Positions 1-64,000 of a DNA stretch of 64,000 nt are shown piece by piece. The stretch's first letter is position 1. Each line of letters begins with the position of its first letter. The translations under genes and the position numbers were made by a program. Source of the DNA: Streptomyces sp. NBC_00654 (GTDB lineage: Bacteria; Actinomycetota; Actinomycetes; Streptomycetales; Streptomycetaceae); contig NZ_JAPEOB010000001.1 of the NCBI RefSeq assembly GCF_026341775.1, forward strand, positions 1,550,001 to 1,614,000, in the 5' to 3' direction. A model generated the notes under the pieces. The model worked only from the letters and a program-made list of their open reading frames with translations. It searched no databases and was not told where the DNA came from.

Positions 1-196
1 GCGCCCGGGCAGGCGGGGGCTGTCGGGCGGGCGTCGGCCGTTGCGCGGGCGTGGGCCGGGGTGCCCGCGGTGGCGTCCGCCGGGCGCGGTCCCGGGCGGC
101 GTCCGCGAGTTGCCGGGTCAGCCGCCGGGAGAGCTCCGCCGCCCTGTCCACCGCGTCGGCCGTCGCGTCCCGGCCGCCGGTGTGCGGGGCGCTCAT
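1..196 (-). CDS. Partial gene downstream of the PKS, running off the window edge
   Basis: An open frame begins with ATG at 196 and has no stop before position 1. The ATG overlaps the TGA of the upstream polyketide synthase (ATGA), so the two are almost certainly translationally coupled in one operon. The visible N-terminus opens with an Arg/Ala-rich stretch predicted to be helical, then becomes Pro/Arg-rich. The helical start could be a docking segment that meets the coiled-coil tail of the PKS, but this is inference. Too little is present to name a family, and the product is unknown. Confidence 0.6.
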   Translation of the reverse strand, partial: MSAPHTGGRDATADAVDRAAELSRRLTRQLADAARDRARRTPPRAPRPTPAQRPTPARQPPPARA

Positions 197-3100
197 CGGT
201 CCGCCACCTCGGTGCGGCCGGTCAGCAGGGCGACCGCGTCGGAGAGCTGGGTCAGCATCGCGGCCTGGGTCTCGGCCAGCAGGCGTATCTGGCGGGACAG
301 TTCCTCGACCTCGGCGCGGGTGGCGAGGGCGGGCTCCCGGTCCGCTACGGTCACGGGGGCCGGCACCGGAGACCGCACGGGTATCGGCTCGCGCAACGGC
401 TCCTCCGCCGGGTCGGTCACCGTACGGCCCGCTATCAGCCGGGCCGTCAGCCTCGGGGTACCGGCCTCCTCCAGGATCTCCCGCATGGCCAGCTCCACGC
501 CGAACTCCGCCTCCAACTGGCGGACCATGCCGATCAGCTGGAGCGAGTCCGCGCCCATCGCCACGAACGTGCGGTCGGCGTCGGCCGCCGAGGGCCGGTG
601 GCCCAGATGGCGGGCGGCCAGTTCCAGCACCCGGTCCAGTACGGCCTGTTCGGTCATGCCATCCTCCGTCGTGCGTGCGGATATGTGCTGCGGGGGTGCG
701 GTGGCCCGGACCGGCCCCGGGCCCTCCCAGTACGACTGATGCCGGAACGGGTACGTCGGCAGCGGCACCCGCCCGCCGCCGCTCCCGGCGAGCAGCGCCG
801 TCCAGTCGACGGCCACTCCCGCGCAGTGGAGCCGGGCCACCGCGTGCTCCCACTGCCGGGTCGGCACCCGCACGGCGTCCGGCAGAGCCCGGCGGACCAG
901 CCCGGTCAGCGTGGCGGAAGGACCCAGCTCCAGCAGGACGGGGGCGTCGCCGAGGGTGGCCAGTACGGCGGCGAAGTCGACCCGCGCCCGGGCCTGCCGG
1001 ACCAGGTGGCCGGCGTCGGGCAGCCATCCGACGGGCCGTACGGCACCGTCGAGCCCGCTGACGAACTCCGTGCGCAGCGGCCGGAGTTCCGTCCTGCCGA
1101 CAAGGACCCGGAGCCCGTCGAGAACCGGGTCGAGCAGCGTGGTGTGGAAGGCCCGGTCCAGGGCCAGCGGCTCGTACGCCTCGCCCCGTTCCGCCAGCAG
1201 GGACCGTGCGGCCGCGACCGCCGCCGGGGGGCCGGCGAGGACATGCAGGGCGGCGCCGTTGACCGCGGCGAGCTCCAGGCAGTCGACCCCGGCCAGCAGC
1301 TCCCGTACCCGCTCCCGTGTCACGAAGGCGGCGAGCATGGCCCCGGGCGCCACTTCGTTCTGCATCAGCCGGCCGCGCCGGCACACCAGCCGCATCGCGT
1401 CCTCGACGTCCATCGCCCCGGCCACGCACAGCGCGGCGTACTCGCCGACGCTGTGTCCGGCGACCCGCGCCGGAGTGACACCGAGCTGTTCCCAGAGCCG
1501 GGCCTGGGCGATCTGGAGGGCGAAGAGCGCGGGCTGCGCGAAGGCCGTGTCCCAGCGGTCCGGCCCCCGGCCGTCCACGACCCGCGCCAGGAAGTCGCGG
1601 TGGCCGGTCTCCTCCTCGTACAGCCGGGCGCAGAGGGCGAGTGTCGCGGCCACCACCGGGAAACGTGCCGCCAGTTCGGCGCCCATGCCGGGGCGGGTGC
1701 TGCCCTGCCCGCTGAACAGGAAGACCGGCGCCACCGCGCCGCCGCCCTCCTCCACCACACCCGTCACATATGTCCCGCTTGCCGCCGCCCCCGCCGTGCC
1801 CTTTCCGTCCGCCGTCCCTGCCGCGCCCGCCGCCCCCGCCGTGCCCTTGTCGCCCGTCGCGCCGTCGCGCAGGAACGCGTCGAGCCCCGCCACCGGGTCC
1901 GCCGCCGTGACGACCAGCCGGTGCGGCAGCAGCCGGCGTCCCAGCGCGGTGGTGACCAGCAGATCGGCGGGGGCGGTCTCCGGGTGGCGGACGAGATGGT
2001 CACGCAGCGAGCGGGCGTACGCCACGAGAGCGTCCGCACTCGCGGCGGACAACGGGAGCAGCGCGGGCACCGGGAGCAGCGCGGGCACCGGCGGGGAGAC
2101 CGGGGGCGCCCCCTCGGCACGCCGGGACGCCTCCGCTGCACGCCGGGGCGTCCGCTCCGTACGCCGAGGTGCGTCGGGCGCCTGTTCCATGATCACGTGC
2201 GCATTGGTACCGCCCATGCCGATCGAGTGCACACCGGCTCGCCGCACTCCGCCCGCCGGCCAGTCCAGCTCGCGGTCCGGCAGGACGAAAGGGCTCGCCC
2301 CGACCGCCAGCGCCGGGTTGGGGCGGGAGAAGTTCACCAGCGGAGGGATGATTCCGTGCCGCAGCACCTCGATCGCCTTGATCAGTCCGGCGAGCCCGGC
2401 CGCGCTGTCGAGATGACCGATGGCGGGCTTCGTGGAGCCCAGCGCGCAGAACCCGGTCCGGTCGGTGTACCGGCGGAACGCCTCCGTCAGGGCGGCGAAC
2501 TCGATGGGGTCGCCCTTGAGCGTGCCCGTACCGTGCGCCTCCAGATAGCCGACCGACTCCGCGGACACCCCGGCCGCGCGCAGCGCTCCGAGCACGGCGT
2601 CGCGCTGCCCGGCGATGCCCGGCGCGGCGAACCCCGCCTTGTCCGCCCCGTCATTGGTGACGGCCGACCCCAGGATCACGGCGCGCACGGTGTCCCCGTC
2701 GGCCAGCGCGCGGTCCAGCGGCTTCAGCAGGACGGCGGCGACCCCGTTGCCGCCCACGGTGCCGTCCGCGTCCGCGTCGAACGCCCGGACCGTACCGGTG
2801 GGGGAGAGCGTGGAACCCCTCACCGGGAGGTGTCCGGTGATCTGCGGCAGATGCAGGGCCGAGGAGCCCACCAGCATCAGCTCCGCGTCCCCGGCCCGCA
2901 GCGCCTGGCAGGCCAGGTGTACGGAGACCAGCGCACTCGAACAGGCCGTCGCCACGTTCACCGCGGGACCGGTCAGCCCGAGCCGGTACGCTGCCCGGTT
3001 CGCGGTGAAATCCGGGTAGTTGCCGACCTGTACCTGCTTGGCGGTCATCCAGTCGCCGGAGCGGGACTCCTCGCCCAGATTCTCCGCGAGATAACTGTGC

Positions 3101-3483
3101 AGCGAGTACAGCCGGTAGCCCGCGCTCCCGTACACCCCGATCCGTACCGCTTCGTCCGGTCGCGCGTACCCGCCGTCCTCCAGCGCGTGGAAGCAGCACT
3201 CCAGGAACAGCCGCTGCTGCGGATCGGTGAGCGCGGCCTCCCGCCCGCTCATCCCGAAGAAAGCGGCGTCGAAGCCGTCCACGGAATCCAGCAGCGCGCT
3301 CGCGCCGACGTACCCGGGGGTGCCGTACTCCGACTCCGGCATTCCCGCCGCCGCGAACTCGGCGTCGGTGAAACGGCGTACCCGGCTCACACCGGCGCGG
3401 ATGTCGCGCCAGTACGCCTCGGTGCTGTCAGCTCCGGGAAACCTCAGCGCCGTCCCGATCACCGCGATGCGGTTCTCCTTCAA
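193..3483 (-). CDS. Single-module type I polyketide synthase (KS-AT-ACP)
   Basis: The 1096-aa protein carries a ketosynthase (about 5-430), an acyltransferase (about 590-880) and an acyl carrier protein (about 945-1015). KS catalysis is supported by Cys181 in ATACSSA and the His motifs EAHGTGT and IGHLDSAAG. The AT shows GQGS and GHSVGEY (Ser678). Its specificity region reads RAFH, closer to the malonyl-type HAFH than to YASH. The ACP has GADSL with Ser980 as the phosphopantetheine site. No KR, DH, ER or TE is present. The tail after the ACP is Leu/Glu-rich and looks like a coiled coil. The start is TTG at 3483, after a GGAGGGGAG ribosome site, because the KS motif IAVIG begins only five residues later. 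It overlaps the end of the MFS gene by about 56 bp. The product is not predictable from this piece alone. Confidence 0.9.
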   Translation of the reverse strand: MKENRIAVIGTALRFPGADSTEAYWRDIRAGVSRVRRFTDAEFAAAGMPESEYGTPGYVGASALLDSVDGFDAAFFGMSGREAALTDPQQRLFLECCFHALEDGGYARPDEAVRIGVYGSAGYRLYSLHSYLAENLGEESRSGDWMTAKQVQVGNYPDFTANRAAYRLGLTGPAVNVATACSSALVSVHLACQALRAGDAELMLVGSSALHLPQITGHLPVRGSTLSPTGTVRAFDADADGTVGGNGVAAVLLKPLDRALADGDTVRAVILGSAVTNDGADKAGFAAPGIAGQRDAVLGALRAAGVSAESVGYLEAHGTGTLKGDPIEFAALTEAFRRYTDRTGFCALGSTKPAIGHLDSAAGLAGLIKAIEVLRHGIIPPLVNFSRPNPALAVGASPFVLPDRELDWPAGGVRRAGVHSIGMGGTNAHVIMEQAPDAPRRTERTPRRAAEASRRAEGAPPVSPPVPALLPVPALLPLSAASADALVAYARSLRDHLVRHPETAPADLLVTTALGRRLLPHRLVVTAADPVAGLDAFLRDGATGDKGTAGAAGAAGTADGKGTAGAAASGTYVTGVVEEGGGAVAPVFLFSGQGSTRPGMGAELAARFPVVAATLALCARLYEEETGHRDFLARVVDGRGPDRWDTAFAQPALFALQIAQARLWEQLGVTPARVAGHSVGEYAALCVAGAMDVEDAMRLVCRRGRLMQNEVAPGAMLAAFVTRERVRELLAGVDCLELAAVNGAALHVLAGPPAAVAAARSLLAERGEAYEPLALDRAFHTTLLDPVLDGLRVLVGRTELRPLRTEFVSGLDGAVRPVGWLPDAGHLVRQARARVDFAAVLATLGDAPVLLELGPSATLTGLVRRALPDAVRVPTRQWEHAVARLHCAGVAVDWTALLAGSGGGRVPLPTYPFRHQSYWEGPGPVRATAPPQHISARTTEDGMTEQAVLDRVLELAARHLGHRPSAADADRTFVAMGADSLQLIGMVRQLEAEFGVELAMREILEEAGTPRLTARLIAGRTVTDPAEEPLREPIPVRSPVPAPVTVADREPALATRAEVEELSRQIRLLAETQAAMLTQLSDAVALLTGRTEVADR

Positions 3484-4888
3484 CTGCCTCTCCCCTCCGC
3501 AGCCCCGCCACCCGCAGCAGGAATGCCAGGGCGACCACGATGGCAGCCCCATGGGACCACGCGACCACGGTGAAGGAGGTGTACCGGTCGAGGGCGGCGG
3601 CCACGAGGATCATGCCGACCCCGAAGCCGAGGTTCTCGAACGTGGCGGAGAGCCCGAAGGCATGACCGCGCAAGGCGGTCGGAAGGGTCTGGAGATGCGA
3701 GGTGTACGACACCTCGGTGAGCCCGTCCGCGGCGCCCGCGACCAGCGCGATCACCGCCGTCACGCCCAGCGGGAACCCCGCGAAGGCCAGGATGAACGCC
3801 GCGGACATCACGATGGTCCCGTAGCCGAATCCGAGGGCGCCCACGGAGCGCCCGGCGCGCCTCGCGTACCGCTGGATCACCTGCTGCGCGGCGATGTTGC
3901 CGACCGCCCACACACACCAGAAGGCGGAGACGAACACCGCGGGGTTGGACGCGTCCAGCTCGGTGGAGTAGACCGGCAGCGCCGCGTTGTGGGAGGAGGA
4001 ACCGAACGCGTCCACCCCGCGCAGCGCCACCATCAGCCCCATGCCGGGCGCGGCGGCCAGCGCCAGCACGGCGACGGGCATCCGCCGCCCCGGCTTCCGG
4101 GCCGCCGCGCCCTCGCCGGGCCCTCCCGCCGGCTTCCCGTCCGCGCGCCCTCCGGAATCCCCCTCCGCGTCCGGCGTGGCGCCCGCACCCCTGCCGCCCC
4201 CCGCGATCGGCAGCAGGGCCACCGTCACCGCACAGGCCACAAAGGTCGCCATGTCGACCACGAACGCCGCGGTGTACCCGACCAGGGACACCACCACACC
4301 CGCCGAGGCGAAGCCCGCCACCATCGCCAGCGAACGTCCCGTGATCGACAGGGAGTTCGCCCAGGGCCGGCGGTCCTCGCGGACCATCTCCGGGATCGAG
4401 CTGCGCAACGAGACCATGAACAGCGTCCCGCAGGCGCCGACCACCACCGAGACGGCCATCAGCGAGGCCGTCCGCAGACCGTCCGGAGCCACGATGAGCA
4501 GCAGCATCACCGCCGCCTGCGCGACATTCGTCCACAGCATGACGCTTTTCGCCGTGAACCGGGCGAGCAGTCCGCCCGCGACCAGTCCGGCGACAAATCC
4601 GGAAGCCAGGCGTACGGCCATGAACAGGCCCATGGCGAGTGCTCTGCCCGTCGTCTCATAGACGAAGAGATTGAGCGCCACCATATTCAGGAACGTGCCG
4701 TACGAGGAGACCGCGTAACCGGCGACGAGGAATCGATAACGCCGCTCGGAACGCGCCGTGCCGCGTGCGCTCTCGGCCACGATCCGCGTATCGATGTCCG
4801 TTTTCCCGTCCGCTTCCCTGCCCGCCTCGTTCTCCGATGGACTGTTCGATTGGCTGTCGGTGCCGTTGATACCGGGCGTCACCCGCAC
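3428..4888 (-). CDS. MFS transporter, probable exporter of the polyketide pathway
   Basis: This 486-aa integral membrane protein has about 10-12 hydrophobic segments beginning near residue 50 (FLVAGYAVSSYGTFLNM). The overall pattern matches the MFS_3 / EntS-like exporter group. A polar N-terminal extension of about 45 residues precedes the first helix, so the true start could be an internal codon. A Gly/Asp/Arg-rich cytoplasmic loop splits the two halves near residues 230-265. The gene overlaps the PKS start and is probably transcribed ahead of it, which suggests export of, or resistance to, the polyketide product. That role is inferred from context. Confidence 0.8.
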   Translation of the reverse strand: MRVTPGINGTDSQSNSPSENEAGREADGKTDIDTRIVAESARGTARSERRYRFLVAGYAVSSYGTFLNMVALNLFVYETTGRALAMGLFMAVRLASGFVAGLVAGGLLARFTAKSVMLWTNVAQAAVMLLLIVAPDGLRTASLMAVSVVVGACGTLFMVSLRSSIPEMVREDRRPWANSLSITGRSLAMVAGFASAGVVVSLVGYTAAFVVDMATFVACAVTVALLPIAGGGRGAGATPDAEGDSGGRADGKPAGGPGEGAAARKPGRRMPVAVLALAAAPGMGLMVALRGVDAFGSSSHNAALPVYSTELDASNPAVFVSAFWCVWAVGNIAAQQVIQRYARRAGRSVGALGFGYGTIVMSAAFILAFAGFPLGVTAVIALVAGAADGLTEVSYTSHLQTLPTALRGHAFGLSATFENLGFGVGMILVAAALDRYTSFTVVAWSHGAAIVVALAFLLRVAGLRRGEAVEGEPHRGDRDGAEVSRS

Positions 4889-4929
4889 ATACTCGTCCAG
4901 CCGCGGCGCTCACCGATGTCGCCCCGTTT

Positions 4930-4957
4930 GTACAAAGGTAATCTGCATACTTGTGCA
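4930..4957. promoter_or_regulatory. Imperfect inverted repeat between MFS and LuxR genes
   Basis: TGTACAA at 4930-4936 and TTGTGCA at 4951-4957 form a 7-bp inverted repeat with one mismatch, around a 14-bp spacer. It lies in the only gap between the divergent regulator and exporter/PKS operon and overlaps the likely regulator start. It could be an operator for the adjacent regulator; no binding evidence is available. Confidence 0.3.
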
Positions 4958-6077
4958 GCACGATCATTCCCTCCCACCGGTATGTGATTGCCGCGAATCG
5001 TCGCCGGACCGCCCGAATCCGGAGCGGCCCTGCGAGGCGTCACTGGCGACCTACCGGCGCGCCCTCGTCGAGGGCAGCCTGCCGCAGGACGAGGTGGCCG
5101 ATTGTCTGCGTGCCCTGCACCTGATGGTGGCCGACCGGGAGTCACCGGGTTTCATGATCCCCGTACCGCCGGAGACCGCCTCGTTCGCCGCACTCGCCCC
5201 CATCGAGGAGGCGATCCTCGAACGGCGCCGCACACTCCGCTCGGCGCGCGCCACCCTCGCCGCCTTCGAGGGGCTGTACGCCGATGTGCACCGGCTCGAA
5301 CAGCCCGCCCTCACCCGGCTCTCCGGCCACGCCGTGATCAACAAGGCGCTCGACGCGGGGGTCAGCGGCTGCCGCGAGTCGGTACGCACGGCCCACCCGG
5401 GCGGCGGACGCCCGGCACACGTCCTGGAGGAGTCGCTGCCCCGGGACCTGCGCAATCTGCGGCGCGGCATCCGGCAGCGCACGATCTACCAGCACACCGT
5501 CCGCTCGGACCGCACGACGCTCTCGTACATCGAACAGGTGACCGCGGCGGGCGCCGAGATCAGGACGCTCCCCGAAGTCGTCGACCGGATCATCGTGTTC
5601 GACCAGGACCTCGCGTTCATCCCGTTCTCCGACGAGCCGCACCACGCGCTGCGCATCCAGCATCCGCCCCTGGTCCGTTTCCTGGTCCGGCACTTCGACG
5701 AGGCGTGGGCCCGCTCGGTCCCCGTCCGCCCGGAACGCGCGCCGCTGCGCACCCCGGTCATCACCTCCGACCTCCAGCGCACGATCCTGCGGGCGGTCGT
5801 CAACGGCGAGACGGACGCGGCGATCGCCCGGCGCATCGGCATGAGCCGGCGCAGCGTCGCGGAGCACATGCGCAAGGTCTCCGAGCAGCTGGGCAGCAAC
5901 AGCCGGGCCCAGCTCGGGTATCTGGTCGCCACATCGGGCCTGCTGAACGGCTCGGACGTGCCGGACGGTCCGGGGCCGCCGGGCGCGGAAGCACGGGAGG
6001 ACGGGGCGGGCCAGGACGGCCGGCACGGCGGGGGCAGTCGGCACGGCGAGGGCAGTTCGGGCGGCCGGGACGGCTGA
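4953..6077 (+). CDS. LuxR-family regulator with TrmB-like N-terminal region
   Basis: The 374-aa reading from GTG at 4953 has a C-terminal LuxR-type helix-turn-helix (about 270-325, including AAIARRIGMSRRSVAEHM). The preceding region resembles the phospholipase-D-like sensor part of TrmB-type actinobacterial regulators (EEAILERRRTLRSARATL, then an ALRIQHPPLVRF segment). The last 45 residues are a Gly/Asp/Arg-rich tail. No ATG fits the N-terminus. GTG 4953 follows TAATCT by 8 nt, so the mRNA could be leaderless, but the start is uncertain. It is divergent from the MFS/PKS operon and is a plausible cluster regulator. Confidence 0.75.
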   Translation: MQHDHSLPPVCDCRESSPDRPNPERPCEASLATYRRALVEGSLPQDEVADCLRALHLMVADRESPGFMIPVPPETASFAALAPIEEAILERRRTLRSARATLAAFEGLYADVHRLEQPALTRLSGHAVINKALDAGVSGCRESVRTAHPGGGRPAHVLEESLPRDLRNLRRGIRQRTIYQHTVRSDRTTLSYIEQVTAAGAEIRTLPEVVDRIIVFDQDLAFIPFSDEPHHALRIQHPPLVRFLVRHFDEAWARSVPVRPERAPLRTPVITSDLQRTILRAVVNGETDAAIARRIGMSRRSVAEHMRKVSEQLGSNSRAQLGYLVATSGLLNGSDVPDGPGPPGAEAREDGAGQDGRHGGGSRHGEGSSGGRDG

Positions 6078-6083
6078 GAGCGT

Positions 6084-6121
6084 GCTGACGGGGGCGCTCC
6101 GTCCGGAACGCCCCCGTCAGC
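6084..6121 (+). terminator. Rho-independent-type terminator after the LuxR regulator
   Basis: A perfect 13-bp stem (GCTGACGGGGGCG with its complement) closes a 12-nt loop just after the regulator stop. There is no U-tract, as is usual in high-GC actinobacteria. The fumarase gene converges on it. Confidence 0.8.
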
Positions 6122-6189
6122 GTGTCAGCGTGTCAGTCCGTCAGCCCGTCAGTCCGTCAGCCCGTCAGTCCGTCAGCCGTCGGCCCGTC
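6117..6189. repeat. 8-bp tandem repeat (YCCGTCAG / GTGTCAGC)
   Basis: About eight consecutive 8-bp units, all containing GTCAG, run from the terminator arm to the fumarase stop codon. Every unit contains the last bases of the terminator arm, so the array may have grown by slippage from it. Confidence 0.8.
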
Positions 6190-7855
6190 AGCCGAGGCCG
6201 GGGCCCCGTACCGGAATGCTGGTGAAGGTCGGCGCCGGGGCGGGCTCGGTGAAGAAGTCGTTGCCCTTGTCGTCGACCACGATGAACGCGGGGAAGTCCT
6301 CGACCTCGATCTTCCAGACCGCCTCCATGCCGAGCTCCTCGTACTCGACGACCTCGACCTTCTTGATGCAGTCCTGCGCGAGGCGCGCCGCCGGGCCGCC
6401 GATCGAGCCCAGGTAGAAGCCGCCGTGCGCGTCGCACGCGTCGGTGACCTGCCGGGACCGGTTGCCCTTGGCCAGCATCACCTTGGAGCCGCCCGCCGCC
6501 TGGAACTGCGCGACATAACTGTCCATGCGGCCGGCCGTCGTCGGGCCGAAGGAGCCGGAGGCGTACCCCTCGGGCGTCTTCGCCGGACCCGCGTAGTACA
6601 CCGGGTGGTCCTTCAGGTACTGCGGCATCTCCTCACCCGCGTCCAGCCGCTCCTTGATCTTGGCGTGCGCGATGTCGCGCGCCACGACCAGCGGGCCGGT
6701 CAGCGAGAGCCGGGTCTTGACCGGGTACTTGGTCAGCTCGGCGAGAATGTCGTCCATCGGCCGGTTCAGGTCGATCCGGACGACGTCCGCCGCCTCGTCC
6801 AGGTGGTCGTCGGTGGTGTCCGGCAGGAAGCGCGCCGGGTCCTTCTCCAGCTGCTCCAGGAAGACGCCCTCGGCGGTGATCTTCGCGGTGGCCTGGCGGT
6901 CCGCGGAACAGGACACGGCGATGGCGACGGGCAGCGAGGCGCCGTGCCGGGGGAGCCGGACCACGCGTACGTCGTGGCAGAAGTACTTGCCGCCGAACTG
7001 CGCGCCGATCCCGATCTTCTGCGTCAGCTCGAAGACCTTCTGCTCCAGCTCCTGGTCCCGGAAGCCGTGCCCGGCCGGGGAGCCCTCGGCGGGCAGTTCG
7101 TCCAGGTAGTGCGCGGAGGCGTACTTCGCGGTCTTCAGCGCGAACTCGGCCGACGTACCGCCGACGACGATCGCCAGGTGGTACGGCGGGCAGGCCGCGG
7201 TCCCCAGCGAACGGATCTTCTCCTCCAGGAACTTCATCATGGAGGCCTCGTTGAGGACCGCCTTGGTCTCCTGGAAGAGGAACGACTTGTTGGCCGAGCC
7301 GCCGCCCTTCGCCATGAAGAGGAACTTGTACGCGCCGCCGTCGGTGGCGTACAGCTCGATCTGCGCCGGGAGGTTGGAACCGGTGTTCTTCTCGTCCCAC
7401 ATGTTCAGCGGGGCCATCTGCGAGTAGCGCAGGTTGAGCTTGGTGTACGCGTCGAAGATGCCGTGCGACAGGGCCTCCTCGTCACCGCCCGACGTCAGCA
7501 CGTTCTGGCCGCGCTTGCCCATGACGATCGCCGTACCGGTGTCCTGGCACATCGGCAGGACACCCGCGGCGGAGATGTTCGCGTTCTTCAGGAGGTCGAG
7601 CGCGACGAACTTGTCGTTCGACGAGGCCTCGGGGTCGTCCACGATCCGGCGCAGCTGCGCGAGGTGGGCGGGGCGCAGGAAGTGCGAGATGTCGTGCATG
7701 GCCTCGGCGGCGAGCGTGCGCAGGGCCTCCGGCTCGACCTTGAGGAACGTACGGCCGTCGGCCTCGAAGGTGGAGACACCCTCGGCGGTCACCAGACGAT
7801 AGGGCGTGGTGTCCTCTCCCAGGGGGAGCAGATCGGAGTACGCAAACTCTGGCAT
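6188..7855 (-). CDS. Fumarate hydratase, class I (iron-sulfur type)
   Basis: The enzyme interconverts fumarate and L-malate in the TCA cycle using an oxygen-labile 4Fe-4S cluster. Reading from the ATG at 7855 gives 555 aa. The three cluster cysteines are Cys103 (PMCQDTGT), Cys222 (ACPPYHL) and Cys316 (VSCSADRQ). The [10 protein letters not shown] and [10 protein letters not shown] motifs are typical of the alpha region, and the C-terminal beta region begins near residue 380 ([15 protein letters not shown]). An alternative ATG lies three codons upstream, but it sits too close to the GAGG ribosome site. Length is normal for a single-chain class I fumarase. The gene stands alone, convergent with the upstream regulator. 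Confidence 0.95.
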
Positions 7856-8077
7856 TACGGCCATTCCTCACTCGGCGACGGTGGCTGGCCTCCCTTGGAC
7901 AGCGCACCCACCAGGGTAGAACCCTGTACGGCTCCCGATCCTGTGAGGTAGGGCTCACCTGGCGGACGGCGGAGCACCCCGGACGGAGCACCCGGACGGA
8001 GCACCCCGGAAGAAGCGTGGCGGACGGAATGGCCGGATCGCCGGGACAGCCCCTAGTCGCGATCTATCGCGTTTGGG

Positions 8078-8083
8078 TAGGCT
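8078..8083 (+). promoter_or_regulatory. Probable -10 element of a leaderless promoter
   Basis: TAGGCT lies 6 nt before the GTG at 8090, and there is no ribosome-binding site. Transcription probably starts at the start codon itself. Confidence 0.55.
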
Positions 8084-8089
8084 GGTTCG

Positions 8090-8770
8090 GTGGACCTCGA
8101 AAAGCAGCCCCAGCAGCCCGTCGCCCCGGCTGAGCCCGCGCCGGCCGGCATCCGGGCCTCCGACGCCGACCGCGACCGGATCGCGGACATCCTCCGGGAC
8201 GCCATGGCCGAGGGCCGGCTGACCGCCGAGGAGCACGCCGAGCGGATCGATCTGGTCTACCGCGCCAAGACCGTCGGTGAACTGGAACCCCTCGTCCGTG
8301 ACCTGCCCGCGACCGGCGCCACCGCTCCGCAGGCCGGTGCGCAGGCCCGCCCCTACGCGTACGGCCCCGAGGCCCCCGCCGGACCGGCGGACAACCTCGT
8401 GGCGGTCTTCAGCAGCTCGACCAGGAAGGGGCGTTGGCGGGTCGGTGGCCGGACGAACGCCTTCGCGCTGTTCGGCAGCGTGGAGATCGATCTGACGGAA
8501 GCGCTTTTCGGCCAACGACTCACGGTCATCAACGCGACGTCCATCTTCGGCAGTGTCGAGATCAAGGTGCCGCAGAACATCTCGCTGCGCGGCAGCGGCA
8601 CGGGTGTTTTCGGTAATTTCGAAGTGGTGACGCTGGAATCCGCCGACCCGGAAGCACCGGTTGTCGTGGTGAACGGCTATTCCGTCTTCGGGAACGTGGA
8701 GGCAAAGCCCAAGCGGGGCAAGTTCATTGCCGACCTCCACGACCAACTACGCAAACACCTGGGCCGCTGA
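8090..8770 (+). CDS. DUF1707 / LiaF-like protein
   Basis: The 226-aa soluble protein has an N-terminal DUF1707 (SHOCT-like) domain at about 21-73 (IRASDADRDR, LTAEEHAERID). The C-terminal half, about 100-220, resembles the cell-wall-stress LiaF C-terminal beta structure. It has repeated motifs of the type FGSVEI, IFGSVEIKVP, VFGNFEVV and VFGNVEAK, with no membrane helix. The family is known in actinobacteria but its role is undefined. The mRNA is probably leaderless. It sits between fumarase and a WhiB gene. Confidence 0.85.
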   Translation: MDLEKQPQQPVAPAEPAPAGIRASDADRDRIADILRDAMAEGRLTAEEHAERIDLVYRAKTVGELEPLVRDLPATGATAPQAGAQARPYAYGPEAPAGPADNLVAVFSSSTRKGRWRVGGRTNAFALFGSVEIDLTEALFGQRLTVINATSIFGSVEIKVPQNISLRGSGTGVFGNFEVVTLESADPEAPVVVVNGYSVFGNVEAKPKRGKFIADLHDQLRKHLGR

Positions 8771-8927
8771 GCGGGGCGGCGGGCGGGCTTCTGGTTCCGG
8801 CCAAAGTGCGCGCCGGGTGCAATTTCGTGCTCCGGAAGCCGGTGCCACGCAGTGCTTAGGCACGCGCACAGCGGGTAGGGAATGCTGCATCGTCTCTTGC
8901 TCGCGAAGCCGTCGTCAGGAGTAGGCC

Positions 8928-9299
8928 GTGCTGCAACCGCCGCATCAGACTCTGCAGGTCGCCGCCGTTCCTTCCCAGCGCACTCCCGCTCGGGAAGACC
9001 AGGCGGGTCCCTGGCATTCGGAGGCGGTGTGCCGCCGGGACGAAGCCGGGCTGTTCTTCGCCCCGTCGAAGGAGCCGACTGCTGCCCGACTGTCCCGCGA
9101 GGAGGCCGCCAAGCGGGTCTGCGCCCGCTGCCCGGTGATGGAAGCGTGCCAGGAGCACGCCCTGATGCAACCCGAGCCGTACGGGGTGTGGGGCGGACTG
9201 ACCGCCGCCGAACGCCGCGTGGTGCTCGCCCGGCGCCGCAGGCGCGACATCGAGCTCAAGTCCGCAGCGCCGACAGGACGGATAGCCGCGGCGGGCTGA
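8928..9299 (+). CDS. wblI: WhiB-family iron-sulfur transcription factor (WblI-like)
   Basis: The 123-aa protein has the four cluster cysteines of the Wbl family, at 35, 65, 68 and 74 (CARC then MEAC), followed by the GVWGG turn at 86-90. A basic C-terminal tail (ARRRRRDIELK) follows, as expected for DNA contact. Wbl proteins bind 4Fe-4S clusters, interact with sigma factor region 4 and regulate development or stress genes. The GTG start follows a clear AGGAG ribosome site by 6 nt. The symbol rests on its position beside glpX, which I recall for wblI of S. coelicolor; family membership itself is certain. Confidence 0.9.
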   Translation: MLQPPHQTLQVAAVPSQRTPAREDQAGPWHSEAVCRRDEAGLFFAPSKEPTAARLSREEAAKRVCARCPVMEACQEHALMQPEPYGVWGGLTAAERRVVLARRRRRDIELKSAAPTGRIAAAG

Positions 9300-9305
9300 G
9301 GCCGC

Positions 9306-9350
9306 CGAGGGGGGGAGGGGCCGCCGGTCCGGCGGCCCCTCCCCCCCTCG
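9306..9350. terminator. Bidirectional terminator between wblI and glpX
   Basis: A perfect 22-bp inverted repeat (9306-9327 with 9329-9350) is separated by a single central base. It occupies the gap between the two convergent genes, so it can stop transcription from both sides. Confidence 0.9.
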
Positions 9351-9400
9351 ACTGCTTCACGCTTACCGCCACGCGTGGTTCCTGCCGCTGTGCGCGGGTG

Positions 9401-10432
9401 CTACTTCGCGCGGTCGAAGTCGATCGCGCTGTAGGCGCGCAGCTTCGACAGCCGGTGGGTCGAGTCGATCTTCCGGATCGTGCCCGACTTGGAACGCATG
9501 ACGATCGACTCGGTGGTCGCCGTCTCCGCGCGGTACCGCACACCGCGCATCAGTTCACCGTCGGTGATTCCGGTCGCCACGAAGAACACGTTGTCGCCGC
9601 TGACCAGGTCGTCGGTCGACAGCACCCGGTCCAGGTCGTGCCCGGCGTCCAGCGCACGCTGACGCTCGGCATCGTCCTTGGGCCAGAGCTTGCCCTGGAT
9701 GACGCCGCCGAGGCACTTTATGGCGCACGCCGAGATGATGCCCTCGGGTGTGCCGCCGATGCCCATCAGTAGGTCGACGCCGGTGCCCTCACGGGCCGCC
9801 ATGATCGAGCCCGCGACATCGCCGTCGGAGATGAACTTGATCCGGGCGCCCGTCTCCCGGATCTCCTTGACGATGCCCTCGTGGCGGGGGCGGTCGAGGA
9901 TGACGACGGTGACGTCCTCGGGCGTGGAGTTCTTGGCCCGTGCGACACGCCGGATGTTCACCGCCACGGGCGCGTTGATGTCGACGAAGTCCGCGGCCTC
10001 GGGGCCGGTGACCAGCTTGTCCATGTAGAAGACGGCGGACGGGTCGAACATGGCGCCGCGATCGGCGGCGGCCAGGACGGCGATCGCGTTCGGCATGCCC
10101 TTGGCGTTGAGCGTGGTCCCGTCGATCGGGTCGACGGCGATGTCGACCTCCGGGCCGGTGCCGTCGCCCACGCGCTCGCCGTTGAACAGCATGGGGGCTT
10201 CGTCCTTCTCGCCCTCACCGATGACGACGACGCCGTTCATCGAGACGGTGGAGACGAGGGTGCGCATGGCCTTCACAGCGGCGCCGTCGGCGCCGATCTT
10301 GTCGCCGCGGCCCACCCAGCGCCCGGCGGCCATGGCGGCGGCCTCGGTGACCCGGACCAGTTCAAGGGCCAGGTTGCGGTCGGGGGCCTCCGGGGAGACC
10401 TCCAGTTGGGACGGCAGATGATGCTCGGACAT
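9401..10432 (-). CDS. glpX: Class II fructose-1,6-bisphosphatase
   Basis: The 343-aa GlpX-type enzyme removes the 1-phosphate from fructose 1,6-bisphosphate in gluconeogenesis. Family motifs are the acidic metal site [10 protein letters not shown], the DPIDGTT motif, and GIGGTPEG with AIKCLGG near residues 225-245. The length is typical. The ATG follows an AAAGG ribosome site. It is divergent from the DUF4245 gene. As actinobacteria usually lack class I FBPase, this is probably the main gluconeogenic FBPase. Confidence 0.97.
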
Positions 10433-10599
10433 CGGAGCGCACCTTTCTGTACGACGACGACCGGAAAAGAGGGTGCTGTGACTCTATCGGTAGGTCGATA
10501 AAATGAGCAGAGCGGGTCACGTATGAGCGGCCGGTGCCGGGCCGGGTGCGAGTGGCCGTCCCCGCGGTCGGAGGGTCGGGGCCTCATGCCACCATGGAG

Positions 10600-11124
10600 C
10601 GCGTGGCGAGCAAGCGAGGCAAGCAGACGGTCCGGGACATGTTCCTGTCGATGATGGTGATCACCGCGGTCGCGGGGGGCATTTACGTCTTCATTCCGCA
10701 TGACGAGAAGGCCGATCCCATCGAGGCCGTCGACTTCCGGGTGGAACTCGCGACGGCCAGGCGCGCGGCACCGTATCCGGTGGCCGCCCCGGACGACCTG
10801 GGGAAGGGCTGGAAGTCGACCTCCGTCTCGTACGAGGGCGCGGCGGGCAACAACTGGCACCTCGGCTTCCTCGACCCGGACAGGAAGTACGTAGCGGTCG
10901 AGCAGTCCACCTCCCCGGCGAGGAAGTACGTCGCCCAGGTCACCCGGAACGCGAAGAACACCGGGCGCACCGAGGACGTGGCGGGCCGCACGTGGCAGCA
11001 CTGGGAGGGCCCGAAGTACGACGCCCTCGTGCTCCACGACAAGGGCTCGACCACCGTGGTCACGGGCTCGGCGCCCAAGGCGCGGCTGGTGGAAATGGCC
11101 GCCGCCCTGAAGACCACTCCCTGA
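10600..11124 (+). CDS. DUF4245 membrane-anchored protein
   Basis: The 174-aa protein has a short basic N-terminus (ASKRGKQTVRDM) and one membrane helix at about 14-31. An extracytoplasmic domain of about 140 residues contains GKGWKSTSVSYEG and the conserved WQHWEGPKYDALVL. This is the DUF4245 family, of unknown function. I chose GTG 10600 over the ATG three codons upstream because homologues, as I recall, start with this ASKRGKQTV segment. CACCAT lies 7 nt upstream of the GTG, a slightly imperfect leaderless promoter. Confidence 0.8.
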   Translation, partial: RVASKRGKQTVRDMFLSMMVITAVAGGIYVFIPHDEKADPIEAVDFRVELATARRAAPYPVAAPDDLGKGWKSTSVSYEGAAGNNWHLGFLDPDRKYVAVEQSTSPARKYVAQVTRNAKNTGRTEDVAGRTWQHWEGPKYDALVLHDKGSTTVVTGSAPKARLVEMAAALKTTP

Positions 11125-11143
11125 CGGGCGTCGGAGCGCACAC

Positions 11144-11185
11144 ACGAAAGCGCCCGGCCGGGAATGCCCGGCCGGGCGCTTTCGT
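11144..11185. terminator. Bidirectional terminator
   Basis: A perfect 19-bp stem (ACGAAAGCGCCCGGCCGGG and its complement) with an AATG loop lies between the convergent DUF4245 and nitroreductase genes. On the plus strand it ends in CTTTCGTTCG. Confidence 0.9.
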
Positions 11186-11256
11186 TCGGGATCTCCGCGG
11201 AGCGGCCGCGGATCCGGAGGGGTCCGGCGGTGCCGGACCCCGCGGGCCCGGACGGC

Positions 11257-11847
11257 TCAGACGGTCGTGACGACCTCGTCGTACGACAGGCGCGGCAGAC
11301 GCGGGAACCAGGCGTCCTCGCCCGGCTTGCCGATGTTGACGACCATCAGCGGGGTGTGGTCGTCGTCCAGGAACTCCTTCTGGATGCCCGCGGCGTCGCA
11401 GCCGGTCATCGGGCCGGCGGCCAGACCGGCGGCGCGGATGCCGATGATGAAGTACGCGGCCTGGAGCGCGGCGTTCAGCAGGGCGGCCGACTCGCGGACC
11501 GGGCGCTCGGAGAAGAACGCGTCCTTGGCCTGCGGGAAGTGCGGCAGCAGCGCCGGGATCTCCTCGTGGAACTCGTTGTCGGCGGCGAGGATCGCGACGA
11601 GCGGGGCGGTCGAGGTCTTCGCCTGGTTGCCCTCGGCCATGTGCTTCACGAGGCGCTCGCGGCCCTCGGCGGAGCGGACCAGGACGACGCGCAGCGGCGA
11701 CTGGTTGAAGGCGGTGGGGCCGAACTTGACCAGATCGTAGATCGCCTGGACCTGCTCATCGGTCACCGGCTCGTCGGTGAACGTGTTGGCGGTACGGGCC
11801 TCGCGGAAGAGGAGGTCCTGGGCGGCGGGGTCAAGAGCGAGGGACAT
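11257..11847 (-). CDS. Nitroreductase-family protein (RutE/HadB-like)
   Basis: The 196-aa flavoprotein resembles the malonic semialdehyde reductase RutE/HadB branch of nitroreductases. Visible family features are the N-terminal FREARTANTFTDEPV, the FMN-contact segment FGPTAFNQSPLRVV, and the GPMTGCDAAGI loop, followed by KPGEDAWFPRLPRL. The ATG at 11847 follows GGAAGG at a slightly long distance. The physiological substrate is unknown. A HrdB-like promoter lies upstream. Confidence 0.88.
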   Translation of the reverse strand: MSLALDPAAQDLLFREARTANTFTDEPVTDEQVQAIYDLVKFGPTAFNQSPLRVVLVRSAEGRERLVKHMAEGNQAKTSTAPLVAILAADNEFHEEIPALLPHFPQAKDAFFSERPVRESAALLNAALQAAYFIIGIRAAGLAAGPMTGCDAAGIQKEFLDDDHTPLMVVNIGKPGEDAWFPRLPRLSYDEVVTTV

Positions 11848-11896
11848 CTTGCGGATTACCTTCCGGACGAACAAGGGGGGATCAAGCGACGACGTC

Positions 11897-11926
11897 ACCG
11901 TAGCCGAGAAGTAGGTTAACTTTCAA
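11897..11926 (-). promoter_or_regulatory. HrdB-type promoter of the nitroreductase gene
   Basis: On the minus strand, TTGAAA (-35) and TACGGT (-10) are separated by 18 bp, about 50 bp before the ATG. The -35 box lies inside an A+T-rich stretch with two AGTT repeats, unlike the surrounding DNA, which may bind a regulator. Confidence 0.6.
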
Positions 11927-11979
11927 CTAAACCTGTTCCCGAGTGATCCACTCCACAGCACGAATGACCCACTCGACAG

Positions 11980-12064
11980 CACGGGAGGCCGCACACGGGG
12001 CCTACACGGGAGGCCGCATACGGGGCCGCACACGGGGTCGGCACGGGAGGCCGCACACGGGGCC
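11980..12064. repeat. Three copies of a 23-bp intergenic repeat
   Basis: CACGGGAGGCCGCAYACGGG plus GCC occurs at 11980-12002, 12005-12027 and 12042-12064, with one variable base. It lies downstream of xseB. Two copies of a shorter repeat (CCACTC then ACAGCACG) precede it at 11948-11981. Confidence 0.8.
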
Positions 12065-12133
12065 GCCCCACGCTTCCTCCGCGCCCGCCGGGCCGCCGTT
12101 CCCCACCAGGCCGCCCGCCATCCGCCGTACGGC

Positions 12134-12388
12134 TCAGCCGTCGGCGCCCGGGGCCCGGGCGGGCTCCTCCGGGTGGGCCAGAGCCGCGTCCAGCCGGGCG
12201 CGGGCGCCCTCCAGCCAGTGCCGGCAGACCCTGGCCAGCTCCTCGCCCCGCTCCCACAGGGCCAGCGACTCCTCCAGCGTCGTGCCGCCCGCCTCCAGGC
12301 GCCGCACGACCTCGATCAGCTCGTCCCGCGCCTGCTCGTACCCGAGCGTGCCTGTCGCGGCGGCCGTCGCCGTCCCGTCGTCCGTCAT
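12134..12388 (-). CDS. xseB: Exodeoxyribonuclease VII small subunit
   Basis: The 84-aa protein shows the XseB signature: GYEQARDELIEVVRRLEAGG, then LEESLALWERGEELARVC and LEGARARLD. XseB binds XseA to form exonuclease VII, which degrades single-stranded DNA. The ATG at 12388 has no ribosome site; TAGGGT lies exactly 7 nt upstream, suggesting a leaderless transcript starting in the 43-bp gap after xseA. Length is normal. Confidence 0.93.
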   Translation of the reverse strand: MTDDGTATAAATGTLGYEQARDELIEVVRRLEAGGTTLEESLALWERGEELARVCRHWLEGARARLDAALAHPEEPARAPGADG

Positions 12389-12395
12389 GTGATCC

Positions 12396-12401
12396 ACCCT
12401 A
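12396..12401 (-). promoter_or_regulatory. -10 element, leaderless promoter of xseB
   Basis: TAGGGT, then a 7-nt spacer, then ATG on the minus strand. This could give xseB its own transcript in addition to read-through from xseA. Confidence 0.55.
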
Positions 12402-12431
12402 TTCGTGAGCTGGGAAAACAACGTGAGGGGC

Positions 12432-13643
12432 TCACCCCTCCACCCGTACGGTGAACTCGCCCTCCGACACCCGCGCCCGCAGCGGTTCGCCGGGCGCCCC
12501 GGCGTCGGCGGGGGAGCGCACCACATGCCCGTCCGGCCGTTGGAGCACGGCATAACCCCGCTCCAGTGTCGCGGCGGGCGACAGCGAGACCACCCGGGCC
12601 CGGGTGTGCGCGAGCTCCGAATCGGCGCGGTCCAGCAGATGACCGAGCACCCGGCGGCTCCGCCCGACGAGCGCGTCCACCTCCGCGGCCCGCTCGTCCA
12701 CCAGCCGGTGGGGACGCTCCATCGACGGGCGGCCCAGCGCATGGGCCAGCCCCCGCTCCTCCCGGTCCAGGACACCCCGTACGGTGCGCAGCGCCCGGTC
12801 CCGCAACTGCCGCACCCGGTCCAGCTCCTCACCCACGTCCGGGACGACCTTCTTCGCGGCGTCCGTGGGCGTCGACGCCCTCAGATCCGCCACCAGGTCC
12901 AGCAGCGGGGAGTCCGGCTCGTGCCCGATCGCGGACACCACCGGCGTACGGCACGCGGCCACCGCCCGGATCAGCTGCTCGTCGGAGAACGGCAGCAGGT
13001 CCTCCACGCTGCCGCCGCCGCGGGCGACGACGATCACGTCGACCTCGTCCAGGGCGTCCAGCTCCTCGACCGCCTCGACCACCTGATTCACCGCGTGCAC
13101 GCCCTGCACCGCGGTGTTGCGCACCTCGAACCGCACCGCGGGCCAGCGGCGGCGGGCGTTCTCCAGGACATCGCGCTCGGCCGCGGAGGCCCGCCCGCAG
13201 ACCAGACCGATCAACTGCGGCAGGAACGGCAGCGGCTTCTTGCGGTCCAGCGCGAAGAGCCCCTCCGCGGCGAGCGACTTCTTCAGCTGCTCCAGCCGGA
13301 CCAGCAGTTCCCCGATGCCGACCGGCCGTATCTCCGTCGCCCGGAGGGAGAGCTGCCCCCGGGGCGCGTACCACTCCGGCTTGGCGAGAACGACGACCCG
13401 CGCACCCTCCGTCACCACATCGGCGATGCGGTCGAAGACCTGCCGGTAGCAGGTCACGCTCACGGAGATGTCGTGCGACGGATCGCGCAGGGTCAGGAAG
13501 ACGACCCCGGCACCGGGCCGCCGCGACAGCTGGGTGATCTGCCCCTCGACCCAGATCGCACCGAGCCGGTCGATCCACCCCCCGATGAGCCGGGACACCT
13601 CGCCGACGGGCAGCGGTGCTTCCGCGGACGTATTGAGAGCCAT
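12432..13643 (-). CDS. xseA: Exodeoxyribonuclease VII large subunit
   Basis: The 403-aa catalytic subunit has the N-terminal OB fold ([27 protein letters not shown]) and the C-terminal catalytic region with [29 protein letters not shown] and [15 protein letters not shown]. It works with XseB in single-stranded DNA degradation and repair. The ATG at 13643 has no ribosome site but follows TACGCT by 7 nt, indicating a leaderless mRNA. The frame stays open far upstream, but the OB fold begins right after this ATG. Confidence 0.95.
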
Positions 13644-13650
13644 GCGAAGG

Positions 13651-13656
13651 AGCGTA
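13651..13656 (-). promoter_or_regulatory. -10 element, leaderless promoter of xseA
   Basis: TACGCT, a 7-nt spacer and ATG on the minus strand, with no ribosome-binding site. Confidence 0.6.
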
Positions 13657-13710
13657 TCGGCAGGCGCCGACAGGAAGGGGCGGACAGGCACTCGGGCCCG
13701 CTCACGCCCC

Positions 13711-13794
13711 ACCGCTCCCACGGCCTCCACCACCCCGCACCGCTCCCACGGCCTCCACCACCCCGCACCGCTCCCACGGCTCCCACCACCCCGC
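13711..13794. repeat. 28-bp tandem repeat, three units
   Basis: Units 13711-13738 and 13739-13766 are identical (ACCGCTCCCACGG, then CCTCCACCACCCCGC). Unit 13767-13794 differs slightly and a degenerate fourth unit follows. The array fills the gap between the APC permease stop and xseA. Confidence 0.85.
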
Positions 13795-13846
13795 ACCGCT
13801 CCCACCACCCCCACCGCTCCCTCGGCTCCCTCCGCTTCCCCCTGCC

Positions 13847-15235
13847 TCAGCTCCCGCCGCTCCCACCGGGGCTCCCCGCACCCACGCCGGCCCCGGGGCG
13901 CCGCCCCCACTGCACCGCGAGCACCACCAGCCCCACCGCCAGCCAGCACAGCCCGACCACCTGGGCGCTCGCCGTCGCCTCCACGATCACCGCGATCAGC
14001 ACCGCGGCACCCACCACGGGGATGACCACATGGCGCCACCAGCTCGGCGGCCCCTCCATCCGGCGTACGGCGAACCAGCCGACCACCGACGCGTGCAGCA
14101 GCACGAACGCCGTCAGCGCGCCCACGTCGACGACCGACACCAGATGGTCCAGCCCGTCGTCGCGCCGGGCCGCCCACACCGCCGCCACCAGCGTCACGAT
14201 GGCCGCGCCCAGGATCGCGACCCGCGGTACGCCGGACTTCGGGTCGACCTTCGCCAGGAACGGCGGCAGCCGCCGCTCGCGCGCCATCGCGAACACCAGC
14301 CGCCCGGCCGCCGCCTGCCCCGCCAGCGCGGCGAACGCCGCACCGATCGCCTTGCTGACGGCCACCAGATCGTGCAGCCAGGTCCCCACCGAGGCGTCGA
14401 CCGCGTCGTAGAACGCGGACCCCTGCTTCGCCGGATCGGCCGCCAGCTCCGCCGAGCTGACCGGTTCCAGCAGCGCGGCCAGATAGGACTGGGCGATGAA
14501 CAGCACGCCCGCGAGCACCAGGCAGAACAGCACCGCCCGCGCCACCTTCGCCGAACCGCCGGTCACCTCCTCGGCGAACGAGGCGATGGCGTCGAAGCCC
14601 AGATACGAGAGCACGGCGACCGACACCGCCCCCAGCACCGCCGTCATCGAGAACCCGGAATCGCCGGTGAGCGGCGACAGCCAGCCGCGCTGCGCGCCGT
14701 CGCGTACGAGCACCACCACCGCCGACACCACGAACACCAGCAGCACCGCGATCTCCATGGCCAGCACGGCGAAGCCGACCCGGGCCGCGGCCCGTACCCC
14801 CCACAGGTTGAGCAGTGTGGTCAGCACGACCGCGATGGCCGTCCACACCCAGCGCGACACCTCGGGGACCAGCGCGTTCATCGCGATCCCGGAGAAGAGA
14901 TAGGCGACCGCGGGGATCAGCAGATAGTCGAGCATCGCCATCCACCCGGCGATGAATCCCGGCCCCTCCCCGAGCCCCTTGCGGGCATACGCGAACACCG
15001 AACCCGCCAGTGGGGCGACCCGCACCATCTGGGCGTAGCTGAAGGCGGTGAACGCCATGACGACGGTCGCCGCGATGTAGACGAGCGCGACCGCGCCGTC
15101 GGACTTCGCGTCGAGCGTCCCGAACACGCCGACCGGCGCCATCGGAGCGATGAACAGCAGCCCGTAGACCACCAGATCCCGGAAGCCGAGCGTGCGCCGC
15201 AAGGTGGCCCGCTCCGTGCTGCTGCTTCCCGACAT
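13847..15235 (-). CDS. APC-family amino acid permease
   Basis: The 462-aa membrane protein has about 12 hydrophobic segments and the APC signature near the N-terminus ([19 protein letters not shown]). It also has [19 protein letters not shown] and the helix-6 region [15 protein letters not shown]. It probably imports an amino acid or polyamine by proton symport; the substrate cannot be read. The ATG at 15235 follows GGAGGT closely. It lies upstream of xseA with an intervening repeat array and is divergent from ispH. Confidence 0.9.
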
Positions 15236-15318
15236 CCGACCTCCATCGCCGTCCGTGCACACCCACGTCGCCAACAGTCTCCCGACCCGGCCGGACCGGC
15301 GCCTGTTCGGTACGGCCT

Positions 15319-15324
15319 TACGAT
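15319..15324 (+). promoter_or_regulatory. -10 element, leaderless promoter of ispH
   Basis: TACGAT, a 7-nt spacer and ATG at 15332, with no ribosome-binding site. Confidence 0.6.
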
Positions 15325-15331
15325 GGGACGC

Positions 15332-16312
15332 ATGACTGCAACTCCTGCCCGCCGTGTCCTGCTCGCCGCTCCCCGTGGCTACTGCGCGGGCGTGGACCGT
15401 GCCGTGATCGCCGTGGAGAAGGCCCTGGAGCAGTACGGGGCCCCGATCTACGTGCGCCACGAGATCGTGCACAACAAGTACGTCGTGCAGACCCTGGAGA
15501 AGAAGGGCGCGATCTTCGTCGACGTCACCGCGGAGGTCCCCGAGGGCTCCATCGTGATGTTCTCCGCGCACGGTGTCGCGCCGGCCGTCCACGCCGAGGC
15601 CGCCGAGCGCAGGCTCGCCACGATCGACGCCACGTGCCCGCTGGTCACCAAGGTCCACAAGGAGGCCGTCCGGTACGCCAAGGAGGACTACGACATCCTC
15701 CTGATCGGACACGAGGGCCACGAGGAAGTCATCGGCACGAGCGGCGAGGCCCCGGACCACATCACACTGGTCGACGGCCCCGAGGACGTGGCGAACGTGA
15801 AGGTCCGCGACGAGTCGAAGGTCGTCTGGCTCTCGCAGACCACGCTCTCGGTCGACGAGACGATGGAGACGGTCGACGCCCTCAGGGGCAAGTTCCCGAA
15901 CCTTCTCTCGCCGCCCAGCGACGACATCTGCTACGCCACGCAGAACCGTCAGATCGCGGTGAAGAAGCTGGCCCAGGACGCCGAACTGGTCATCGTCGTC
16001 GGCTCCAAGAACTCCTCGAACTCCATCCGCATGGTCGAGGTCGCCCTCGACGCGGGCGCCCCGGCCGCCCACCTGGTCGACTTCGCGAGCGAGATCGACG
16101 AGGCCTGGCTGGAGGGCGTGACCACGGTCGGCCTCACCTCCGGCGCCTCCGTCCCCGACGTACTGGTGGACGGCGTGCTGGAATGGCTGGCCGAGCGCGG
16201 CTACGCCGATGTCGAGACGGTGAAGACGGCCGACGAGTCGATCACCTTCTCGCTGCCCAAGGAACTGCGCCGCGACCTGCGCGCCGAGGCGGCAGCCCTT
16301 TCCGCCGAGTAG
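15332..16312 (+). CDS. ispH: 4-hydroxy-3-methylbut-2-enyl diphosphate reductase
   Basis: The 326-aa iron-sulfur enzyme makes IPP and DMAPP in the last step of the MEP isoprenoid pathway. The three cluster cysteines are Cys18 ([10 protein letters not shown]), Cys102 (DATCPLV) and Cys200 ([11 protein letters not shown]). The substrate loop [14 protein letters not shown] is present. An ATG three codons earlier would lie inside the TACGAT promoter element, so ATG 15332 is preferred. The mRNA is probably leaderless. Confidence 0.97.
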
Positions 16313-16337
16313 GCGGGCGCGGCGTCCGGCCTGCCCG

Positions 16338-16343
16338 TACGGT
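16338..16343 (+). promoter_or_regulatory. -10 element, leaderless promoter of ppgK
   Basis: TACGGT, a 7-nt spacer and ATG at 16351, with no ribosome-binding site. It lies in the 38-bp gap after ispH. Confidence 0.6.
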
Positions 16344-16350
16344 GGATTCC

Positions 16351-17091
16351 ATGCAGATCTTCGGCGTGGACATCGGCGGATCCGGGATCAAGGGCGCTCC
16401 CGTGGACCTGGACCGCGGAGACCTGGCGCAGGAGCGCCACAAAGTACTGACACCGCAGCCGGCCACGCCCAAGGGCGTGGCCGACTGCGTGGCCGAGGTC
16501 GTCGGCCACTTCGGCTGGTCCGGCCCGATCGGCGTCACGTTCCCCGGGGTCGTCACGGACGGCGTCACCCGCACCGCGGCCAATGTCGACAAGGGCTGGA
16601 TCGGCACGGACGCACGCACCCTGCTGGGCGACCGGATCGGGCAGCCCGTCACGATCCTCAACGACGCCGACGCGGCGGGAGTCGCCGAGATGACCTTCGG
16701 CGCGGGACGGGGACGCAAAGGCACGGTCATCATGCTGACCTTCGGTACGGGCATCGGCAGCGCGGTCTTCACGGACGGCCGCCTCGTCCCCAACACCGAG
16801 CTCGGCCACCTGGAGCTGCACGGCCACGACGCGGAGAAGCACGCGTCCACGAAGGCCAAGGAGGACGAGGACCTCAGCTGGCACCACTGGGCGCACCGGG
16901 TACAGAAGTATCTGGCACACGTGGAGATGCTGTTCTCGCCCGAGCTGTTCATCATCGGCGGCGGTGTCAGCCGCAAGGCGGACAAGTTCCTGCCGCTGAT
17001 CGAAAACGTACGGGCCGAGATCGTCCCGGCGGAGCTGCAGAACAACGCGGGGATCGTGGGCGCGGCGATGGCGGCGGCGGCGGAGAAGTAG
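16351..17091 (+). CDS. ppgK: Polyphosphate glucokinase (ROK family)
   Basis: The 246-aa ROK kinase phosphorylates glucose using polyphosphate and usually also ATP. The N-terminal phosphate loop is [13 protein letters not shown], the catalytic region is ILNDADAAG, and [11 protein letters not shown] plus ELGHLEL follow. The Asp/Glu/Lys/His-rich segment [19 protein letters not shown] is typical of the polyphosphate type. IIGGGVSRK lies near the C-terminus. It follows ispH closely but has its own leaderless promoter. Confidence 0.95.
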
Positions 17092-17148
17092 TCCCCGCCG
17101 CGGGCCGCAGGGTCCCGCGGCCGTCGGCCCGCGGTCCCGCCCGCGGGG

Positions 17149-17796
17149 CTACGGGCGCTGGGGGCGGCGCGCGGCGCCCGCCACGGACTGTCCGGTACGG
17201 GCGGCGGTCTGGGCCGACTGAGCGGCGCGGACCGGCTGGACCGCCGGGACCGGATGCCGCCGCTTGGCCCGCATGTGCCGGACCTTGCGTACGGTGGCGA
17301 TGAGCCCGGCGACGAGAGTGCCGCCGTACAGCCAGCCGGCGTGCACGGCGAGCGCGGTGACGACGGCCATCGTCTGACCGCCCAGGCCTCCGGTGCCCCC
17401 GGAGACCGGGATGACACCGACGGCGAAGGCGATCGGCACGCTGATCGGCGCGGTGACGAGGTCGGCGGGGCGCACCCAGAGTGCGGTGAGCGCGCTCACC
17501 GGCAGGAACAGCAGCCCGTAGACAATCTCCGAGCTGTCGAACAGCAGCCGGTCGAGGCAGGCCAGGACGAACATGGTGACGGCGGCGAAGAGCCCCGCCC
17601 CGATGCCGGTCAGCCGGGGGTTGGGGAACCTGCGCAGTGCCGCCACCGCGGGCGGCAGCGAGCGGGTCCGGGCTCCCGGCGTACCCATCACCCGATAGAC
17701 GGCGGCACTCTCGCCGAGTGCGCCCTGCGGGGACGGGGCCGGCGGGGCCTGCTGAGGCTGCCTGCGCTGCGGGGGTCGTGTCCTGTGCTGCTCCAC
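17149..17796 (-). CDS. DUF6542-like membrane protein
   Basis: The 215-aa protein has a Pro/Gln/Arg-rich cytoplasmic N-terminus and four hydrophobic segments ([48 protein letters not shown] and [15 protein letters not shown]). A basic tail follows ([12 protein letters not shown]). It resembles the short DUF6542 actinobacterial membrane proteins of unknown role. The GTG at 17796 follows TACGTT by 6 nt, so the mRNA is probably leaderless. It is convergent with ppgK and divergent from ychF. Confidence 0.75.
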
Positions 17797-17802
17797 CTGC
17801 AC

Positions 17803-17808
17803 AACGTA
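17803..17808 (-). promoter_or_regulatory. -10 element, leaderless promoter
   Basis: TACGTT, a 6-nt spacer and GTG on the minus strand, upstream of the DUF6542-like gene. Confidence 0.45.
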
Positions 17809-18074
17809 GGTCGCGAGGCGTGAGGAATCAGGCGTTGGACACGCGCTTTGGCCGACCTTGGGGTTGAGTTCGATGTCACACGGCCGAATACCGACCTGTT
17901 CGGCCCTGCCTGGCGACCGGGCGGGGACCTCCGGCAGGCCTCCGGCGGACCTCGGGCGGACCCGTGCCGGGCCGCCCGCCGCCGCCCGTAAACTGGAGAA
18001 TCGGTCCACTCCGAGGCCTGGCCCGAACAGCACGACTACCCCTCCTCACCTCCTCACTCCAGGAAGTCGCCAAA

Positions 18075-19156
<1,082 letters not shown>

Positions 19157-19163
<7 letters not shown>

Positions 19164-19345
19164 TCGTGTGCACTGCACGTGACTTGATTGGTCAAGCGTG
19201 CAGGTGGGAAGGGGTCGGACTCCGTCGGGTCCGACCCCTTTGGCGTCACCATGCTGGATGGGCGCTGGATGTTCTGACGTATGGGCAGCGGTTGATCAGG
19301 TGTCGTAAACGGTGGACCGACGTACCACGTGAACGACCCCCAGAC
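19157..19345. repeat. Island repeat S1: core, hairpin, GCTGGAT pair, relE 3' relic
   Basis: From left to right this holds the ychF stop, a core that matches 21163-21220 at 39 of 58 positions without gaps, the hairpin, two GCTGGAT units 11 bp apart (19251 and 19262), and TCAGGTGTCGTA at about 19297. The last is the complement of the RelE C-terminus (YDT-stop), and similarity to the relE gene continues for about 65 bp. The same order appears at 20354-20530, where relE is intact. Confidence 0.65.
19209..19240 (+). terminator. Terminator of ychF (first hairpin of the island repeat)
   Basis: A 12-bp stem (AAGGGGTCGGAC and its complement) is followed by TTT. The sequence just before it (GTGCAGGTGGGAAGGGG) recurs at 20367 and 21204. 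Confidence 0.85.
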
Positions 19346-19735
19346 CGCCAGTTGCTCAGGAGATGGTCGTGGCGAGGGCCGCCGTGGAGGCGATTTGTCG
19401 GGGTCGGCCTCGCCCCAGCGGCGGGCGAGCCGCACCAGCTCCGGTCCCGACCAGGTGCGCGGTTCCACCCGGGTCTTCGCCTGGGCGAGCAGCAGCGGTC
19501 GTCCCCGCGCGTCCCTCACCTCGAAGTCGATGGCCTCGTCGGCGCCCTCCACCCGGAAGGTCTCTGCCTCCGGATACTGGTCCGGAGTGCGGATCAGCTG
19601 GAGAATGGCGCACGCTGTCTGGAACCCCATGCCCCGTGCCGTGTCGACTCCACCCATGTGGTGCATCCCCCTTGGCCTCGGCTCGCCCTCCAGCATGCAG
19701 GGCGCCACTGACAGCCCCCTGTCGCGAGCCATCAA
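19298..19735 (-). pseudogene. Truncated nuclease-like N-terminal domain of a conflict protein
   Basis: The open frame gives GFQTACAILQLI, then RVEGADEAIDFEVRDARG and LLLAQAKTR, followed by a Trp/Arg-rich helix. The EGADEAIDFEV to QAKT spacing resembles the Glu/Asp...Gln-x-Lys core of PD-(D/E)XK-type domains found at the front of large actinobacterial defence proteins (DUF4297/Cap4-like). After about residue 110 the reading passes into Pro/Arg-rich sequence and then the relE relic, so the large C-terminal part is missing. The start codon is uncertain. The family assignment is from memory and only moderate. Confidence 0.45.
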
Positions 19736-19826
19736 ATGCGCGCTATAGCTGATGACTTGTTGTATGCGACTTTAGGGTCACAACAGCACCAGAAGTCACG
19801 AGATCGTTCCGCGTCTTCCAGGGGGA

Positions 19827-20247
19827 ATGGGCGGACCCGCAGATCGTCGCAGTAGCCGGTGCGGCTGGCACTGCCATCGTTTCGGCAATGGCTACGGATG
19901 CCTGGCACCGTGCGAGGGACAGCGTCGTAGCGCTCTGGCAACGGTTCCGACCCGAGTCCGCCGACGCGGTCCATGTGGATTTCGAAGGGAACCGGAGGGT
20001 CCTCGTCGATTCTCTGCCAGCGGGTGACGAACACAAACGCGCCGCACTGATCGCCGCATGGAACGGGTACTTTCTCGGGTTACTCGTCGCACAGCCGAAC
20101 GCTCTTGACGCCCTCAGGCACCTCAGCACGGTCCTCACACAAGAGAACACCAGCGGTCCCCCTTCCTCCCTGAAGATGACAGCCCATGCGAGCGGCAAAG
20201 CACAGGTGTTCCAGGCCGGGCGTGACCAGAAGATCACCCAGTCGTGA
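19827..20247 (+). pseudogene. Small protein ending in a QAGRDQ motif; possible start-codon frameshift
   Basis: The frame ending at 20247 is open from 19756 but has no start codon before ATG 19888. Upstream in that frame it reads ADPQIVAVAGAAGTAIVSAMATDAW, which looks like a genuine N-terminus. An ATG at 19827 is followed by one extra G before GCG GAC CCG; removing it would give a 139-aa protein beginning MADPQ. So this is either a one-base frameshift or a 119-aa protein from 19888. The chain is helical (WHRARDSVVALWQRF) and ends ASGKAQVFQAGRDQKITQS. I recall such short proteins preceding NTPase conflict genes in Streptomyces; the function is unknown. Confidence 0.5.
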
Positions 20248-20353
20248 CTCCGCCCCGGCGTGACGATGAGATGAACGAGCCCTGGTCGATGCGGGCCGAT
20301 GCCTCCGATGCCGCTCGGGTGCATCAGGCGGGCAGAGATCAGCACTTCGTTCA

Positions 20354-20449
20354 GAACCGGTTGAATGTGCGGGTCGGAAGGGGTCCGTCTCCTCGGAGGC
20401 GGGCCCCTTCGTTTTCCCGTGCTGGATCGGTGCTGGATCGGTGCTGGAT
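20354..20449. repeat. Island repeat S2: core, hairpin and three GTGCTGGAT units
   Basis: The core GTGCGGGTCGGAAGGGG (20367-20383) is followed by a hairpin, then GTGCTGGAT at 20419, 20430 and 20441, exactly 11 bp apart. The relE stop lies 25 bp further on. Confidence 0.7.
20378..20409. terminator. Hairpin downstream of relE
   Basis: AAGGGGTCC pairs with GGGCCCCTT (one G-T wobble) and is followed by CGTTTT on the plus strand. It is probably a terminator for the truncated plus-strand gene and faces relE from the other side. Confidence 0.6.
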
Positions 20450-20473
20450 ATTCGGATTCTCCGTCAGGGCGAT

Positions 20474-20737
20474 TCAGGTGTCGTAGATCGTGGAGCGGTG
20501 TCCGACGCGGATGACCCACACGATCAGTTCGCCGTTTTCGACGGTGTAGATGACGCGGTAGTCGCCGATTCTGAGACGGCGGCGCTCGGGCTGGGAAACG
20601 AGCGCGGTGGTGTTGAAGCCGAACGGGTCGGTTTCCAGTTCCGTCAGCTTGGTCAGGATGCGGAGCGCGGTGTCGCGCGGAACCTTGCGGAGTTCGGCTC
20701 GGGCTTCCGGGTGGAAGACGGTGCGGTACTCACTCAC
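20474..20737 (-). CDS. RelE/ParE-family toxin
   Basis: The 87-aa protein has the RelE-fold pattern: YRTVFHPEARAELRKVP, helices to LTELETDPFG, then RRLRIGDYRVIYTVENGELIVWVIRVGHRSTIYDT. The RxxxGDYRVIY strand and the C-terminal HR..IY segment are characteristic of ribosome-dependent mRNA interferases. It overlaps the antitoxin by 8 bp. The gene looks intact, unlike the relic of its 3' end at 19297. Confidence 0.9.
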   Translation of the reverse strand: MSEYRTVFHPEARAELRKVPRDTALRILTKLTELETDPFGFNTTALVSQPERRRLRIGDYRVIYTVENGELIVWVIRVGHRSTIYDT

Positions 20738-20996
20738 TTCGCGCCAGCGTCTCCTTCATGACGTCCTCGATCGGGATGCCGGCCGACCGGGTCGCCATGC
20801 GCTCGTCGATGAGGCGGTTGATCTCGCGCTCTTCCCATTCCTGGTACTTGCGGAGCACCTCTATCGACACGACGGCGGCAACTTCTTTGCCTCGTCGCGT
20901 GATGACTGTGGGCGTGTCGTCGCGATCGGCGCGTTCGACGACCTCGGCCAAGTGTGCGCGGACGTCGCGGATGGACTCAATGGGCATCTGCGTCAT
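20730..20996 (-). CDS. Phd/YefM-family antitoxin
   Basis: The 88-aa protein begins MTQMPIESIRDVRAHLAEVV and contains DDTPTVITRRGKEVAAVVS, the Phd/YefM DNA-binding fold. The C-terminus (IEDVMKETLARSE) is the helical toxin-binding tail. ATG 20996 is preferred; MPIES three codons later is possible. Like other antitoxins it probably represses its own promoter. It forms a type II pair with the downstream RelE. Confidence 0.88.
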   Translation of the reverse strand: MTQMPIESIRDVRAHLAEVVERADRDDTPTVITRRGKEVAAVVSIEVLRKYQEWEEREINRLIDERMATRSAGIPIEDVMKETLARSE

Positions 20997-21018
20997 ATGC
21001 TCAAAGGTACCGGATGTC

Positions 21019-21330
21019 TCATGTGTACACAATGGTTACTGGTCTTGGGTGAACCCCGGGCTGTGCTGGATGGCTCTTCACCGTGCTGGATGCGTGCGGG
21101 GCGGGATCTTCGAAACCAGCGTTTCCGGAGATGGGAGCCCTGTGTTGAATGTCCCCCTTCTGCGTGTAATCGTCCGCATGCTGTGCGTACTGATCGGCTA
21201 AATGTGCAGGTCGGAAGGGGCGGGGCGGTGTTGAGTCCGGCCCCTGGTCACCGCTGCTCGTGCTGTTGGTCGTCCCGTCGTCACTCTGCCTCCGACTCGC
21301 CGCATTCGCTTCGTCATGGACGTAGGCCAT
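21019..21330 (-). CDS. Possible 103-aa ORF or gene remnant running into the third repeat
   Basis: The ATG at 21330 follows GGAG by about 8 nt. The product starts MAYVHDEANAASRRQSDDG and is Ser/Asp/Thr-rich. From about residue 32 the reading crosses the third island repeat, so the C-terminal two thirds is probably not native coding sequence. No family is recognised. Confidence 0.25.
   Translation of the reverse strand: MAYVHDEANAASRRQSDDGTTNSTSSGDQGPDSTPPRPFRPAHLADQYAQHADDYTQKGDIQHRAPISGNAGFEDPAPHASSTVKSHPAQPGVHPRPVTIVYT
21063..21220. repeat. Island repeat S3: two GTGCTGGAT units and a core copy
   Basis: GTGCTGGAT occurs at 21063 and 21083. The core at 21163-21220 matches the ychF 3'-end region 19157-19214 at 39 of 58 ungapped positions and ends in GTGCAGGTCGGAAGGGG. 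A weaker hairpin (AGGGGCGGG with CCGGCCCCT) follows. The remaining stretch to 21628 shows no gene apart from the doubtful ORF above. Confidence 0.6.
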
Positions 21331-21628
21331 CAGCTCTTCTCCTCGGAGCCGCCCACGGTCTTGTCGAGCACGCCGTGCCTGCGGCAGGGGGCAGGGCGGG
21401 AATGGTCCACCTGTGCGGTCCCGTCGGTGTGCCATGGATTTCTCCGCCCCGGCGCACCCGGCCGGTCCGCGGCGAGTTCGCGACATCCGGCAACGGCCGT
21501 CGCGGACCGGCCGGGTGAACGGCCGATGGCGGCCTCCTGGCGGAGGCATAGGGTTCGGCCGAGAAGATCCGCTCGGCGCGGGCGAGTTGCGCCGGGGCGG
21601 TACGGTGGCCGCCCCGAGGAGGAGCCGG

Positions 21629-22672
21629 ATGCTGCAGGCGCTGGGACTGGGACCGGGCGAAGAGGTCATCTATACGGCGCTGCTGGCCACACCCACCGGT
21701 TCCGCGCGGGACCTGGCCCGGCAGACCGGACTCGACGAGGCCGAGAGCGTCAAGATCCTCGATGACCTGGCGGCGCGGGGCCTGGTGGCTGTCGTGGCGG
21801 AGGCCGCGAGCGGGTCGCCCGAACCCGCCGAGGGCGAGGCCGGCCCGCCGCCCGCCCGCTATCGGCTCACACCGCCCTCGGTGGCCCTGGCTCCGCTCCT
21901 TGTCGAGCAGCGCAACGCGCTTCACCATGCCGAGACCGCCTTCTCGATCCTTAGCGAGCAGTACCGCAGTACCGCCGCACAGACCGCGGGGGGTGTCGTG
22001 GAGGTGGTCGTCGGTGTGGAGCAGGTCGCGCACCGGTTCCACCAATTGCAGAGCGGGGCCCAGCGGGAGTTGCTCGTCTTCCTCGTCGGCGCGCCCATCG
22101 CGGTGCCGCGCGAGGACACCGACACGGCGGAGAGTTCCGCGCTGGATCGCGGAGTCGACTTCCGGGTCGTCGCCGCCAAGGACTATCTGGACGGTCACGA
22201 CATCGTGCGGGATGTGCGGACGGCTGTCATGGCGGGCCTCGACCTGCGCCTGGTCGACTCGCTGCCGCTGAAGATGGTCGTGTCGGACCGGGAACGCGCC
22301 ATGGTGCCACTGGACATGGCGGACTCCGGTGGTGAGCCGAGCGCGATCGTGGTGCACCGCAGCGGCCTGCTGACGGCCCTGGTCCATCTCTTCGAGAAGG
22401 AATGGGCCCAGGCCCGGCCGATGTACACGACCACGGGGGCGCCCGAGGAACCTGCGGCCGATCAGCCGACCGAGGGGGAACTGGAGGTCCTCGCACGGCT
22501 GTTGGCGGGCATCTCGGACCGGCGGACGGCGTCCCAGCTCGGTCTCTCCGTGCGTACGGTGGAGCGGCGGATACGCCGTTTGATGGACCTCGCCGGAGTG
22601 GACTCGCGCTTGCAGCTCGGCTGGCACGCGGCACGTGCGGGCTGGCTGTGCCCGCCCTCTCCGTCTGTCTGA
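21629..22672 (+). CDS. TrmB/LuxR-type transcriptional regulator
   Basis: The 347-aa protein has a TrmB-like winged helix at the N-terminus (LGLGPGEEVIYTALLATPTG, DLARQTGLDEAESVKILDDL). A central sensor-like region follows (VEVVVGVEQVAHRFHQLQ, then a basic/hydrophobic segment). A C-terminal LuxR-like helix-turn-helix lies at about 280-338 (SDRRTASQLGLSVRTVERRI). The ATG at 21629 follows a strong AGGAGGAG site. It precedes a large secreted protease and may control it. It has the same architecture as the regulator at 4953. Confidence 0.85.
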   Translation: MLQALGLGPGEEVIYTALLATPTGSARDLARQTGLDEAESVKILDDLAARGLVAVVAEAASGSPEPAEGEAGPPPARYRLTPPSVALAPLLVEQRNALHHAETAFSILSEQYRSTAAQTAGGVVEVVVGVEQVAHRFHQLQSGAQRELLVFLVGAPIAVPREDTDTAESSALDRGVDFRVVAAKDYLDGHDIVRDVRTAVMAGLDLRLVDSLPLKMVVSDRERAMVPLDMADSGGEPSAIVVHRSGLLTALVHLFEKEWAQARPMYTTTGAPEEPAADQPTEGELEVLARLLAGISDRRTASQLGLSVRTVERRIRRLMDLAGVDSRLQLGWHAARAGWLCPPSPSV

Positions 22673-23044
22673 GAGCCGAGCACTCCGGTACCGGCGCCGG
22701 CAGTTCCTGGCAGCCCCGGGACGGCCGGCGGCGGGCGGCGTCGCCCCACGGCGTCGCGACCCCACGGCGTCGCGACCCCACGGCGTCGCGACCCCACGGC
22801 GTCGCGACCCCACGGCGACGTTCCGGCGGAGGGCGTCCGGCGGAGGGTGTCGGACGGAGGGCGGCCGCGCCCCGCGACCGTGTGAGGCGGCGGTTCCCGA
22901 CGGTGACGAGCAGTGGAGGTGACCGCGTGACGGAATGCCGTCACGTGGGGAACCCGCCATGCGTGGCACGCCTACGCGCTCCGTATGTCTGCCAGGATTC
23001 AGCCGCAAGCCTGGCATGTTCACGGCGTCAAGTAGGGGAGACTC
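22673..23044. other. Intergenic region upstream of the subtilase
   Basis: This gap holds the 16-bp repeat array (22744-22820) and the ribosome site GGGGAGA just before the protease ATG. No gene, tRNA or clear promoter could be supported. Confidence 0.6.
22744..22820. repeat. 16-bp tandem repeat, 4.8 units
   Basis: CCCCACGGCGTCGCGA is repeated perfectly four times from 22744 to 22807, then partially to 22820. Each unit contains the palindromic TCGCGA. Confidence 0.95.
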
Positions 23045-26000
23045 ATGCATCCCATAGCGCGCATAGCCTTGGGCGCGGCGACCGCCGCAGTCCTGGGCGT
23101 CACCGCTGTCGCACCGTCCGGGGCGGCGACCACACCGCCTGACGGTGCTTCGGGAGAGAAGCCCATCGTCGGTGGCGGGACCCCGCCGGCGGGCGGCAAG
23201 CAGGTGACGGTCACGCTCGTCACCGGCGACAAGGTGCTGGTCACCACAGACCCGTCGGGCCGCAGCTCCGCGGCCCTGCTGCCCCACGAGGACGGCACGC
23301 AGCCGCTCGTGCAGACCTTCCAGCTGGGCAAGGACCTCTACGTCTATCCGGAGGGCGTTTCCCGGGCGATCGCCGAAGGCAGGGTCGACGAGCAGCTGTT
23401 CAACGTCACCGGCCTGATACGTCAGGGATACGACGACACGAACACCGATGCGCTGCCGCTCATCGCCACGTACCAGAACCGTGTCGATGTCGCCGACAGC
23501 CTGCCGGTGGCTCCTCGTGGGTCGAAGCGCGGCCTTGAGCTTCCCGCCGTGAACGGCGTCGCGCTCAAGGCGGGCAAGGACACCGCCGCCGCCTTCTGGC
23601 AGGACATCACCGACACCCGTTCGCGTGCTGCCTCCACGTTGAAGAAGCTGTGGCTGGACAGCAAGGTCGAGGCCACGTTGGACCGGTCGACCAAGCAGGT
23701 GCACGCGCCGGAGGCCTGGGCCGCCGGCTACGACGGCAAGGGCACCAGGGTCGCCGTGCTGGACACCGGCGTGGACGCCGAGCACCCGGACCTGGTGAAC
23801 CGGATCGCCGCGTCCAAGAACTTCACGGACTCCCAGAGCACCGCGGACCGCCAGGGGCACGGCACTCACACCGCGTCCACCGTCGGCGGCTCCGGAGCCG
23901 CCGACGACGGCCGCAGGAAAGGCGTCGCCCCCGGGACCTCCCTGCTCGTCGGCAAGGTCCTCAACGACTCGGGGTCCGGCGAAAGCTCCTGGATCATCGC
24001 CGGTATGCAGTGGGCCGTCGACCAGAAGGCCGATGTCGTCTCCATGAGCCTGGGCAACCCGGCCATCGGCACCTGCTCCGACCCGCTGGCGGAGGCCACG
24101 AAGGAGCTCTCGCGGAACACGCGCACCCTGTTCGTCGTCGCCGCGGGCAACGCCGGTTCGGGCATCGAGACCGTTTCCTCGCCCGGCTGTGTGCCCGGCG
24201 TGCTCACCGTCGGCGCCGTCGACCGTGACGACACCACCGCGTGGTTCTCCAGCCGCGGCCCGGTGGCCGTCACGCATACCCTCAAGCCCGAGATCGCCGC
24301 CCCCGGCGTCGGTATCTCGGCCGCCAGCGCGGGTGGACGCGGCCCCTACGCCTACCGGGAGATGTCGGGCACATCCATGGCGACCCCGCACGTCGCGGGC
24401 GCCGCTGCCATCGTCCGCCAGGCCCACCCGGAGTGGACCGCGCAGCAGATCAAGGCGGCCCTCGTCTCCTCCGCCCGTACCGGCGGGAAGGTCGCCGGTG
24501 CCGACCAGACCGGGGCGGGCGTGCTCGATGTGTTCGACGCGGTGCGCCAGAAGGTGCTGTCCGCACCGGCCGTCCAGGGCGGCAGCTACAACTGGCCGCA
24601 GGACACCTCCGACCGCACCACCGTGCAGGTGCCCTTCACCAACACCGGCACCGACGAAGTCACCCTGAAGCTCGGGGTGAGCGGTGTGCACGGCAACGAC
24701 GGCAGCGATGTCAGCTCCGGCATCATGAGGCTCGAACACAGCAAGGTGACCGTTCCCGCGGGCGCCACGGTCAACGTGCCGCTGCGTATCGACCCCACCG
24801 CCCGGCTCAAGGCCTCCCAGTACGGGGCCGTCACCGGCCGCGTCATCGCCACCGGCGGCGACGCGCATGTCAGTGTGCCGGTCACGCTCCACGTCCAGCC
24901 GGAAACGGTCACCCTCCGGGTCAAGGTCGTCGACCGCAACGGCAAGCCCGCGGACGGCGCCTCCTCGCTGGACCTGGTCAGCCTCGACACCGACCAGGGC
25001 GAGCGCCGCAGCAACGAGGGCGCCGCCGAGCAGATGTACCGCGTGCGCCCTGGTGACTACGCACTCGCCGGTTTCGTGGCCACCTACGACGCGGACAACG
25101 CACCCGAATCGATCGGCTACCTCGGCCGCCCGCAGCTGCGGATCACCGGTGACACCACCGTCGTCCTCGACGCCCGCAAGGCACACCGGCTCAGCCCGCG
25201 GACCGACCGTCCTTCCAAGGTGAGCAGCACCACGCTCAGCTACGGCCGTACGTGGGACGACACCTGGCAGCTGAACGGATCGCTCTCTTCCGGCAGCAAC
25301 GTGCAGAAGTTCTACGCCTCCGTCGAAGGGCGGGCCCGGAAGGGCTTCTTCGAGTTCCGGCCCACCTGGCGTGCCACCGGTTCGCAGGGCGGCTCGTCCT
25401 ACGTCTACAACCTCTCGTTCCCGACCGGGGGGCCGCTGCGGTCCGACCGGGTCTACCGCCCGAGTGATGCCGGGCTGGCCCGGGTCACCGAGAAGTGGAA
25501 CGCCCTCGGCAAGGAGGCCGACTACCTCGACGGGCTGTTCATCCTCCCCGCCTGGAACACGAACACCGCCATCCCGGTGAGCCTGCTCGCTCCGGTCAAG
25601 GTGCCGGGCACCCGTACCGCCTACTACACGACCGGCGACGACACCTGGCTCCACGGCGCGATGACCAGCTTCCCCTTTGCCGCGTTCATGTCCGACCAGT
25701 ACCGCGTCCACCGGCCCGGTGACCGGCGTACCGAGGAGTGGTACGGCGGCCTCCTGCGACCGGCCGCGGCGCGCGACACCGACGGCGACCTGGCGCTGGC
25801 CGCCGAGCGGCAGGGCGATCTGATCGGCTTCCAGAGTGCGCTCTGGCTCGACGGCTCCGGCGACCACTGGTCCTACGGCGGGTCCTTCGGCGACCTCGGC
25901 AACCTGTTGCTGAAGCGCAACGGCGAGGAGATCGCCAGAAGCACCTACCCGTACGACGCGTTCGAGGTGCCGGCCGAGGACTCCGCGTACGAACTCACCC

Positions 26001-26434
26001 AGAACCTGTCCAAGATCGACACCTCGGACCGGAACTGGCTGCGTTCCACCGCCGTCACCACCACCTGGAGCTTCCGCTCCCACCTGGAGCCCGACGTCTA
26101 CTCCCGCGGCATACCGATCCTCTTCCCGGCGTACGACCTGCCGGTGGACAGCGTGAACACGCTGCCCGCGCGGAGCGGTATCAAGGTCGGTCTGTCGGTC
26201 GAGGGTCACGCCGGGTACACCCCGGGCAGGATCACGGAGGCCTCCGTCTCCTACTCCTACGACGGCGGCACCACCTGGACCCAGGCGCCGACCGAGCAGC
26301 GGGCCGGCAAGTGGACGGCCACGCTCGACCACACCGGTGCCACCGGCGAACAGGTCATGCTGAAGACCACCCTCACGGACTCCGAAGACAACGCGGTCAC
26401 CCAGACCATCACCCGCGCCTACGACGTCCGATAG
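23045..26434 (+). CDS. Large secreted S8 subtilisin-family serine protease
   Basis: The 1129-aa precursor has a signal peptide (about 1-27, ending GAA) and a pro-region. The S8 domain starts near 215, with Asp240 (VLDTGVD), His272 (GHGTHTAS) and Ser444 (GTSMATPH). After about 510 come roughly 600 residues of beta-rich C-terminal modules. The ATG follows GGGGAGA. It is probably a secreted nutrient-scavenging or developmental protease. It ends at a strong terminator. Confidence 0.95.
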   Translation: MHPIARIALGAATAAVLGVTAVAPSGAATTPPDGASGEKPIVGGGTPPAGGKQVTVTLVTGDKVLVTTDPSGRSSAALLPHEDGTQPLVQTFQLGKDLYVYPEGVSRAIAEGRVDEQLFNVTGLIRQGYDDTNTDALPLIATYQNRVDVADSLPVAPRGSKRGLELPAVNGVALKAGKDTAAAFWQDITDTRSRAASTLKKLWLDSKVEATLDRSTKQVHAPEAWAAGYDGKGTRVAVLDTGVDAEHPDLVNRIAASKNFTDSQSTADRQGHGTHTASTVGGSGAADDGRRKGVAPGTSLLVGKVLNDSGSGESSWIIAGMQWAVDQKADVVSMSLGNPAIGTCSDPLAEATKELSRNTRTLFVVAAGNAGSGIETVSSPGCVPGVLTVGAVDRDDTTAWFSSRGPVAVTHTLKPEIAAPGVGISAASAGGRGPYAYREMSGTSMATPHVAGAAAIVRQAHPEWTAQQIKAALVSSARTGGKVAGADQTGAGVLDVFDAVRQKVLSAPAVQGGSYNWPQDTSDRTTVQVPFTNTGTDEVTLKLGVSGVHGNDGSDVSSGIMRLEHSKVTVPAGATVNVPLRIDPTARLKASQYGAVTGRVIATGGDAHVSVPVTLHVQPETVTLRVKVVDRNGKPADGASSLDLVSLDTDQGERRSNEGAAEQMYRVRPGDYALAGFVATYDADNAPESIGYLGRPQLRITGDTTVVLDARKAHRLSPRTDRPSKVSSTTLSYGRTWDDTWQLNGSLSSGSNVQKFYASVEGRARKGFFEFRPTWRATGSQGGSSYVYNLSFPTGGPLRSDRVYRPSDAGLARVTEKWNALGKEADYLDGLFILPAWNTNTAIPVSLLAPVKVPGTRTAYYTTGDDTWLHGAMTSFPFAAFMSDQYRVHRPGDRRTEEWYGGLLRPAAARDTDGDLALAAERQGDLIGFQSALWLDGSGDHWSYGGSFGDLGNLLLKRNGEEIARSTYPYDAFEVPAEDSAYELTQNLSKIDTSDRNWLRSTAVTTTWSFRSHLEPDVYSRGIPILFPAYDLPVDSVNTLPARSGIKVGLSVEGHAGYTPGRITEASVSYSYDGGTTWTQAPTEQRAGKWTATLDHTGATGEQVMLKTTLTDSEDNAVTQTITRAYDVR

Positions 26435-26443
26435 CCACACGGC

Positions 26444-26487
26444 AGGGCCGGGCGGGTCTCCCTCCACAGGGGGACCCGCCCGGCCCT
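26444..26487. terminator. Bidirectional terminator
   Basis: A stem of about 19 bp begins AGGGCCGGGCGGGTC, contains one G-T wobble and is followed by TT on the plus strand. It lies between the convergent subtilase and SpoIIE-type phosphatase genes. Confidence 0.9.
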
Positions 26488-26512
26488 TTCCCGCTGTCTG
26501 CCGGGCCGCGGC

Positions 26513-27634
26513 TCAGTGCAGCGGTGAACGGCGGACGGACAGGACTGCGACGTCGTCGTGCTGGCTGCCGTCCCCGGCGAACGCGCGCGCGTTGTCGTAG
26601 AGGGCGCGCGGCAGGTCGGTGGGGGAGAGCGAGACACGCTCGGCCAGCCGTTCGGTGATGGGGTAGAACGTGCCGTCGGCGGCGCGGGTCTCGGTGAGTC
26701 CGTCGGTGGTCAGCAGGAGCGTCGCGCCGGGCGGGAAGGCGAACCAGTCGACGGTCGCGGGTTCGGTGGCGAGTTCGGCCAGGCCGAGGGGGACACCGGA
26801 GTCGAGGGCCGGGGTGCTGACCGCGGCGTCGTGGAGCAACTGCGGCGGAATGTGGCCGCAGTTGATGACCTGCACCTCGTTGTGCGCGTCGATGTTGACG
26901 ACCAGGGCGGTGACGAACCGTTCGTCGTCGCCGGTCTGCGCGGCGTAGGAGTTGTGCCGTACGACAGAGGCGTCGAGCGCGTCGGCGAGCGCGGTCAGGG
27001 TGGGCTCCCGGTGGGCCGCCTCGCGGAACGCGCCGATGACCGCGAACGCGGCGCCCACCGCGGGCAGGCCCTTGCCCTGGACATCGCCGATCAGGACCCG
27101 GGTGCCCCACGGGGAGGCGACGACGTCGTAGATGTCGCCGCCGACGAGCCGGTCCTCCTGCACGGGCTCGTACACGCCGTCGACCAGGACATCATCGGTG
27201 AGCAGGGGCAGCGGGCGCAGGATGTGGCGCTGCATCGCCGCGGCGGTGGAGCGGATCCGCAGCATCTCGTGCTCCCGGTGGATACGGCGGTCGCAGGCGT
27301 AGACGGAGGCCGCGCCCAGGGTGAGCGTCAGCAGCATCATCAGGAACCTGTCGACCCACGACGCCCCGTCGCCGTGCCGGAGCACCACGGTGACGATGAC
27401 CACGATCGTGGTCCACGCGGAGACGAACAGCGTCTGCCGTACGGTGCACAGCGCCGACGCCGTCCCCGGCAGGAACACAAGGAGCCCCAGAAGCCACACC
27501 AGCGACCCGGACAGGGCGCCGAGGGCCAGCACCAGAGCCGTCATCGACACCACGCCGATCACGACTTCGGCATTGCGCGGCGGCTCGATGGCCTCGAAGG
27601 GACGTGCGAATCTCCTCGGACGAGTACGGGGCAC
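26513..27634 (-). CDS. Membrane-bound PP2C (SpoIIE-type) protein phosphatase
   Basis: The 373-aa protein has four or so N-terminal membrane segments (about 20-120, such as VVIGVVSMTALVLALGAL) and a SpoIIE/RsbU phosphatase domain from about 160. Metal-site motifs are VGGDIYDV, IGDVQGKG, LTTDGLTE and GSQHDDVAVL. Such enzymes dephosphorylate anti-anti-sigma proteins. The GTG at 27634 follows GGAGG. Confidence 0.88.
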   Translation of the reverse strand: MPRTRPRRFARPFEAIEPPRNAEVVIGVVSMTALVLALGALSGSLVWLLGLLVFLPGTASALCTVRQTLFVSAWTTIVVIVTVVLRHGDGASWVDRFLMMLLTLTLGAASVYACDRRIHREHEMLRIRSTAAAMQRHILRPLPLLTDDVLVDGVYEPVQEDRLVGGDIYDVVASPWGTRVLIGDVQGKGLPAVGAAFAVIGAFREAAHREPTLTALADALDASVVRHNSYAAQTGDDERFVTALVVNIDAHNEVQVINCGHIPPQLLHDAAVSTPALDSGVPLGLAELATEPATVDWFAFPPGATLLLTTDGLTETRAADGTFYPITERLAERVSLSPTDLPRALYDNARAFAGDGSQHDDVAVLSVRRSPLH

Positions 27635-27825
27635 GGGACCTCCTGGCAAGTGGTGTGTTCCCCGTACGTTAGGCAGGCACAGCCGCGAGCGAGCCGCGCC
27701 CCGCCGGACGGGGTCCGGCGGGGCGCGGCCGTGGCGGGTGAGGAAGAGGCGCACCTCGACGGCGGTCATGATCGGATGGCCCGCGGTATCCGGGGACACA
27801 GTGCGATGAGAGAGGCCGGGGCGGG

Positions 27826-30015
27826 ATGGGGCGCGGTGAGCGGGAAGCGGTCGCGGAGGGCGTGCGGCTGCACGACGCCGCGCAGGCGGTGGCCGGTGAC
27901 CACGGGAGGGCCGTCGAGGCGGTCCGGGCGGCGCTGAAGCCGATCCACGACGAGGCGGTGGAGCAAGCGCTCGATGCCATCCCCGTGGCCAGGCTGAAGG
28001 AGGTCACCGAGGGCAGGCTGAGGCTCGGCGACATCAAGAAGAGCGGGCTGCGGTCGGTCCGGCAGGTGCTCGACGCGGGCCCCTACCGGTTGCGGCAGAT
28101 TCCCGGCGTGGGACAGCGGACCGCCGATCAGGTCGTCGCGGCGGCGCGTCAGATATCCGATGCCGTACGTGAGACCGTCGCCGTCCACATCGATGTGGAC
28201 GCACCGGAGCCCCGCACCACGGCACTCGTCGAGGCCCTGTACGTCCTGGTGGAGGCGGGTCCCGACGCGCGGCGCGCCGTTGACGCCGCCGCGGTTCTCT
28301 CGGCGCGCCTCGGCCCGCTGCTGGCCGGGGCCAGGACCGCCGGCGGGCGGTTGCGCATGCTGCTGGCCGGGCGGGCCAAACGGGAACGGGCGCTCAAGGC
28401 GGTCGCCGAGGTCCGCGGGGCGACCGAGGAGGCGGTACGGGGCGGAGTGCCGGAACTGCTCGCCCAGGCCTCGGTCGATCTGCTGCGTGGTACCCCTTCC
28501 GACGTGGCGGCCTGGGTCGACTTCGAGCTGCGCTCCGCCGAGTACTACAGCCTGCTCGCGGAAATCTCCGGCGGCGGCCCCGACCCCGACGCCGCCGAGG
28601 GGTTCCTGCCCGACGAGGTCGCCGAACGGGTCCGCGGCCAGCTGCTCGACGACACCCACCGCAGGGTGTCGCTGCGCGGCTACCAAGCCTTCGGAGCACG
28701 CTTCGCCCTCACCCAGCGCAAGGTGATCCTCGGCGACGAGATGGGGCTCGGCAAGACCATCCAGGCCATCGCGGCCCTGTCCCACCTCGCCGCCGAGGGG
28801 CAGAGCCACTTCATGGTCGTCTGCCCGGCCGGCGTCCTGATCAACTGGACACGCGAGATCGAGGCCCGCAGCAAGCTGCGCGCGACGCCTCTTCACGGCC
28901 CCGACCGGCAGGAGGCGTTCGCCGACTGGCAGAGCCGGGGCGGGGTAGGAGTGACCACCTTCACCGCCCTGAGCGGTTTTCCCGTCCCCGCGAACGGCGA
29001 GCTCGGGATGCTGGTCGTCGACGAGGCCCACTACGTCAAGAACCCGCAGGCGCGCCGCTCCCGAACCGTGACCGCCTGGTCCGAGCACTGCGAACGCGTT
29101 CTCTTCATGACCGGCACCCCCATGGAGAACCGCGTCGCCGAGTTCCGCAGTCTCGTACAGATCCTCCAGCCGCAGCTGGCCGAGGCCATCGGTGACCGTG
29201 ACGGTGCGGCCGGTGCCAAGAGCTTCCGCCGGGCGGTCGCACCGGTCTACCTGCGCCGCAATCAGCAGGACGTCCTGACCGAACTGCCCACGCTCCAGCA
29301 CACGGACGAGTGGGAGGAGCTGAGCGCGTCGGACGAGGCCGCCTACCGCGAGGCGGTGCGCGAGGGCAACTTCATGGCGATGCGCAGAGCGGCCTACGCA
29401 CACCCCGGGAATTCGGCCAAGCTGGACCGGCTGGGCGAGATCGTCGAGGACGCCGCCGAGAACGGGCTGAAGGTGGTGGTGTTCTCCACCTTCAGGGATG
29501 TCCTGGCAACGGTGAAGGAAGCGCTGGACGGTACCCGTGGCCCCGGCGGCGGTCAGGTGTTCGGCCCGCTCTCGGGGAGCGTGCCGCCCGTACGCCGCCA
29601 GCAACTGGTCGACGAGTTCACCGCCGCACCGGGGCACGCGGTGCTGGTGGCGCAGATCGAGGCGGCGGGAGTGGGACTCAACATGCAGGCCGCGTCCGTC
29701 GTGATCATCTGTGAGCCGCAGATCAAGCCGACCCTTGAGCATCAGGCGGTGGCGCGGGCCCATCGCATGGGGCAGTTGCGTTCGGTCCGGGTGCACCGGC
29801 TGCTCGCGACGGGCGGGGTGGACGAGCGGATGGTGCGGATGCTGAAGAACAAGTCCCGGCTCTTCGACGCGTACGCACGCCGCAGCGTGGTCGCCGAGTC
29901 GACGCCGGACGCCGTCGATGTGTCGGACACGGCGATGGCCCGCCGGATCGTCGAGGAGGAGCAGGCGCGGCTGGGAGCGGGAACGGCCCCCGTCCGGTCC
30001 ACGGGGCACCCGTAG
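27826..30015 (+). CDS. SNF2-family DEAD/DEAH ATPase with N-terminal helix-hairpin-helix
   Basis: The 729-aa protein has an N-terminal region with a helix-hairpin-helix (YRLRQIPGVGQRTADQVVAA, about 86-105). The SNF2 core has motif I GDEMGLGKTIQ (Lys310), motif II DEAH (399-402), FMTGTPMENR and the C-terminal motif QAVARAHRMGQ. Such ATPases translocate on double-stranded DNA to remodel protein-DNA complexes. The ATG at 27826 is weakly supported by a G-rich upstream. No neighbouring gene suggests a defence system, so the role is open. A tail of about 60 residues follows the helicase domain. Confidence 0.88.
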   Translation: MGRGEREAVAEGVRLHDAAQAVAGDHGRAVEAVRAALKPIHDEAVEQALDAIPVARLKEVTEGRLRLGDIKKSGLRSVRQVLDAGPYRLRQIPGVGQRTADQVVAAARQISDAVRETVAVHIDVDAPEPRTTALVEALYVLVEAGPDARRAVDAAAVLSARLGPLLAGARTAGGRLRMLLAGRAKRERALKAVAEVRGATEEAVRGGVPELLAQASVDLLRGTPSDVAAWVDFELRSAEYYSLLAEISGGGPDPDAAEGFLPDEVAERVRGQLLDDTHRRVSLRGYQAFGARFALTQRKVILGDEMGLGKTIQAIAALSHLAAEGQSHFMVVCPAGVLINWTREIEARSKLRATPLHGPDRQEAFADWQSRGGVGVTTFTALSGFPVPANGELGMLVVDEAHYVKNPQARRSRTVTAWSEHCERVLFMTGTPMENRVAEFRSLVQILQPQLAEAIGDRDGAAGAKSFRRAVAPVYLRRNQQDVLTELPTLQHTDEWEELSASDEAAYREAVREGNFMAMRRAAYAHPGNSAKLDRLGEIVEDAAENGLKVVVFSTFRDVLATVKEALDGTRGPGGGQVFGPLSGSVPPVRRQQLVDEFTAAPGHAVLVAQIEAAGVGLNMQAASVVIICEPQIKPTLEHQAVARAHRMGQLRSVRVHRLLATGGVDERMVRMLKNKSRLFDAYARRSVVAESTPDAVDVSDTAMARRIVEEEQARLGAGTAPVRSTGHP

Positions 30016-30023
30016 GAGTCTGC

Positions 30024-30072
30024 CGGGAGCCGGGAGCCGGGAGCCGGGAGCTGGGAGTCGGGAGTCGGCAGC
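30024..30072. repeat. 7-bp tandem repeat, seven units
   Basis: CGGGAGC is repeated four times, then TGGGAGT, CGGGAGT and CGGCAGC, directly after the SNF2 gene stop. Confidence 0.85.
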
Positions 30073-30075
30073 ACC

Positions 30076-30097
30076 GGGCGGTGGTGGATCACCGCCC
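30076..30097. terminator. Short bidirectional hairpin between SNF2 and lanL
   Basis: A perfect 8-bp stem (GGGCGGTG / CACCGCCC) with a 6-nt loop lies between the two convergent stop codons. Confidence 0.6.
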
Positions 30098-30108
30098 CGC
30101 GCGTCACG

Positions 30109-32883
30109 TCAGCCGATCATGCCCAGCCGCTCCCCGCCCCGGTCGTGCAGTCGCCGGAAGAAGGCCAGTACGCCGGCCGAGCCACCGGCCCAGGTGGCGT
30201 TCGGGCCGGTCAGGCCGGTGTCCGGGAACGTCGGGCGGGACCGCGTGCCGCCGCTGCGGCTCAGGATGATCATCGCTACGTCTCCGGCGGCGTCCCACAT
30301 CTCCTCGGACCCGGACGCCTCCGCGACGTCCACCAGCAGGTCGCCCACCCCCGCCAGCCCGCAGCACTGCGTGACCAGCGGCATGCGTGGCGCCAGCGCG
30401 GCGCAGGTGTGTGCCGTCCGCTGTGCGAGGCGAAGGTACTCGGGTTCCCCGAGGCGGTCGGCGGCGCGGAGAAGTACGGCTCCGATCCCGGCGAGGCCGC
30501 GGCACCAGGAGCCGTAACGGCGGGTCGCCCGCGGCTCGTTCGCCGCCGCGATGATGCCCGGTGTGGCGGCGGCGAGGTGCGCGCAGGCCTTCCGGGACCT
30601 GCTGATCACGGCCGGGTCGCCCGTCGCGCTGCCGTGTTCGAGCAGGAAGTACGCGACGCCCGCCTCCCCGTGCGCGAGGCCCGTGCCCAGCGCAGCGCTG
30701 CCGGGTGAGCCGGTGCCCGTCGCCGTCAGCCCGGCCTCGCCGGACTCCAGCATCCGGTCGCACGCGGCGGCTATGGCCCGGTGCCGGTCGGCCGCGTGGC
30801 GGTCGCCCGCCGCGAGGGCCTGCCGGGCGAGCAGCAGGCGGCCGAGGCCGATTCCCGCGGCGCCCTCGATCAGGTCCGCCTCCGGCGGGCCGCCGTCCGG
30901 CGTCCGGACCGGCAGGACCGGGTGGACCGAAGGGACCGGATGGTCCGACTGCCCGGCCGACGCCGCCGTTCCCGTGCCCGTGCTCCCTGCGCCCGCGTCC
31001 TCCGTACCCGTACCCGCATTCGCCTCCGCGAGGAACAGTTCCACGCCGGTGCGGCCGGCGTAGAAGCCCGGCGACATGCTCCTCGTCTGCTGGGCGGTCC
31101 ATCGGGCCAGTGCGTCGACGGCTTCCCGCACCCCGGGGCGCCCGGTGTGGTGGAGGAGCTCCAGGCCGAGCCCCGAGCTTCCGCCGTAGACATCGACCGG
31201 CGTCGGGATGTTCAGGCGGGCGGCGCGCACCGGGTCCACGATCCTGCGCGCCTCCTCGGCGCAGTAGGCGGTCGTGTGCTCGATGATCTCCTGGAGCAGG
31301 CCGTCGTCCAGCCGCTGCCGTCGTGGCTGCCTGGGTGGTCCTGACGCCTCGGGTGTCCCCGTCCGGAGCCGGCCGGCACCGGCGGTTCGCGCGGTCGCGT
31401 CGAGGTTCATCAGACCGGTGATGGAGGACCGGATCTCCCGGTGGGCACGGCCGGGCAGCGCCCAGGCCAGGGCGTCGAGGGTCCGTTCCAGATTGACGCC
31501 GTCGTCGGCGTCGGCGATCACCGGGTCCAGGCCCGTGGCGGCGTAGAACAGGGTCGCGCCCAGCGCGTAGTAGTCGTCGGCGGGCGCGGCCGGACCGCTC
31601 CCGCGCTGAACGGGTGCGCTGTAGCCGGGGGTCGCCCCTCCCGGGCCGGTACCGCCCAGCTCGCTGATCCCGAAGTCGATCAGATGGCACCGGCCCGTGT
31701 CGTCGAGGACCACGTTGTCCGGCTTGAGGTCACGGACGACGACGCCCCGGCCGTGGATGTCGTCCACGATGCGCAGGAGACCCGTGGCGAGAGCGGAGAG
31801 CGTGCGCGCCGGATCGGCGGGGTCGTCCCGGTAGGGGCCGTTCTCCTGGACGTCCCGGCGCAGGTCCCGGCCGCCGCAACTGCTCATCACCAGATACTCG
31901 TCCGAGCGATGCCGGAAGTAGTCCAGCCCCCGGGGCACACCGTCGACGGTGGCGAGTGCGGCGAGGACCGTACGTTCGTTGCGCAGCCGGTCGCGCGTGT
32001 CCGCGCCCGACTCGTCCTCGGCCACGAACGCCCTCGCCTGCTTGACCACCACGGACCGTCCCGTGGACCGGTCGACCGCCCGGTAGACGTTGCCCTCCGG
32101 CTTGCGCACGATGCCGGCGGTGACCGTATAGCGTCCGCCGCCCAGGCCGGGCGGGGACGGCTTGTCCGCGGGCCCGGACCCGGGCCCGGACGCAGGGCTG
32201 GAGACGGGCCCGGACGCAGGGCTGGAGACGGGCCCGGACGCGGGGCTGGAGACGGGCCCGGACGCGGGGCTGGAGACGGGCCCGGACGCGGGGCTGGAGA
32301 CGGGCCCGGACGCGGGGCTGGACCCGGGCGCGGTCGTGGTCGTGGTCGTGAAGGGATCCTCGGCCCAGGGCGGGCAGCGGTACGAGCCGACGGCCAGCCC
32401 GTCGAAGATCCGGCCGTCCGGTCCGGTCATGACCGACTCCAGCCGTCCGCTCCGGCCGGTCCGGTACTCGCCCGTGAAGGGCCCGTAACGGTAGTAGACG
32501 GGGGAGTCCGGATCGGCCCGCCGGTCGCTGACGACCTGCGGGCCCTCCCGGCCGCGCAGCACAGCGACCAGTTCCCCGGCGATCTCCACGACGGCGCCGG
32601 GCAGGGGATAGACCGTGATCGCCTTCCCCACGATGCCCGCGTCCGGCACACCGGAGTTGATGGTGCGCAGTGTCTCCGCGTCCCGGGCGAACTTCGCGTG
32701 GCAGACATGCCGCCGCAGCACCGGCAGTACGAGAGCGGTCACCTCGTCGAGTTCGGCGGGACGCGCGGTGATGTGCAGTTTCCAGCCGTGGTCCATCGCC
32801 GGCATCCGCGGATCGTTCAGGTACGACCAGATGTCGTCGGACCAGTCGCACCATCCGCTGCGGCCGGCGATGGATTCGGTCAC
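30109..32883 (-). CDS. lanL: Class IV-like lanthipeptide synthetase (lyase-kinase-cyclase)
   Basis: The 924-aa enzyme has three modules. An N-terminal phospho-Ser/Thr lyase (about 30-170) has KAITVYPLP and VYYRYGPF. A Ser/Thr kinase (about 250-500) has Lys281, VRDLKPDN (Asp385) and DFG 403-405. A LanC-like cyclase spans about 550-920. The cyclase keeps three candidate zinc ligands: Cys793 in GSWCRG and Cys840-Cys841 in TQCCGLAG. Class III enzymes usually lack ligands and class IV usually have Cys-Cys-His (CHG), so a CCG triad is unusual. Residues about 187-240 are (SSPASGPV)n encoded by tandem DNA repeats. The GTG start lies 1 nt after the lanA stop. It would install (methyl)lanthionines in the adjacent precursor. 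Confidence 0.92.
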   Translation of the reverse strand: MTESIAGRSGWCDWSDDIWSYLNDPRMPAMDHGWKLHITARPAELDEVTALVLPVLRRHVCHAKFARDAETLRTINSGVPDAGIVGKAITVYPLPGAVVEIAGELVAVLRGREGPQVVSDRRADPDSPVYYRYGPFTGEYRTGRSGRLESVMTGPDGRIFDGLAVGSYRCPPWAEDPFTTTTTTAPGSSPASGPVSSPASGPVSSPASGPVSSPASGPVSSPASGPVSSPASGPGSGPADKPSPPGLGGGRYTVTAGIVRKPEGNVYRAVDRSTGRSVVVKQARAFVAEDESGADTRDRLRNERTVLAALATVDGVPRGLDYFRHRSDEYLVMSSCGGRDLRRDVQENGPYRDDPADPARTLSALATGLLRIVDDIHGRGVVVRDLKPDNVVLDDTGRCHLIDFGISELGGTGPGGATPGYSAPVQRGSGPAAPADDYYALGATLFYAATGLDPVIADADDGVNLERTLDALAWALPGRAHREIRSSITGLMNLDATARTAGAGRLRTGTPEASGPPRQPRRQRLDDGLLQEIIEHTTAYCAEEARRIVDPVRAARLNIPTPVDVYGGSSGLGLELLHHTGRPGVREAVDALARWTAQQTRSMSPGFYAGRTGVELFLAEANAGTGTEDAGAGSTGTGTAASAGQSDHPVPSVHPVLPVRTPDGGPPEADLIEGAAGIGLGRLLLARQALAAGDRHAADRHRAIAAACDRMLESGEAGLTATGTGSPGSAALGTGLAHGEAGVAYFLLEHGSATGDPAVISRSRKACAHLAAATPGIIAAANEPRATRRYGSWCRGLAGIGAVLLRAADRLGEPEYLRLAQRTAHTCAALAPRMPLVTQCCGLAGVGDLLVDVAEASGSEEMWDAAGDVAMIILSRSGGTRSRPTFPDTGLTGPNATWAGGSAGVLAFFRRLHDRGGERLGMIG
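32182..32335. repeat. 24-bp minisatellite inside lanL
   Basis: Five full units beginning GGGCTGGAGACGGGCC (32195, 32219, 32243, 32267, 32291) are flanked by partial units. The period is in frame and encodes the 8-residue motif SSPASGPV between the lyase and kinase domains. Confidence 0.95.
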
Positions 32884-32884
32884 G

Positions 32885-33067
32885 CTACGAGTTCTTCTGG
32901 CACTCGAAACGGGTGGTGGCGGTGACCCAGGGGTCGGAGAGGCAGGCCGTGTGCTCGCGGTCGCTGCGGTCGTCGTCCTCGAACACGATCGCCTCGTCGT
33001 CGACCGCCAGCGGCCCCGCGTCGCGGACTTCGTCGACCTTCGGGAGTTCCAGCATGGCTGTGGGCAT
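32885..33067 (-). CDS. lanA: Lanthipeptide precursor peptide
   Basis: The 60-aa peptide starts with ATG 33067 after GGAGG (6 nt). The leader has a hydrophobic helix start (MLELPKVDEV), then a very acidic run (VFEDDDRSDRE at 28-38), as in class III/IV leaders. The C-terminal core, from about residue 38, contains Thr40, Cys42, Ser44, Thr49, Thr51, Thr52, Cys56 and Ser60. With two cysteines, at most two thioether rings can form. The lanL start follows after a single base, so the pair is translationally coupled. No transporter or protease gene is adjacent. Confidence 0.88.
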   Translation of the reverse strand: MPTAMLELPKVDEVRDAGPLAVDDEAIVFEDDDRSDREHTACLSDPWVTATTRFECQKNS

Positions 33068-33411
33068 GTGACGCCTCCGTGTCTTGTCGAGCATGCGCTG
33101 ATGAAACGGGTTCCGGCCGGTGGGGACCGGCCGGGGTGCCCGCTGATTCAAGGTGCTGATCACGAAGGTAGGCAGCGGGGATCCGGGTGACAAGAGGCCC
33201 GATGCCGCTGCGGATACCCGTATTCGCCCCTCGACGGCACGGCCGAAAACCGCCGCCTCCCGCCGGACGGTACGGAGGGCGGAGGCGGCGCGCGTACGGA
33301 GGACGGAGACGGCGCGCACGGAGGGCGGAGACGGCGCGCACGGAGGGCGGCCGGCGCCCGGCCACCCCTGGTCGGTTCGCCGTGCCGGCCCTCCGCCGGC
33401 GGTGCCGGCCC
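33068..33411. other. lanA upstream region
   Basis: This gap lies between lanA and the converging end of the GH65 gene upstream on the same strand. It carries the lanA ribosome site and the 22-bp repeat array at 33273-33350. I could not identify a convincing -10/-35 promoter or a second small precursor gene. Confidence 0.5.
33273..33350. repeat. 22-bp intergenic tandem repeat
   Basis: Units 33297-33318 and 33319-33340 differ by one base (CGGAGGGCGGAGACGGCGCG plus CA). A 24-bp variant precedes them and a partial unit follows. Confidence 0.85.
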
Positions 33412-36108
33412 TCAGCTCGCCGTGCCGACCCTCAGTTCGGCGATGCCCGCCGGTTTCTCCGCGTCCTCCGATCGGACTGTCACCCGCACCATCCTGGCGC
33501 TGCCCCCGGCCACGTACGGCTGCCACACGCGCCCGTCCACCGAGGTCTCCAGGGTGTGCGAGGCGGGGGGCACGTCGCCCCACTCCGGTACGAGGGAGGT
33601 CACGCCGAGCGGCCGGCCCAGGTCCACCGTGAGCGATCCCGTCGCCCCGTCCGGGGACCAGACCGTCGTCGGGCTGCCGTCCACCGCCGCCTCCGCGTAC
33701 AGGCCGGGGGTCTCGGAGGTGGCCGTCGCCGGGCGGCAGCGTGCCGCGTCGGCCGTCGGGGCCAGGTCGGGGCGGCGCGTGGGCAGGGTGAGGGTGGTGG
33801 ACAGCCGGCGCGGGCCCGCCGGAGTGTGGACGGTGAACGGGGCGCCGGACGTCAGCCGCACCGTGCTCGTCCGGGCGCCGATGACCATGTCGTACGTACG
33901 GCCCTGATGGCGCAGGCCCGTCAGTGTGACGCCCTCGTGCAGCTGAGGGGGCAGCATCGGGTCGAGGCGCACCCCGTCCTCGCGCAGCCGCAGCCCCGTC
34001 AGCCCGTGCGTGAAGACCTGGAGGAAGCCGCCCTTCCCGGTGATGAAGTCGTCGGCCGGAAAGCCGGAGAGGGGATCCTGCGCACCGGACTTCTCGCCGC
34101 GTGCCTCGGAGAACACGGAGTACGGGCCGCGGACGAACGGCCGCACGGCGCGCTGGAGATAGGTGTACGTCGCACAGCCCGGCTCCCCGATGGCGGCGGC
34201 GGCGACCGCGTGCACCGAGTCCGTCATCGCGGGGCCGTCCGGGTCGGTGCGGGCCGCGTAGTAGTCGAGCGTGGCGGCGGCCGCGCCCTGCTCCATCGGC
34301 CACTCCAGGGGATGGATCAGCAGCACGGCGTCGGCCTGCTTGATGGTGGAGCCGTTGTAGCCCGCGTACTGGAGGAACACCTTCCGTTCCGCGTCGTACG
34401 GGATACGGAGACCGTCCGCGACCCGCGTCCAGGCGTCCGGTGCCGGGTGGCCGAGCAGTTCGGCGGCGCGGGTCGCGTGACGCAGCGCGGTGGCGGCGAC
34501 CGCGTTGGTGAAGACCCCGTCCGTGACCCCGTTGCTGTACTCGTCCGGGCCCGCCACATTCCGCACCGAGTAGCTGCCGTCGCTGTTCGCGGTGGCGCGC
34601 GACCGCCAGAACTCGGCGATGCCCCGCAGCAGCGGCCAGCCGCGCTCCGCGAGCCAGTCGCGGTCGCCGGTGGCCAGGTAGTACTGCCAGACGGCGAGCG
34701 CCACATCGCCCTGGAGGTGGTTCTGGGTGAGGCAGTGCGGCGGGTCCCAGCTCTGGCACTCGGAGTCCAGCCGGCCCCTGCTCGCGCTGGTCCAGGGGTA
34801 GAACAGGCCGTCGTAGCCGAGTCGTTCCGCGTTCGCGCGGGCGGCGTCGCGGGTGCGGTAGCGGTACTCGACGACGGAGCGCGCGAGCTCCGGCCGGGTG
34901 ACGAGCAGTCCCGGGTACACCCAGGTCTCGGCGTCCCAGAACACCATGCCCGCGTAGTTGTCGCTGGTCAGACCGGCCGGGGCGATGCTGTCCGAGGAGC
35001 CCGGCCGGGTGTTCGCGAGCAGCCCGTACTGCGCGGACCGCAGCCAGCCCTGGAGTTCGGGACGGCCCCGTACGGTGACATCGGCGGCCCAGTCCCGCCG
35101 CCAGGCCGCGGCGTTCGCCTCGAAGACGCCCGTCCAGCCGCGCCGGGCCGCGCGGTGCGCGGCGTCAAGGGCGGACCGGCGCGGGGCGGAGGACGTGAGC
35201 GCGGTGTCGACGCCCACGTACTTCTCGAAGGTGTACGTGACGCCCTCGCGCACCGGGGTCGGCTGCGGGGCCTTCCCGGGCCGGTGCCGCAGTGTCTCGA
35301 CGATGCCCGAGCCGCGTCGCATCGTCTGGGCGATGGCCCCCTCCGTCCCGGTGCCCAGGGTGCGGAACGTGCCGTCCGAGGCCATCGTGATCCGGCGCGC
35401 GCCCCGCTCGTCCAGGCGCCCGGTGACGGTCGCCGTACCGCTCCAGCGCGGGGTCATGCGCAGCCGTACCGCTCCGGTGTGGACATCGGACCGGTCGGTC
35501 AGGACGTCGTACGTCAGGTCGGTCGCCCGGCCGTCGGCGGTGGTCCAGCGCAGCGACGTACGGACCAGCCCGCAGGCCAGGAACACGGTCTGCCGGTAGT
35601 GCGAGATCCGGCCCGCCGGGGTGCCGGGGCCGTAGGTCTCCCCGCCGACGCGAACATCGAGGGTCGTCCAGCTCGGCAGCGCCGCGATGACCTCGCGCCC
35701 CTCGGCCGTGCCCTTCTCCCTGGCGTACAGCCCGGAGACGAACGCGCCGTCGTAGCGGGGGGTGTACAGGGGCCAGCCGGTCTTCTCGCCCGAGGCGTCG
35801 TACCCGGCCCCGGTTGCGGGGACGCGGTGTCCGAGATATCCGTTGCCGACATAGGGGTCGTATCCGGCGGCCTCACCGAAGCGGGTGGAGCTCGGCGCCC
35901 AGGAGGCGTCCGGGCCGTCCGTCCGGCCGCAGACCGGCGGCGGCTCCGTGCCGTTCCGCGCGGTGGCGTGCGGGTCCGCGCCCTGCGGGCCGGCGTGGTG
36001 CGGGGCCGCGTGGTACGGGGCTTCGGCGGCGTACGAGAGGAGTGGCAGGGGCGCGATCAGGGCGCCCGCGGCCAAGGACGCGAGGAGAGGGATGCGCGAG
36101 AGGCTCAC
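33412..36108 (-). CDS. Secreted GH65 glycosidase with C-terminal discoidin-like domain
   Basis: The 898-aa precursor has a signal peptide (about 1-28, LLASLAAGALIAPLPLLS). Its (alpha/alpha)6 catalytic region resembles glycoside hydrolase family 65, with WDAETWVYPGLLVTRPELA, QNHLQGDVALAVWQYY and GPDEYSNGVTDG (general acid Glu523). GH65 enzymes act on alpha-glucosides such as trehalose or kojibiose, by hydrolysis or phosphorolysis. A secreted form with this layout suggests an acid-trehalase-like hydrolase, which is inference. The last about 140 residues (SLTVDLGRPLGVTSL, VTVRSED) look like an F5/8-type carbohydrate-binding domain. GTG 36108 follows TACCTT by 6 nt, suggesting a leaderless mRNA. 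Confidence 0.88.
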   Translation of the reverse strand: MSLSRIPLLASLAAGALIAPLPLLSYAAEAPYHAAPHHAGPQGADPHATARNGTEPPPVCGRTDGPDASWAPSSTRFGEAAGYDPYVGNGYLGHRVPATGAGYDASGEKTGWPLYTPRYDGAFVSGLYAREKGTAEGREVIAALPSWTTLDVRVGGETYGPGTPAGRISHYRQTVFLACGLVRTSLRWTTADGRATDLTYDVLTDRSDVHTGAVRLRMTPRWSGTATVTGRLDERGARRITMASDGTFRTLGTGTEGAIAQTMRRGSGIVETLRHRPGKAPQPTPVREGVTYTFEKYVGVDTALTSSAPRRSALDAAHRAARRGWTGVFEANAAAWRRDWAADVTVRGRPELQGWLRSAQYGLLANTRPGSSDSIAPAGLTSDNYAGMVFWDAETWVYPGLLVTRPELARSVVEYRYRTRDAARANAERLGYDGLFYPWTSASRGRLDSECQSWDPPHCLTQNHLQGDVALAVWQYYLATGDRDWLAERGWPLLRGIAEFWRSRATANSDGSYSVRNVAGPDEYSNGVTDGVFTNAVAATALRHATRAAELLGHPAPDAWTRVADGLRIPYDAERKVFLQYAGYNGSTIKQADAVLLIHPLEWPMEQGAAAATLDYYAARTDPDGPAMTDSVHAVAAAAIGEPGCATYTYLQRAVRPFVRGPYSVFSEARGEKSGAQDPLSGFPADDFITGKGGFLQVFTHGLTGLRLREDGVRLDPMLPPQLHEGVTLTGLRHQGRTYDMVIGARTSTVRLTSGAPFTVHTPAGPRRLSTTLTLPTRRPDLAPTADAARCRPATATSETPGLYAEAAVDGSPTTVWSPDGATGSLTVDLGRPLGVTSLVPEWGDVPPASHTLETSVDGRVWQPYVAGGSARMVRVTVRSEDAEKPAGIAELRVGTAS

Positions 36109-36114
36109 GTCATG

Positions 36115-36120
36115 AAGGTA
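36115..36120 (-). promoter_or_regulatory. -10 element, leaderless promoter of the GH65 gene
   Basis: TACCTT, a 6-nt spacer and GTG on the minus strand, without a ribosome-binding site. Confidence 0.45.
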
Positions 36121-36210
36121 GGGAAGGCGGCGGCGCGGGCGGGGGCACGGCGCGCGTGAACGGCGGACGGCTGCGGGGCGAAGCGGCCGGATGGAGCAGA
36201 GGAGAGCGGC

Positions 36211-36705
36211 ATGTCGTACCCGGATCCCACCTACACCGTCGGCTCGGGCGAGATCAGCGCCTCGTACCGGCCCTCGGACACCGCCCCGGAGCTGCTGACG
36301 CCCAGCGGCGGACGGACGTACTACCTGGCCACCACGGAGTCGACCCGCGGTGAGTTCGGGCTGTACCGGATGGACATGGCACCCCGTGCGGGCGGTCCGG
36401 CCACGCACTTCCACCGGTCGATCTCGGAGTCCTTCTTCATCCTCGACGGGACCGTACGGATCTACGACGGCGAGCGCTGGACGGACGCGACGCGGGGCGA
36501 CTTCGTCCACGTACCGCAGGGCGGTCTGCACGCCTTCCGCAACGACGCGGACGAGCCCGCGTCGATGCTGCTGCTCTTCACACCGGGTGCGCCGCGCGAG
36601 GAGTACTTCGAGCAGGTGGCCGAGGCCGCCGAGTGGTCGCCCGAGGAGCGGGCGGAGTTCTTCATCAAGCACGACACCCACTGGATCGAGCACGACACCC
36701 ACTGA
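36211..36705 (+). CDS. Cupin-domain protein
   Basis: The 164-aa protein has one conserved cupin barrel. The metal motif HFHRSISESFFILDG supplies His, His and Glu, and the second motif is GDFVHVPQGGLHAFRN. An acidic C-terminal helix follows (AEAAEWSPEERAEFF), ending in a His-rich tail with repeated HDTHW. The ATG follows GAGGAGAG. It is divergent from the GH65 gene. Substrate and reaction cannot be read. Confidence 0.88.
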   Translation: MSYPDPTYTVGSGEISASYRPSDTAPELLTPSGGRTYYLATTESTRGEFGLYRMDMAPRAGGPATHFHRSISESFFILDGTVRIYDGERWTDATRGDFVHVPQGGLHAFRNDADEPASMLLLFTPGAPREEYFEQVAEAAEWSPEERAEFFIKHDTHWIEHDTH

Positions 36706-36711
36706 ACGGAC

Positions 36712-36798
36712 CGATTCACCGGCCGGCTCACCTGCTGATTCACCGGCCGGCTCACACTCTGACCGGCCGGCTCACGGACTGACCGGCCGGCGGCTCAC
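36712..36798. repeat. Direct repeats containing ACCGGCCGGCTCAC
   Basis: Four near-copies of TTCACCGGCCGGCTCAC lie between the cupin stop and the end of the threonine-synthase-like gene. Each contains the palindrome CCGGCCGG. Confidence 0.8.
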
Positions 36799-37901
36799 GC
36801 CCGTTCCGCGGCCAGGCCCGTCTTGAGCCCCGCTCCGCACAGCGGTACGACGACCTCGCGGTCCGTCCAGCTACCCACCGCCGCCCAGCAGGCGACCCCG
36901 GTCGTCTCCACGAAGAAGCCGCGGGACGCCAGGTCCCGCTGGGCGGCGCGGATCCGGTCCTCCGTCACGGTGAGGAAGGTGCCGCCCGACGCGCGGACGG
37001 CCGCCAGGATCTGACGGGCGCGCGGCGGGCGGGGGATGGCGATGCCCTCCGCGAGCGTGGGGGCCGCGTCGGCGGCGGCGGTGGCCGGGAGGTCCCGTGC
37101 GCCCGCGTGGAACGCGGCGGCCAGCGGGGAGACCGCCTCGGCCTGGACGGCGATCAGGGCCGGGCGCCGCTCGATCAGGCCGCGGGCGTGGAGTTCGGCG
37201 GTGGCGAGTGCCGCGCCGAGCAGCAGGGTGCCGTTGCCCACGGGTACGGCGAGCGCCTCCGGCAGCCGGCCGCCGAGGTCCTCCCACAGCTCGTACACAT
37301 AGGTCTTCGTACCGTGCAGGAAGTACGGGTTGAAGACGTGCGAGGCGTAGAAGGTGCCGGGGGTGCCGGCGGCGGCGCGGGCGGCCAGCGCGGTGGCCTC
37401 CCGGCCGCCCGGGACGACCTCCAGCCGGGCGCCGTGGGCCCGGATCTGTTCGGTCTTCTTCGGGGAGGTCCCCTCGGGGACGTACACCGTGCAGGGCAGG
37501 GCGGCCCGCGCGCAGTACGCGGCGACGGCGGTGCCCGCGTTGCCGCTGCTGTCGGCGACGACACGGGCGGGGTTCAGCCGGCGGGCGAGTTCCACGAGCA
37601 TCACGGCGCCGCGGTCCTTGAAGGAGAGCGTCGGCATCAGGTAGTCGAGCTTGGCGGAGACCGTCCCCGTGAGCGGCACCAGCGGGGTGCGGCCCTCACC
37701 GAGGGAGGTCGTGGGGGCGGAGAGGGGCAGCGCTTCCTCGTAACGCCACTGTGAATTGACGCGCCCGGCGAGGGAGTTCAGCGAGAGCCCCGCCGAGGTC
37801 TCGAAATCGAGGTCCCAGGGGCCCCGGCAGCGGGGGCAGCACCAGGTCAGGTCGGTGATGTCGGCACGGGTCCCGTCCTGCGGGCAGCGGTACATGGTCA
37901 T
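36795..37901 (-). CDS. Threonine-synthase-like PLP enzyme
   Basis: The 368-aa protein has a Cys4 zinc-ribbon-like N-terminus (CPQDGTRADITDLTWCCPRC). The fold type II PLP domain has the lysine in PTLSFKDRGA and the phosphate loop DSSGNAGTAVAAYC. SHVFNPYFLHGTKTY and PVGNGTLLLGAAL follow. This resembles actinobacterial threonine-synthase-like proteins that convert phosphohomoserine or a related substrate. As it is outside a thr operon it may be a paralogue. ATG 37901 is chosen; ATG 37913 and 37895 are alternatives. Confidence 0.82.
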   Translation of the reverse strand: MTMYRCPQDGTRADITDLTWCCPRCRGPWDLDFETSAGLSLNSLAGRVNSQWRYEEALPLSAPTTSLGEGRTPLVPLTGTVSAKLDYLMPTLSFKDRGAVMLVELARRLNPARVVADSSGNAGTAVAAYCARAALPCTVYVPEGTSPKKTEQIRAHGARLEVVPGGREATALAARAAAGTPGTFYASHVFNPYFLHGTKTYVYELWEDLGGRLPEALAVPVGNGTLLLGAALATAELHARGLIERRPALIAVQAEAVSPLAAAFHAGARDLPATAAADAAPTLAEGIAIPRPPRARQILAAVRASGGTFLTVTEDRIRAAQRDLASRGFFVETTGVACWAAVGSWTDREVVVPLCGAGLKTGLAAERA

Positions 37902-38136
37902 GCCCGCCAGCATGTCAGGCGGATGGCGGATGAATGTCGAATGTATGGCGCACCTCAAGGCACCCTTGTGGGTTTGCCATGCATCGGTCAAAGTTTCGCC
38001 TGGCAGTACGACAGGCCGGTCACGGACGGCGCGGAAAGCGTGGCGCCACGGTGTCTGGTTTGTCATGCCCATGACTGGAATCGCGGCGCGGCTCCAGTGC
38101 CCCCACCAGCACACGCCCATGAGGAGGACCCCTCAC

Positions 38137-39720
38137 ATGTCAGTGACGCGTCACACCCCCCAGACCCGTCGAAGACTCGCCGCGGCGAGCGTCATAGCCG
38201 GTGCCGCCCTGGCTCTCTCCACCGCCGCGGCCTTCCCGGCCACCGCGTCCGAGCGCGCGGCGGAAGGCGTGATCGAGAACGCGGGCGCCCCGGGCGCGAT
38301 CAGCGGCAGCTACATCGTCACCCTCGACGAGTCGGCTCCCGACGCGGGCTCCGCACGCGGCAAGGCGCTGGCCAAGGAGTACGGCGCCGAGATCAAGAAG
38401 ACCTACCGCTCGGCCCTCAACGGCTACGCGGTCGAGGCCTCGGCCGCCGAGGCGAGGAAGCTCGCCGCCGACCCGGCCGTGGCGTCCGTGGTGCAGAACC
38501 GGACCTTCACGGTCTCCGGCACCCAGCCCTCGCCGCCCTCCTGGGGCCTGGACCGGATCGACCAGAAGAACCTTCCGCTGAACCAGAGTTACACCTACCC
38601 CGACAAGGCGGGCGAGGGTGTCACCGCGTACATCATCGACACCGGTGTACGGATCAGCCACAGCGACTTCGGCGGGCGCGCCTCGAACGGCTACGACGCC
38701 ATCGACAACGACAACACGGCGCAGGACGGCCACGGTCACGGCACGCACGTGGCGGGCACCGTCGCCGGATCCTCGTACGGCGTCGCCAAGAAGGCCAAGA
38801 TCGTCGGCGTCCGGGTCCTCGACAACAGCGGCTCCGGCACCACCGCGCAGGTCGTCGCGGGCATCGACTGGGTGACGGCCAACGCCGTCAAGCCGGCCGT
38901 CGCCAACATGAGCCTCGGCGGCGGGGCGGACTCCGCGCTCGACACCGCCGTGCGCAACTCCATCGCGTCCGGCGTCACCTACGCCGTCGCGGCGGGCAAC
39001 GAGTCGACCGACGCCTCCACCAAGTCGCCGGCGCGCGTCGGCGAGGCGATCACCGTCGGCTCCACCACCAGCACCGACGCCCGTTCCAGCTTCTCCAACT
39101 ACGGCAGCATCGTGGACATCTTCGCCCCGGGCTCCTCGATCACCTCGTCGTGGAACACCAGCGACTCCGCCACGAACACCATCTCCGGTACGTCGATGGC
39201 GAGCCCGCACGTGGCAGGCGCGGCAGCCCTCTACCTCGCCGACCACCCGGGCTCGACCCCGGCGCAGGTCTCCGCCGGTCTGGTCGCCGCGGCGACCACC
39301 GGAGTGGTGACGAACCCGGGCACCGGCTCCCCCAACCGGCTGCTGTACGTCGGCACCGGCACCACCACGCCGCCCGGCAAGAAGTTCGAGAACACGACCG
39401 GTTACGCCATCGCCGACAACGCGACCGTCGAGGCCCCGGTCACCGTCACCGGCATCACGGGCAACGCTCCCGCCGCGCTGAGCGTGCCGGTCAGCATCAC
39501 GCACACCTACTCCGGCGACCTGAAGATCGACCTGGTCGCGCCCGACGGTTCGGTCTACAACCTGAAGGCGTACGGGACCGGCGGCAGCACCGACAACGTG
39601 AACACCACCTACACGGTGAACGCCTCGTCGGAGGTGGCCAACGGCACCTGGAAGCTGCGGGTCAGCGACAACGCGGCCGCGGACACCGGACGGATCAACT
39701 CCTGGGCGCTGCAGTTCTGA
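38137..39720 (+). CDS. Secreted proteinase-K-type serine protease with P domain
   Basis: The 527-aa precursor has a Tat/Sec-like signal ([17 protein letters not shown]) and an I9 inhibitor propeptide ([20 protein letters not shown]). The S8 domain has Asp168 (IIDTGVR), His201 ([10 protein letters not shown]) and Ser353 (GTSMASPH). From about 415 there is a proprotein-convertase P domain ([40 protein letters not shown]). It is probably an extracellular alkaline protease. ATG 38137 follows GAGGAGG; an ATG six codons earlier is possible. Confidence 0.95.
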
Positions 39721-39779
39721 CGGGCGTTCCGGCAAGCGGTGGAAGCCGTGCGCGCATGAACATGTGAGTGAGTGACGAG

Positions 39780-39812
39780 TGCGGGGCGGTCGCGTCGGGC
39801 GACCGCCCCGCA
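39780..39812 (+). terminator. Terminator of the P-domain protease gene
   Basis: A perfect 14-bp stem (TGCGGGGCGGTCGC and its complement) closes a 5-nt loop about 60 bp after the stop codon. Confidence 0.85.
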
Positions 39813-40204
39813 TCCGTGTTCCCGGATCCGGACGGGAGTTCCGCGCGCCCCGCCCACCGGCAGGTTGCCCTTGGCGCGCAGGTTGACGCAGGACGCGCCG
39901 ATGGTCATTCCGGACAGCGTTCTTCGACGCGTGAGGTTCGTCGCAGCGCGTGAACCGAGGCTGGATGTAAGCGATGTGAGCGCGCGAAAGCCGTTCTGTG
40001 CACAGGAAGTTATTGGCCTGGACCAAAAATGGTCAAGGGTTTGGCGATTGTTGATCGGGTGGGCCGTGTGGAAGGGGGTGAACGGGGGCAGGAAAAGGCC
40101 GGGACTCCTGTGGTGCTCATGTTCGGCGTATGCGCCGGTCGCAGCTGAATCATCACTTCGAGTGAAACTTTGGCCTGTGCTTGCGGTTCACAACCCACGG
40201 TTGT

Positions 40205-40221
40205 CAGTCTGTTGCAGACTG
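40205..40221. promoter_or_regulatory. Palindromic operator candidate upstream of gntR
   Basis: CAGTCTG TTG CAGACTG is a perfect 7-3-7 inverted repeat (extended by GT/TC outside) lying 20 bp before the GntR start codon. It is the expected place for autoregulation. Confidence 0.55.
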
Positions 40222-40241
40222 TCAACCTGTTGGGAGTGCCT

Positions 40242-40994
40242 GTGACTTTCGGTGAGCAGCCCGCCTATCTGCGCGTGGCCAGCGATCTCAGAGAGAAGAT
40301 CGTCAACGGCGCGCTGCCGCCCCATACCCGCCTGCCGTCCCAGGCCCGTATCCGCGAGGAGTACGGAGTCTCGGACACCGTCGCCCTGGAGGCGCGGAAG
40401 GTCCTGATGGCCGAGGGGCTGGTGGAGGGGCGTTCCGGTTCGGGTACGTATGTGCGGGAGCGCCCGGTGCCGCGCAGGATCGCCCGCTCCGGCTACCGGC
40501 CGGGTGCCGGGGCCAGTCCGTTCCGCCAGGAGCAGACGGCGGACGGTGCGCGCGGGACCTGGGAGTCGCGCAGCGAGCAGGAGGAGGCCGGCCCGGAGAT
40601 CGCCGAGCGGCTCGGGATCGAGCCGGGCGACCGCGTGATGCGTACGCACTACGTGTTCCGGGAGGCGGGTGAGCCGATGATGCTCTCCACCTCCTGGGAG
40701 CCGCTCGCGGTCACCGGGCGCACCCCGGTGATGCTGCCGGAGGAGGGCCCGCTGGGGGGCTGCGGGGTGGTCGACCGGATGGCGGCGATCGATGTCGTCG
40801 TGGACAACATGACCGAAGAGGTCGGCGCGCGCCCGGGGCTGGCGGAGGAGCTCCTGGCGCTCGGCGGCGTACCGGGGCATGTGGTCATGGTGATCGGGCG
40901 GACGTACTTCGCCTCGGGGCGCGCGGTCGAGACGGCCGATGTCGTGGTTCCGGCCGACCGCTATCGCGTCGCCTATCATCTGCCGGTCAGGTGA
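40242..40994 (+). CDS. GntR-family (HutC/UTRA) transcriptional regulator
   Basis: The 250-aa protein has an N-terminal winged helix (about 8-75; LREKIVNGALPPHTRLPSQA, YGVSDTVALEARKVLMAEG, GSGTYV). A UTRA effector domain follows (about 105-245; ERLGIEPGDRVMRTHYVF, VMVIGRTYFASGRAVETADV). The GTG at 40242 follows GGGAG. Its ligand is unknown; HutC-type members bind sugar phosphates, histidine-pathway metabolites and the like. A palindrome just upstream is a likely self-operator. Confidence 0.88.
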   Translation: MTFGEQPAYLRVASDLREKIVNGALPPHTRLPSQARIREEYGVSDTVALEARKVLMAEGLVEGRSGSGTYVRERPVPRRIARSGYRPGAGASPFRQEQTADGARGTWESRSEQEEAGPEIAERLGIEPGDRVMRTHYVFREAGEPMMLSTSWEPLAVTGRTPVMLPEEGPLGGCGVVDRMAAIDVVVDNMTEEVGARPGLAEELLALGGVPGHVVMVIGRTYFASGRAVETADVVVPADRYRVAYHLPVR

Positions 40995-41130
40995 CCTCCC
41001 GTCATCCGCGGTGCCCTGCGGTACCGGTGGGGGCCGGAGTCGGGGCCGGACTCCGGGGCGGCCGCCGGCCGTAACGATTTGTCATGTCCAGTTCCTCATT
41101 TCCCGTTCGTTGCCCGCACGCCGGACCGGC

Positions 41131-41158
41131 GGGGGCGCATGCGAGAGCGTGCGCCCCC
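41131..41158 (+). terminator. Hairpin downstream of gntR
   Basis: GGGGGCGCA pairs with TGCGCCCCC around a 10-nt loop, 137 bp after the gntR stop. Confidence 0.55.
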
Positions 41159-41222
41159 CTCGTGCCGGATGGGATGTGTATCTCTTTGTGTAATTCCGCC
41201 TCCGCAGCGTGAAGGTCAGGCG

Positions 41223-41228
41223 TAGGCT
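41223..41228 (+). promoter_or_regulatory. -10 element 7 nt before a short ATG ORF
   Basis: TAGGCT is followed by a 7-nt spacer and ATG at 41236, the same geometry as the other leaderless promoters here. It can instead be read as a normal promoter giving an 80-nt leader for the SPOR-like gene. Confidence 0.5.
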
Positions 41229-41235
41229 CCGGCAT

Positions 41236-41319
41236 ATGCGTACTGCGGTTTCCTGGGGATCCTTAGAGACGTGCACGTCGGCGGGGAGAGGGGCGATATG
41301 CGGGGGAGCGACACGATGA
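41236..41319 (+). CDS. Putative leaderless 27-aa upstream ORF with a TTA codon
   Basis: ATG at 41236 opens a 27-codon frame whose TGA (41317-41319) overlaps the ATG of the next gene (ATGA). Codon 10 is TTA (41263-41265), the rare leucine codon read only by bldA tRNA in Streptomyces. Third positions are only about 60 percent G+C, unlike normal genes here, so the peptide itself is probably not selected. It may act as a leader controlling the downstream gene, or may be chance. Confidence 0.35.
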   Translation: MRTAVSWGSLETCTSAGRGAICGGATR

Positions 41320-41498
41320 GCGACAGCGGTGCCGCGCTCGCGTGGCTGGTGATACGGCAGGACGACAACGGCAATCGCTACCGCGTCGGCAGATACGCCA
41401 CGGAGGACGAGGCCCGGAAGATAGCCGAAGGCCTCGATGTCCACGGCCACGAGCAGCTGTACTGGGTCGAGCGAATGGACCGGCGCGCGCGGCCCTGA
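41316..41498 (+). CDS. Small SPOR-domain-like protein
   Basis: The 60-aa protein (ALAWLVIRQDDNGNRYRVGR, ATEDEARKIAEGL, EQLYWVERM) resembles the short actinobacterial SPOR-domain-containing proteins of unknown role. It has no signal peptide or membrane helix. The ATG at 41316 follows GGGGGAG by 7 nt; ATG 41298 would add six residues. The start overlaps the stop of the short upstream ORF. Confidence 0.75.
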   Translation: MSDSGAALAWLVIRQDDNGNRYRVGRYATEDEARKIAEGLDVHGHEQLYWVERMDRRARP

Positions 41499-41540
41499 GG
41501 CCCGATCCGGTCCGGGCGCGGTGCGGGCGGCGGGGACGGC

Positions 41541-41546
41541 TACGCT
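41541..41546 (+). promoter_or_regulatory. -10 element, leaderless promoter of the Nudix gene
   Basis: TACGCT, a 7-nt spacer and ATG at 41554, with no ribosome-binding site. Confidence 0.6.
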
Positions 41547-41553
41547 CCGCCGT

Positions 41554-41955
41554 ATGAACGATTCTGTGGTGGTGGTGGCCGGAGCCGTCTGTGACCAGGG
41601 ACGGCTGCTGGCCGCCCGCCGCAGCGCACCGCCCGAGCTGGCCGGCCGCTGGGAGCTCCCGGGCGGCAAGGTGGAGCCGGGCGAGAGCGGTGAGCAGGCG
41701 CTCGTACGGGAGCTCCGCGAGGAGCTGGGCGTGGAGACGGAGGCGCTGGAGCGCATTCCCGGCACCTGGCCCCTGAAGCCCGGATATGTGCTGCACGTAT
41801 GGACCGTGCGGCTGCTGTCCGGGGTGCCCGAGCCGCTTGAGGACCATGACGAGCTGCGCTGGCTCGCGCCCGACGAGGTGGACCAGGTCGACTGGCTGGA
41901 CCAGGACCGGCCCGCCGTAGCGGAAGTCGTACGCCGCATTCCCGCCCGGCCCTGA
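41554..41955 (+). CDS. Nudix hydrolase, MutT-like
   Basis: The 133-aa protein has a complete Nudix box, GGKVEPGESGEQALVREL continuing REELGV, with the REEL glutamates intact. The N-terminal strand VVVVAGAVCDQGRLLAARR and the LRWLAPDEVDQVDWLDQDRP C-terminus are typical of MutT/8-oxo-dGTP pyrophosphatases. It probably sanitises oxidised nucleotides. The mRNA is probably leaderless. Confidence 0.92.
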   Translation: MNDSVVVVAGAVCDQGRLLAARRSAPPELAGRWELPGGKVEPGESGEQALVRELREELGVETEALERIPGTWPLKPGYVLHVWTVRLLSGVPEPLEDHDELRWLAPDEVDQVDWLDQDRPAVAEVVRRIPARP

Positions 41956-41982
41956 CGCGACGCGCTCCCGCCCGGCCCTGAC
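41936..41982. repeat. Duplicated 27-28-bp segment at the mutT 3' end
   Basis: CCCGCCCGGCCCTGACGCGA plus CGCG occurs twice (41941 and 41968). The first copy includes the mutT stop codon. Confidence 0.75.
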
Positions 41983-41991
41983 GCGACGCGC

Positions 41992-42015
41992 CCGCGCCGC
42001 GCTGAGGCGGCGCGG
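41992..42015 (+). terminator. Terminator of the Nudix gene
   Basis: A 9-bp stem (CCGCGCCGC with GCGGCGCGG) closes a 6-nt loop, 37 bp after the stop. Confidence 0.6.
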
Positions 42016-42168
42016 CCCTGGGTGTGTGGCGACGGTCGTCTGCCTGTGTCATGCACCCGTACGACCCATGCGTCGTGATTCGGGATAGTGCGGATGAGTT
42101 AGCGGGTATGTACAGAATGTCCCCACGTGAGGGATGTGCCCCGTTGCTGATCTTGGGAAGTGATCGGC

Positions 42169-42687
42169 GTGATCGATACCGAGGACGACTGCGCCGAGTG
42201 GACCTTTCCGGCGGCACCCGGTTCCGTACGCAGCGCCCGGCACGCGGTCCGCGACGCGCTGCGCACCTGGGGACTCGACGCGGCTTTCGGTGATGTGACC
42301 GTGCTGCTCGTCAGTGAGCTGGTGACCAATTCCCTGCGGTACGCCTCCGGCCCCATCGGCGTACGGCTGGTGCGGCCGTACCCGGACGGGGAGGCCGGCG
42401 GGGCGATCGGCGGGGCGGCCGGTATGTCGGACGGCTCCGGCGGAAACGGTCGCGAAGGCGTTGGTGAGAGGGGTTCCGGGCGTGCCGACGGCTCCCCGCC
42501 CGCCCCCCACGGACTGCTCGTGGAAGTCTCTGATCCGCTTCCGGATCCACCCACCGAACGCAGTGCGGGCCCCGAGGACGAAGGGGGCAGGGGACTGCAG
42601 CTCGTGGCTTGTTCCGCCTGCCGCTGGGGGACCCGGCGCGGAAAGACCGGCAAGACGGTGTGGTTCGAGCTGGCTCTCCCTGGTTAG
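42169..42687 (+). CDS. Anti-sigma-type histidine-kinase-like ATPase
   Basis: The 172-aa protein is an RsbW/SpoIIAB-like HATPase_c domain. The N box is LLVSELVTNSLRYASGP, the G1 region LLVEVSDPLPDPP, and the G2 region DEGGRGLQLVACSACRWG, then GKTVWFEL. A Gly/Ser-rich loop of about 30 residues splits the domain. Such proteins bind sigma or anti-anti-sigma factors. GTG 42169 has GGAAG 8 nt upstream; GTG 42160 is an alternative. It resembles the C-terminal domain of the next gene. Confidence 0.82.
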   Translation: MIDTEDDCAEWTFPAAPGSVRSARHAVRDALRTWGLDAAFGDVTVLLVSELVTNSLRYASGPIGVRLVRPYPDGEAGGAIGGAAGMSDGSGGNGREGVGERGSGRADGSPPAPHGLLVEVSDPLPDPPTERSAGPEDEGGRGLQLVACSACRWGTRRGKTGKTVWFELALPG

Positions 42688-42847
42688 GAGAGGGGAGGGA
42701 CGCACAGCGATCACCGGAGGTCGGGCAGCACCTGGCTGAAAGGGACTGAGACCTTGCTGTGATCGTGAACGCCGTGTCGGACGGGGCCGTAGTGCTGAAT
42801 ACTGCGGGCAGGACCGGTCCGGTGTGTGAGCTGGAGGGGACGGTCGC

Positions 42848-45454
42848 GTGAGCGAAATACCTGGGACAGCGGGCGGCATCGTGTGGCAGAGCAGCCCGCC
42901 TGGCTCGATCTATGACTACATCAGGGTCGCCTCCTTCTCGATCGGACCCGACGGGTTGATCGAGCAGTGGAGCCGGCGGGCCGCCGGTCTGTTCGGCATG
43001 GCCTCGCACGAGGCGGTCGGCAGGGACCCGGTCGACGCGTTCATGCCCGCCGAGCTGCGCTCGGAGGGGCATCGGCGGGTCGGCGAGATCCTCGACGGCA
43101 AGGAGTGGACGGGCCTCGTCCCGTTCCGGATGCCGGGCGAGGGCGGTGCGCACGGGCTCGCCGAGATCTATGTCATGCCGAGTCTGACGGCGGAGGGCGA
43201 ACGGGCCGCGCTCTGTATCGTCGTGGACGTACGGGCGCTGCGCCGCATCGAGACGGACCTCGCTGCCTCACAGGCCATATTCGGCCAATCCCCCTTCGCC
43301 TTTGTGCTGTTCGGCACGGACTTCACCGTCGTACGGGCCAACCAGCGGTTCGCGACGGTCTTCGGCGGAGCCGCGGACGACCACCGGGGCCGCACGGTGG
43401 ACGACTACCTGGCCCGGCCCGAGGCCGAACGGCTCTCGGCCACCCTCAAGCGGGTCCTGGACACCGGCGAATCCGTCACCGACCTCCAGCTGATCGGTAC
43501 CGCACCGGGAGAATCCGGCCGTCGGCACTGGTCCATGAACCTCTACCGGGTGCACAGCGGATCGGGTCGGCCCGTGGGGATCGCCGGACTGGCCACCGAT
43601 GTCACCCGCCGGCACATAGCCGCCCGCGAGGCGGCCAGCGCCCGGCGCAATCTCGCCATTCTCAACGAGGCGAGTGTCCGGATCGGGAACTCACTGGACC
43701 TGGAGACCACCGCCCGCGAACTCCTCGACGTCGCCGTCCCCGGCTTCTGCGACCTCGCCTCCGTCGACCTGTACCAGGGGCTGCTCTCCGGCGAGGAGGC
43801 CCCGCCCGGCAGCTGGGGCTCACCGCACGGCGAGTCCGGCGGCTCGGCCGAACTGCGCAGGGTGGCCCATGCGAGCGCCGTCGCCGACGCGATGCCCACC
43901 GCCGCGGCCGGACCCGGCATCGCGTCCGGCACCGAGTGCGGCACCGGGGCGGACGGCCCGCCGCCCGCACTCGGCTCGGTCCACCGCTTCCCCTTCGGCT
44001 CCCCCCGCGCCGTCGCCCTGCGCACCGGCCACGTCGAGGATGTCCCCGGCGACGGCCTCGGCTTCGTCCAGTCGACGCTCGCCGTGCCGATGGTCGCCCA
44101 CGACACCGTCGTCGGCCTCGTCCAGTTCTCCCGCACGAAGGGCAGCGAACCCTTCGGGGAGCGGGACCGGGTACTGGCCACCGAACTCGCCGCCCGCGCC
44201 GCCGTCTGCATCGACAACGCACGCCTCTACCGCCGCGAGCACGAGCGCGCGCTGATCCTCCAGCGCAGCCTCCTCCCGCCCGGCGACCCGGAGGCCGCGG
44301 GGCTGGACATCGCCTGCCGCTATCTGCCCGGCAACACCGCCACCGAGGTCGGCGGCGACTGGTTCGACGTGATCGAGCTGCCCGGACACCGCACGGCCCT
44401 GGTCGTCGGGGACGTCATGGGCCGCGGGCTCCGGGCCGCCGTCGCCATGGGCGAACTCCGCACCGCGGTGCGCACCCTGGCCCTGCTCGACCTGGAACCC
44501 GCCGAGGTGCTCGCCGCCCTGGACGAGGTCGCCCGGGGCCTCGGCACCCCCGGCACCTCGGGATCCGGCCGGGGCGGAGGCGCCCAGTGGCCCTCCCGGG
44601 CCGCGCACAAGTCCCGTGAGGCGGATCTGTCCGAGGTCTACCTGGCGACCTGCGTCTACGCCGTCTACGACCCGGTCACCCGACGGGCCACCTTCGCCAA
44701 CGCGGGCCACCTCCCCCCGGTCGTGGCCGAGCCGGGCCGGCCCGCCGCGATGCTCGACGTCCCGCCCGGGATGCCGCTGGGCGTCGGCGGCGAGCCCTTC
44801 GAGGAGGTCGAGGTGGAGCTGAAGGAAGGCGCCCTGCTCGCCCTCTACACGGACGGCCTGGTCGAATCCCGGGACCATCCGCTCGACGAGGGACTCCAGG
44901 CGTTCCGTGAGGCCCTCACCGCGCCGGGCCAGGCGCTGGAAGACGTCTGCGACCACGTCCTGAGCACCCTGGACACCCGGCACGGCGAGGACGACATCGC
45001 CCTGCTGATGGCCCGTATCCAGGGGCTCCCGGTGGACGCGGTCGGCGACTGGCGGCTGCCTCCCGAGCCCCGCTCCGTGGGCCGCGCCCGTGAACTGGCC
45101 CGCTCCCAGCTGCTCGCCTGGGACCTCGACGACCTGGTCGACACGACCGAACTCCTCGTCAGCGAACTGGTCACCAACGCCCTGCGCTACGGCGAGGGCG
45201 AGATCCGGGTCAGGCTGCTGCGCGACCGTACGCTGGTGTGCGAGGTATGGGACGCGGGGCTGGTCCAGCCCCGGCGGCGCCGCGCCCGTGACACCGACGA
45301 GGGCGGGCGCGGACTGCAGCTCGTCGGACTGCTCAGCGCCGCCTGGGGGTCCCGGCGGACCCCGCGCGGCAAGACCGTCTGGTTCGAACTGCCCCTGCCC
45401 GACGGCGAACGGCCCGCCGAGCTCTCGGTGGAGCAGCTGCTCAGCATGTACTGA
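42848..45454 (+). CDS. PAS-PAS-GAF-SpoIIE-HATPase sensor phosphatase
   Basis: The 868-aa protein has two PAS-like domains (about 20-135 and 140-255) and a GAF domain (about 275-465). A SpoIIE PP2C domain follows (about 485-725; EVGGDWFDVIELP, VGDVMGRG, LYTDGLVESR, GEDDIALL). The C-terminal HATPase_c (about 745-850) has LLVSELVTNALRYGEGE, DEGGRGLQLVGLLSAAWG and RGKTVWFELPLP. Such proteins switch sigma factor activity from environmental signals. The GTG follows GGAGGGGA. The fused kinase domain matches the free-standing one just upstream. Confidence 0.93.
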   Translation: MSEIPGTAGGIVWQSSPPGSIYDYIRVASFSIGPDGLIEQWSRRAAGLFGMASHEAVGRDPVDAFMPAELRSEGHRRVGEILDGKEWTGLVPFRMPGEGGAHGLAEIYVMPSLTAEGERAALCIVVDVRALRRIETDLAASQAIFGQSPFAFVLFGTDFTVVRANQRFATVFGGAADDHRGRTVDDYLARPEAERLSATLKRVLDTGESVTDLQLIGTAPGESGRRHWSMNLYRVHSGSGRPVGIAGLATDVTRRHIAAREAASARRNLAILNEASVRIGNSLDLETTARELLDVAVPGFCDLASVDLYQGLLSGEEAPPGSWGSPHGESGGSAELRRVAHASAVADAMPTAAAGPGIASGTECGTGADGPPPALGSVHRFPFGSPRAVALRTGHVEDVPGDGLGFVQSTLAVPMVAHDTVVGLVQFSRTKGSEPFGERDRVLATELAARAAVCIDNARLYRREHERALILQRSLLPPGDPEAAGLDIACRYLPGNTATEVGGDWFDVIELPGHRTALVVGDVMGRGLRAAVAMGELRTAVRTLALLDLEPAEVLAALDEVARGLGTPGTSGSGRGGGAQWPSRAAHKSREADLSEVYLATCVYAVYDPVTRRATFANAGHLPPVVAEPGRPAAMLDVPPGMPLGVGGEPFEEVEVELKEGALLALYTDGLVESRDHPLDEGLQAFREALTAPGQALEDVCDHVLSTLDTRHGEDDIALLMARIQGLPVDAVGDWRLPPEPRSVGRARELARSQLLAWDLDDLVDTTELLVSELVTNALRYGEGEIRVRLLRDRTLVCEVWDAGLVQPRRRRARDTDEGGRGLQLVGLLSAAWGSRRTPRGKTVWFELPLPDGERPAELSVEQLLSMY

Positions 45455-45483
45455 ACCCGGTCGGCGGGGCGGTCCGGCCCCCG

Positions 45484-46197
45484 CTACGAGGCCGTCTTCA
45501 GGGCCGCGAGCCGCGCCTCCACCTCGGCGCTCTCGCCCAGGCTGTCCAGCTGCTCGAACTGCGCGTCCAGCGACGAGGCGGCGAGTTCCTGCTTCCCCAG
45601 GGCCTTCGCCTCCTCGCGCCGGACCTTGTCCTCGAAGCGGCTCAGCTCGCTCGTCGGGTCGAGCACGTCGATGTTCTTGACGGCGTCCATCATCTGGTTC
45701 TGCGCCTGTGCGGACTTGGCGCGGGCGACCAGCTCGTCGCGCTTGGACATCAGCTCCGTGAGCTTGTTCCTCATCTGGTCCAGCCCGGACTTGAGCTTGT
45801 CCACCACCTCCGTCTGCGAGGCGATGGCCGGCTCCGCCGTCCTCGCCTCCTGCTCGGCCCGGAGCTGCCGGCCCAGCGCGACCTTGGCCAGGTTGTCGAA
45901 CGTGTCGGCGTCGGCCGCCGAGCCCGCCGCACGCAGCTCGTCCGCCTTCCGGCTGGCCGCGAGGGCCTTCCCGCCCCACTCCGCCGCCGCGTCGATGTCC
46001 TCCCGGTGGTCCTGCTCCATCAGCCGCAGGTTGCCGATGGTGGCGGCCACCGCCTGCTCGGCCTCCGCGATGTTGTTCGTGTAGTCCCGGATCAGCTGGT
46101 CCAGCATCTTCTGCGGGTCCTCCGCCTGGTCGATCAGGGCGTTGATGTTGGCCTTCGCCAGCTGAGTGACGCGGCCGAGAACGGTCTGCTTGGTCAT
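45484..46197 (-). CDS. pspA: PspA/IM30-family protein
   Basis: The 237-aa protein is almost entirely coiled-coil helix, with the PspA/Vipp1 pattern (VLGRVTQLAKANINALIDQA, EDPQKMLDQLIRDYTNNIAE, QTEVVDKLKSGLDQMRNKL). These proteins form membrane-protecting oligomers in envelope stress. The ATG at 46197 follows AAGGAG. It is the gene downstream of the TPM-domain gene on the same strand. Confidence 0.92.
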   Translation of the reverse strand: MTKQTVLGRVTQLAKANINALIDQAEDPQKMLDQLIRDYTNNIAEAEQAVAATIGNLRLMEQDHREDIDAAAEWGGKALAASRKADELRAAGSAADADTFDNLAKVALGRQLRAEQEARTAEPAIASQTEVVDKLKSGLDQMRNKLTELMSKRDELVARAKSAQAQNQMMDAVKNIDVLDPTSELSRFEDKVRREEAKALGKQELAASSLDAQFEQLDSLGESAEVEARLAALKTAS

Positions 46198-46233
46198 GGC
46201 ACTGCTCCTTCGACGACGAACGGAGGACGGGAG

Positions 46234-46385
46234 GGGGTACGGGGGAGTTACGGGCGAGAGGCACGGGGCGAGGTACGGGGCGAGAGGCACGGGGCGAGGC
46301 ACGCGGCGACGTACGGGGCGAGAGGCACGGGGCGGCGTACGGGGAGACGTACGGGGAGACGTACGGGGCGAGAGGTACGGAAGAG
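46234..46385. repeat. Degenerate 12-25-bp tandem repeats
   Basis: Alternating GTACGGGGCGAGAGGCACGG and GGCGAGG-type units fill the gap between the TPM-domain gene stop and pspA. At least six GTACGGGG copies can be seen. Confidence 0.85.
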
Positions 46386-46403
46386 GCGCGCGGGCGAGAG
46401 ACG

Positions 46404-48536
46404 TCAGAAGCGGCCCCCGCCGCCCCGCCGGCCACGGGTTCCCCCGCCGCCGAAACTGCCCGGTCCGCCGAGCGAGCCGCCACCGAGGCCCCCGCCACCG
46501 AAGCCGCCGCCCATGCCGCCCCGGCCGCCTCCGCCCAGCAGCCCGCCGAGGAGGATGCCGCCGAGCACCGCGCCGCCCATGCCGCCCCCGCCCATGCCGC
46601 CGCCGCCCGACCGGACACCGCCGTCCGGGCCCTGCGGGCCGTCGAAGCCGCGTACGTCCTGTTCGGCCAGGCTCCGCGCCTGCCCGGCCAGCGCGTCCGC
46701 CCGCTGTGCCTCGGCCAGCGCGCTCCGGGCGTCGTCCGTGGCGGACAGCTCCCGGGCCCGTTCCCAGCGCCGCTGGGCCTCCGCCAGCCGGGTGCGGGCC
46801 TGGCTGCCGACCGCGCCCCGGTTCGTGGCGATGTAGTCGGCCGCCGCCGCGATCGCGGACCGGGCGGTGAGCATCGCCTGATCGAGGAGCGAACGGGCCC
46901 GGCGGTTGCCCTGGTCCTGCTCGCGGGCCCCGGCCAGCGCCTCGTCCAGCGCGGTGTCCGCCTCCTCCACCCGGCGCAGTGCGTCGATGGGGTCGTGCCG
47001 TCCGGCGGCCACCTCTTCCCGTACGCCACTGAGCACCGTCTCGGCGCGGGCGATCCGGCCGCGCAGATCCGCGGTCGAGACCCCTTCCGATGTGCCCTCC
47101 AGCAGACCTCCCGCGTCCGCCAGGTCCGTCTCCGTCTCGGTGAGCGCGGCCGGCAGCCGGTCCGCCGCCTCGTCCAGCTCCGCGGCCCGCCGGTCCACGG
47201 CGTCGACCAGGGTGGCTGCCTGCCCGACCGCGCCCTCGGTGGCCCGTACGTAGACCGCGGCCCTGGCGTTGTCGCCGTCGTCGACCGCCTGACGGGCCTG
47301 GTTGAGGCTGGATGTGGCGAAGACGAGCCGGTCCTTCGCCTGTTCGATGCCGGCCGCGGCGGGAGCGATGGCGGACTCCGCGTACCGGGCGCGCATACCG
47401 CTCAGCGTGGCCTCCGCCGCCGTGATCCGCCCGGTGAGCTCGCGGAAGGTGGTCTCGACCGTGGCCAGGGCCTGCGGAGCGGTACGTTCCAGGGCGCGCA
47501 GCCGGTCGAAGTCCTCGGACACCGTGTCGAGTCCCCCGTTGGCGGCCGCACAGCGGCTGATGATCTCGTCGAGCATCCGGCGGCGCGTCGCGTCGTCCTC
47601 GGGGAAGGCGTCGTCGAGCTGCTGGCGCAGCCGGAACGCGGCCGTCAGCTCGGACTTCGCCCGGGTGACGGCCTCGGTGAAGGGCGCGGCGGCCTCCTCC
47701 CCGAACTGGGCGGTGGCGAAGCCGAGTTCCTCCTCGCTGGTGCGCACCGCGTCATCGGTGTCCACCAGCACGCCCTTGGCCTGTGCGTCGAGTTCGGGGA
47801 GCGGGAGCGACGGTTCGGGCCCACCGCCCGCGCCGCCCCACCCGCTCGCGGCGGGGGTGGTGCGGCCCGACATGCGCCGCTTGCGCCGGATGTACGCGTA
47901 GGCGGCGACCCCGCCCGCGCCGACGACGAGGACCACGGGCAGGACGAGGTCCCCGGCGCTGCTGGGGTCGGAGTCTCCCGTTCCGGGGTCGGCGGGGCCC
48001 GGAGTGAGGGTCGGCGTCGGTACCGGCTGCCCGGCCAGTACGGCGGAGTAGCCGTTGGCCGCCCCGATGGCGGCGCCGGCCCAGTCGTTCTCCCGGAGGG
48101 CGGGCTCGATCGCGGTCCCCGCCACGTCCTGGAGCTGGGCGTCGGTGAGCCGGGAGCCCGCGTCGACGGAGTAGGCGTACTGCCGGTCGTGGGTGGCGAC
48201 GGAGAGCAGCACGTCCTCCTGGCCCAGACCGTTGCGGTTGGCGGTCTCATCGGCCCAGGTCTGCGCGGACCGGCCGGAGAAGTCGCGCACGTACACGACG
48301 AAGAGCTGGACGCGGCGGTCGTCGAAGAGCTGGTCGAGGGCCGCCTTCACCTGCGGCTCACGGTCGCCGAGCGCTCCCACCCGGTCGGTGATCTGCCCGT
48401 CGCGGGAGAGCGTGACCGGGTCGTCGGCACGGGCGGTCACGGCGGGGAACAGGACCAGCCAGCACACCGCCAGCAGCGCGGTGAGCACGGCCCTGCCGGG
48501 TATGGGGCTCCGGGTGCGACTCACGGGCGGCATCAC
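46404..48536 (-). CDS. TPM-domain membrane protein with long helical and Gly-rich tail
   Basis: The 710-aa protein has a signal/anchor (about 15-37) and a TPM domain at about 45-175 (ITDRVGALGD, LFVVYVRDFSGRSAQTWADE, NDWAGAAIGAANGYSAVL). One membrane helix (about 197-215) and about 380 residues of coiled-coil helix follow. The last 90 residues are nearly all glycine with interspersed Met/Phe, ending GRRGGGGRF. TPM proteins are membrane-associated and often sit beside pspA. GTG 48536 follows TAGCCT by 7 nt, so the mRNA is probably leaderless. Confidence 0.88.
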   Translation of the reverse strand: MMPPVSRTRSPIPGRAVLTALLAVCWLVLFPAVTARADDPVTLSRDGQITDRVGALGDREPQVKAALDQLFDDRRVQLFVVYVRDFSGRSAQTWADETANRNGLGQEDVLLSVATHDRQYAYSVDAGSRLTDAQLQDVAGTAIEPALRENDWAGAAIGAANGYSAVLAGQPVPTPTLTPGPADPGTGDSDPSSAGDLVLPVVLVVGAGGVAAYAYIRRKRRMSGRTTPAASGWGGAGGGPEPSLPLPELDAQAKGVLVDTDDAVRTSEEELGFATAQFGEEAAAPFTEAVTRAKSELTAAFRLRQQLDDAFPEDDATRRRMLDEIISRCAAANGGLDTVSEDFDRLRALERTAPQALATVETTFRELTGRITAAEATLSGMRARYAESAIAPAAAGIEQAKDRLVFATSSLNQARQAVDDGDNARAAVYVRATEGAVGQAATLVDAVDRRAAELDEAADRLPAALTETETDLADAGGLLEGTSEGVSTADLRGRIARAETVLSGVREEVAAGRHDPIDALRRVEEADTALDEALAGAREQDQGNRRARSLLDQAMLTARSAIAAAADYIATNRGAVGSQARTRLAEAQRRWERARELSATDDARSALAEAQRADALAGQARSLAEQDVRGFDGPQGPDGGVRSGGGGMGGGGMGGAVLGGILLGGLLGGGGRGGMGGGFGGGGLGGGSLGGPGSFGGGGTRGRRGGGGRF

Positions 48537-48543
48537 ATTTGTG

Positions 48544-48549
48544 AGGCTA
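48544..48549 (-). promoter_or_regulatory. -10 element, leaderless promoter of the TPM gene
   Basis: TAGCCT, a 7-nt spacer and GTG on the minus strand, without a ribosome-binding site. Confidence 0.55.
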
Positions 48550-48649
48550 TGTCCACCCTCGGTGACCCGCTACCCGACGTGGACCGCGAGGGCCGGCCGC
48601 GGTGGCCCTCACGGTCCACGCACCCTCGGCCCTCACGGTCCGTGCGCCG

Positions 48650-50173
48650 TCAGATGGAGAAACGCTCCTTGGCGAGCAGCGGACGCACCCGGGAGCGGAA
48701 GCCGCCGGTCCGGAACGGTGTCTGGAGCAGACCGGGACGGATCGCCTGGGCCAGCGCCGCCGCGATCATGCCCTGGTCGAGGGCGAGCATGAAGTCGCTG
48801 ACCCGGCCGGTGCCGACGTTCACCGAGTCCCGGAAGCCGTATCCGTCGTGGTAGGCGCCGAAGTCCCGGTCCAGCGCGTGCAGGTTGGCCACCGCCTCCC
48901 GCGGGGCGTACGGCAGCGCGAGGAACGAGGCGTGCGGCGTGACCACACCGTTGGTGAACGCGGACGCGGGCGGCAGCGGCGCACCGTCGGTCGTGTACGT
49001 ACGGTCGGTGTTGGAGGCGTAACCGTCCACCTGCATGCCGAGCGCGTCCACGCCGTACTCCTGGTAGCCGCCCTCGGGGATGTTCGAGGGGGAGAACCCC
49101 CAGTACCCGTACTCCGCCTCCCGCATGCCGTGGTCGATCTGGCTCCGCACGTACCGCTGGTGGTTGCGGCCCCAGGACCGGGGCGACCACTCCGGCTCCG
49201 GCACGAACAGCGGGACCATCAGGGCCTCGAACATGGAGCCGCCCCAGGTGGGGACGATCTTCCGGCCGCGGTGGGTGTAGTGCCCCTGCCAGACGCGTAC
49301 GCCGTCCATGGCGACGTAACCGCCCTGCGGGTACTGCTCCTGGCCGTGCTCGGGAAGCATCGTGCGCAGCAGGTGCCAGTAGTGGTCGCCGGGCAGCGAG
49401 CCATCGGCGATGCCCAGGTAGCTGGCCATGCGGGGCTCGGTGTTCAGCGCCCCGTAGTGGTGGCCGGTCGGCTCCTCCGTGTCGGTCCAGAACCCGCCGC
49501 GCAGCTGGCCGGGGCCCGCGACCGGATCGGCCGGGTCGTACGGCGTGTAGTAGTACGACCAGTCGGCTTCCGCGAGGATCCGCGCGATGCGGGGGCGCAG
49601 GGAGGGCGCGGCGTCGGCGGCGATCCGCAGACCGGTGACCAGCCAGGCGTTGTCGACCGAGGAGAGGAACGGGCGGACGGGGTCGCCGGTGCCGGGCCAC
49701 CGGGTCAGTACCGAACCGTCGTGCGCGTCGTACCAGTTGAGCCAGAAGCCGTGGTGGCGCTCCAGCTTCTCGACGGCGGAGACGGTGTGCGCCAGCTTGC
49801 GGCGCATCGAGGTCTCGCTGATCACCCCGAGTCCGGCGGCGGCGACGGTCGACCACAGCCCGCAGCCGATGTTGGTGGGCGAGGTCTGGCGCGACTGCAC
49901 GGGGGCGCCGGAGCCGCTGAGGTCGATCTTGTCCGTGGCGAGACCGAAGTCGGTCGTCATCGCCTCGATCGACCGGTAGGTGTCCCGGAACCAGCGCAGC
50001 AGCTGCCGGTCGTCGGCGGAGTACGGGGAGTGCGCGCCGCGACCGGCTCCGGCCATGGCCCCCGCGGTGCGGGCGGGCGGGGACGCGGCGGTGGCGGAGT
50101 GCGCCGTTACGGCTCCGAGGGAAAGGGCGGCGGCCCCCGTTCCCGCGGCGGTGATGAATGTGCGACGGTCCAT
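48650..50173 (-). CDS. Tat-exported glycoside hydrolase, PF10091/GH144-like
   Basis: The 507-aa precursor has a twin-arginine signal (MDRRTFITAAGTGAAALSLG). The (alpha/alpha)6 domain shows NAWLVTGLRIAAD, TEPRMASYLGI, PTWGGSMFEALMVPLFVPE, WGFSPSNIPEGGYQEYG, VVTPHASFLALPYAP and YGFRDSVN. This matches the Glycoamylase (PF10091) family, whose characterised GH144 members hydrolyse beta-1,2-glucan. Adjacent GH1, ABC and LacI genes suggest a role in beta-glucan or beta-glucoside use. The exact substrate is inference. It has its own ribosome site (GGGAG). Confidence 0.82.
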   Translation of the reverse strand: MDRRTFITAAGTGAAALSLGAVTAHSATAASPPARTAGAMAGAGRGAHSPYSADDRQLLRWFRDTYRSIEAMTTDFGLATDKIDLSGSGAPVQSRQTSPTNIGCGLWSTVAAAGLGVISETSMRRKLAHTVSAVEKLERHHGFWLNWYDAHDGSVLTRWPGTGDPVRPFLSSVDNAWLVTGLRIAADAAPSLRPRIARILAEADWSYYYTPYDPADPVAGPGQLRGGFWTDTEEPTGHHYGALNTEPRMASYLGIADGSLPGDHYWHLLRTMLPEHGQEQYPQGGYVAMDGVRVWQGHYTHRGRKIVPTWGGSMFEALMVPLFVPEPEWSPRSWGRNHQRYVRSQIDHGMREAEYGYWGFSPSNIPEGGYQEYGVDALGMQVDGYASNTDRTYTTDGAPLPPASAFTNGVVTPHASFLALPYAPREAVANLHALDRDFGAYHDGYGFRDSVNVGTGRVSDFMLALDQGMIAAALAQAIRPGLLQTPFRTGGFRSRVRPLLAKERFSI

Positions 50174-50453
50174 GAAGGTCCAGCTCCCGGTGGCAGAAGG
50201 GGGAAGGGGGAATTTCGTGGCGTGCTCGGTGCCGCTGCCGCGGCGTGGGCCGTGTCGGAACGACGGCGGCAGCGGCTGTGGGTGTCACATGACGCGAGGC
50301 GACGTGACGTGACGCGAGGCGACGTGACGGAGGGCGGGACGGCCCGGCCGTGCGGGACGCCCCGGATGCGCGTGGGCGGCCGGAGCTGTGGGCTCCGGCC
50401 GCACCGGACGGCGAACGGCGGTAGCGGGGCACGGCGCGCCGAACGCCTGGGTG

Positions 50454-50494
50454 GTGCGGGAGCCGGCGGCCGTCAGGTGCGCCGGCTCCCGCAC
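50454..50494 (-). terminator. Second terminator after the GH1 gene
   Basis: A perfect 15-bp stem (GTGCGGGAGCCGGCG and its complement) with an 11-nt loop. Confidence 0.8.
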
Positions 50495-50538
50495 CGGAGG
50501 GAGCCGTCAGGTGGCTCCCCGTCCGTGGGGTGGTGCCG

Positions 50539-50583
50539 GAGCCTGCCGGGGTGACCTCCGGTCGAGGGTCACCCGGCAGGCTC
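50539..50583 (-). terminator. Terminator directly after the GH1 stop
   Basis: A 17-bp stem with a one-base bulge (GAGCCTGCCGGGGTGACC with GGTCACCCGGCAGGCTC) directly abuts the stop codon of the glucosidase gene. Confidence 0.85.
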
Positions 50584-51786
50584 TCAGCCGGTGATGCGCG
50601 GGAGGGTGCGGGTGCGGCCCATCTCGCCCAGCCAGACGGCGGACGGCTTCGGCAGCCGCTCGAAGGTCTCGGGGTCCCAGCCGATCAGACCGAAGGTGGG
50701 CTTGTAGGAGCCCCACTCGTAGTTGTCGAGCGCGCTCCACGCCAGGTAGCCCTGGATGTTGAGGCCGTCCTCCAGCGCGGAGGCGACCTCGTTCAGAGCG
50801 CCGGTGTAGTAGTCGACCCGACGGGTGTCGACATCGGTCGCGATGCCGTTCTCCGTGACGATCAGCGCGACGCCGTTGCCGAGGATGCCGGCGGTGTGGC
50901 GCAGGGCGTGGCCGACGGCGGAGGGGTAGTACTCCCACTGGGTCAGCGTGCGCTCGACGTCGTCCGCGGTCGGGATCGGGCCCTCGGGGCCGATCTTGGT
51001 GCGGGTGTAGGACTGGACACCGATCCAGTCGTCGCCGCGGGAGGCCTCGATGAAGATGTCCTCGCGCGGGTACCGGTAGGCGGCGGTGACGTCCTCGGCG
51101 CCCGGGAGCGCCTGGTAGACCTGGTTGGCGATGGTCCAGCCGACCTGGATGCCGGCGTCGATCGCCCGGACTTCCTTGACGGCCGCGTGGTGGGCGGCGA
51201 TGACGGCCTGGGTGGTCTCGTCGTCCGGGGTCGGCAGACCGGCGGGCGGGAAGCCGATGTCCCCGCGCTTGGCCTGGCCGGCCATCACGGCGATCATGTT
51301 CGGCTCGTTGATGGTGCAGACGTGGCTGACGCCCTGGGAGATCACCGGTGCGCAGGCCGCGACGTAGCGGGCGAAGAGCTCGACCGCGCCCTCGGCCGTC
51401 CAGCCGCCGCGCGCCTCGAACCACTGCGGCACGGTGAAGTGGTGCAGGGTGATCATCGGGCGCAGACCGCGCGCGACGGCGCCTTCGACCATGCGCCGGT
51501 AGTGGGCGAGCTCGGCCCGGGAGAACTGGCCCTCGGCGGGCTCGATCCGCGCCCACTCGATGGAGAAGCGGTAGTCCGTGAAGCCGAGTCCGGCCAGGAC
51601 GTCCATGTCCTCGTTCCAGCGGTGGTAGCTGTCACAGGCGTCCAGGCTGGGCTCCTGGATGTGGGTGCCGGTGGAGTGTTCCTTGACCCACCAGTCGCTG
51701 TTGGTGTTGTTGCCCTCGATCTGGTGGGCGGCCGTGGAGGCACCCCACAGGAAGCCTTCGGGGAACGGGACCGTGGTGTGAGTCAT
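50584..51786 (-). CDS. GH1 beta-glucosidase
   Basis: The 400-aa cytoplasmic enzyme has the GH1 barrel, with acid/base Glu161 (TINEPN) and nucleophile Glu312 (VTENG). The N-terminal signature is FPEGFLWGASTAAHQIEG, and SALDNYEWG marks the aglycone/substrate site. It is somewhat shorter than the usual 440-480 aa. It is last in the ABC transporter operon and presumably hydrolyses imported beta-linked disaccharides. Two terminators follow it. Confidence 0.94.
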   Translation of the reverse strand: MTHTTVPFPEGFLWGASTAAHQIEGNNTNSDWWVKEHSTGTHIQEPSLDACDSYHRWNEDMDVLAGLGFTDYRFSIEWARIEPAEGQFSRAELAHYRRMVEGAVARGLRPMITLHHFTVPQWFEARGGWTAEGAVELFARYVAACAPVISQGVSHVCTINEPNMIAVMAGQAKRGDIGFPPAGLPTPDDETTQAVIAAHHAAVKEVRAIDAGIQVGWTIANQVYQALPGAEDVTAAYRYPREDIFIEASRGDDWIGVQSYTRTKIGPEGPIPTADDVERTLTQWEYYPSAVGHALRHTAGILGNGVALIVTENGIATDVDTRRVDYYTGALNEVASALEDGLNIQGYLAWSALDNYEWGSYKPTFGLIGWDPETFERLPKPSAVWLGEMGRTRTLPRITG

Positions 51787-51886
51787 GGCGAGATGTCCTT
51801 CTGCTGCGTAAGGGGTGTGGCCGTGGGGGTGTGCGGGGCACGGCCTCGTACGTGTCCGGGCTGCCCGGCGGGGGCGGCCGGGCGGG

Positions 51887-52786
51887 CTACTTCATGCCCG
51901 CCGTGGCGATGCCCTGGGTGAAGTGCCGCTGCAGTGCGATGAAGAGGATCAGCACCGGCAGCACGACCAGGAACGCTCCGGCCATCAGCATGCCGTTGGA
52001 GCCACCGGCCTTGTTCGGGTCCGTGGCGAACGTCGCCAGGGCGACCGGGAGCGTGTACTTGTCGGGATCGTTGGTCGCGATCAGCGGCCAGACGAAGTTG
52101 TTCCAGGAACCGAGGAAGGTGAAGATCGAGAGCGTCGCGAGGGCGGGCTTCACCAGCGGCATCACGATCCGCCAGAAGATGTACCACTCACCGGCGCCGT
52201 CCATCCGGGCCGCTTCCAGCAGCTCGTCCGGGATCGACTGCATGAACTGCCGCATCAGGAAGACCCCGAAGGCTCCGGCGGCGAACGGCAGCACCAGACC
52301 CGCGTACGAGTCGATCAGCTGGAGCTTGCTCATCAGCACGAAGAGCGGCAGCAGCATCAGGTTGCCGGGGACCATCAGAGCGCCGAGGACCAGACCGAAG
52401 ATCTTGTTCTTGCCGACGAAGTTCAGCTTGGCCAGCGCGTACCCCATCATCGAGCAGAACACCAGGTTCGCGACGGTGACCAGCACCGCGACGATCACGG
52501 AGTTCATGAAGTACAGCGGCAGGTTCAGCTCGTCGAGCAGCTGCCGGAAGTTCTCCAGCGTCCACTCGGTCGGAATCCACACCGGCGGGCTGGCCGACAG
52601 CTCACTCTGTGTCTTGAAGGCGGAGAGCCCCATCCAGAGGAAGGGCGCGGACATGACCAGCAGTCCGACCGACAGCAGGACGTAGACGAGCGGGCGCTTC
52701 AGATTCCGCTTCCGCTTCGGTACGGAGGTCTGCTCGGGCTTCTTCGACGGCGCCGTCCGCACGGCACCGGGTGCATTGGCGCTCAT
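51887..52786 (-). CDS. Sugar ABC transporter permease (MalG/CebG type)
   Basis: The 299-aa inner-membrane permease has six hydrophobic segments. The conserved EAA loop is EAARMDGAGEWYIFWRIVMP. The N-terminus is basic and cytoplasmic (VPKRKRNLKRP). Its ATG overlaps the stop of the preceding permease (ATGA). It forms the translocation pore with its partner; no ATPase gene is nearby, so a shared MsiK-type ATPase is likely. Confidence 0.93.
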   Translation of the reverse strand: MSANAPGAVRTAPSKKPEQTSVPKRKRNLKRPLVYVLLSVGLLVMSAPFLWMGLSAFKTQSELSASPPVWIPTEWTLENFRQLLDELNLPLYFMNSVIVAVLVTVANLVFCSMMGYALAKLNFVGKNKIFGLVLGALMVPGNLMLLPLFVLMSKLQLIDSYAGLVLPFAAGAFGVFLMRQFMQSIPDELLEAARMDGAGEWYIFWRIVMPLVKPALATLSIFTFLGSWNNFVWPLIATNDPDKYTLPVALATFATDPNKAGGSNGMLMAGAFLVVLPVLILFIALQRHFTQGIATAGMK

Positions 52787-53772
52787 TTGGTGTTGTCCTT
52801 CAGCAGTCGGAGCTGGAGCACCGTGATGCCCATGATCACTACGAAGAGGACATACGCCATGGCGCTCGCATAGCCCATGTGGAAGAAGTTGAAGCCTTCG
52901 CGGTACATGTTCAGCGAGACGGTGAGGGTGGAGTCGGAGGGGCCGCCCTGGGTCATCACGAACGGCTCCTCGAACACATTGAGGTAGCCGATGGTGGTGA
53001 TCACCGTGGCGTACAGCAGCGTGGGCCGCAGCAGGGGCACCGTGATGCCTCTGAACTCCTGCCAGACCCCGGCGCCGTCGAGCTTCGCGGCCTCCCGGAC
53101 CTCGGTGGGAATGGCCTGCAGGCCCGCGATGAAGAGCACCATGACCGTGCCGACGTTGCGCCAGACCGCCATCGCGATCATCGAGGGCATGGCGAGCGTC
53201 TCGGAACCGAGGAAGTCGGGTGAGGTGAGGCCCACTTCGGCGAAGAGGCCGGAGATCAGCCCGTCGCTCGGGTCGAGCACGAACCGCCAGACCACGGCGA
53301 CCGCGACGATGGTGGTGACCACCGGGGCGTAGAAACCGACGCGGAAGAAGGTCCGCGCCCGGTCGATGCCGTTGTTGAGCAGCACCGCGACGACAAGGCC
53401 GATACCGATCGTCAGCGGGACTCCGATGACCACGAAGTAGGCCGTGTTGAACAGCGACTTGAGGAACTTCTCGTCGCCGAACAGCTTGACGTAGTTCTCG
53501 AAGCCGATGAAGTTCGCTTCCCACGGGCGCGTCACATTGCGCAGCCCGAAGTCCGTGAAGCTCATCACCAGCGTGGCGACGATCGGGAACGCCATGAAGA
53601 CGGTGAAGAGGACGATGAAGGGGGTGGAGAACAGCCAGCCGGCCGCGTTCTGCACACCCATCGACTTCTTGCGGCCCCGGCGATCCTTGGGCCCGGCGGC
53701 CGGGGACTTCGCGGTCCCCGGCCCGGCCGGCACCTTGGCCGGCTGCGCGGCCTTTCCGGTCGTGGTGCTCAT
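52783..53772 (-). CDS. Sugar ABC transporter permease (MalF/CebF type)
   Basis: The 329-aa permease has a Pro/Ala/Lys-rich N-terminus of about 40 residues, then six membrane helices. The EAA loop is EAAKLDGAGVWQEFRGITVP. It starts 5 bp after the binding-protein gene stop and overlaps the next permease, so this is a tight operon. Confidence 0.93.
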   Translation of the reverse strand: MSTTTGKAAQPAKVPAGPGTAKSPAAGPKDRRGRKKSMGVQNAAGWLFSTPFIVLFTVFMAFPIVATLVMSFTDFGLRNVTRPWEANFIGFENYVKLFGDEKFLKSLFNTAYFVVIGVPLTIGIGLVVAVLLNNGIDRARTFFRVGFYAPVVTTIVAVAVVWRFVLDPSDGLISGLFAEVGLTSPDFLGSETLAMPSMIAMAVWRNVGTVMVLFIAGLQAIPTEVREAAKLDGAGVWQEFRGITVPLLRPTLLYATVITTIGYLNVFEEPFVMTQGGPSDSTLTVSLNMYREGFNFFHMGYASAMAYVLFVVIMGITVLQLRLLKDNTK

Positions 53773-53777
53773 GGCTC

Positions 53778-55022
53778 CTACTTCACGAGGCCTTCGATCT
53801 GGGACTGCGCCGTCTTCAGCGCGTCCTCGGCGGAAGCCTTGCCCTGCGTCACCTTCGCGATGGCCTGGTCGACCTTGTCGGTGATCTCCGTCCACTTGGC
53901 CATGGACGGCGAGGACTTGGCGGTGTCCATCTGCTTCTTGAAGACCTGGAGGTTGGCGTCGTCGGCGAGCGAGCCGGAGGTCCAGGCCGAGGTGTTGGCC
54001 GGGAGGTCCTTGGTGCGCTCGTACCAGTCGGCCTGGCCCTTGGTGTCGGTCAGGTACTTGATGAACTCCGTGGCGGCGGCCTTGTGCTCGCTGTCCTTGG
54101 AGATCACCAGGGAGGAGCCGCCGGCCATGGAGACCGAGGACTTGTCCGCCGGGACGTTGGCCACGGTCCACTTGCCCTTGAGCTGGGGCTGGCCCTCGTT
54201 CAGGAGGGTCACGTGCCAGGGGCCGCCGAAGAACATCGGGACGCGGCCGTTGCCGAAGTCCTTCACGACGTCGTAGCCGGGCTGCACGGACTTGTTGGAG
54301 AGGCCCTTGTCGAAGTACGAGCCGTACTCCTTCAGCGCCTTGACGGCCTCGGGGCTGTCGATGACGGCCTCGCCCTTGTCATTGACGATCTCGCCGCCCG
54401 CCGAGTACAGGAAGGAGTAGAAGTTCTGCACCGTGTCCAGGCCGCTCGGCTGGATGGACAGGCCCCACTTGGTACCGGTCTTCTTCTGGTACGCGGTCGC
54501 GAGGTCCTGCATCTCCTTCCAGTTGGTCGGAGCCTTGTCGATGCCCGCCTTCTCGGCCAGGTCGGTGCGGTAGTAGAGGACACGGGTGTCGACGTACCAC
54601 GGCACGCCGTAGGCGGTGCCGTCCACCTCGCCCTGGTTCCAGCCCGACTCGAAGAAGTCCTTCTTGTCGAAGACCTTGGTGTCGACCGGCTCCAGGACAC
54701 CGAGCTCGGCGAACTCGCCCATGTAGCTGCCGCCCATCTGCGCCACGTCCGGCATGGTGCCGGCGGCGGCCGCGGAGACCAGCTTCTGGTGGGCGACGTC
54801 CCAGCCCACCGGGGTCACCTTCACGGTGATGTTCGGGTTGGCCTTCTCGTAGACCTTGGCCACATCGGCGAGCTTCTCGCCCTCGGCCCCCATGGCCCAG
54901 ACGGTGAGCGTCTGCTTCTTGTCCGCGGCGACGTCGTCGCCGCCGGAGCTGCCGCAAGCGGTGATGCCGAAGGCGAGCGCGACAGCGATGCTGACGGAGG
55001 CGGTTCTGGCGGTGCGGGACAT
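53778..55022 (-). CDS. Sugar ABC transporter solute-binding lipoprotein (CebE-like)
   Basis: The 414-aa type 1 (SBP_bac_1) binding protein has a lipoprotein signal with lipobox ITAC (Cys23). LTVWAMGAEGEKLADVAKVY, DVAQMGGSYMGEF and AYGVPWYVDTRVLYYRTDLA are typical. The ATG follows AAGGAGGA by 7 nt. It probably captures beta-glucosides or oligosaccharides. A palindromic operator lies 27-55 bp upstream of the start. Confidence 0.93.
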   Translation of the reverse strand: MSRTARTASVSIAVALAFGITACGSSGGDDVAADKKQTLTVWAMGAEGEKLADVAKVYEKANPNITVKVTPVGWDVAHQKLVSAAAAGTMPDVAQMGGSYMGEFAELGVLEPVDTKVFDKKDFFESGWNQGEVDGTAYGVPWYVDTRVLYYRTDLAEKAGIDKAPTNWKEMQDLATAYQKKTGTKWGLSIQPSGLDTVQNFYSFLYSAGGEIVNDKGEAVIDSPEAVKALKEYGSYFDKGLSNKSVQPGYDVVKDFGNGRVPMFFGGPWHVTLLNEGQPQLKGKWTVANVPADKSSVSMAGGSSLVISKDSEHKAAATEFIKYLTDTKGQADWYERTKDLPANTSAWTSGSLADDANLQVFKKQMDTAKSSPSMAKWTEITDKVDQAIAKVTQGKASAEDALKTAQSQIEGLVK

Positions 55023-55048
55023 GGAGGGCTCCTCCTTGAGCAATCCGA

Positions 55049-55077
55049 ATGTATGCGCTGCCTGTAAGCGCATACAT
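55049..55077. promoter_or_regulatory. LacI-type operator upstream of the ABC sugar operon
   Basis: ATGTATGCGCT and AGCGCATACAT form a perfect 11-bp inverted repeat around 7 nt. Within it, TGTAAGCGCATACA (55063-55076) matches the box upstream of the LacI gene at 12 of 14 bases. Confidence 0.75.
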
Positions 55078-55244
55078 CACTCTGCGCCAGACATTCGGGA
55101 ATCCGCAAGAGGGTGCTAGGTCACACTCGCGCAACGTGCTCGACACCTGGATGTCCGGCCACTGAACGGTAAACGTGCGGTTTGCGGAAAAACAGCGGAT
55201 GTGACCGATTCCGCTTGTTTGTGGACGTGCCCGAGGGGCCGGTC

Positions 55245-55250
55245 TACTGT
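55245..55250 (+). promoter_or_regulatory. -10 element, leaderless promoter of the esterase gene
   Basis: TACTGT, a 7-nt spacer and ATG at 55258, without a ribosome-binding site. Confidence 0.55.
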
Positions 55251-55257
55251 CGCGATC

Positions 55258-56244
55258 ATGTCTACGTACGTACATGACTTCCCCTTCGATCCGGCTTACG
55301 GGCGCACGCTCGACGAGCTCCTGCGCATACCCGCTCCCGGGGCCCCGGACGACTTCGAGGCGTTCTGGAGGGCCCGGTACGCGGCGGCCCGCGCGGTCGC
55401 CACGGAGCCGGAGCTCGGGCCCGTCGAGGAGGAGCGCGACGGTGTCCGCATCCACGGTGTGACGTACACCTCCGTGGGAGGGGTGCGGCTGGGCGGCTGG
55501 CTCGCCCTGCCCGTCGAGGGCCCCGCCCGGCACGGCTTCGTCATCGGGCACGGCTACGGCGGCCGCCAGGAGCCCGGCCCCGATGTGCCGCTGCCCCTGC
55601 CCCACTCCGCCGCGATCCTGCCGTGCGTACGGGGACAGGGCGGCCGAGGGCGGTGGGAGGGAATCCCGGAGGTGTCCTCCGAGCACGTCCTGCACGGCAT
55701 CGAATCCCGCGAGACGTACGTCATCGGCGACTGTGTGGCCGACCTCTGGTGCGCCGCCTCGGCCCTCGGCGAACTCGTACCGGAACTGGCGGAGGGGGAC
55801 GCGCCGCGCCTCGGCTGTCTGGGGGAGAGCTTCGGGGGCGGGCTCGGGGCCCTCGCGCTGCCGTGGGACGACCGCTTCGGTGCCGCGCAGCTCACCGTGC
55901 CGACGTTCGGCAACCATCCGCTGCGGCTCACTCTGCCGTGCACCGGAAGCGGGGAATCGGTACGCGCGTACCACCGGGAGCACCCCGAAGTCACCGATGT
56001 GCTCCGGTACTTCGACGCGGCGACGGCCGCGGCGCGGGTGGAACGGCCGACCCTCGTGGCCGCCGCGCTCTTCGACCCCTCGGTCCCGCCGCCGGGGCAG
56101 TTCGCCGTATACAACGCGCTCGGCGGGGTGCGTGAGCTCCAGGTGCTGAGCGCGGGGCATTTCGTGCACGACGGGCAGGCCGCGGAGACGGCGGAGCTGC
56201 ACGCGAACCGGCGGCGCTTCTTCGGGAAGTGGCTGGGGAAGTAG
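55258..56244 (+). CDS. Acetylxylan esterase / cephalosporin-C deacetylase-like hydrolase
   Basis: The 328-aa alpha/beta hydrolase resembles the AXE1 family. It has the N-terminal FWRARYAAAR, HGYGGRQEPG oxyanion region, RGQGGR, the nucleophile Ser191 in GESFGGG, DPSVPPPGQ with the acid, and AGHFVHDG with the histidine. Such enzymes remove acetyl groups from sugars. It is divergent from the ABC operon and convergent with the LacI gene, so it may deacetylate the imported glycan. Confidence 0.88.
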   Translation: MSTYVHDFPFDPAYGRTLDELLRIPAPGAPDDFEAFWRARYAAARAVATEPELGPVEEERDGVRIHGVTYTSVGGVRLGGWLALPVEGPARHGFVIGHGYGGRQEPGPDVPLPLPHSAAILPCVRGQGGRGRWEGIPEVSSEHVLHGIESRETYVIGDCVADLWCAASALGELVPELAEGDAPRLGCLGESFGGGLGALALPWDDRFGAAQLTVPTFGNHPLRLTLPCTGSGESVRAYHREHPEVTDVLRYFDAATAAARVERPTLVAAALFDPSVPPPGQFAVYNALGGVRELQVLSAGHFVHDGQAAETAELHANRRRFFGKWLGK

Positions 56245-56293
56245 GCGGCCGGGCGGGGCGGCCGTCCGGGCAGTGGGCCGGCCGGGCGGTGGG

Positions 56294-57364
56294 TCAGCCG
56301 CAGCCGCAGCTGGCGCGGCGGGCCATGGACACCGGGAGCTCCAGGGACACCGGAGGGCGGTCGCGGTCGGCTAGGCGCTGCACCAGCAGCTCCACGGCTT
56401 GCTCGCCGAGCTGCCGTATCGGCTGCCGCACGGTCGTCAGCGGCGGGCGGACCATCCGGCTGAGCGGAATCCCGTCGAAGCCGGTCACGGCGATGTCCCG
56501 CGGCACCCGCACCCCGCGCCGCTCCAGCGCCTGGAGCGCCCCCACCGCCATCTGGTCATTGGCGAACAGCATCGCCTCCGGGCGGGGCAGGCCCGACGCG
56601 TCCGCCCGGTCCAGCAGCGCCTCGGCGGTCCGGGCGCCCTCGGCCTGCGTCATCATCCCGGCGCGCAGATCCGGCTCGTCCGGCACCGGCAGCCCGGCCT
56701 CCCGGCAGGCCTCCCGGAAGCCGTGGAAGCGCGCGTCGGCGTCCGGCGAGCGCACCTCGCCGCCGATGAACGCGAGCCTGCGCAGTCCGTGGTCCTCGAC
56801 GAGATGGCGGGCCAGCTCGCGCTCCCCGTCGGCGTTGGCGACCACGATGTGGTCCAGGTGGTCGATCTCGCGCGGCCCGGCGAGCATCACCACGGGCAGC
56901 CGGCGCGATATCACTTCCAGGTCCTCGGTCGGTACGGTCTGCGCCAGCACGGCGAAGCCGTCGACCCGTCCCGCGACCTTCGCGACCAGGCTCTCGGGCC
57001 CGCCGTCCAGCGAAGCCGCGATCAGGAGCGCGTAACCGTGCCGCCGGGACGCCCGCTCCATGCCCCGGATGATCTGGTCGGAGTAGAGCATGACGGCCTG
57101 GTCGTCGTCGGCGTCGTTCATCGCCGCCGCGGATTCGGCGTCCGGGTCCGCGTAGTCGGGAAAACACAGACCGAGGATGCCCGTGGTGCGACTGGCCAGC
57201 CCCCGGGCGCTCCCGCTCGGTACGTAGCCGAGCTCGCGGGCCGCGTCCAGGACCCTTTCGCGGGTCTGGAGGCGTACGGAATCCGGATTCCGGTAGACCC
57301 GCGAGACCGTGGCAATGGAGACGCCCGATCGCTCGGCGACGTCGTACACCGTGGGGGCGCTCAC
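56294..57364 (-). CDS. LacI-family transcriptional repressor
   Basis: The 356-aa regulator has a LacI helix-turn-helix at 4-25 (TVYDVAERSGVSIATVSRVY) and hinge (SGSARGLASRTTGILGL). A periplasmic-binding-protein-like effector domain follows (VTGFDGIPLSRMVRPPLTTV). The start is GTG 57364. A palindrome nearly identical to the one before the ABC operon lies about 110 bp upstream, supporting autoregulation and control of sugar uptake. The C-terminus has an unusual CGCG. Confidence 0.93.
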   Translation of the reverse strand: MSAPTVYDVAERSGVSIATVSRVYRNPDSVRLQTRERVLDAARELGYVPSGSARGLASRTTGILGLCFPDYADPDAESAAAMNDADDDQAVMLYSDQIIRGMERASRRHGYALLIAASLDGGPESLVAKVAGRVDGFAVLAQTVPTEDLEVISRRLPVVMLAGPREIDHLDHIVVANADGERELARHLVEDHGLRRLAFIGGEVRSPDADARFHGFREACREAGLPVPDEPDLRAGMMTQAEGARTAEALLDRADASGLPRPEAMLFANDQMAVGALQALERRGVRVPRDIAVTGFDGIPLSRMVRPPLTTVRQPIRQLGEQAVELLVQRLADRDRPPVSLELPVSMARRASCGCG

Positions 57365-57448
57365 TCGACCGACCGTCCGCTTCTGCTTCCGTAGCGACGC
57401 GCCTGAGCGTGTGCTGCTGCGTGTGCTGGGTTTGTGCTGGCTTGTCCG

Positions 57449-57487
57449 GGGTGATGCTGTTCACCCTGGCTTTTGAAAGCGCATTCA
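57449..57487. promoter_or_regulatory. Operator region of the LacI gene
   Basis: TGAAAGCGCATTCA (57474-57487) fits TGWAAGCGCATWCA, the box shared with the ABC operon. Next to it, GGGTGA and TCACCC form a second inverted repeat (57449-57466). Confidence 0.7.
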
Positions 57488-57692
57488 CCCTAGATCGTGC
57501 GCTGTCGCACGGGCAAGACCCATCGATCCGGTGTGCACTGGTTCAGGCCAAGGGACGCACGTAGGGGCCGGTCCTCCGCCGTCCGCCAGTTCGAGTTCCA
57601 TGACTTCGAGGCCAAAGGCTGCCCCGCGATCCCTGGCCGGAAAGGGATGACGGGACAGCCCCGGGCCGCGCCGCGGCGAGCCGGCCGCCCGG

Positions 57693-58469
57693 TCAGCTCC
57701 CGTTCCGGCGCCTCCCGATCCTGCTGCCCAGCCACACCAGCGGGTCGTACGCGCGGTCCACCACCCGCTCCTTCAGCGGGATCAGCGCGTTGTCGGTGAT
57801 CCTGATGTGCTCGGGGCACACCTCCGTACAGCACTTGGTGATGTTGCAGTGGCCGAGGCCGTGCTCCTCCTGCGCCGCGGCCCTGCGGTCCAGGCCCGCC
57901 TCGGCGGCGGCGTCCAGGGGGTGCATGTCCAGCTCGGCGACCCGCATCAGGAAGCGCGGCCCGGCGAAGGCCTCCTTATTCTCCTCGTGGTCGCGCACCA
58001 CATGACAGGTGTCCTGGCACAGGAAACACTCGATGCACTTGCGGAACTCCTGCGAGCGCTCCACATCGACCTGTTGCATCCGGTAGTCACCCGCCTTCAC
58101 CCCCTCGGGCGGCACGAAGGCGGGCACCTCGCGGGCCTTCGCGTAGTTGAAGCCCACGTCCGTCACCAGGTCACGGACGACCGGGAAGGCCCGCAGCGGG
58201 GTGACGGTGATCGTCTCCTCCTGGCTGAACACCGACATCCGGGTCATGCACAGCAGCCGCGGGCGCCCGTTGATCTCCGCGCTGCACGAACCGCATTTGC
58301 CCGCCTTGCAGTTCCAGCGCACGGCGAGGTCTCCCGCCTGGGTGGCCTGGATGCGGTGGATGATGTCGAGGACCACCTCTCCGTCGTTCACCTCGACCGT
58401 GTAGTCCGCCAGACCGCCGCCGCCGGTGTCGCCGCGCCACACCCGGAACCGGGCCTCGTAGCCGCTCAT
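57693..58469 (-). CDS. sdhB: Succinate dehydrogenase iron-sulfur subunit
   Basis: The 258-aa protein has the 2Fe-2S ferredoxin motif (CKAGKCGSCSAEINGRPRLLC) split over residues about 55-75. Two C-terminal cluster motifs are CIECFLCQDTC and CNITKCCTEVCP. It passes electrons from SdhA to the membrane quinone site. Its ATG overlaps the sdhA stop (ATGA). It is slightly longer than classic SdhB, with an extra segment before the last cluster motif, as in fumarate-reductase-like actinobacterial enzymes. Confidence 0.95.
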   Translation of the reverse strand: MSGYEARFRVWRGDTGGGGLADYTVEVNDGEVVLDIIHRIQATQAGDLAVRWNCKAGKCGSCSAEINGRPRLLCMTRMSVFSQEETITVTPLRAFPVVRDLVTDVGFNYAKAREVPAFVPPEGVKAGDYRMQQVDVERSQEFRKCIECFLCQDTCHVVRDHEENKEAFAGPRFLMRVAELDMHPLDAAAEAGLDRRAAAQEEHGLGHCNITKCCTEVCPEHIRITDNALIPLKERVVDRAYDPLVWLGSRIGRRRNGS

Positions 58470-60382
58470 TCGTACAGCTCCTCCTCGGCGAGGTACTTGA
58501 CCAGCTCCTCCTTCTCGAACAGGGAGAGCAGGTCCGGACGGATGGGTTCGGTCGTTCTCCGTACGAGCTCGATGCGTCCGCCCAGCGGCTCGGCCGTCCC
58601 ACCGGCGAGCCGGCACAGCAGATTGACCGGGCGCCAGGAGCGCTCCATCGTGGGACGGTCCTCCCGGGTGTGACCGCCCCGGCTCTCGGTGCGCTCCAGC
58701 GCCGCCCGCGCGACGCACTCGCTGACCAGCAGCATGTTGCGCAGATCCAGGGAGAGGTGCCAGCCCGGGTTGAACTGCCGGTGGCCCCCGACCCCGGCCC
58801 GCCGGGCGCGTGCCCGCAGCCCGGCCAGCCGCTCCAGGGCCTCGGTCATCTCGGCCTCGCGGCGGATGATGCCGACCAGGTCGTTCATCGTCTGCTGGAG
58901 TTCCTGGTGGAGGGTGTACGGGTTCTCCGCGGGCTCCCCGGGGGCCGCGGAGACCTCCGCGCCGAAGGGGCGCAGCGCCTCCGCCGCCGCCGCGTCGATC
59001 TGTTCCTCGTCCACCGCGGGGCGCCCCGCGGGCCCCGCCGCGTGGGCGGCGGCGTGCAGGCCCGCCCGCCGGCCGAAGACCAGCAGGTCGGAGAGGGAGT
59101 TCCCGCCGAGCCGGTTGGAGCCGTGCATGCCGCCCGCTACCTCGCCCGCCGCGTACAGTCCGGGCACGGCGAGGGCGGCGGCGGTGTCGGACTCGACGGC
59201 GATGCCGCCCATCACGTAGTGGCAGGTCGGTCCGACCTCCATCGGCTCCGCCGTGATGTCGACATCGGCCAGCTCCTTGAACTGGTGGTACATCGACGGC
59301 AGCCGGCGCCGGATCGTCTCCGCGGGCATCCGGGTCGACACGTCCAGGAACACCCCGCCGTGCGGCGAGCCGCGGCCCGCCTTGACCTCGGAGTTGATGG
59401 CGCGGGCGACCTCGTCGCGCGGCAGCAGTTCGGGCGGGCGGCGGTTGTGGTCCGGGTCCTCGTACCAGCGGTCGCCCTCGGCCTCCGACCGCGCGTACTT
59501 CTCCTTGAACACATCGGGGATGTAGTCGAACATGAACCGCTTGCCCTCGGAGTTGCGCAGCACTCCGCCGTCACCCCGCACCGACTCGGTGACCAGGATG
59601 CCCTTCACCGAGGGCGGCCAGACCATACCGGTCGGGTGGAACTGCACGAACTCCATGTTCAGCAGGGGAGCGCCCGCCAGCAGGGCGAGCGCGTGGCCGT
59701 CGCCCGTGTACTCCCAGGAGTTCGACGTGACCTTGAAGGACTTGCCGATGCCGCCGGTGGCGAGGACGACCGCGGGGGCTTCGAGGACGAAGAAGCGGCC
59801 GGACTCCCGTTCGTAGCAGAAGGTGCCGGAGACCCGTTCGCCGTCCTTGAGGATCCGGGTGACCGTGCACTCCTGGAAGACCTTCAGCCGGGACTCGTAG
59901 TCGCCCGTCCCGCGGAAGTCCTCCTGCTGGAGCGCGACGATCCTCTGCTGGAGCGTACGGATCAGTTCGAGGCCGGTACGGTCCCCGACGTGCGCGAGCC
60001 TGGGGTACTCGTGGCCGCCGAAGTTGCGCTGGGAGATCCTCCCGTCCGGCGTACGGTCGAAGAGGGCGCCCCAGGTCTCCAGTTCCCAGACCCGGGCGGG
60101 TGCCTCCCTGGCGTGCAGCTCGGCCATCCGCCACTGGTTGAGGAACTTGCCGCCGCGCATCGTGTCGCGGAAATGGACCTGCCAGTTGTCGCCGGAGTTC
60201 ACATTGCCCATGGAGGCGGCGATTCCGCCCTCCGCCATGACGGTGTGGGCCTTGCCGAACAGCGACTTGCAGATGACCGCGGTGCGCGCGCCGCGCTCCC
60301 GGGCCTCGATGGCGGCGCGCAGTCCGGCGCCCCCGGCACCGACCACGACGACGTCCCACTGCTGTCGTTCGAGCTGAGTCAC
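58466..60382 (-). CDS. sdhA: Succinate dehydrogenase flavoprotein subunit
   Basis: The 638-aa subunit carries FAD covalently. Visible are the N-terminal Rossmann motif VVVVGAGGAGLRAAIEA, HTVMAEGGIAA with the FAD-linking histidine, the substrate/active-site TESVRGDGG and the conserved GSNRLGGNSL. It oxidises succinate to fumarate, upstream of the fumarase encoded earlier. The start is GTG 60382 after GAGG. Confidence 0.96.
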   Translation of the reverse strand: MTQLERQQWDVVVVGAGGAGLRAAIEARERGARTAVICKSLFGKAHTVMAEGGIAASMGNVNSGDNWQVHFRDTMRGGKFLNQWRMAELHAREAPARVWELETWGALFDRTPDGRISQRNFGGHEYPRLAHVGDRTGLELIRTLQQRIVALQQEDFRGTGDYESRLKVFQECTVTRILKDGERVSGTFCYERESGRFFVLEAPAVVLATGGIGKSFKVTSNSWEYTGDGHALALLAGAPLLNMEFVQFHPTGMVWPPSVKGILVTESVRGDGGVLRNSEGKRFMFDYIPDVFKEKYARSEAEGDRWYEDPDHNRRPPELLPRDEVARAINSEVKAGRGSPHGGVFLDVSTRMPAETIRRRLPSMYHQFKELADVDITAEPMEVGPTCHYVMGGIAVESDTAAALAVPGLYAAGEVAGGMHGSNRLGGNSLSDLLVFGRRAGLHAAAHAAGPAGRPAVDEEQIDAAAAEALRPFGAEVSAAPGEPAENPYTLHQELQQTMNDLVGIIRREAEMTEALERLAGLRARARRAGVGGHRQFNPGWHLSLDLRNMLLVSECVARAALERTESRGGHTREDRPTMERSWRPVNLLCRLAGGTAEPLGGRIELVRRTTEPIRPDLLSLFEKEELVKYLAEEELYE

Positions 60383-60455
60383 AGGAAGAACCTCACGGTC
60401 TGGAGGAAGCTCACGGTCATCGGTGCGGTCTCGGCACGTCCTGCCGGGCGGGGCA

Positions 60456-61334
60456 CTAGAAGAATCTCGGGTCGTCGAAGGCCCCGGACGCGACGAGACA
60501 GACGTAGAAGTCGGCGGCCGCCACGCTGATCAGCGAGGCCCAGGCGAGCTGCATGTGCCGGGCGTTCAGCTTTCCGGCCCACCCCCACAGCCGGTAGCGC
60601 ACGGGGTGCCGGGAGAAGTGCCGCAGCCGGCCGCCGATGATGTGCCGGCACGAGTGGCAGGAGAGGGTGTACGCCCAGATCAGCGCGATGTTGACCAGGA
60701 AGATCAGCGAGCCGAGTCCCATGTGCCCCCACGCGTAGTGCTCGTCGCGGAAGGTCAGCACGGTGTCGTACGTCAGGATTCCGGCGACCGGCACCGCGGC
60801 GTAGAAGAAGTACCGGTGCATGTTCTGCATGACGAGCGGGAAGCGGGTCTCGCCGCTGTACGAGGCGTGCGGCTCGGCGACCGCGCAGGCCGGGGGCGAC
60901 GCCCAGAAGCCCCGGTAGTAGGCCTTGCGGTAGTAGTAACAGGTCAGCCGGAAGCCCAGGGGGAAGATCAGGATCAGCAGGGCGGGGGAGAGCCCCCACC
61001 AGCTGCCGAGGATCTCCCAGTTCGGGCCCGACCGCATGGGGGCGCAGTTCTCCGCCAGGCACGGCGAGTAGAACGGCGACACATAGGGGGCGGCGTAGTA
61101 GTCGGTGTTGGCGAAGGCCCGCCAGGTCGAGTACACGATGAAGGCCAGGAGTCCTGCGGCGGTCACGGCGGGTGCCAGCCACCAGCGGTCGGTCCGCAGA
61201 TGGCGGGCGGGGATGGCGGCGCGCGAGGGGTGCCTGACGCCCCGCCCCGCGCCCGGTCCCGCTTTCGGTTCCGTGCCCGGTCCTGTGCCTGGTTCCGTAT
61301 CCGAATCCGTGCCTGATTCCGTACCGGTGGCCAA
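60456..61334 (-). CDS. sdhC: Succinate dehydrogenase membrane cytochrome b subunit
   Basis: The 292-aa protein has a Gly/Thr/Pro-rich polar N-terminus of about 45 residues and five hydrophobic segments (APAVTAAGLLAFIVYSTW, LLILIFPLGFRLTCYYY, MHRYFFYAAVPVAGILTY, GLGSLIFLVNIALIWAYT and the last near ISVAAADFYVCLVAS). Several histidines in the helices can bind haem. It resembles the di-haem-type SdhC/FrdC group. The start is TTG 61334 after GGAGAG, 9 bp downstream of the preceding gene. Confidence 0.88.
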   Translation of the reverse strand: MATGTESGTDSDTEPGTGPGTEPKAGPGAGRGVRHPSRAAIPARHLRTDRWWLAPAVTAAGLLAFIVYSTWRAFANTDYYAAPYVSPFYSPCLAENCAPMRSGPNWEILGSWWGLSPALLILIFPLGFRLTCYYYRKAYYRGFWASPPACAVAEPHASYSGETRFPLVMQNMHRYFFYAAVPVAGILTYDTVLTFRDEHYAWGHMGLGSLIFLVNIALIWAYTLSCHSCRHIIGGRLRHFSRHPVRYRLWGWAGKLNARHMQLAWASLISVAAADFYVCLVASGAFDDPRFF

Positions 61335-61343
61335 GGGGCTCTC

Positions 61344-61580
61344 CTAGGGGGCGTGCCTGCCGCGGACGCCCAGACCCTCGTCGTCCGAGTCCGTCCACAG
61401 GGTGGCGTCGTACGGCGCGTCGTTGATGGTGACCATGCCGGCGCGGTGGTCCGGGGCTCCGGCGCCGTCCGCGGTATCGGCCTCGCGCAGTCGCGCGAGA
61501 ATCCGCTCCAGCCGTTCGACGGTGCGGACCAGGTCGTCGAGGCAGTGCTGAACATCCGTCAATTCCTGGTGCAGGGACAT
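61344..61580 (-). CDS. Small coiled-coil protein heading the sdh operon
   Basis: The 78-aa protein starts MSLHQELTDVQHCLDDLVRT with a heptad-like helix to about residue 33, then an acidic, Gly/Asp-rich tail. The ATG follows GAGGG by 6 nt and its stop lies 9 bp before sdhC. The tight spacing suggests it is cotranscribed with sdhCAB. No family is recognised; a small accessory or unrelated protein are both possible. Confidence 0.65.
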   Translation of the reverse strand: MSLHQELTDVQHCLDDLVRTVERLERILARLREADTADGAGAPDHRAGMVTINDAPYDATLWTDSDDEGLGVRGRHAP

Positions 61581-61865
61581 GACTTGCCCTCATTTCCGCG
61601 GTGGGCGGGTGGCAATGCTCATGCGGTTGCGAGTGTCGCGCGTCACATCGCCTTTGGGAAGGGAGCGGGGGCGTCCGGTCTTGGTGGAACGTTCCTCCGC
61701 TCGGGTGAGGTTGCGGGGCCGTGCGCCGTGTCTGCGCCGCCTCCCGCGCGGGGGCGCCTTCAGTGGATGCACGAACCAGTGTGATCAACTGCAAATGCCA
61801 CCAGAACGCATAATCCGGCCCATTCCGGTACGGGGTGGTCCGGGCCGGCCCCGGAGGTATCAGCC

Positions 61866-64000
61866 ATGTCCCACGTCGGCGTCCCGCGCGGGACAGTCCG
61901 AAAGCGCCGCTCTCTCGCCCTTCTCACGACCGGTGTGCTCACGATCCCGGTGCTGGCCGGATGCAGCTCGGGCACCCGGGACAGCGCGCGGCCCTTCCCG
62001 CAGGACATCGCCCCGGCCGCCCGGGACCTGGTCGCCGACGGCTCCTCGGTGAACTGGGCGGTCGACGCGCTGCCCGCCACCTTCAACGCCTTCCAGGCGG
62101 ACGCCGACAGCACCACCGCACGCATCGCCGGAGCGGTGCTGCCCTCCCTCTTCCCGCTGGACGTGACCGGCAGGCCCCGGCTCAACCCGGACTATCTGGA
62201 GTCGGCGAAGGTCATCGGGCGCGAGCCCAAGCAGGTCGTGCTCTACAAGCTCAACCAGCAGGCGGTGTGGAGCAACGGCCGGGAGATCGGGGCGCCCGAC
62301 TTCGTCGCCCAGTGGCGCGCGCTGAGCGGCAAGGACTCGGCGTTCTGGACCGCCCGCAACGCGGGCTACGACCGGATCGAGAAGATCGAGCGCGGCGCCG
62401 ACGACCTCCAGGTCCGGGTCACCTTCTCCAAGCCGTACGCGGACTGGCGCGCGCTGTTCTCGCCGCTGTACCCGAAGGAGGTGACCGGTTCCCCGGACGC
62501 CTTCAACGACGGCGCGCGCACCTCGCTCAAGACCTCGGCGGGACCGTTCCGGCTGCGCAGCGTGAGCAAGGAGGAGGGGACCGTCACGCTCGCGCGCGAC
62601 CCGCGCTGGTGGGGCGACGAGGCGAAGCTCGACACGCTCGTCCTCCGTGCCGTCAAGCCCCAGGAACGCGCCAAGGCCCTCGCCGACGGCACCCTGGACA
62701 TCGCCGACGTCGACCCGGCCGCGGCGCACCGTATCGCCCTGGCCGCCCGGGACGGGGGCGCGGCCGGGCAGCCGCTCACGCACGGCCCCGGGTCCGGCAT
62801 GACGCCCGCCGACGCCCTGCGCTCCTGGGCCCTGGCGCACGGCTCGGACGAGGAGGAGGCGGAGAGCGCCCAGGCCGCCAGGGAACGGAACAGGGTGGCC
62901 GCGGCGGCGTACGGGGCCGAGCAGAAGGCCCTGCGCGGCTATGCCGTCCGCAAATCCCTGGAGCCCGCCTACACCCAGCTCGCGCTGAACGGCGAGACCG
63001 GGCCGCTCGCGGACGACCGGGTACGCCGGGCGGTGGCCCGCGCCCTGGACCGCCAGGAGCTGGCCGACACCGTACTGGCGCCGCTCGGGCTCCCCGCGAA
63101 CCCGCCCGGCAGTCACCTGGCCCTCGCCGGACAGCCCGGGTACAAGGACGGCAGCGGCGCACTCGGCGACCAGAACACCAAGGAGGCCCAGGCGCTGCTG
63201 GCCGACGCGGGCTGGACCCGGGGCGGCGCCGCCCAGAAACCCAAGGACACCAAGGCGGGCAGCGAGGCGGAGAAGGAGAAGGAGAAGGGAGGGACGGCGG
63301 AGAAGGAGGGGGCGGCCGGGGAGAAGCCCGATGCCGGGAAGAAGACCGAGGACGGCGCGGGGGGCAAGCCCTCGGACAAGGCGGCGGACAGGACACAGGA
63401 CACGGCGGAGAGGAAGGCCGCGGACAAGGAGAAGGGGGACGCGGGCAGGAAGGACGAGTCCGCCTCCGACGAGGGCACCTACATCGTCGGCGAGGACAAC
63501 AAGCCGGGCGACGGACCGGGCGACGGGCCGGGCACCGCGAGCGGCTCCCGGCCGGGCGCCGCCGTCCACATCCTCGCACCCGCCCCCGCCGCGGCCGCCC
63601 AGAGCGCCGCCCTCCTGCGCCAGGCCGGAGCCCTCGTGGACGCGAAGCCCGCGTCGGGTACGGAGGCCAGGGCCGACGGTGCCGCCGAGGAGAAGCCCTC
63701 CAGGGTCAGCGCCCAGGACAAGCAGCCGGGCGGCGCCGCCGGCGCGTACGCCCCCGTGGGCACCGCCGCACCGGCCCCCGCCTCGGTGCGGGGACCGCTC
63801 GGCAAGGAGGGCAAGACGCTGACCCTGCGCTTCGTCCTCCCGTCGGGGCCCGGCTCCCAGCCGCTGCGCAGCGTCGGCGAGAAGATCGCGGCGATGCTGG
63901 ACTCGATCGGCATCGGCACGGAGATCACCAAGGTCCCCGACGACAGCTACTTCAAGGACCACATCGCCTCCGGCGACTACGACCTGGCGCTGTACTCCTG
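61866..64000 (+). CDS. ABC transporter solute-binding lipoprotein, SBP_bac_5 family (partial)
   Basis: The open frame runs from ATG 61866 (after GGAGG) to the window end without a stop, giving over 700 residues. The lipobox VLAGC places the lipidated cysteine at 33. The SBP_bac_5 pattern follows (NPDYLESAKVIGREPKQV, VWSNGREIGAPDFVAQW, LKTSAGPFRLRSV). Residues about 455-535 are an insert rich in Lys, Glu, Asp and Ala (KEKEKGG, EKPDAGKK), and a Pro/Ala/Gly-rich segment follows. It probably binds peptides or other oligomeric solutes; any permease genes lie outside the window. The mixed-charge insert is unusual for the family. Confidence 0.85.
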   Translation, partial: MSHVGVPRGTVRKRRSLALLTTGVLTIPVLAGCSSGTRDSARPFPQDIAPAARDLVADGSSVNWAVDALPATFNAFQADADSTTARIAGAVLPSLFPLDVTGRPRLNPDYLESAKVIGREPKQVVLYKLNQQAVWSNGREIGAPDFVAQWRALSGKDSAFWTARNAGYDRIEKIERGADDLQVRVTFSKPYADWRALFSPLYPKEVTGSPDAFNDGARTSLKTSAGPFRLRSVSKEEGTVTLARDPRWWGDEAKLDTLVLRAVKPQERAKALADGTLDIADVDPAAAHRIALAARDGGAAGQPLTHGPGSGMTPADALRSWALAHGSDEEEAESAQAARERNRVAAAAYGAEQKALRGYAVRKSLEPAYTQLALNGETGPLADDRVRRAVARALDRQELADTVLAPLGLPANPPGSHLALAGQPGYKDGSGALGDQNTKEAQALLADAGWTRGGAAQKPKDTKAGSEAEKEKEKGGTAEKEGAAGEKPDAGKKTEDGAGGKPSDKAADRTQDTAERKAADKEKGDAGRKDESASDEGTYIVGEDNKPGDGPGDGPGTASGSRPGAAVHILAPAPAAAAQSAALLRQAGALVDAKPASGTEARADGAAEEKPSRVSAQDKQPGGAAGAYAPVGTAAPAPASVRGPLGKEGKTLTLRFVLPSGPGSQPLRSVGEKIAAMLDSIGIGTEITKVPDDSYFKDHIASGDYDLALYS

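Follow-up and report, generated by a model that had tools for sequence, protein, structure and literature searches.

A predicted SflA-type class IV lanthipeptide locus in Streptomyces sp. NBC_00654 and its place in a cysteine-ligand branch of LanL

Introduction

Two adjoining genes, lanA and lanL, in a 64-kb window of a 9.6 Mb Streptomyces genome (positions 1550001-1614000; "the window" denotes this whole stretch of DNA) very probably form an SflA-type class IV lanthipeptide locus, predicted to yield a two-ring peptide by the mechanism proposed below. The gene order, the protein families, the conserved catalytic residues, the cysteine in place of the third zinc ligand and ring residues like those of Streptomyces sp. 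NRRL S-1022 can all be read from the DNA. The product is probably a small peptide closed into rings, of a family (SflA) that has been described before. The locus is thus a further predicted member of that family, and the novelty given to it by a sequence-only reading of the window is not upheld.

In what follows, we describe the gene pair and its precursor, place the zinc site of the synthetase among other LanL enzymes, weigh whether that site signals a broad substrate range, and set out a proposed biosynthesis. The features are collected in Table 1.

Table 1. Features of the lanA-lanL locus and of its neighbours, in window positions
Feature	Position	Strand	Basis or remark
lanA, SflA-family precursor, 60 aa	32885..33067	-	NF038148 match; 44/60 residues as in NRRL S-1022 precursor
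C-terminal precursor part, residues 40-60, including putative core	32888..32950	-	Thr40, Cys42, Ser44, Thr49, Thr51, Thr52, Cys56, Ser60
GGAGG, probable ribosome-binding site of lanA	33074..33078	-	read from sequence
lanL, class IV lanthionine synthetase, 924 aa	30109..32883	-	NF038150 match
Lyase (RamC_N) domain, residues 9-185	32329..32859	-	Pfam PF25816, 140.5 bits
24-nt tandem repeat, 7.0 copies, (SSPASGPV)n-type lyase-kinase linker	32167..32333	-	in-frame
Kinase domain, residues 264-499	31387..32094	-	Pfam PF00069, 77.8 bits
LanC cyclase domain, residue 560 to C-terminus	30112..31206	-	PF05147 (LANC_like) match at 560-862
Cys794, first predicted zinc ligand	30502..30504	-	alignment with CHG-type LanL
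Cys840-Cys841, predicted second and third ligand (Cys for His)	30361..30366	-	alignment
Subtilase (S8), 1129 aa	23045-26434	+	3.7 kb between its end and lanL, with two unrelated genes intervening
SpoIIE phosphatase	26513-27799	-	
SNF2 helicase	27826-30015	+	downstream of lanL, convergent
GH65 glycosidase	33412-36702	-	upstream of lanA
PLP enzyme, threonine-synthase kind	36795-38120	-	

The gene pair and its family

The ATG start of lanA lies six bases 3' of the GGAGG, and its product is MPTAMLELPKVDEVRDAGPLAVDDEAIVFEDDDRSDREHTACLSDPWVTATTRFECQKNS. The lanA stop codon ends at 32885 and lanL begins with GTG at 32883, hence a single base separates the genes, and the reading frame coordinates confirm what had been claimed of them, namely a 60-residue precursor one base upstream of a lyase-kinase-cyclase synthetase. 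RamC_N, Pkinase and LANC_like domains are found in one lanL chain, all above their Pfam cut-offs.

Curated NCBIfam models match both genes and bear out the earlier assignment to a class IV-type lanA-lanL system: lanA scores 102.1 bits with NF038148 ("SflA family class IV lanthipeptide"; cut-off 25) and lanL 889.5 bits with NF038150 ("class IV LanL"; cut-off 650). The match of lanL to the LanM model reaches 46.2 bits (cut-off 304) and is confined to residues 669-877. Class III (LanKC) was rejected, as the class III model NF038151 gives 325.8 bits, below its cut-off of 575, and seven LanKC rows are without all three of the cysteines present here.

A protein search returned 657 relatives of the synthetase (best 120 listed) and 32 of the precursor. 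The nearest other synthetase among the matches listed is that of Streptomyces sp. TE33382 (91% identity, annotated as class IV LanL), and the top precursor match, 98% identical, is marked as the cluster encoded by the window itself. The genome search proposed in the sequence-only reading finds the lanA-lanL pair again in other genomes; since both genes also score far above curated cut-offs, the pair is not due to chance.

The precursor and its relatives

SflA of Streptomyces sp. NRRL S-1022 was reportedly described by Ren et al. in 2020. The pair of that strain belongs to the same NCBIfam families as the window pair, with the precursor before lanL in both; its LanL (P0030) is 66% identical to that of the window and likewise CCG (Cys in the place of the third, His ligand; see below). 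From residue 36 on, the Ser, Thr and Cys positions of the two precursors coincide, and the window core has both Cys, as well as the Thr, of CLxDPWVTATTRFxC. The two loci differ in a few core residues (Glu55, Gln57, Lys58), in their neighbouring genes and in the lyase-kinase linker, which is much longer in the window enzyme. The NRRL S-1022 precursor carries the PDLLK motif that passages of PMC10885120 give for SflA.

Across the 32 members of the precursor family, a set gathered by shared-word similarity, which favours conserved cores, Cys42 is kept in 32 and Thr49, Thr51, Thr52 and Cys56 in 31 each (the remaining row is a gap), and Ser44 is replaced by Ala in 21.

The predicted zinc site of the synthetase

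In an alignment with CHG-type LanL, Cys794, Cys840 and Cys841 of the window enzyme occupy the Cys-Cys-His columns and form a CCG site. Three cysteines had been claimed at 793, 840 and 841; all three are present, with the first at 794 rather than 793. The third ligand is Cys by alignment, as the description of a CCG-type cyclase had it, and the case that was said to refute it, a third ligand elsewhere or a CHG motif, was looked for in the alignment, not found and rejected. The LanC ligand positions are thus filled, unlike in class III, and zinc is predicted to be bound.

Excerpts of PMC9889658 give Cys-Cys-His as common to LanC, LanM and LanL, a statement that, judged on aligned residues, fails for the CCG branch of LanL. 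We regard Cys as third ligand as a branch trait and not as a ground for excluding an enzyme from class IV. The view that the site departs from the usual class IV pattern is therefore right in part: CHG is the commoner state in Streptomyces LanL (26/36, see below), but a large CCG branch exists, and because this second branch includes the LanL of NRRL S-1022, the source of SflA, the window enzyme is not an oddity.

The PDB entries 8car and 8cav ("Serine/threonine protein kinase") hold a full-length relative (527 bits) that also has TQCCG, and the LanC part of 8car is nearest to an Actinomadura LanL among the compared rows (64% over 244 residues). The identification of 8car as SgbL was dropped, the nearest compared rows being Actinomadura; "8CAR" is not mentioned in the literature searched.

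Two branches of LanL

CCG is found in all 121 rows formed by the query and the best 120 of its 657 relatives, two of these rows being the window's own protein. With the repeat copy (P0003) dropped before alignment, 324 aligned rows comprise 317 with CCC, three with CCH and four without a residue at the site. Clustering at 90% leaves 256 rows (250 CCC, three CCH, three without the site), hence 250 of the 253 that have it, a share that overstates CCG because the sets were fetched mainly with CCG queries or with a mixed alignment scored against the window protein.

Less biased in this respect, a search of 199 Streptomyces genomes with an alignment of both kinds gave 36 LanL matches passing 1e-150, in 33 genomes, of which 10 are CCG (window included) and 26 CHG; 29 were typed by alignment (10 CCG, 19 CHG), and L007 and six others by motif. 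That CCG might be the general norm of class IV is ruled out by this larger CHG branch. Phylum-wide samples are too thin for a tally: of 396 genomes, three had a match above the LanL cut-off, and a CHG query picked out 2 of 396.

Scores on the LanL model (cut-off 650) run across both branches. Six VenA-type CHG enzymes score highest (1175-1210 bits), and the six motif-typed CHG matches, at 983-1034 bits, also lie above the cut-off, as do the CCG enzymes L123 (923), L124 (915) and L126 (798). Three CCG enzymes fall just under it (L130, 642; L131, 637; P0157, 620), as does P0158 (CHG) with 529 bits. Besides the window enzyme and the six motif-typed matches, 16 of 19 proteins tested, P0155-P0158 among them, lie above.

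In a tree of 71 rows, built quickly and without bootstrap from 42 CCG rows picked for spread, 22 CHG and seven LanKC, all CCG rows group together as a single clade (SH-aLRT 100), whereas no single clade is resolved for the CHG rows. The CCC, CCH and ligand-less LanKC states require two changes on this tree, versus 25.0 with shuffled labels; six CHG rows fetched later lie outside it.

From these comparisons, together with those of precursors and neighbourhoods below, we propose a joint picture to which we give an even chance. Actinobacterial class IV may consist of two lineages told apart by the third ligand, of which the SflA-type clade, spanning Streptomyces, Kitasatospora, Nonomuraea, Actinomadura and others, would have changed His to Cys once, together with a new R-D-A-G leader family whose precursor gene precedes lanL; export genes would not be clustered with the pair, and CCG would be no mark of promiscuity there. 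Neither CCG in LanL nor a ligand-based split of class IV is mentioned in the literature searched, outside which the likeliest papers lie; for that reason we claim no priority.

Precursor types at CCG and CHG loci

The two kinds of enzyme are accompanied by different precursors. A VenA-type precursor follows lanL at 18 of the 19 CHG loci L132-L150, a different small Cys-rich peptide taking its place at L146. At L150, the peptide agrees with the VenA positions that Goto et al. 2010 give in passages of PMC2843593 (PFA 27-29, Thr31, Cys32, Cys34, Thr39, Thr43, Cys45, Ser49 and Cys50). Scans of the other seven CHG matches found no VenA-type precursor; L007 has a long-leader candidate and the remaining six have none.

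Among 85 CCG loci (84 with a raw motif match, plus the window; L110, with none, was left out), 73 have an R-D-A-G-type precursor by filter, 71 with one match and two with two. In other scans, a precursor is visible at four of the 12 loci that failed the filter (L037, L043, L083 and L099). Where its position was examined at CCG loci, the R-D-A-G-type precursor precedes lanL. No CHG locus passed the filter, and 13 CHG loci had any raw motif match.

As far as excerpts of PMC2843593 describe VenA-VenL, the system resembles the window pair in its lyase-kinase-LanC enzyme and its lack of a clustered protease, and differs in having clustered transporter genes (venT and venH). VenA-type loci are CHG with the precursor after lanL, whereas the window pair is CCG with the precursor before lanL.

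At L004 and L007, two distant CHG-type LanL are accompanied by precursor candidates that have long leaders and resemble neither VenA nor SflA; L004 and L005 score over the LanL cut-off and L007 under it. A nearly invariant Cys-rich core, QAC.NTCKRTVC...PCCPSI, unlike that of SflA, stands behind an R-D-A-G leader beside a CCG LanL in Actinoallomurus, Nonomuraea, Actinomadura and Saccharopolyspora (L063, L065, L068, L070, L072, L075-L077, L079, L086-L088, L098, L100, L103 and L107). In Streptomyces diastatochromogenes (L108), the lanL frame ends early behind an intact SflA-type precursor.

Substrate breadth

Passages of PMC10027976 and PMC12328550 describe Cys as the third zinc ligand in the LanC domain of ProcM-type class II LanM and link the CCG site of class II enzymes with promiscuity. 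By analogy, the window enzyme could be a ProcM-like tolerant class IV synthetase, its CCG site meaning a more reactive zinc and several diverse precursors being served. The alignment confirms the CCG site, and between distant CCG loci the cores that follow the common R-D-A-G leader motif are quite dissimilar. ProcM-type LanM, however, have other dehydration domains and many precursors per genome, whereas the window enzyme has lyase and kinase domains and family-model and leader-motif searches of its genome found no second SflA-family precursor. The leader-motif search gave 8 matches versus 10 in a reversed control; judged by eye, only the window's own match precedes an acidic, Cys-bearing short tail, and a match with a one-Cys short tail behind a basic stretch (L156) was taken as chance. 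The ring residues are also nearly invariant, as given above for the 32 precursors.

The divergence of cores was compared between the branches at matched enzyme identity, with repeated species kept in. Mean core identity is 91 for CCG versus 92 for CHG at 80-90% enzyme identity, 81 versus 86 at 70-80%, 79 versus 73 at 60-70% and 56 versus 64 at 50-60% (5 CHG pairs); below 50%, cores diverge widely (CCG 19-21; CHG 9, 18 CHG pairs). CCG cores are thus slightly less alike in three of the four bins, but the differences are just 1 to 8 points of raw means and the sign reverses at 60-70%. Core divergence, a proxy and not a measure of substrate range, gives no sign of ProcM-like freedom. A ProcM-like synthetase is accordingly not the likelier reading and we consider it very improbable; the broad substrate range that had been suggested finds no match in a single SflA-family precursor with a nearly invariant core and CHG-like core divergence.

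Gene neighbourhood and the linker

No transporter or tailoring gene adjoins lanA-lanL among its neighbours in the window, and no export gene was found there. The earlier observation that transporter, protease and tailoring genes are lacking next to the pair agrees with the unrelated neighbours listed in Table 1, and the subtilase gene is common to at most two of 42 compared loci. These comprise the window and 41 of 80 lanL loci, clustered at 40% identity and 60% coverage. Their sole common gene is lanL, called in 36 of the 42, and the next cluster occurs in five; as lanL itself was called in just 36, the comparison can miss genes. Since no other gene is common to the loci, "minimal", rightly said of the window locus, looks like a property of the SflA-type family.

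Loss of partner genes, together with impairment of the enzyme by a long low-complexity linker, could instead mean a decaying or silent locus, a reading to which we give hardly any credence: the 70-residue linker, the longest of the 121 rows measured (window counted twice), arises from a 24-nt tandem repeat and no partner gene is conserved over the 42 loci, but the lanL frame is open throughout, the checked catalytic positions are intact, relatives have linkers of anywhere between 12 and 70 residues, and the SflA locus likewise does not hold its protease, which passages of PMC10885120 and PMC8358304 place outside it.

Other features of the region and the genome were seen in passing. In P0004, a relative with 91% identity, the linker is another tract, of 52 residues. 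The DNA separating lanL from the SNF2 gene contains a GCCGGGA heptamer array (7.3 copies, 30022-30072), and that separating lanA from the GH65 gene a 22-nt repeat (3.5 copies, 33272-33350). Elsewhere in the genome, L001 (1501-2676; G000:C3:1076531-1077706, minus strand; 474-aa frame) encodes a second LanC-type protein with a PF05147 match of 168 bits, a VCHG motif and no NCBIfam match at 1e-30.

Proposed biosynthesis

For the SflA-type pair we infer the chemistry, ring partners, protease, cut site, export route and zinc binding by the three cysteines from sequence comparison. The synthetase would bind the acidic leader (VRDAGPL...FEDDD), its kinase domain would phosphorylate Thr and Ser of the core, and its lyase domain would eliminate the phosphate to give Dhb and Dha. 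The checked lyase, kinase and LanC residues, with the roles usual for their families, are conserved in nearly all 256 clustered rows and intact in the window enzyme. The LanC domain, with zinc on Cys794, Cys840 and Cys841, would then add the thiols of Cys42 and Cys56 each to a dehydro residue.

As Ser44 is Ala in most relatives, two separate methyllanthionine rings are expected, one of Cys42 with Dhb49 and one of Cys56 with Dhb51 or Dhb52. These partners are suggested by the conserved Cys42, Thr49, Thr51, Thr52 and Cys56 and by the two non-interlaced rings reported for modified SflA in passages of PMC8358304 and, likewise, PMC10885120. Cleavage of the leader probably occurs near Lys10, with trimming by a bifunctional M1-type metallopeptidase whose gene lies elsewhere, in line with reports on SflA; an excerpt of PMC10885120 names the SflA protease SflL, a name avoided here. 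Eight M1 peptidase genes, candidates for an AplP-like enzyme, are present in the genome, none inside the window.

Implications

The window offers a predicted SflA-type pair for which the compared loci show no conserved partner gene, and its single point of interest is the proposed clade-wide ligand switch. The comparison places CCG within class IV and separates it from substrate breadth; if this is true, the view of CCG as a site of promiscuity, taken from ProcM, does not extend to other cyclases. Natural CCG and CHG LanL offer material for probing the function of the third ligand.
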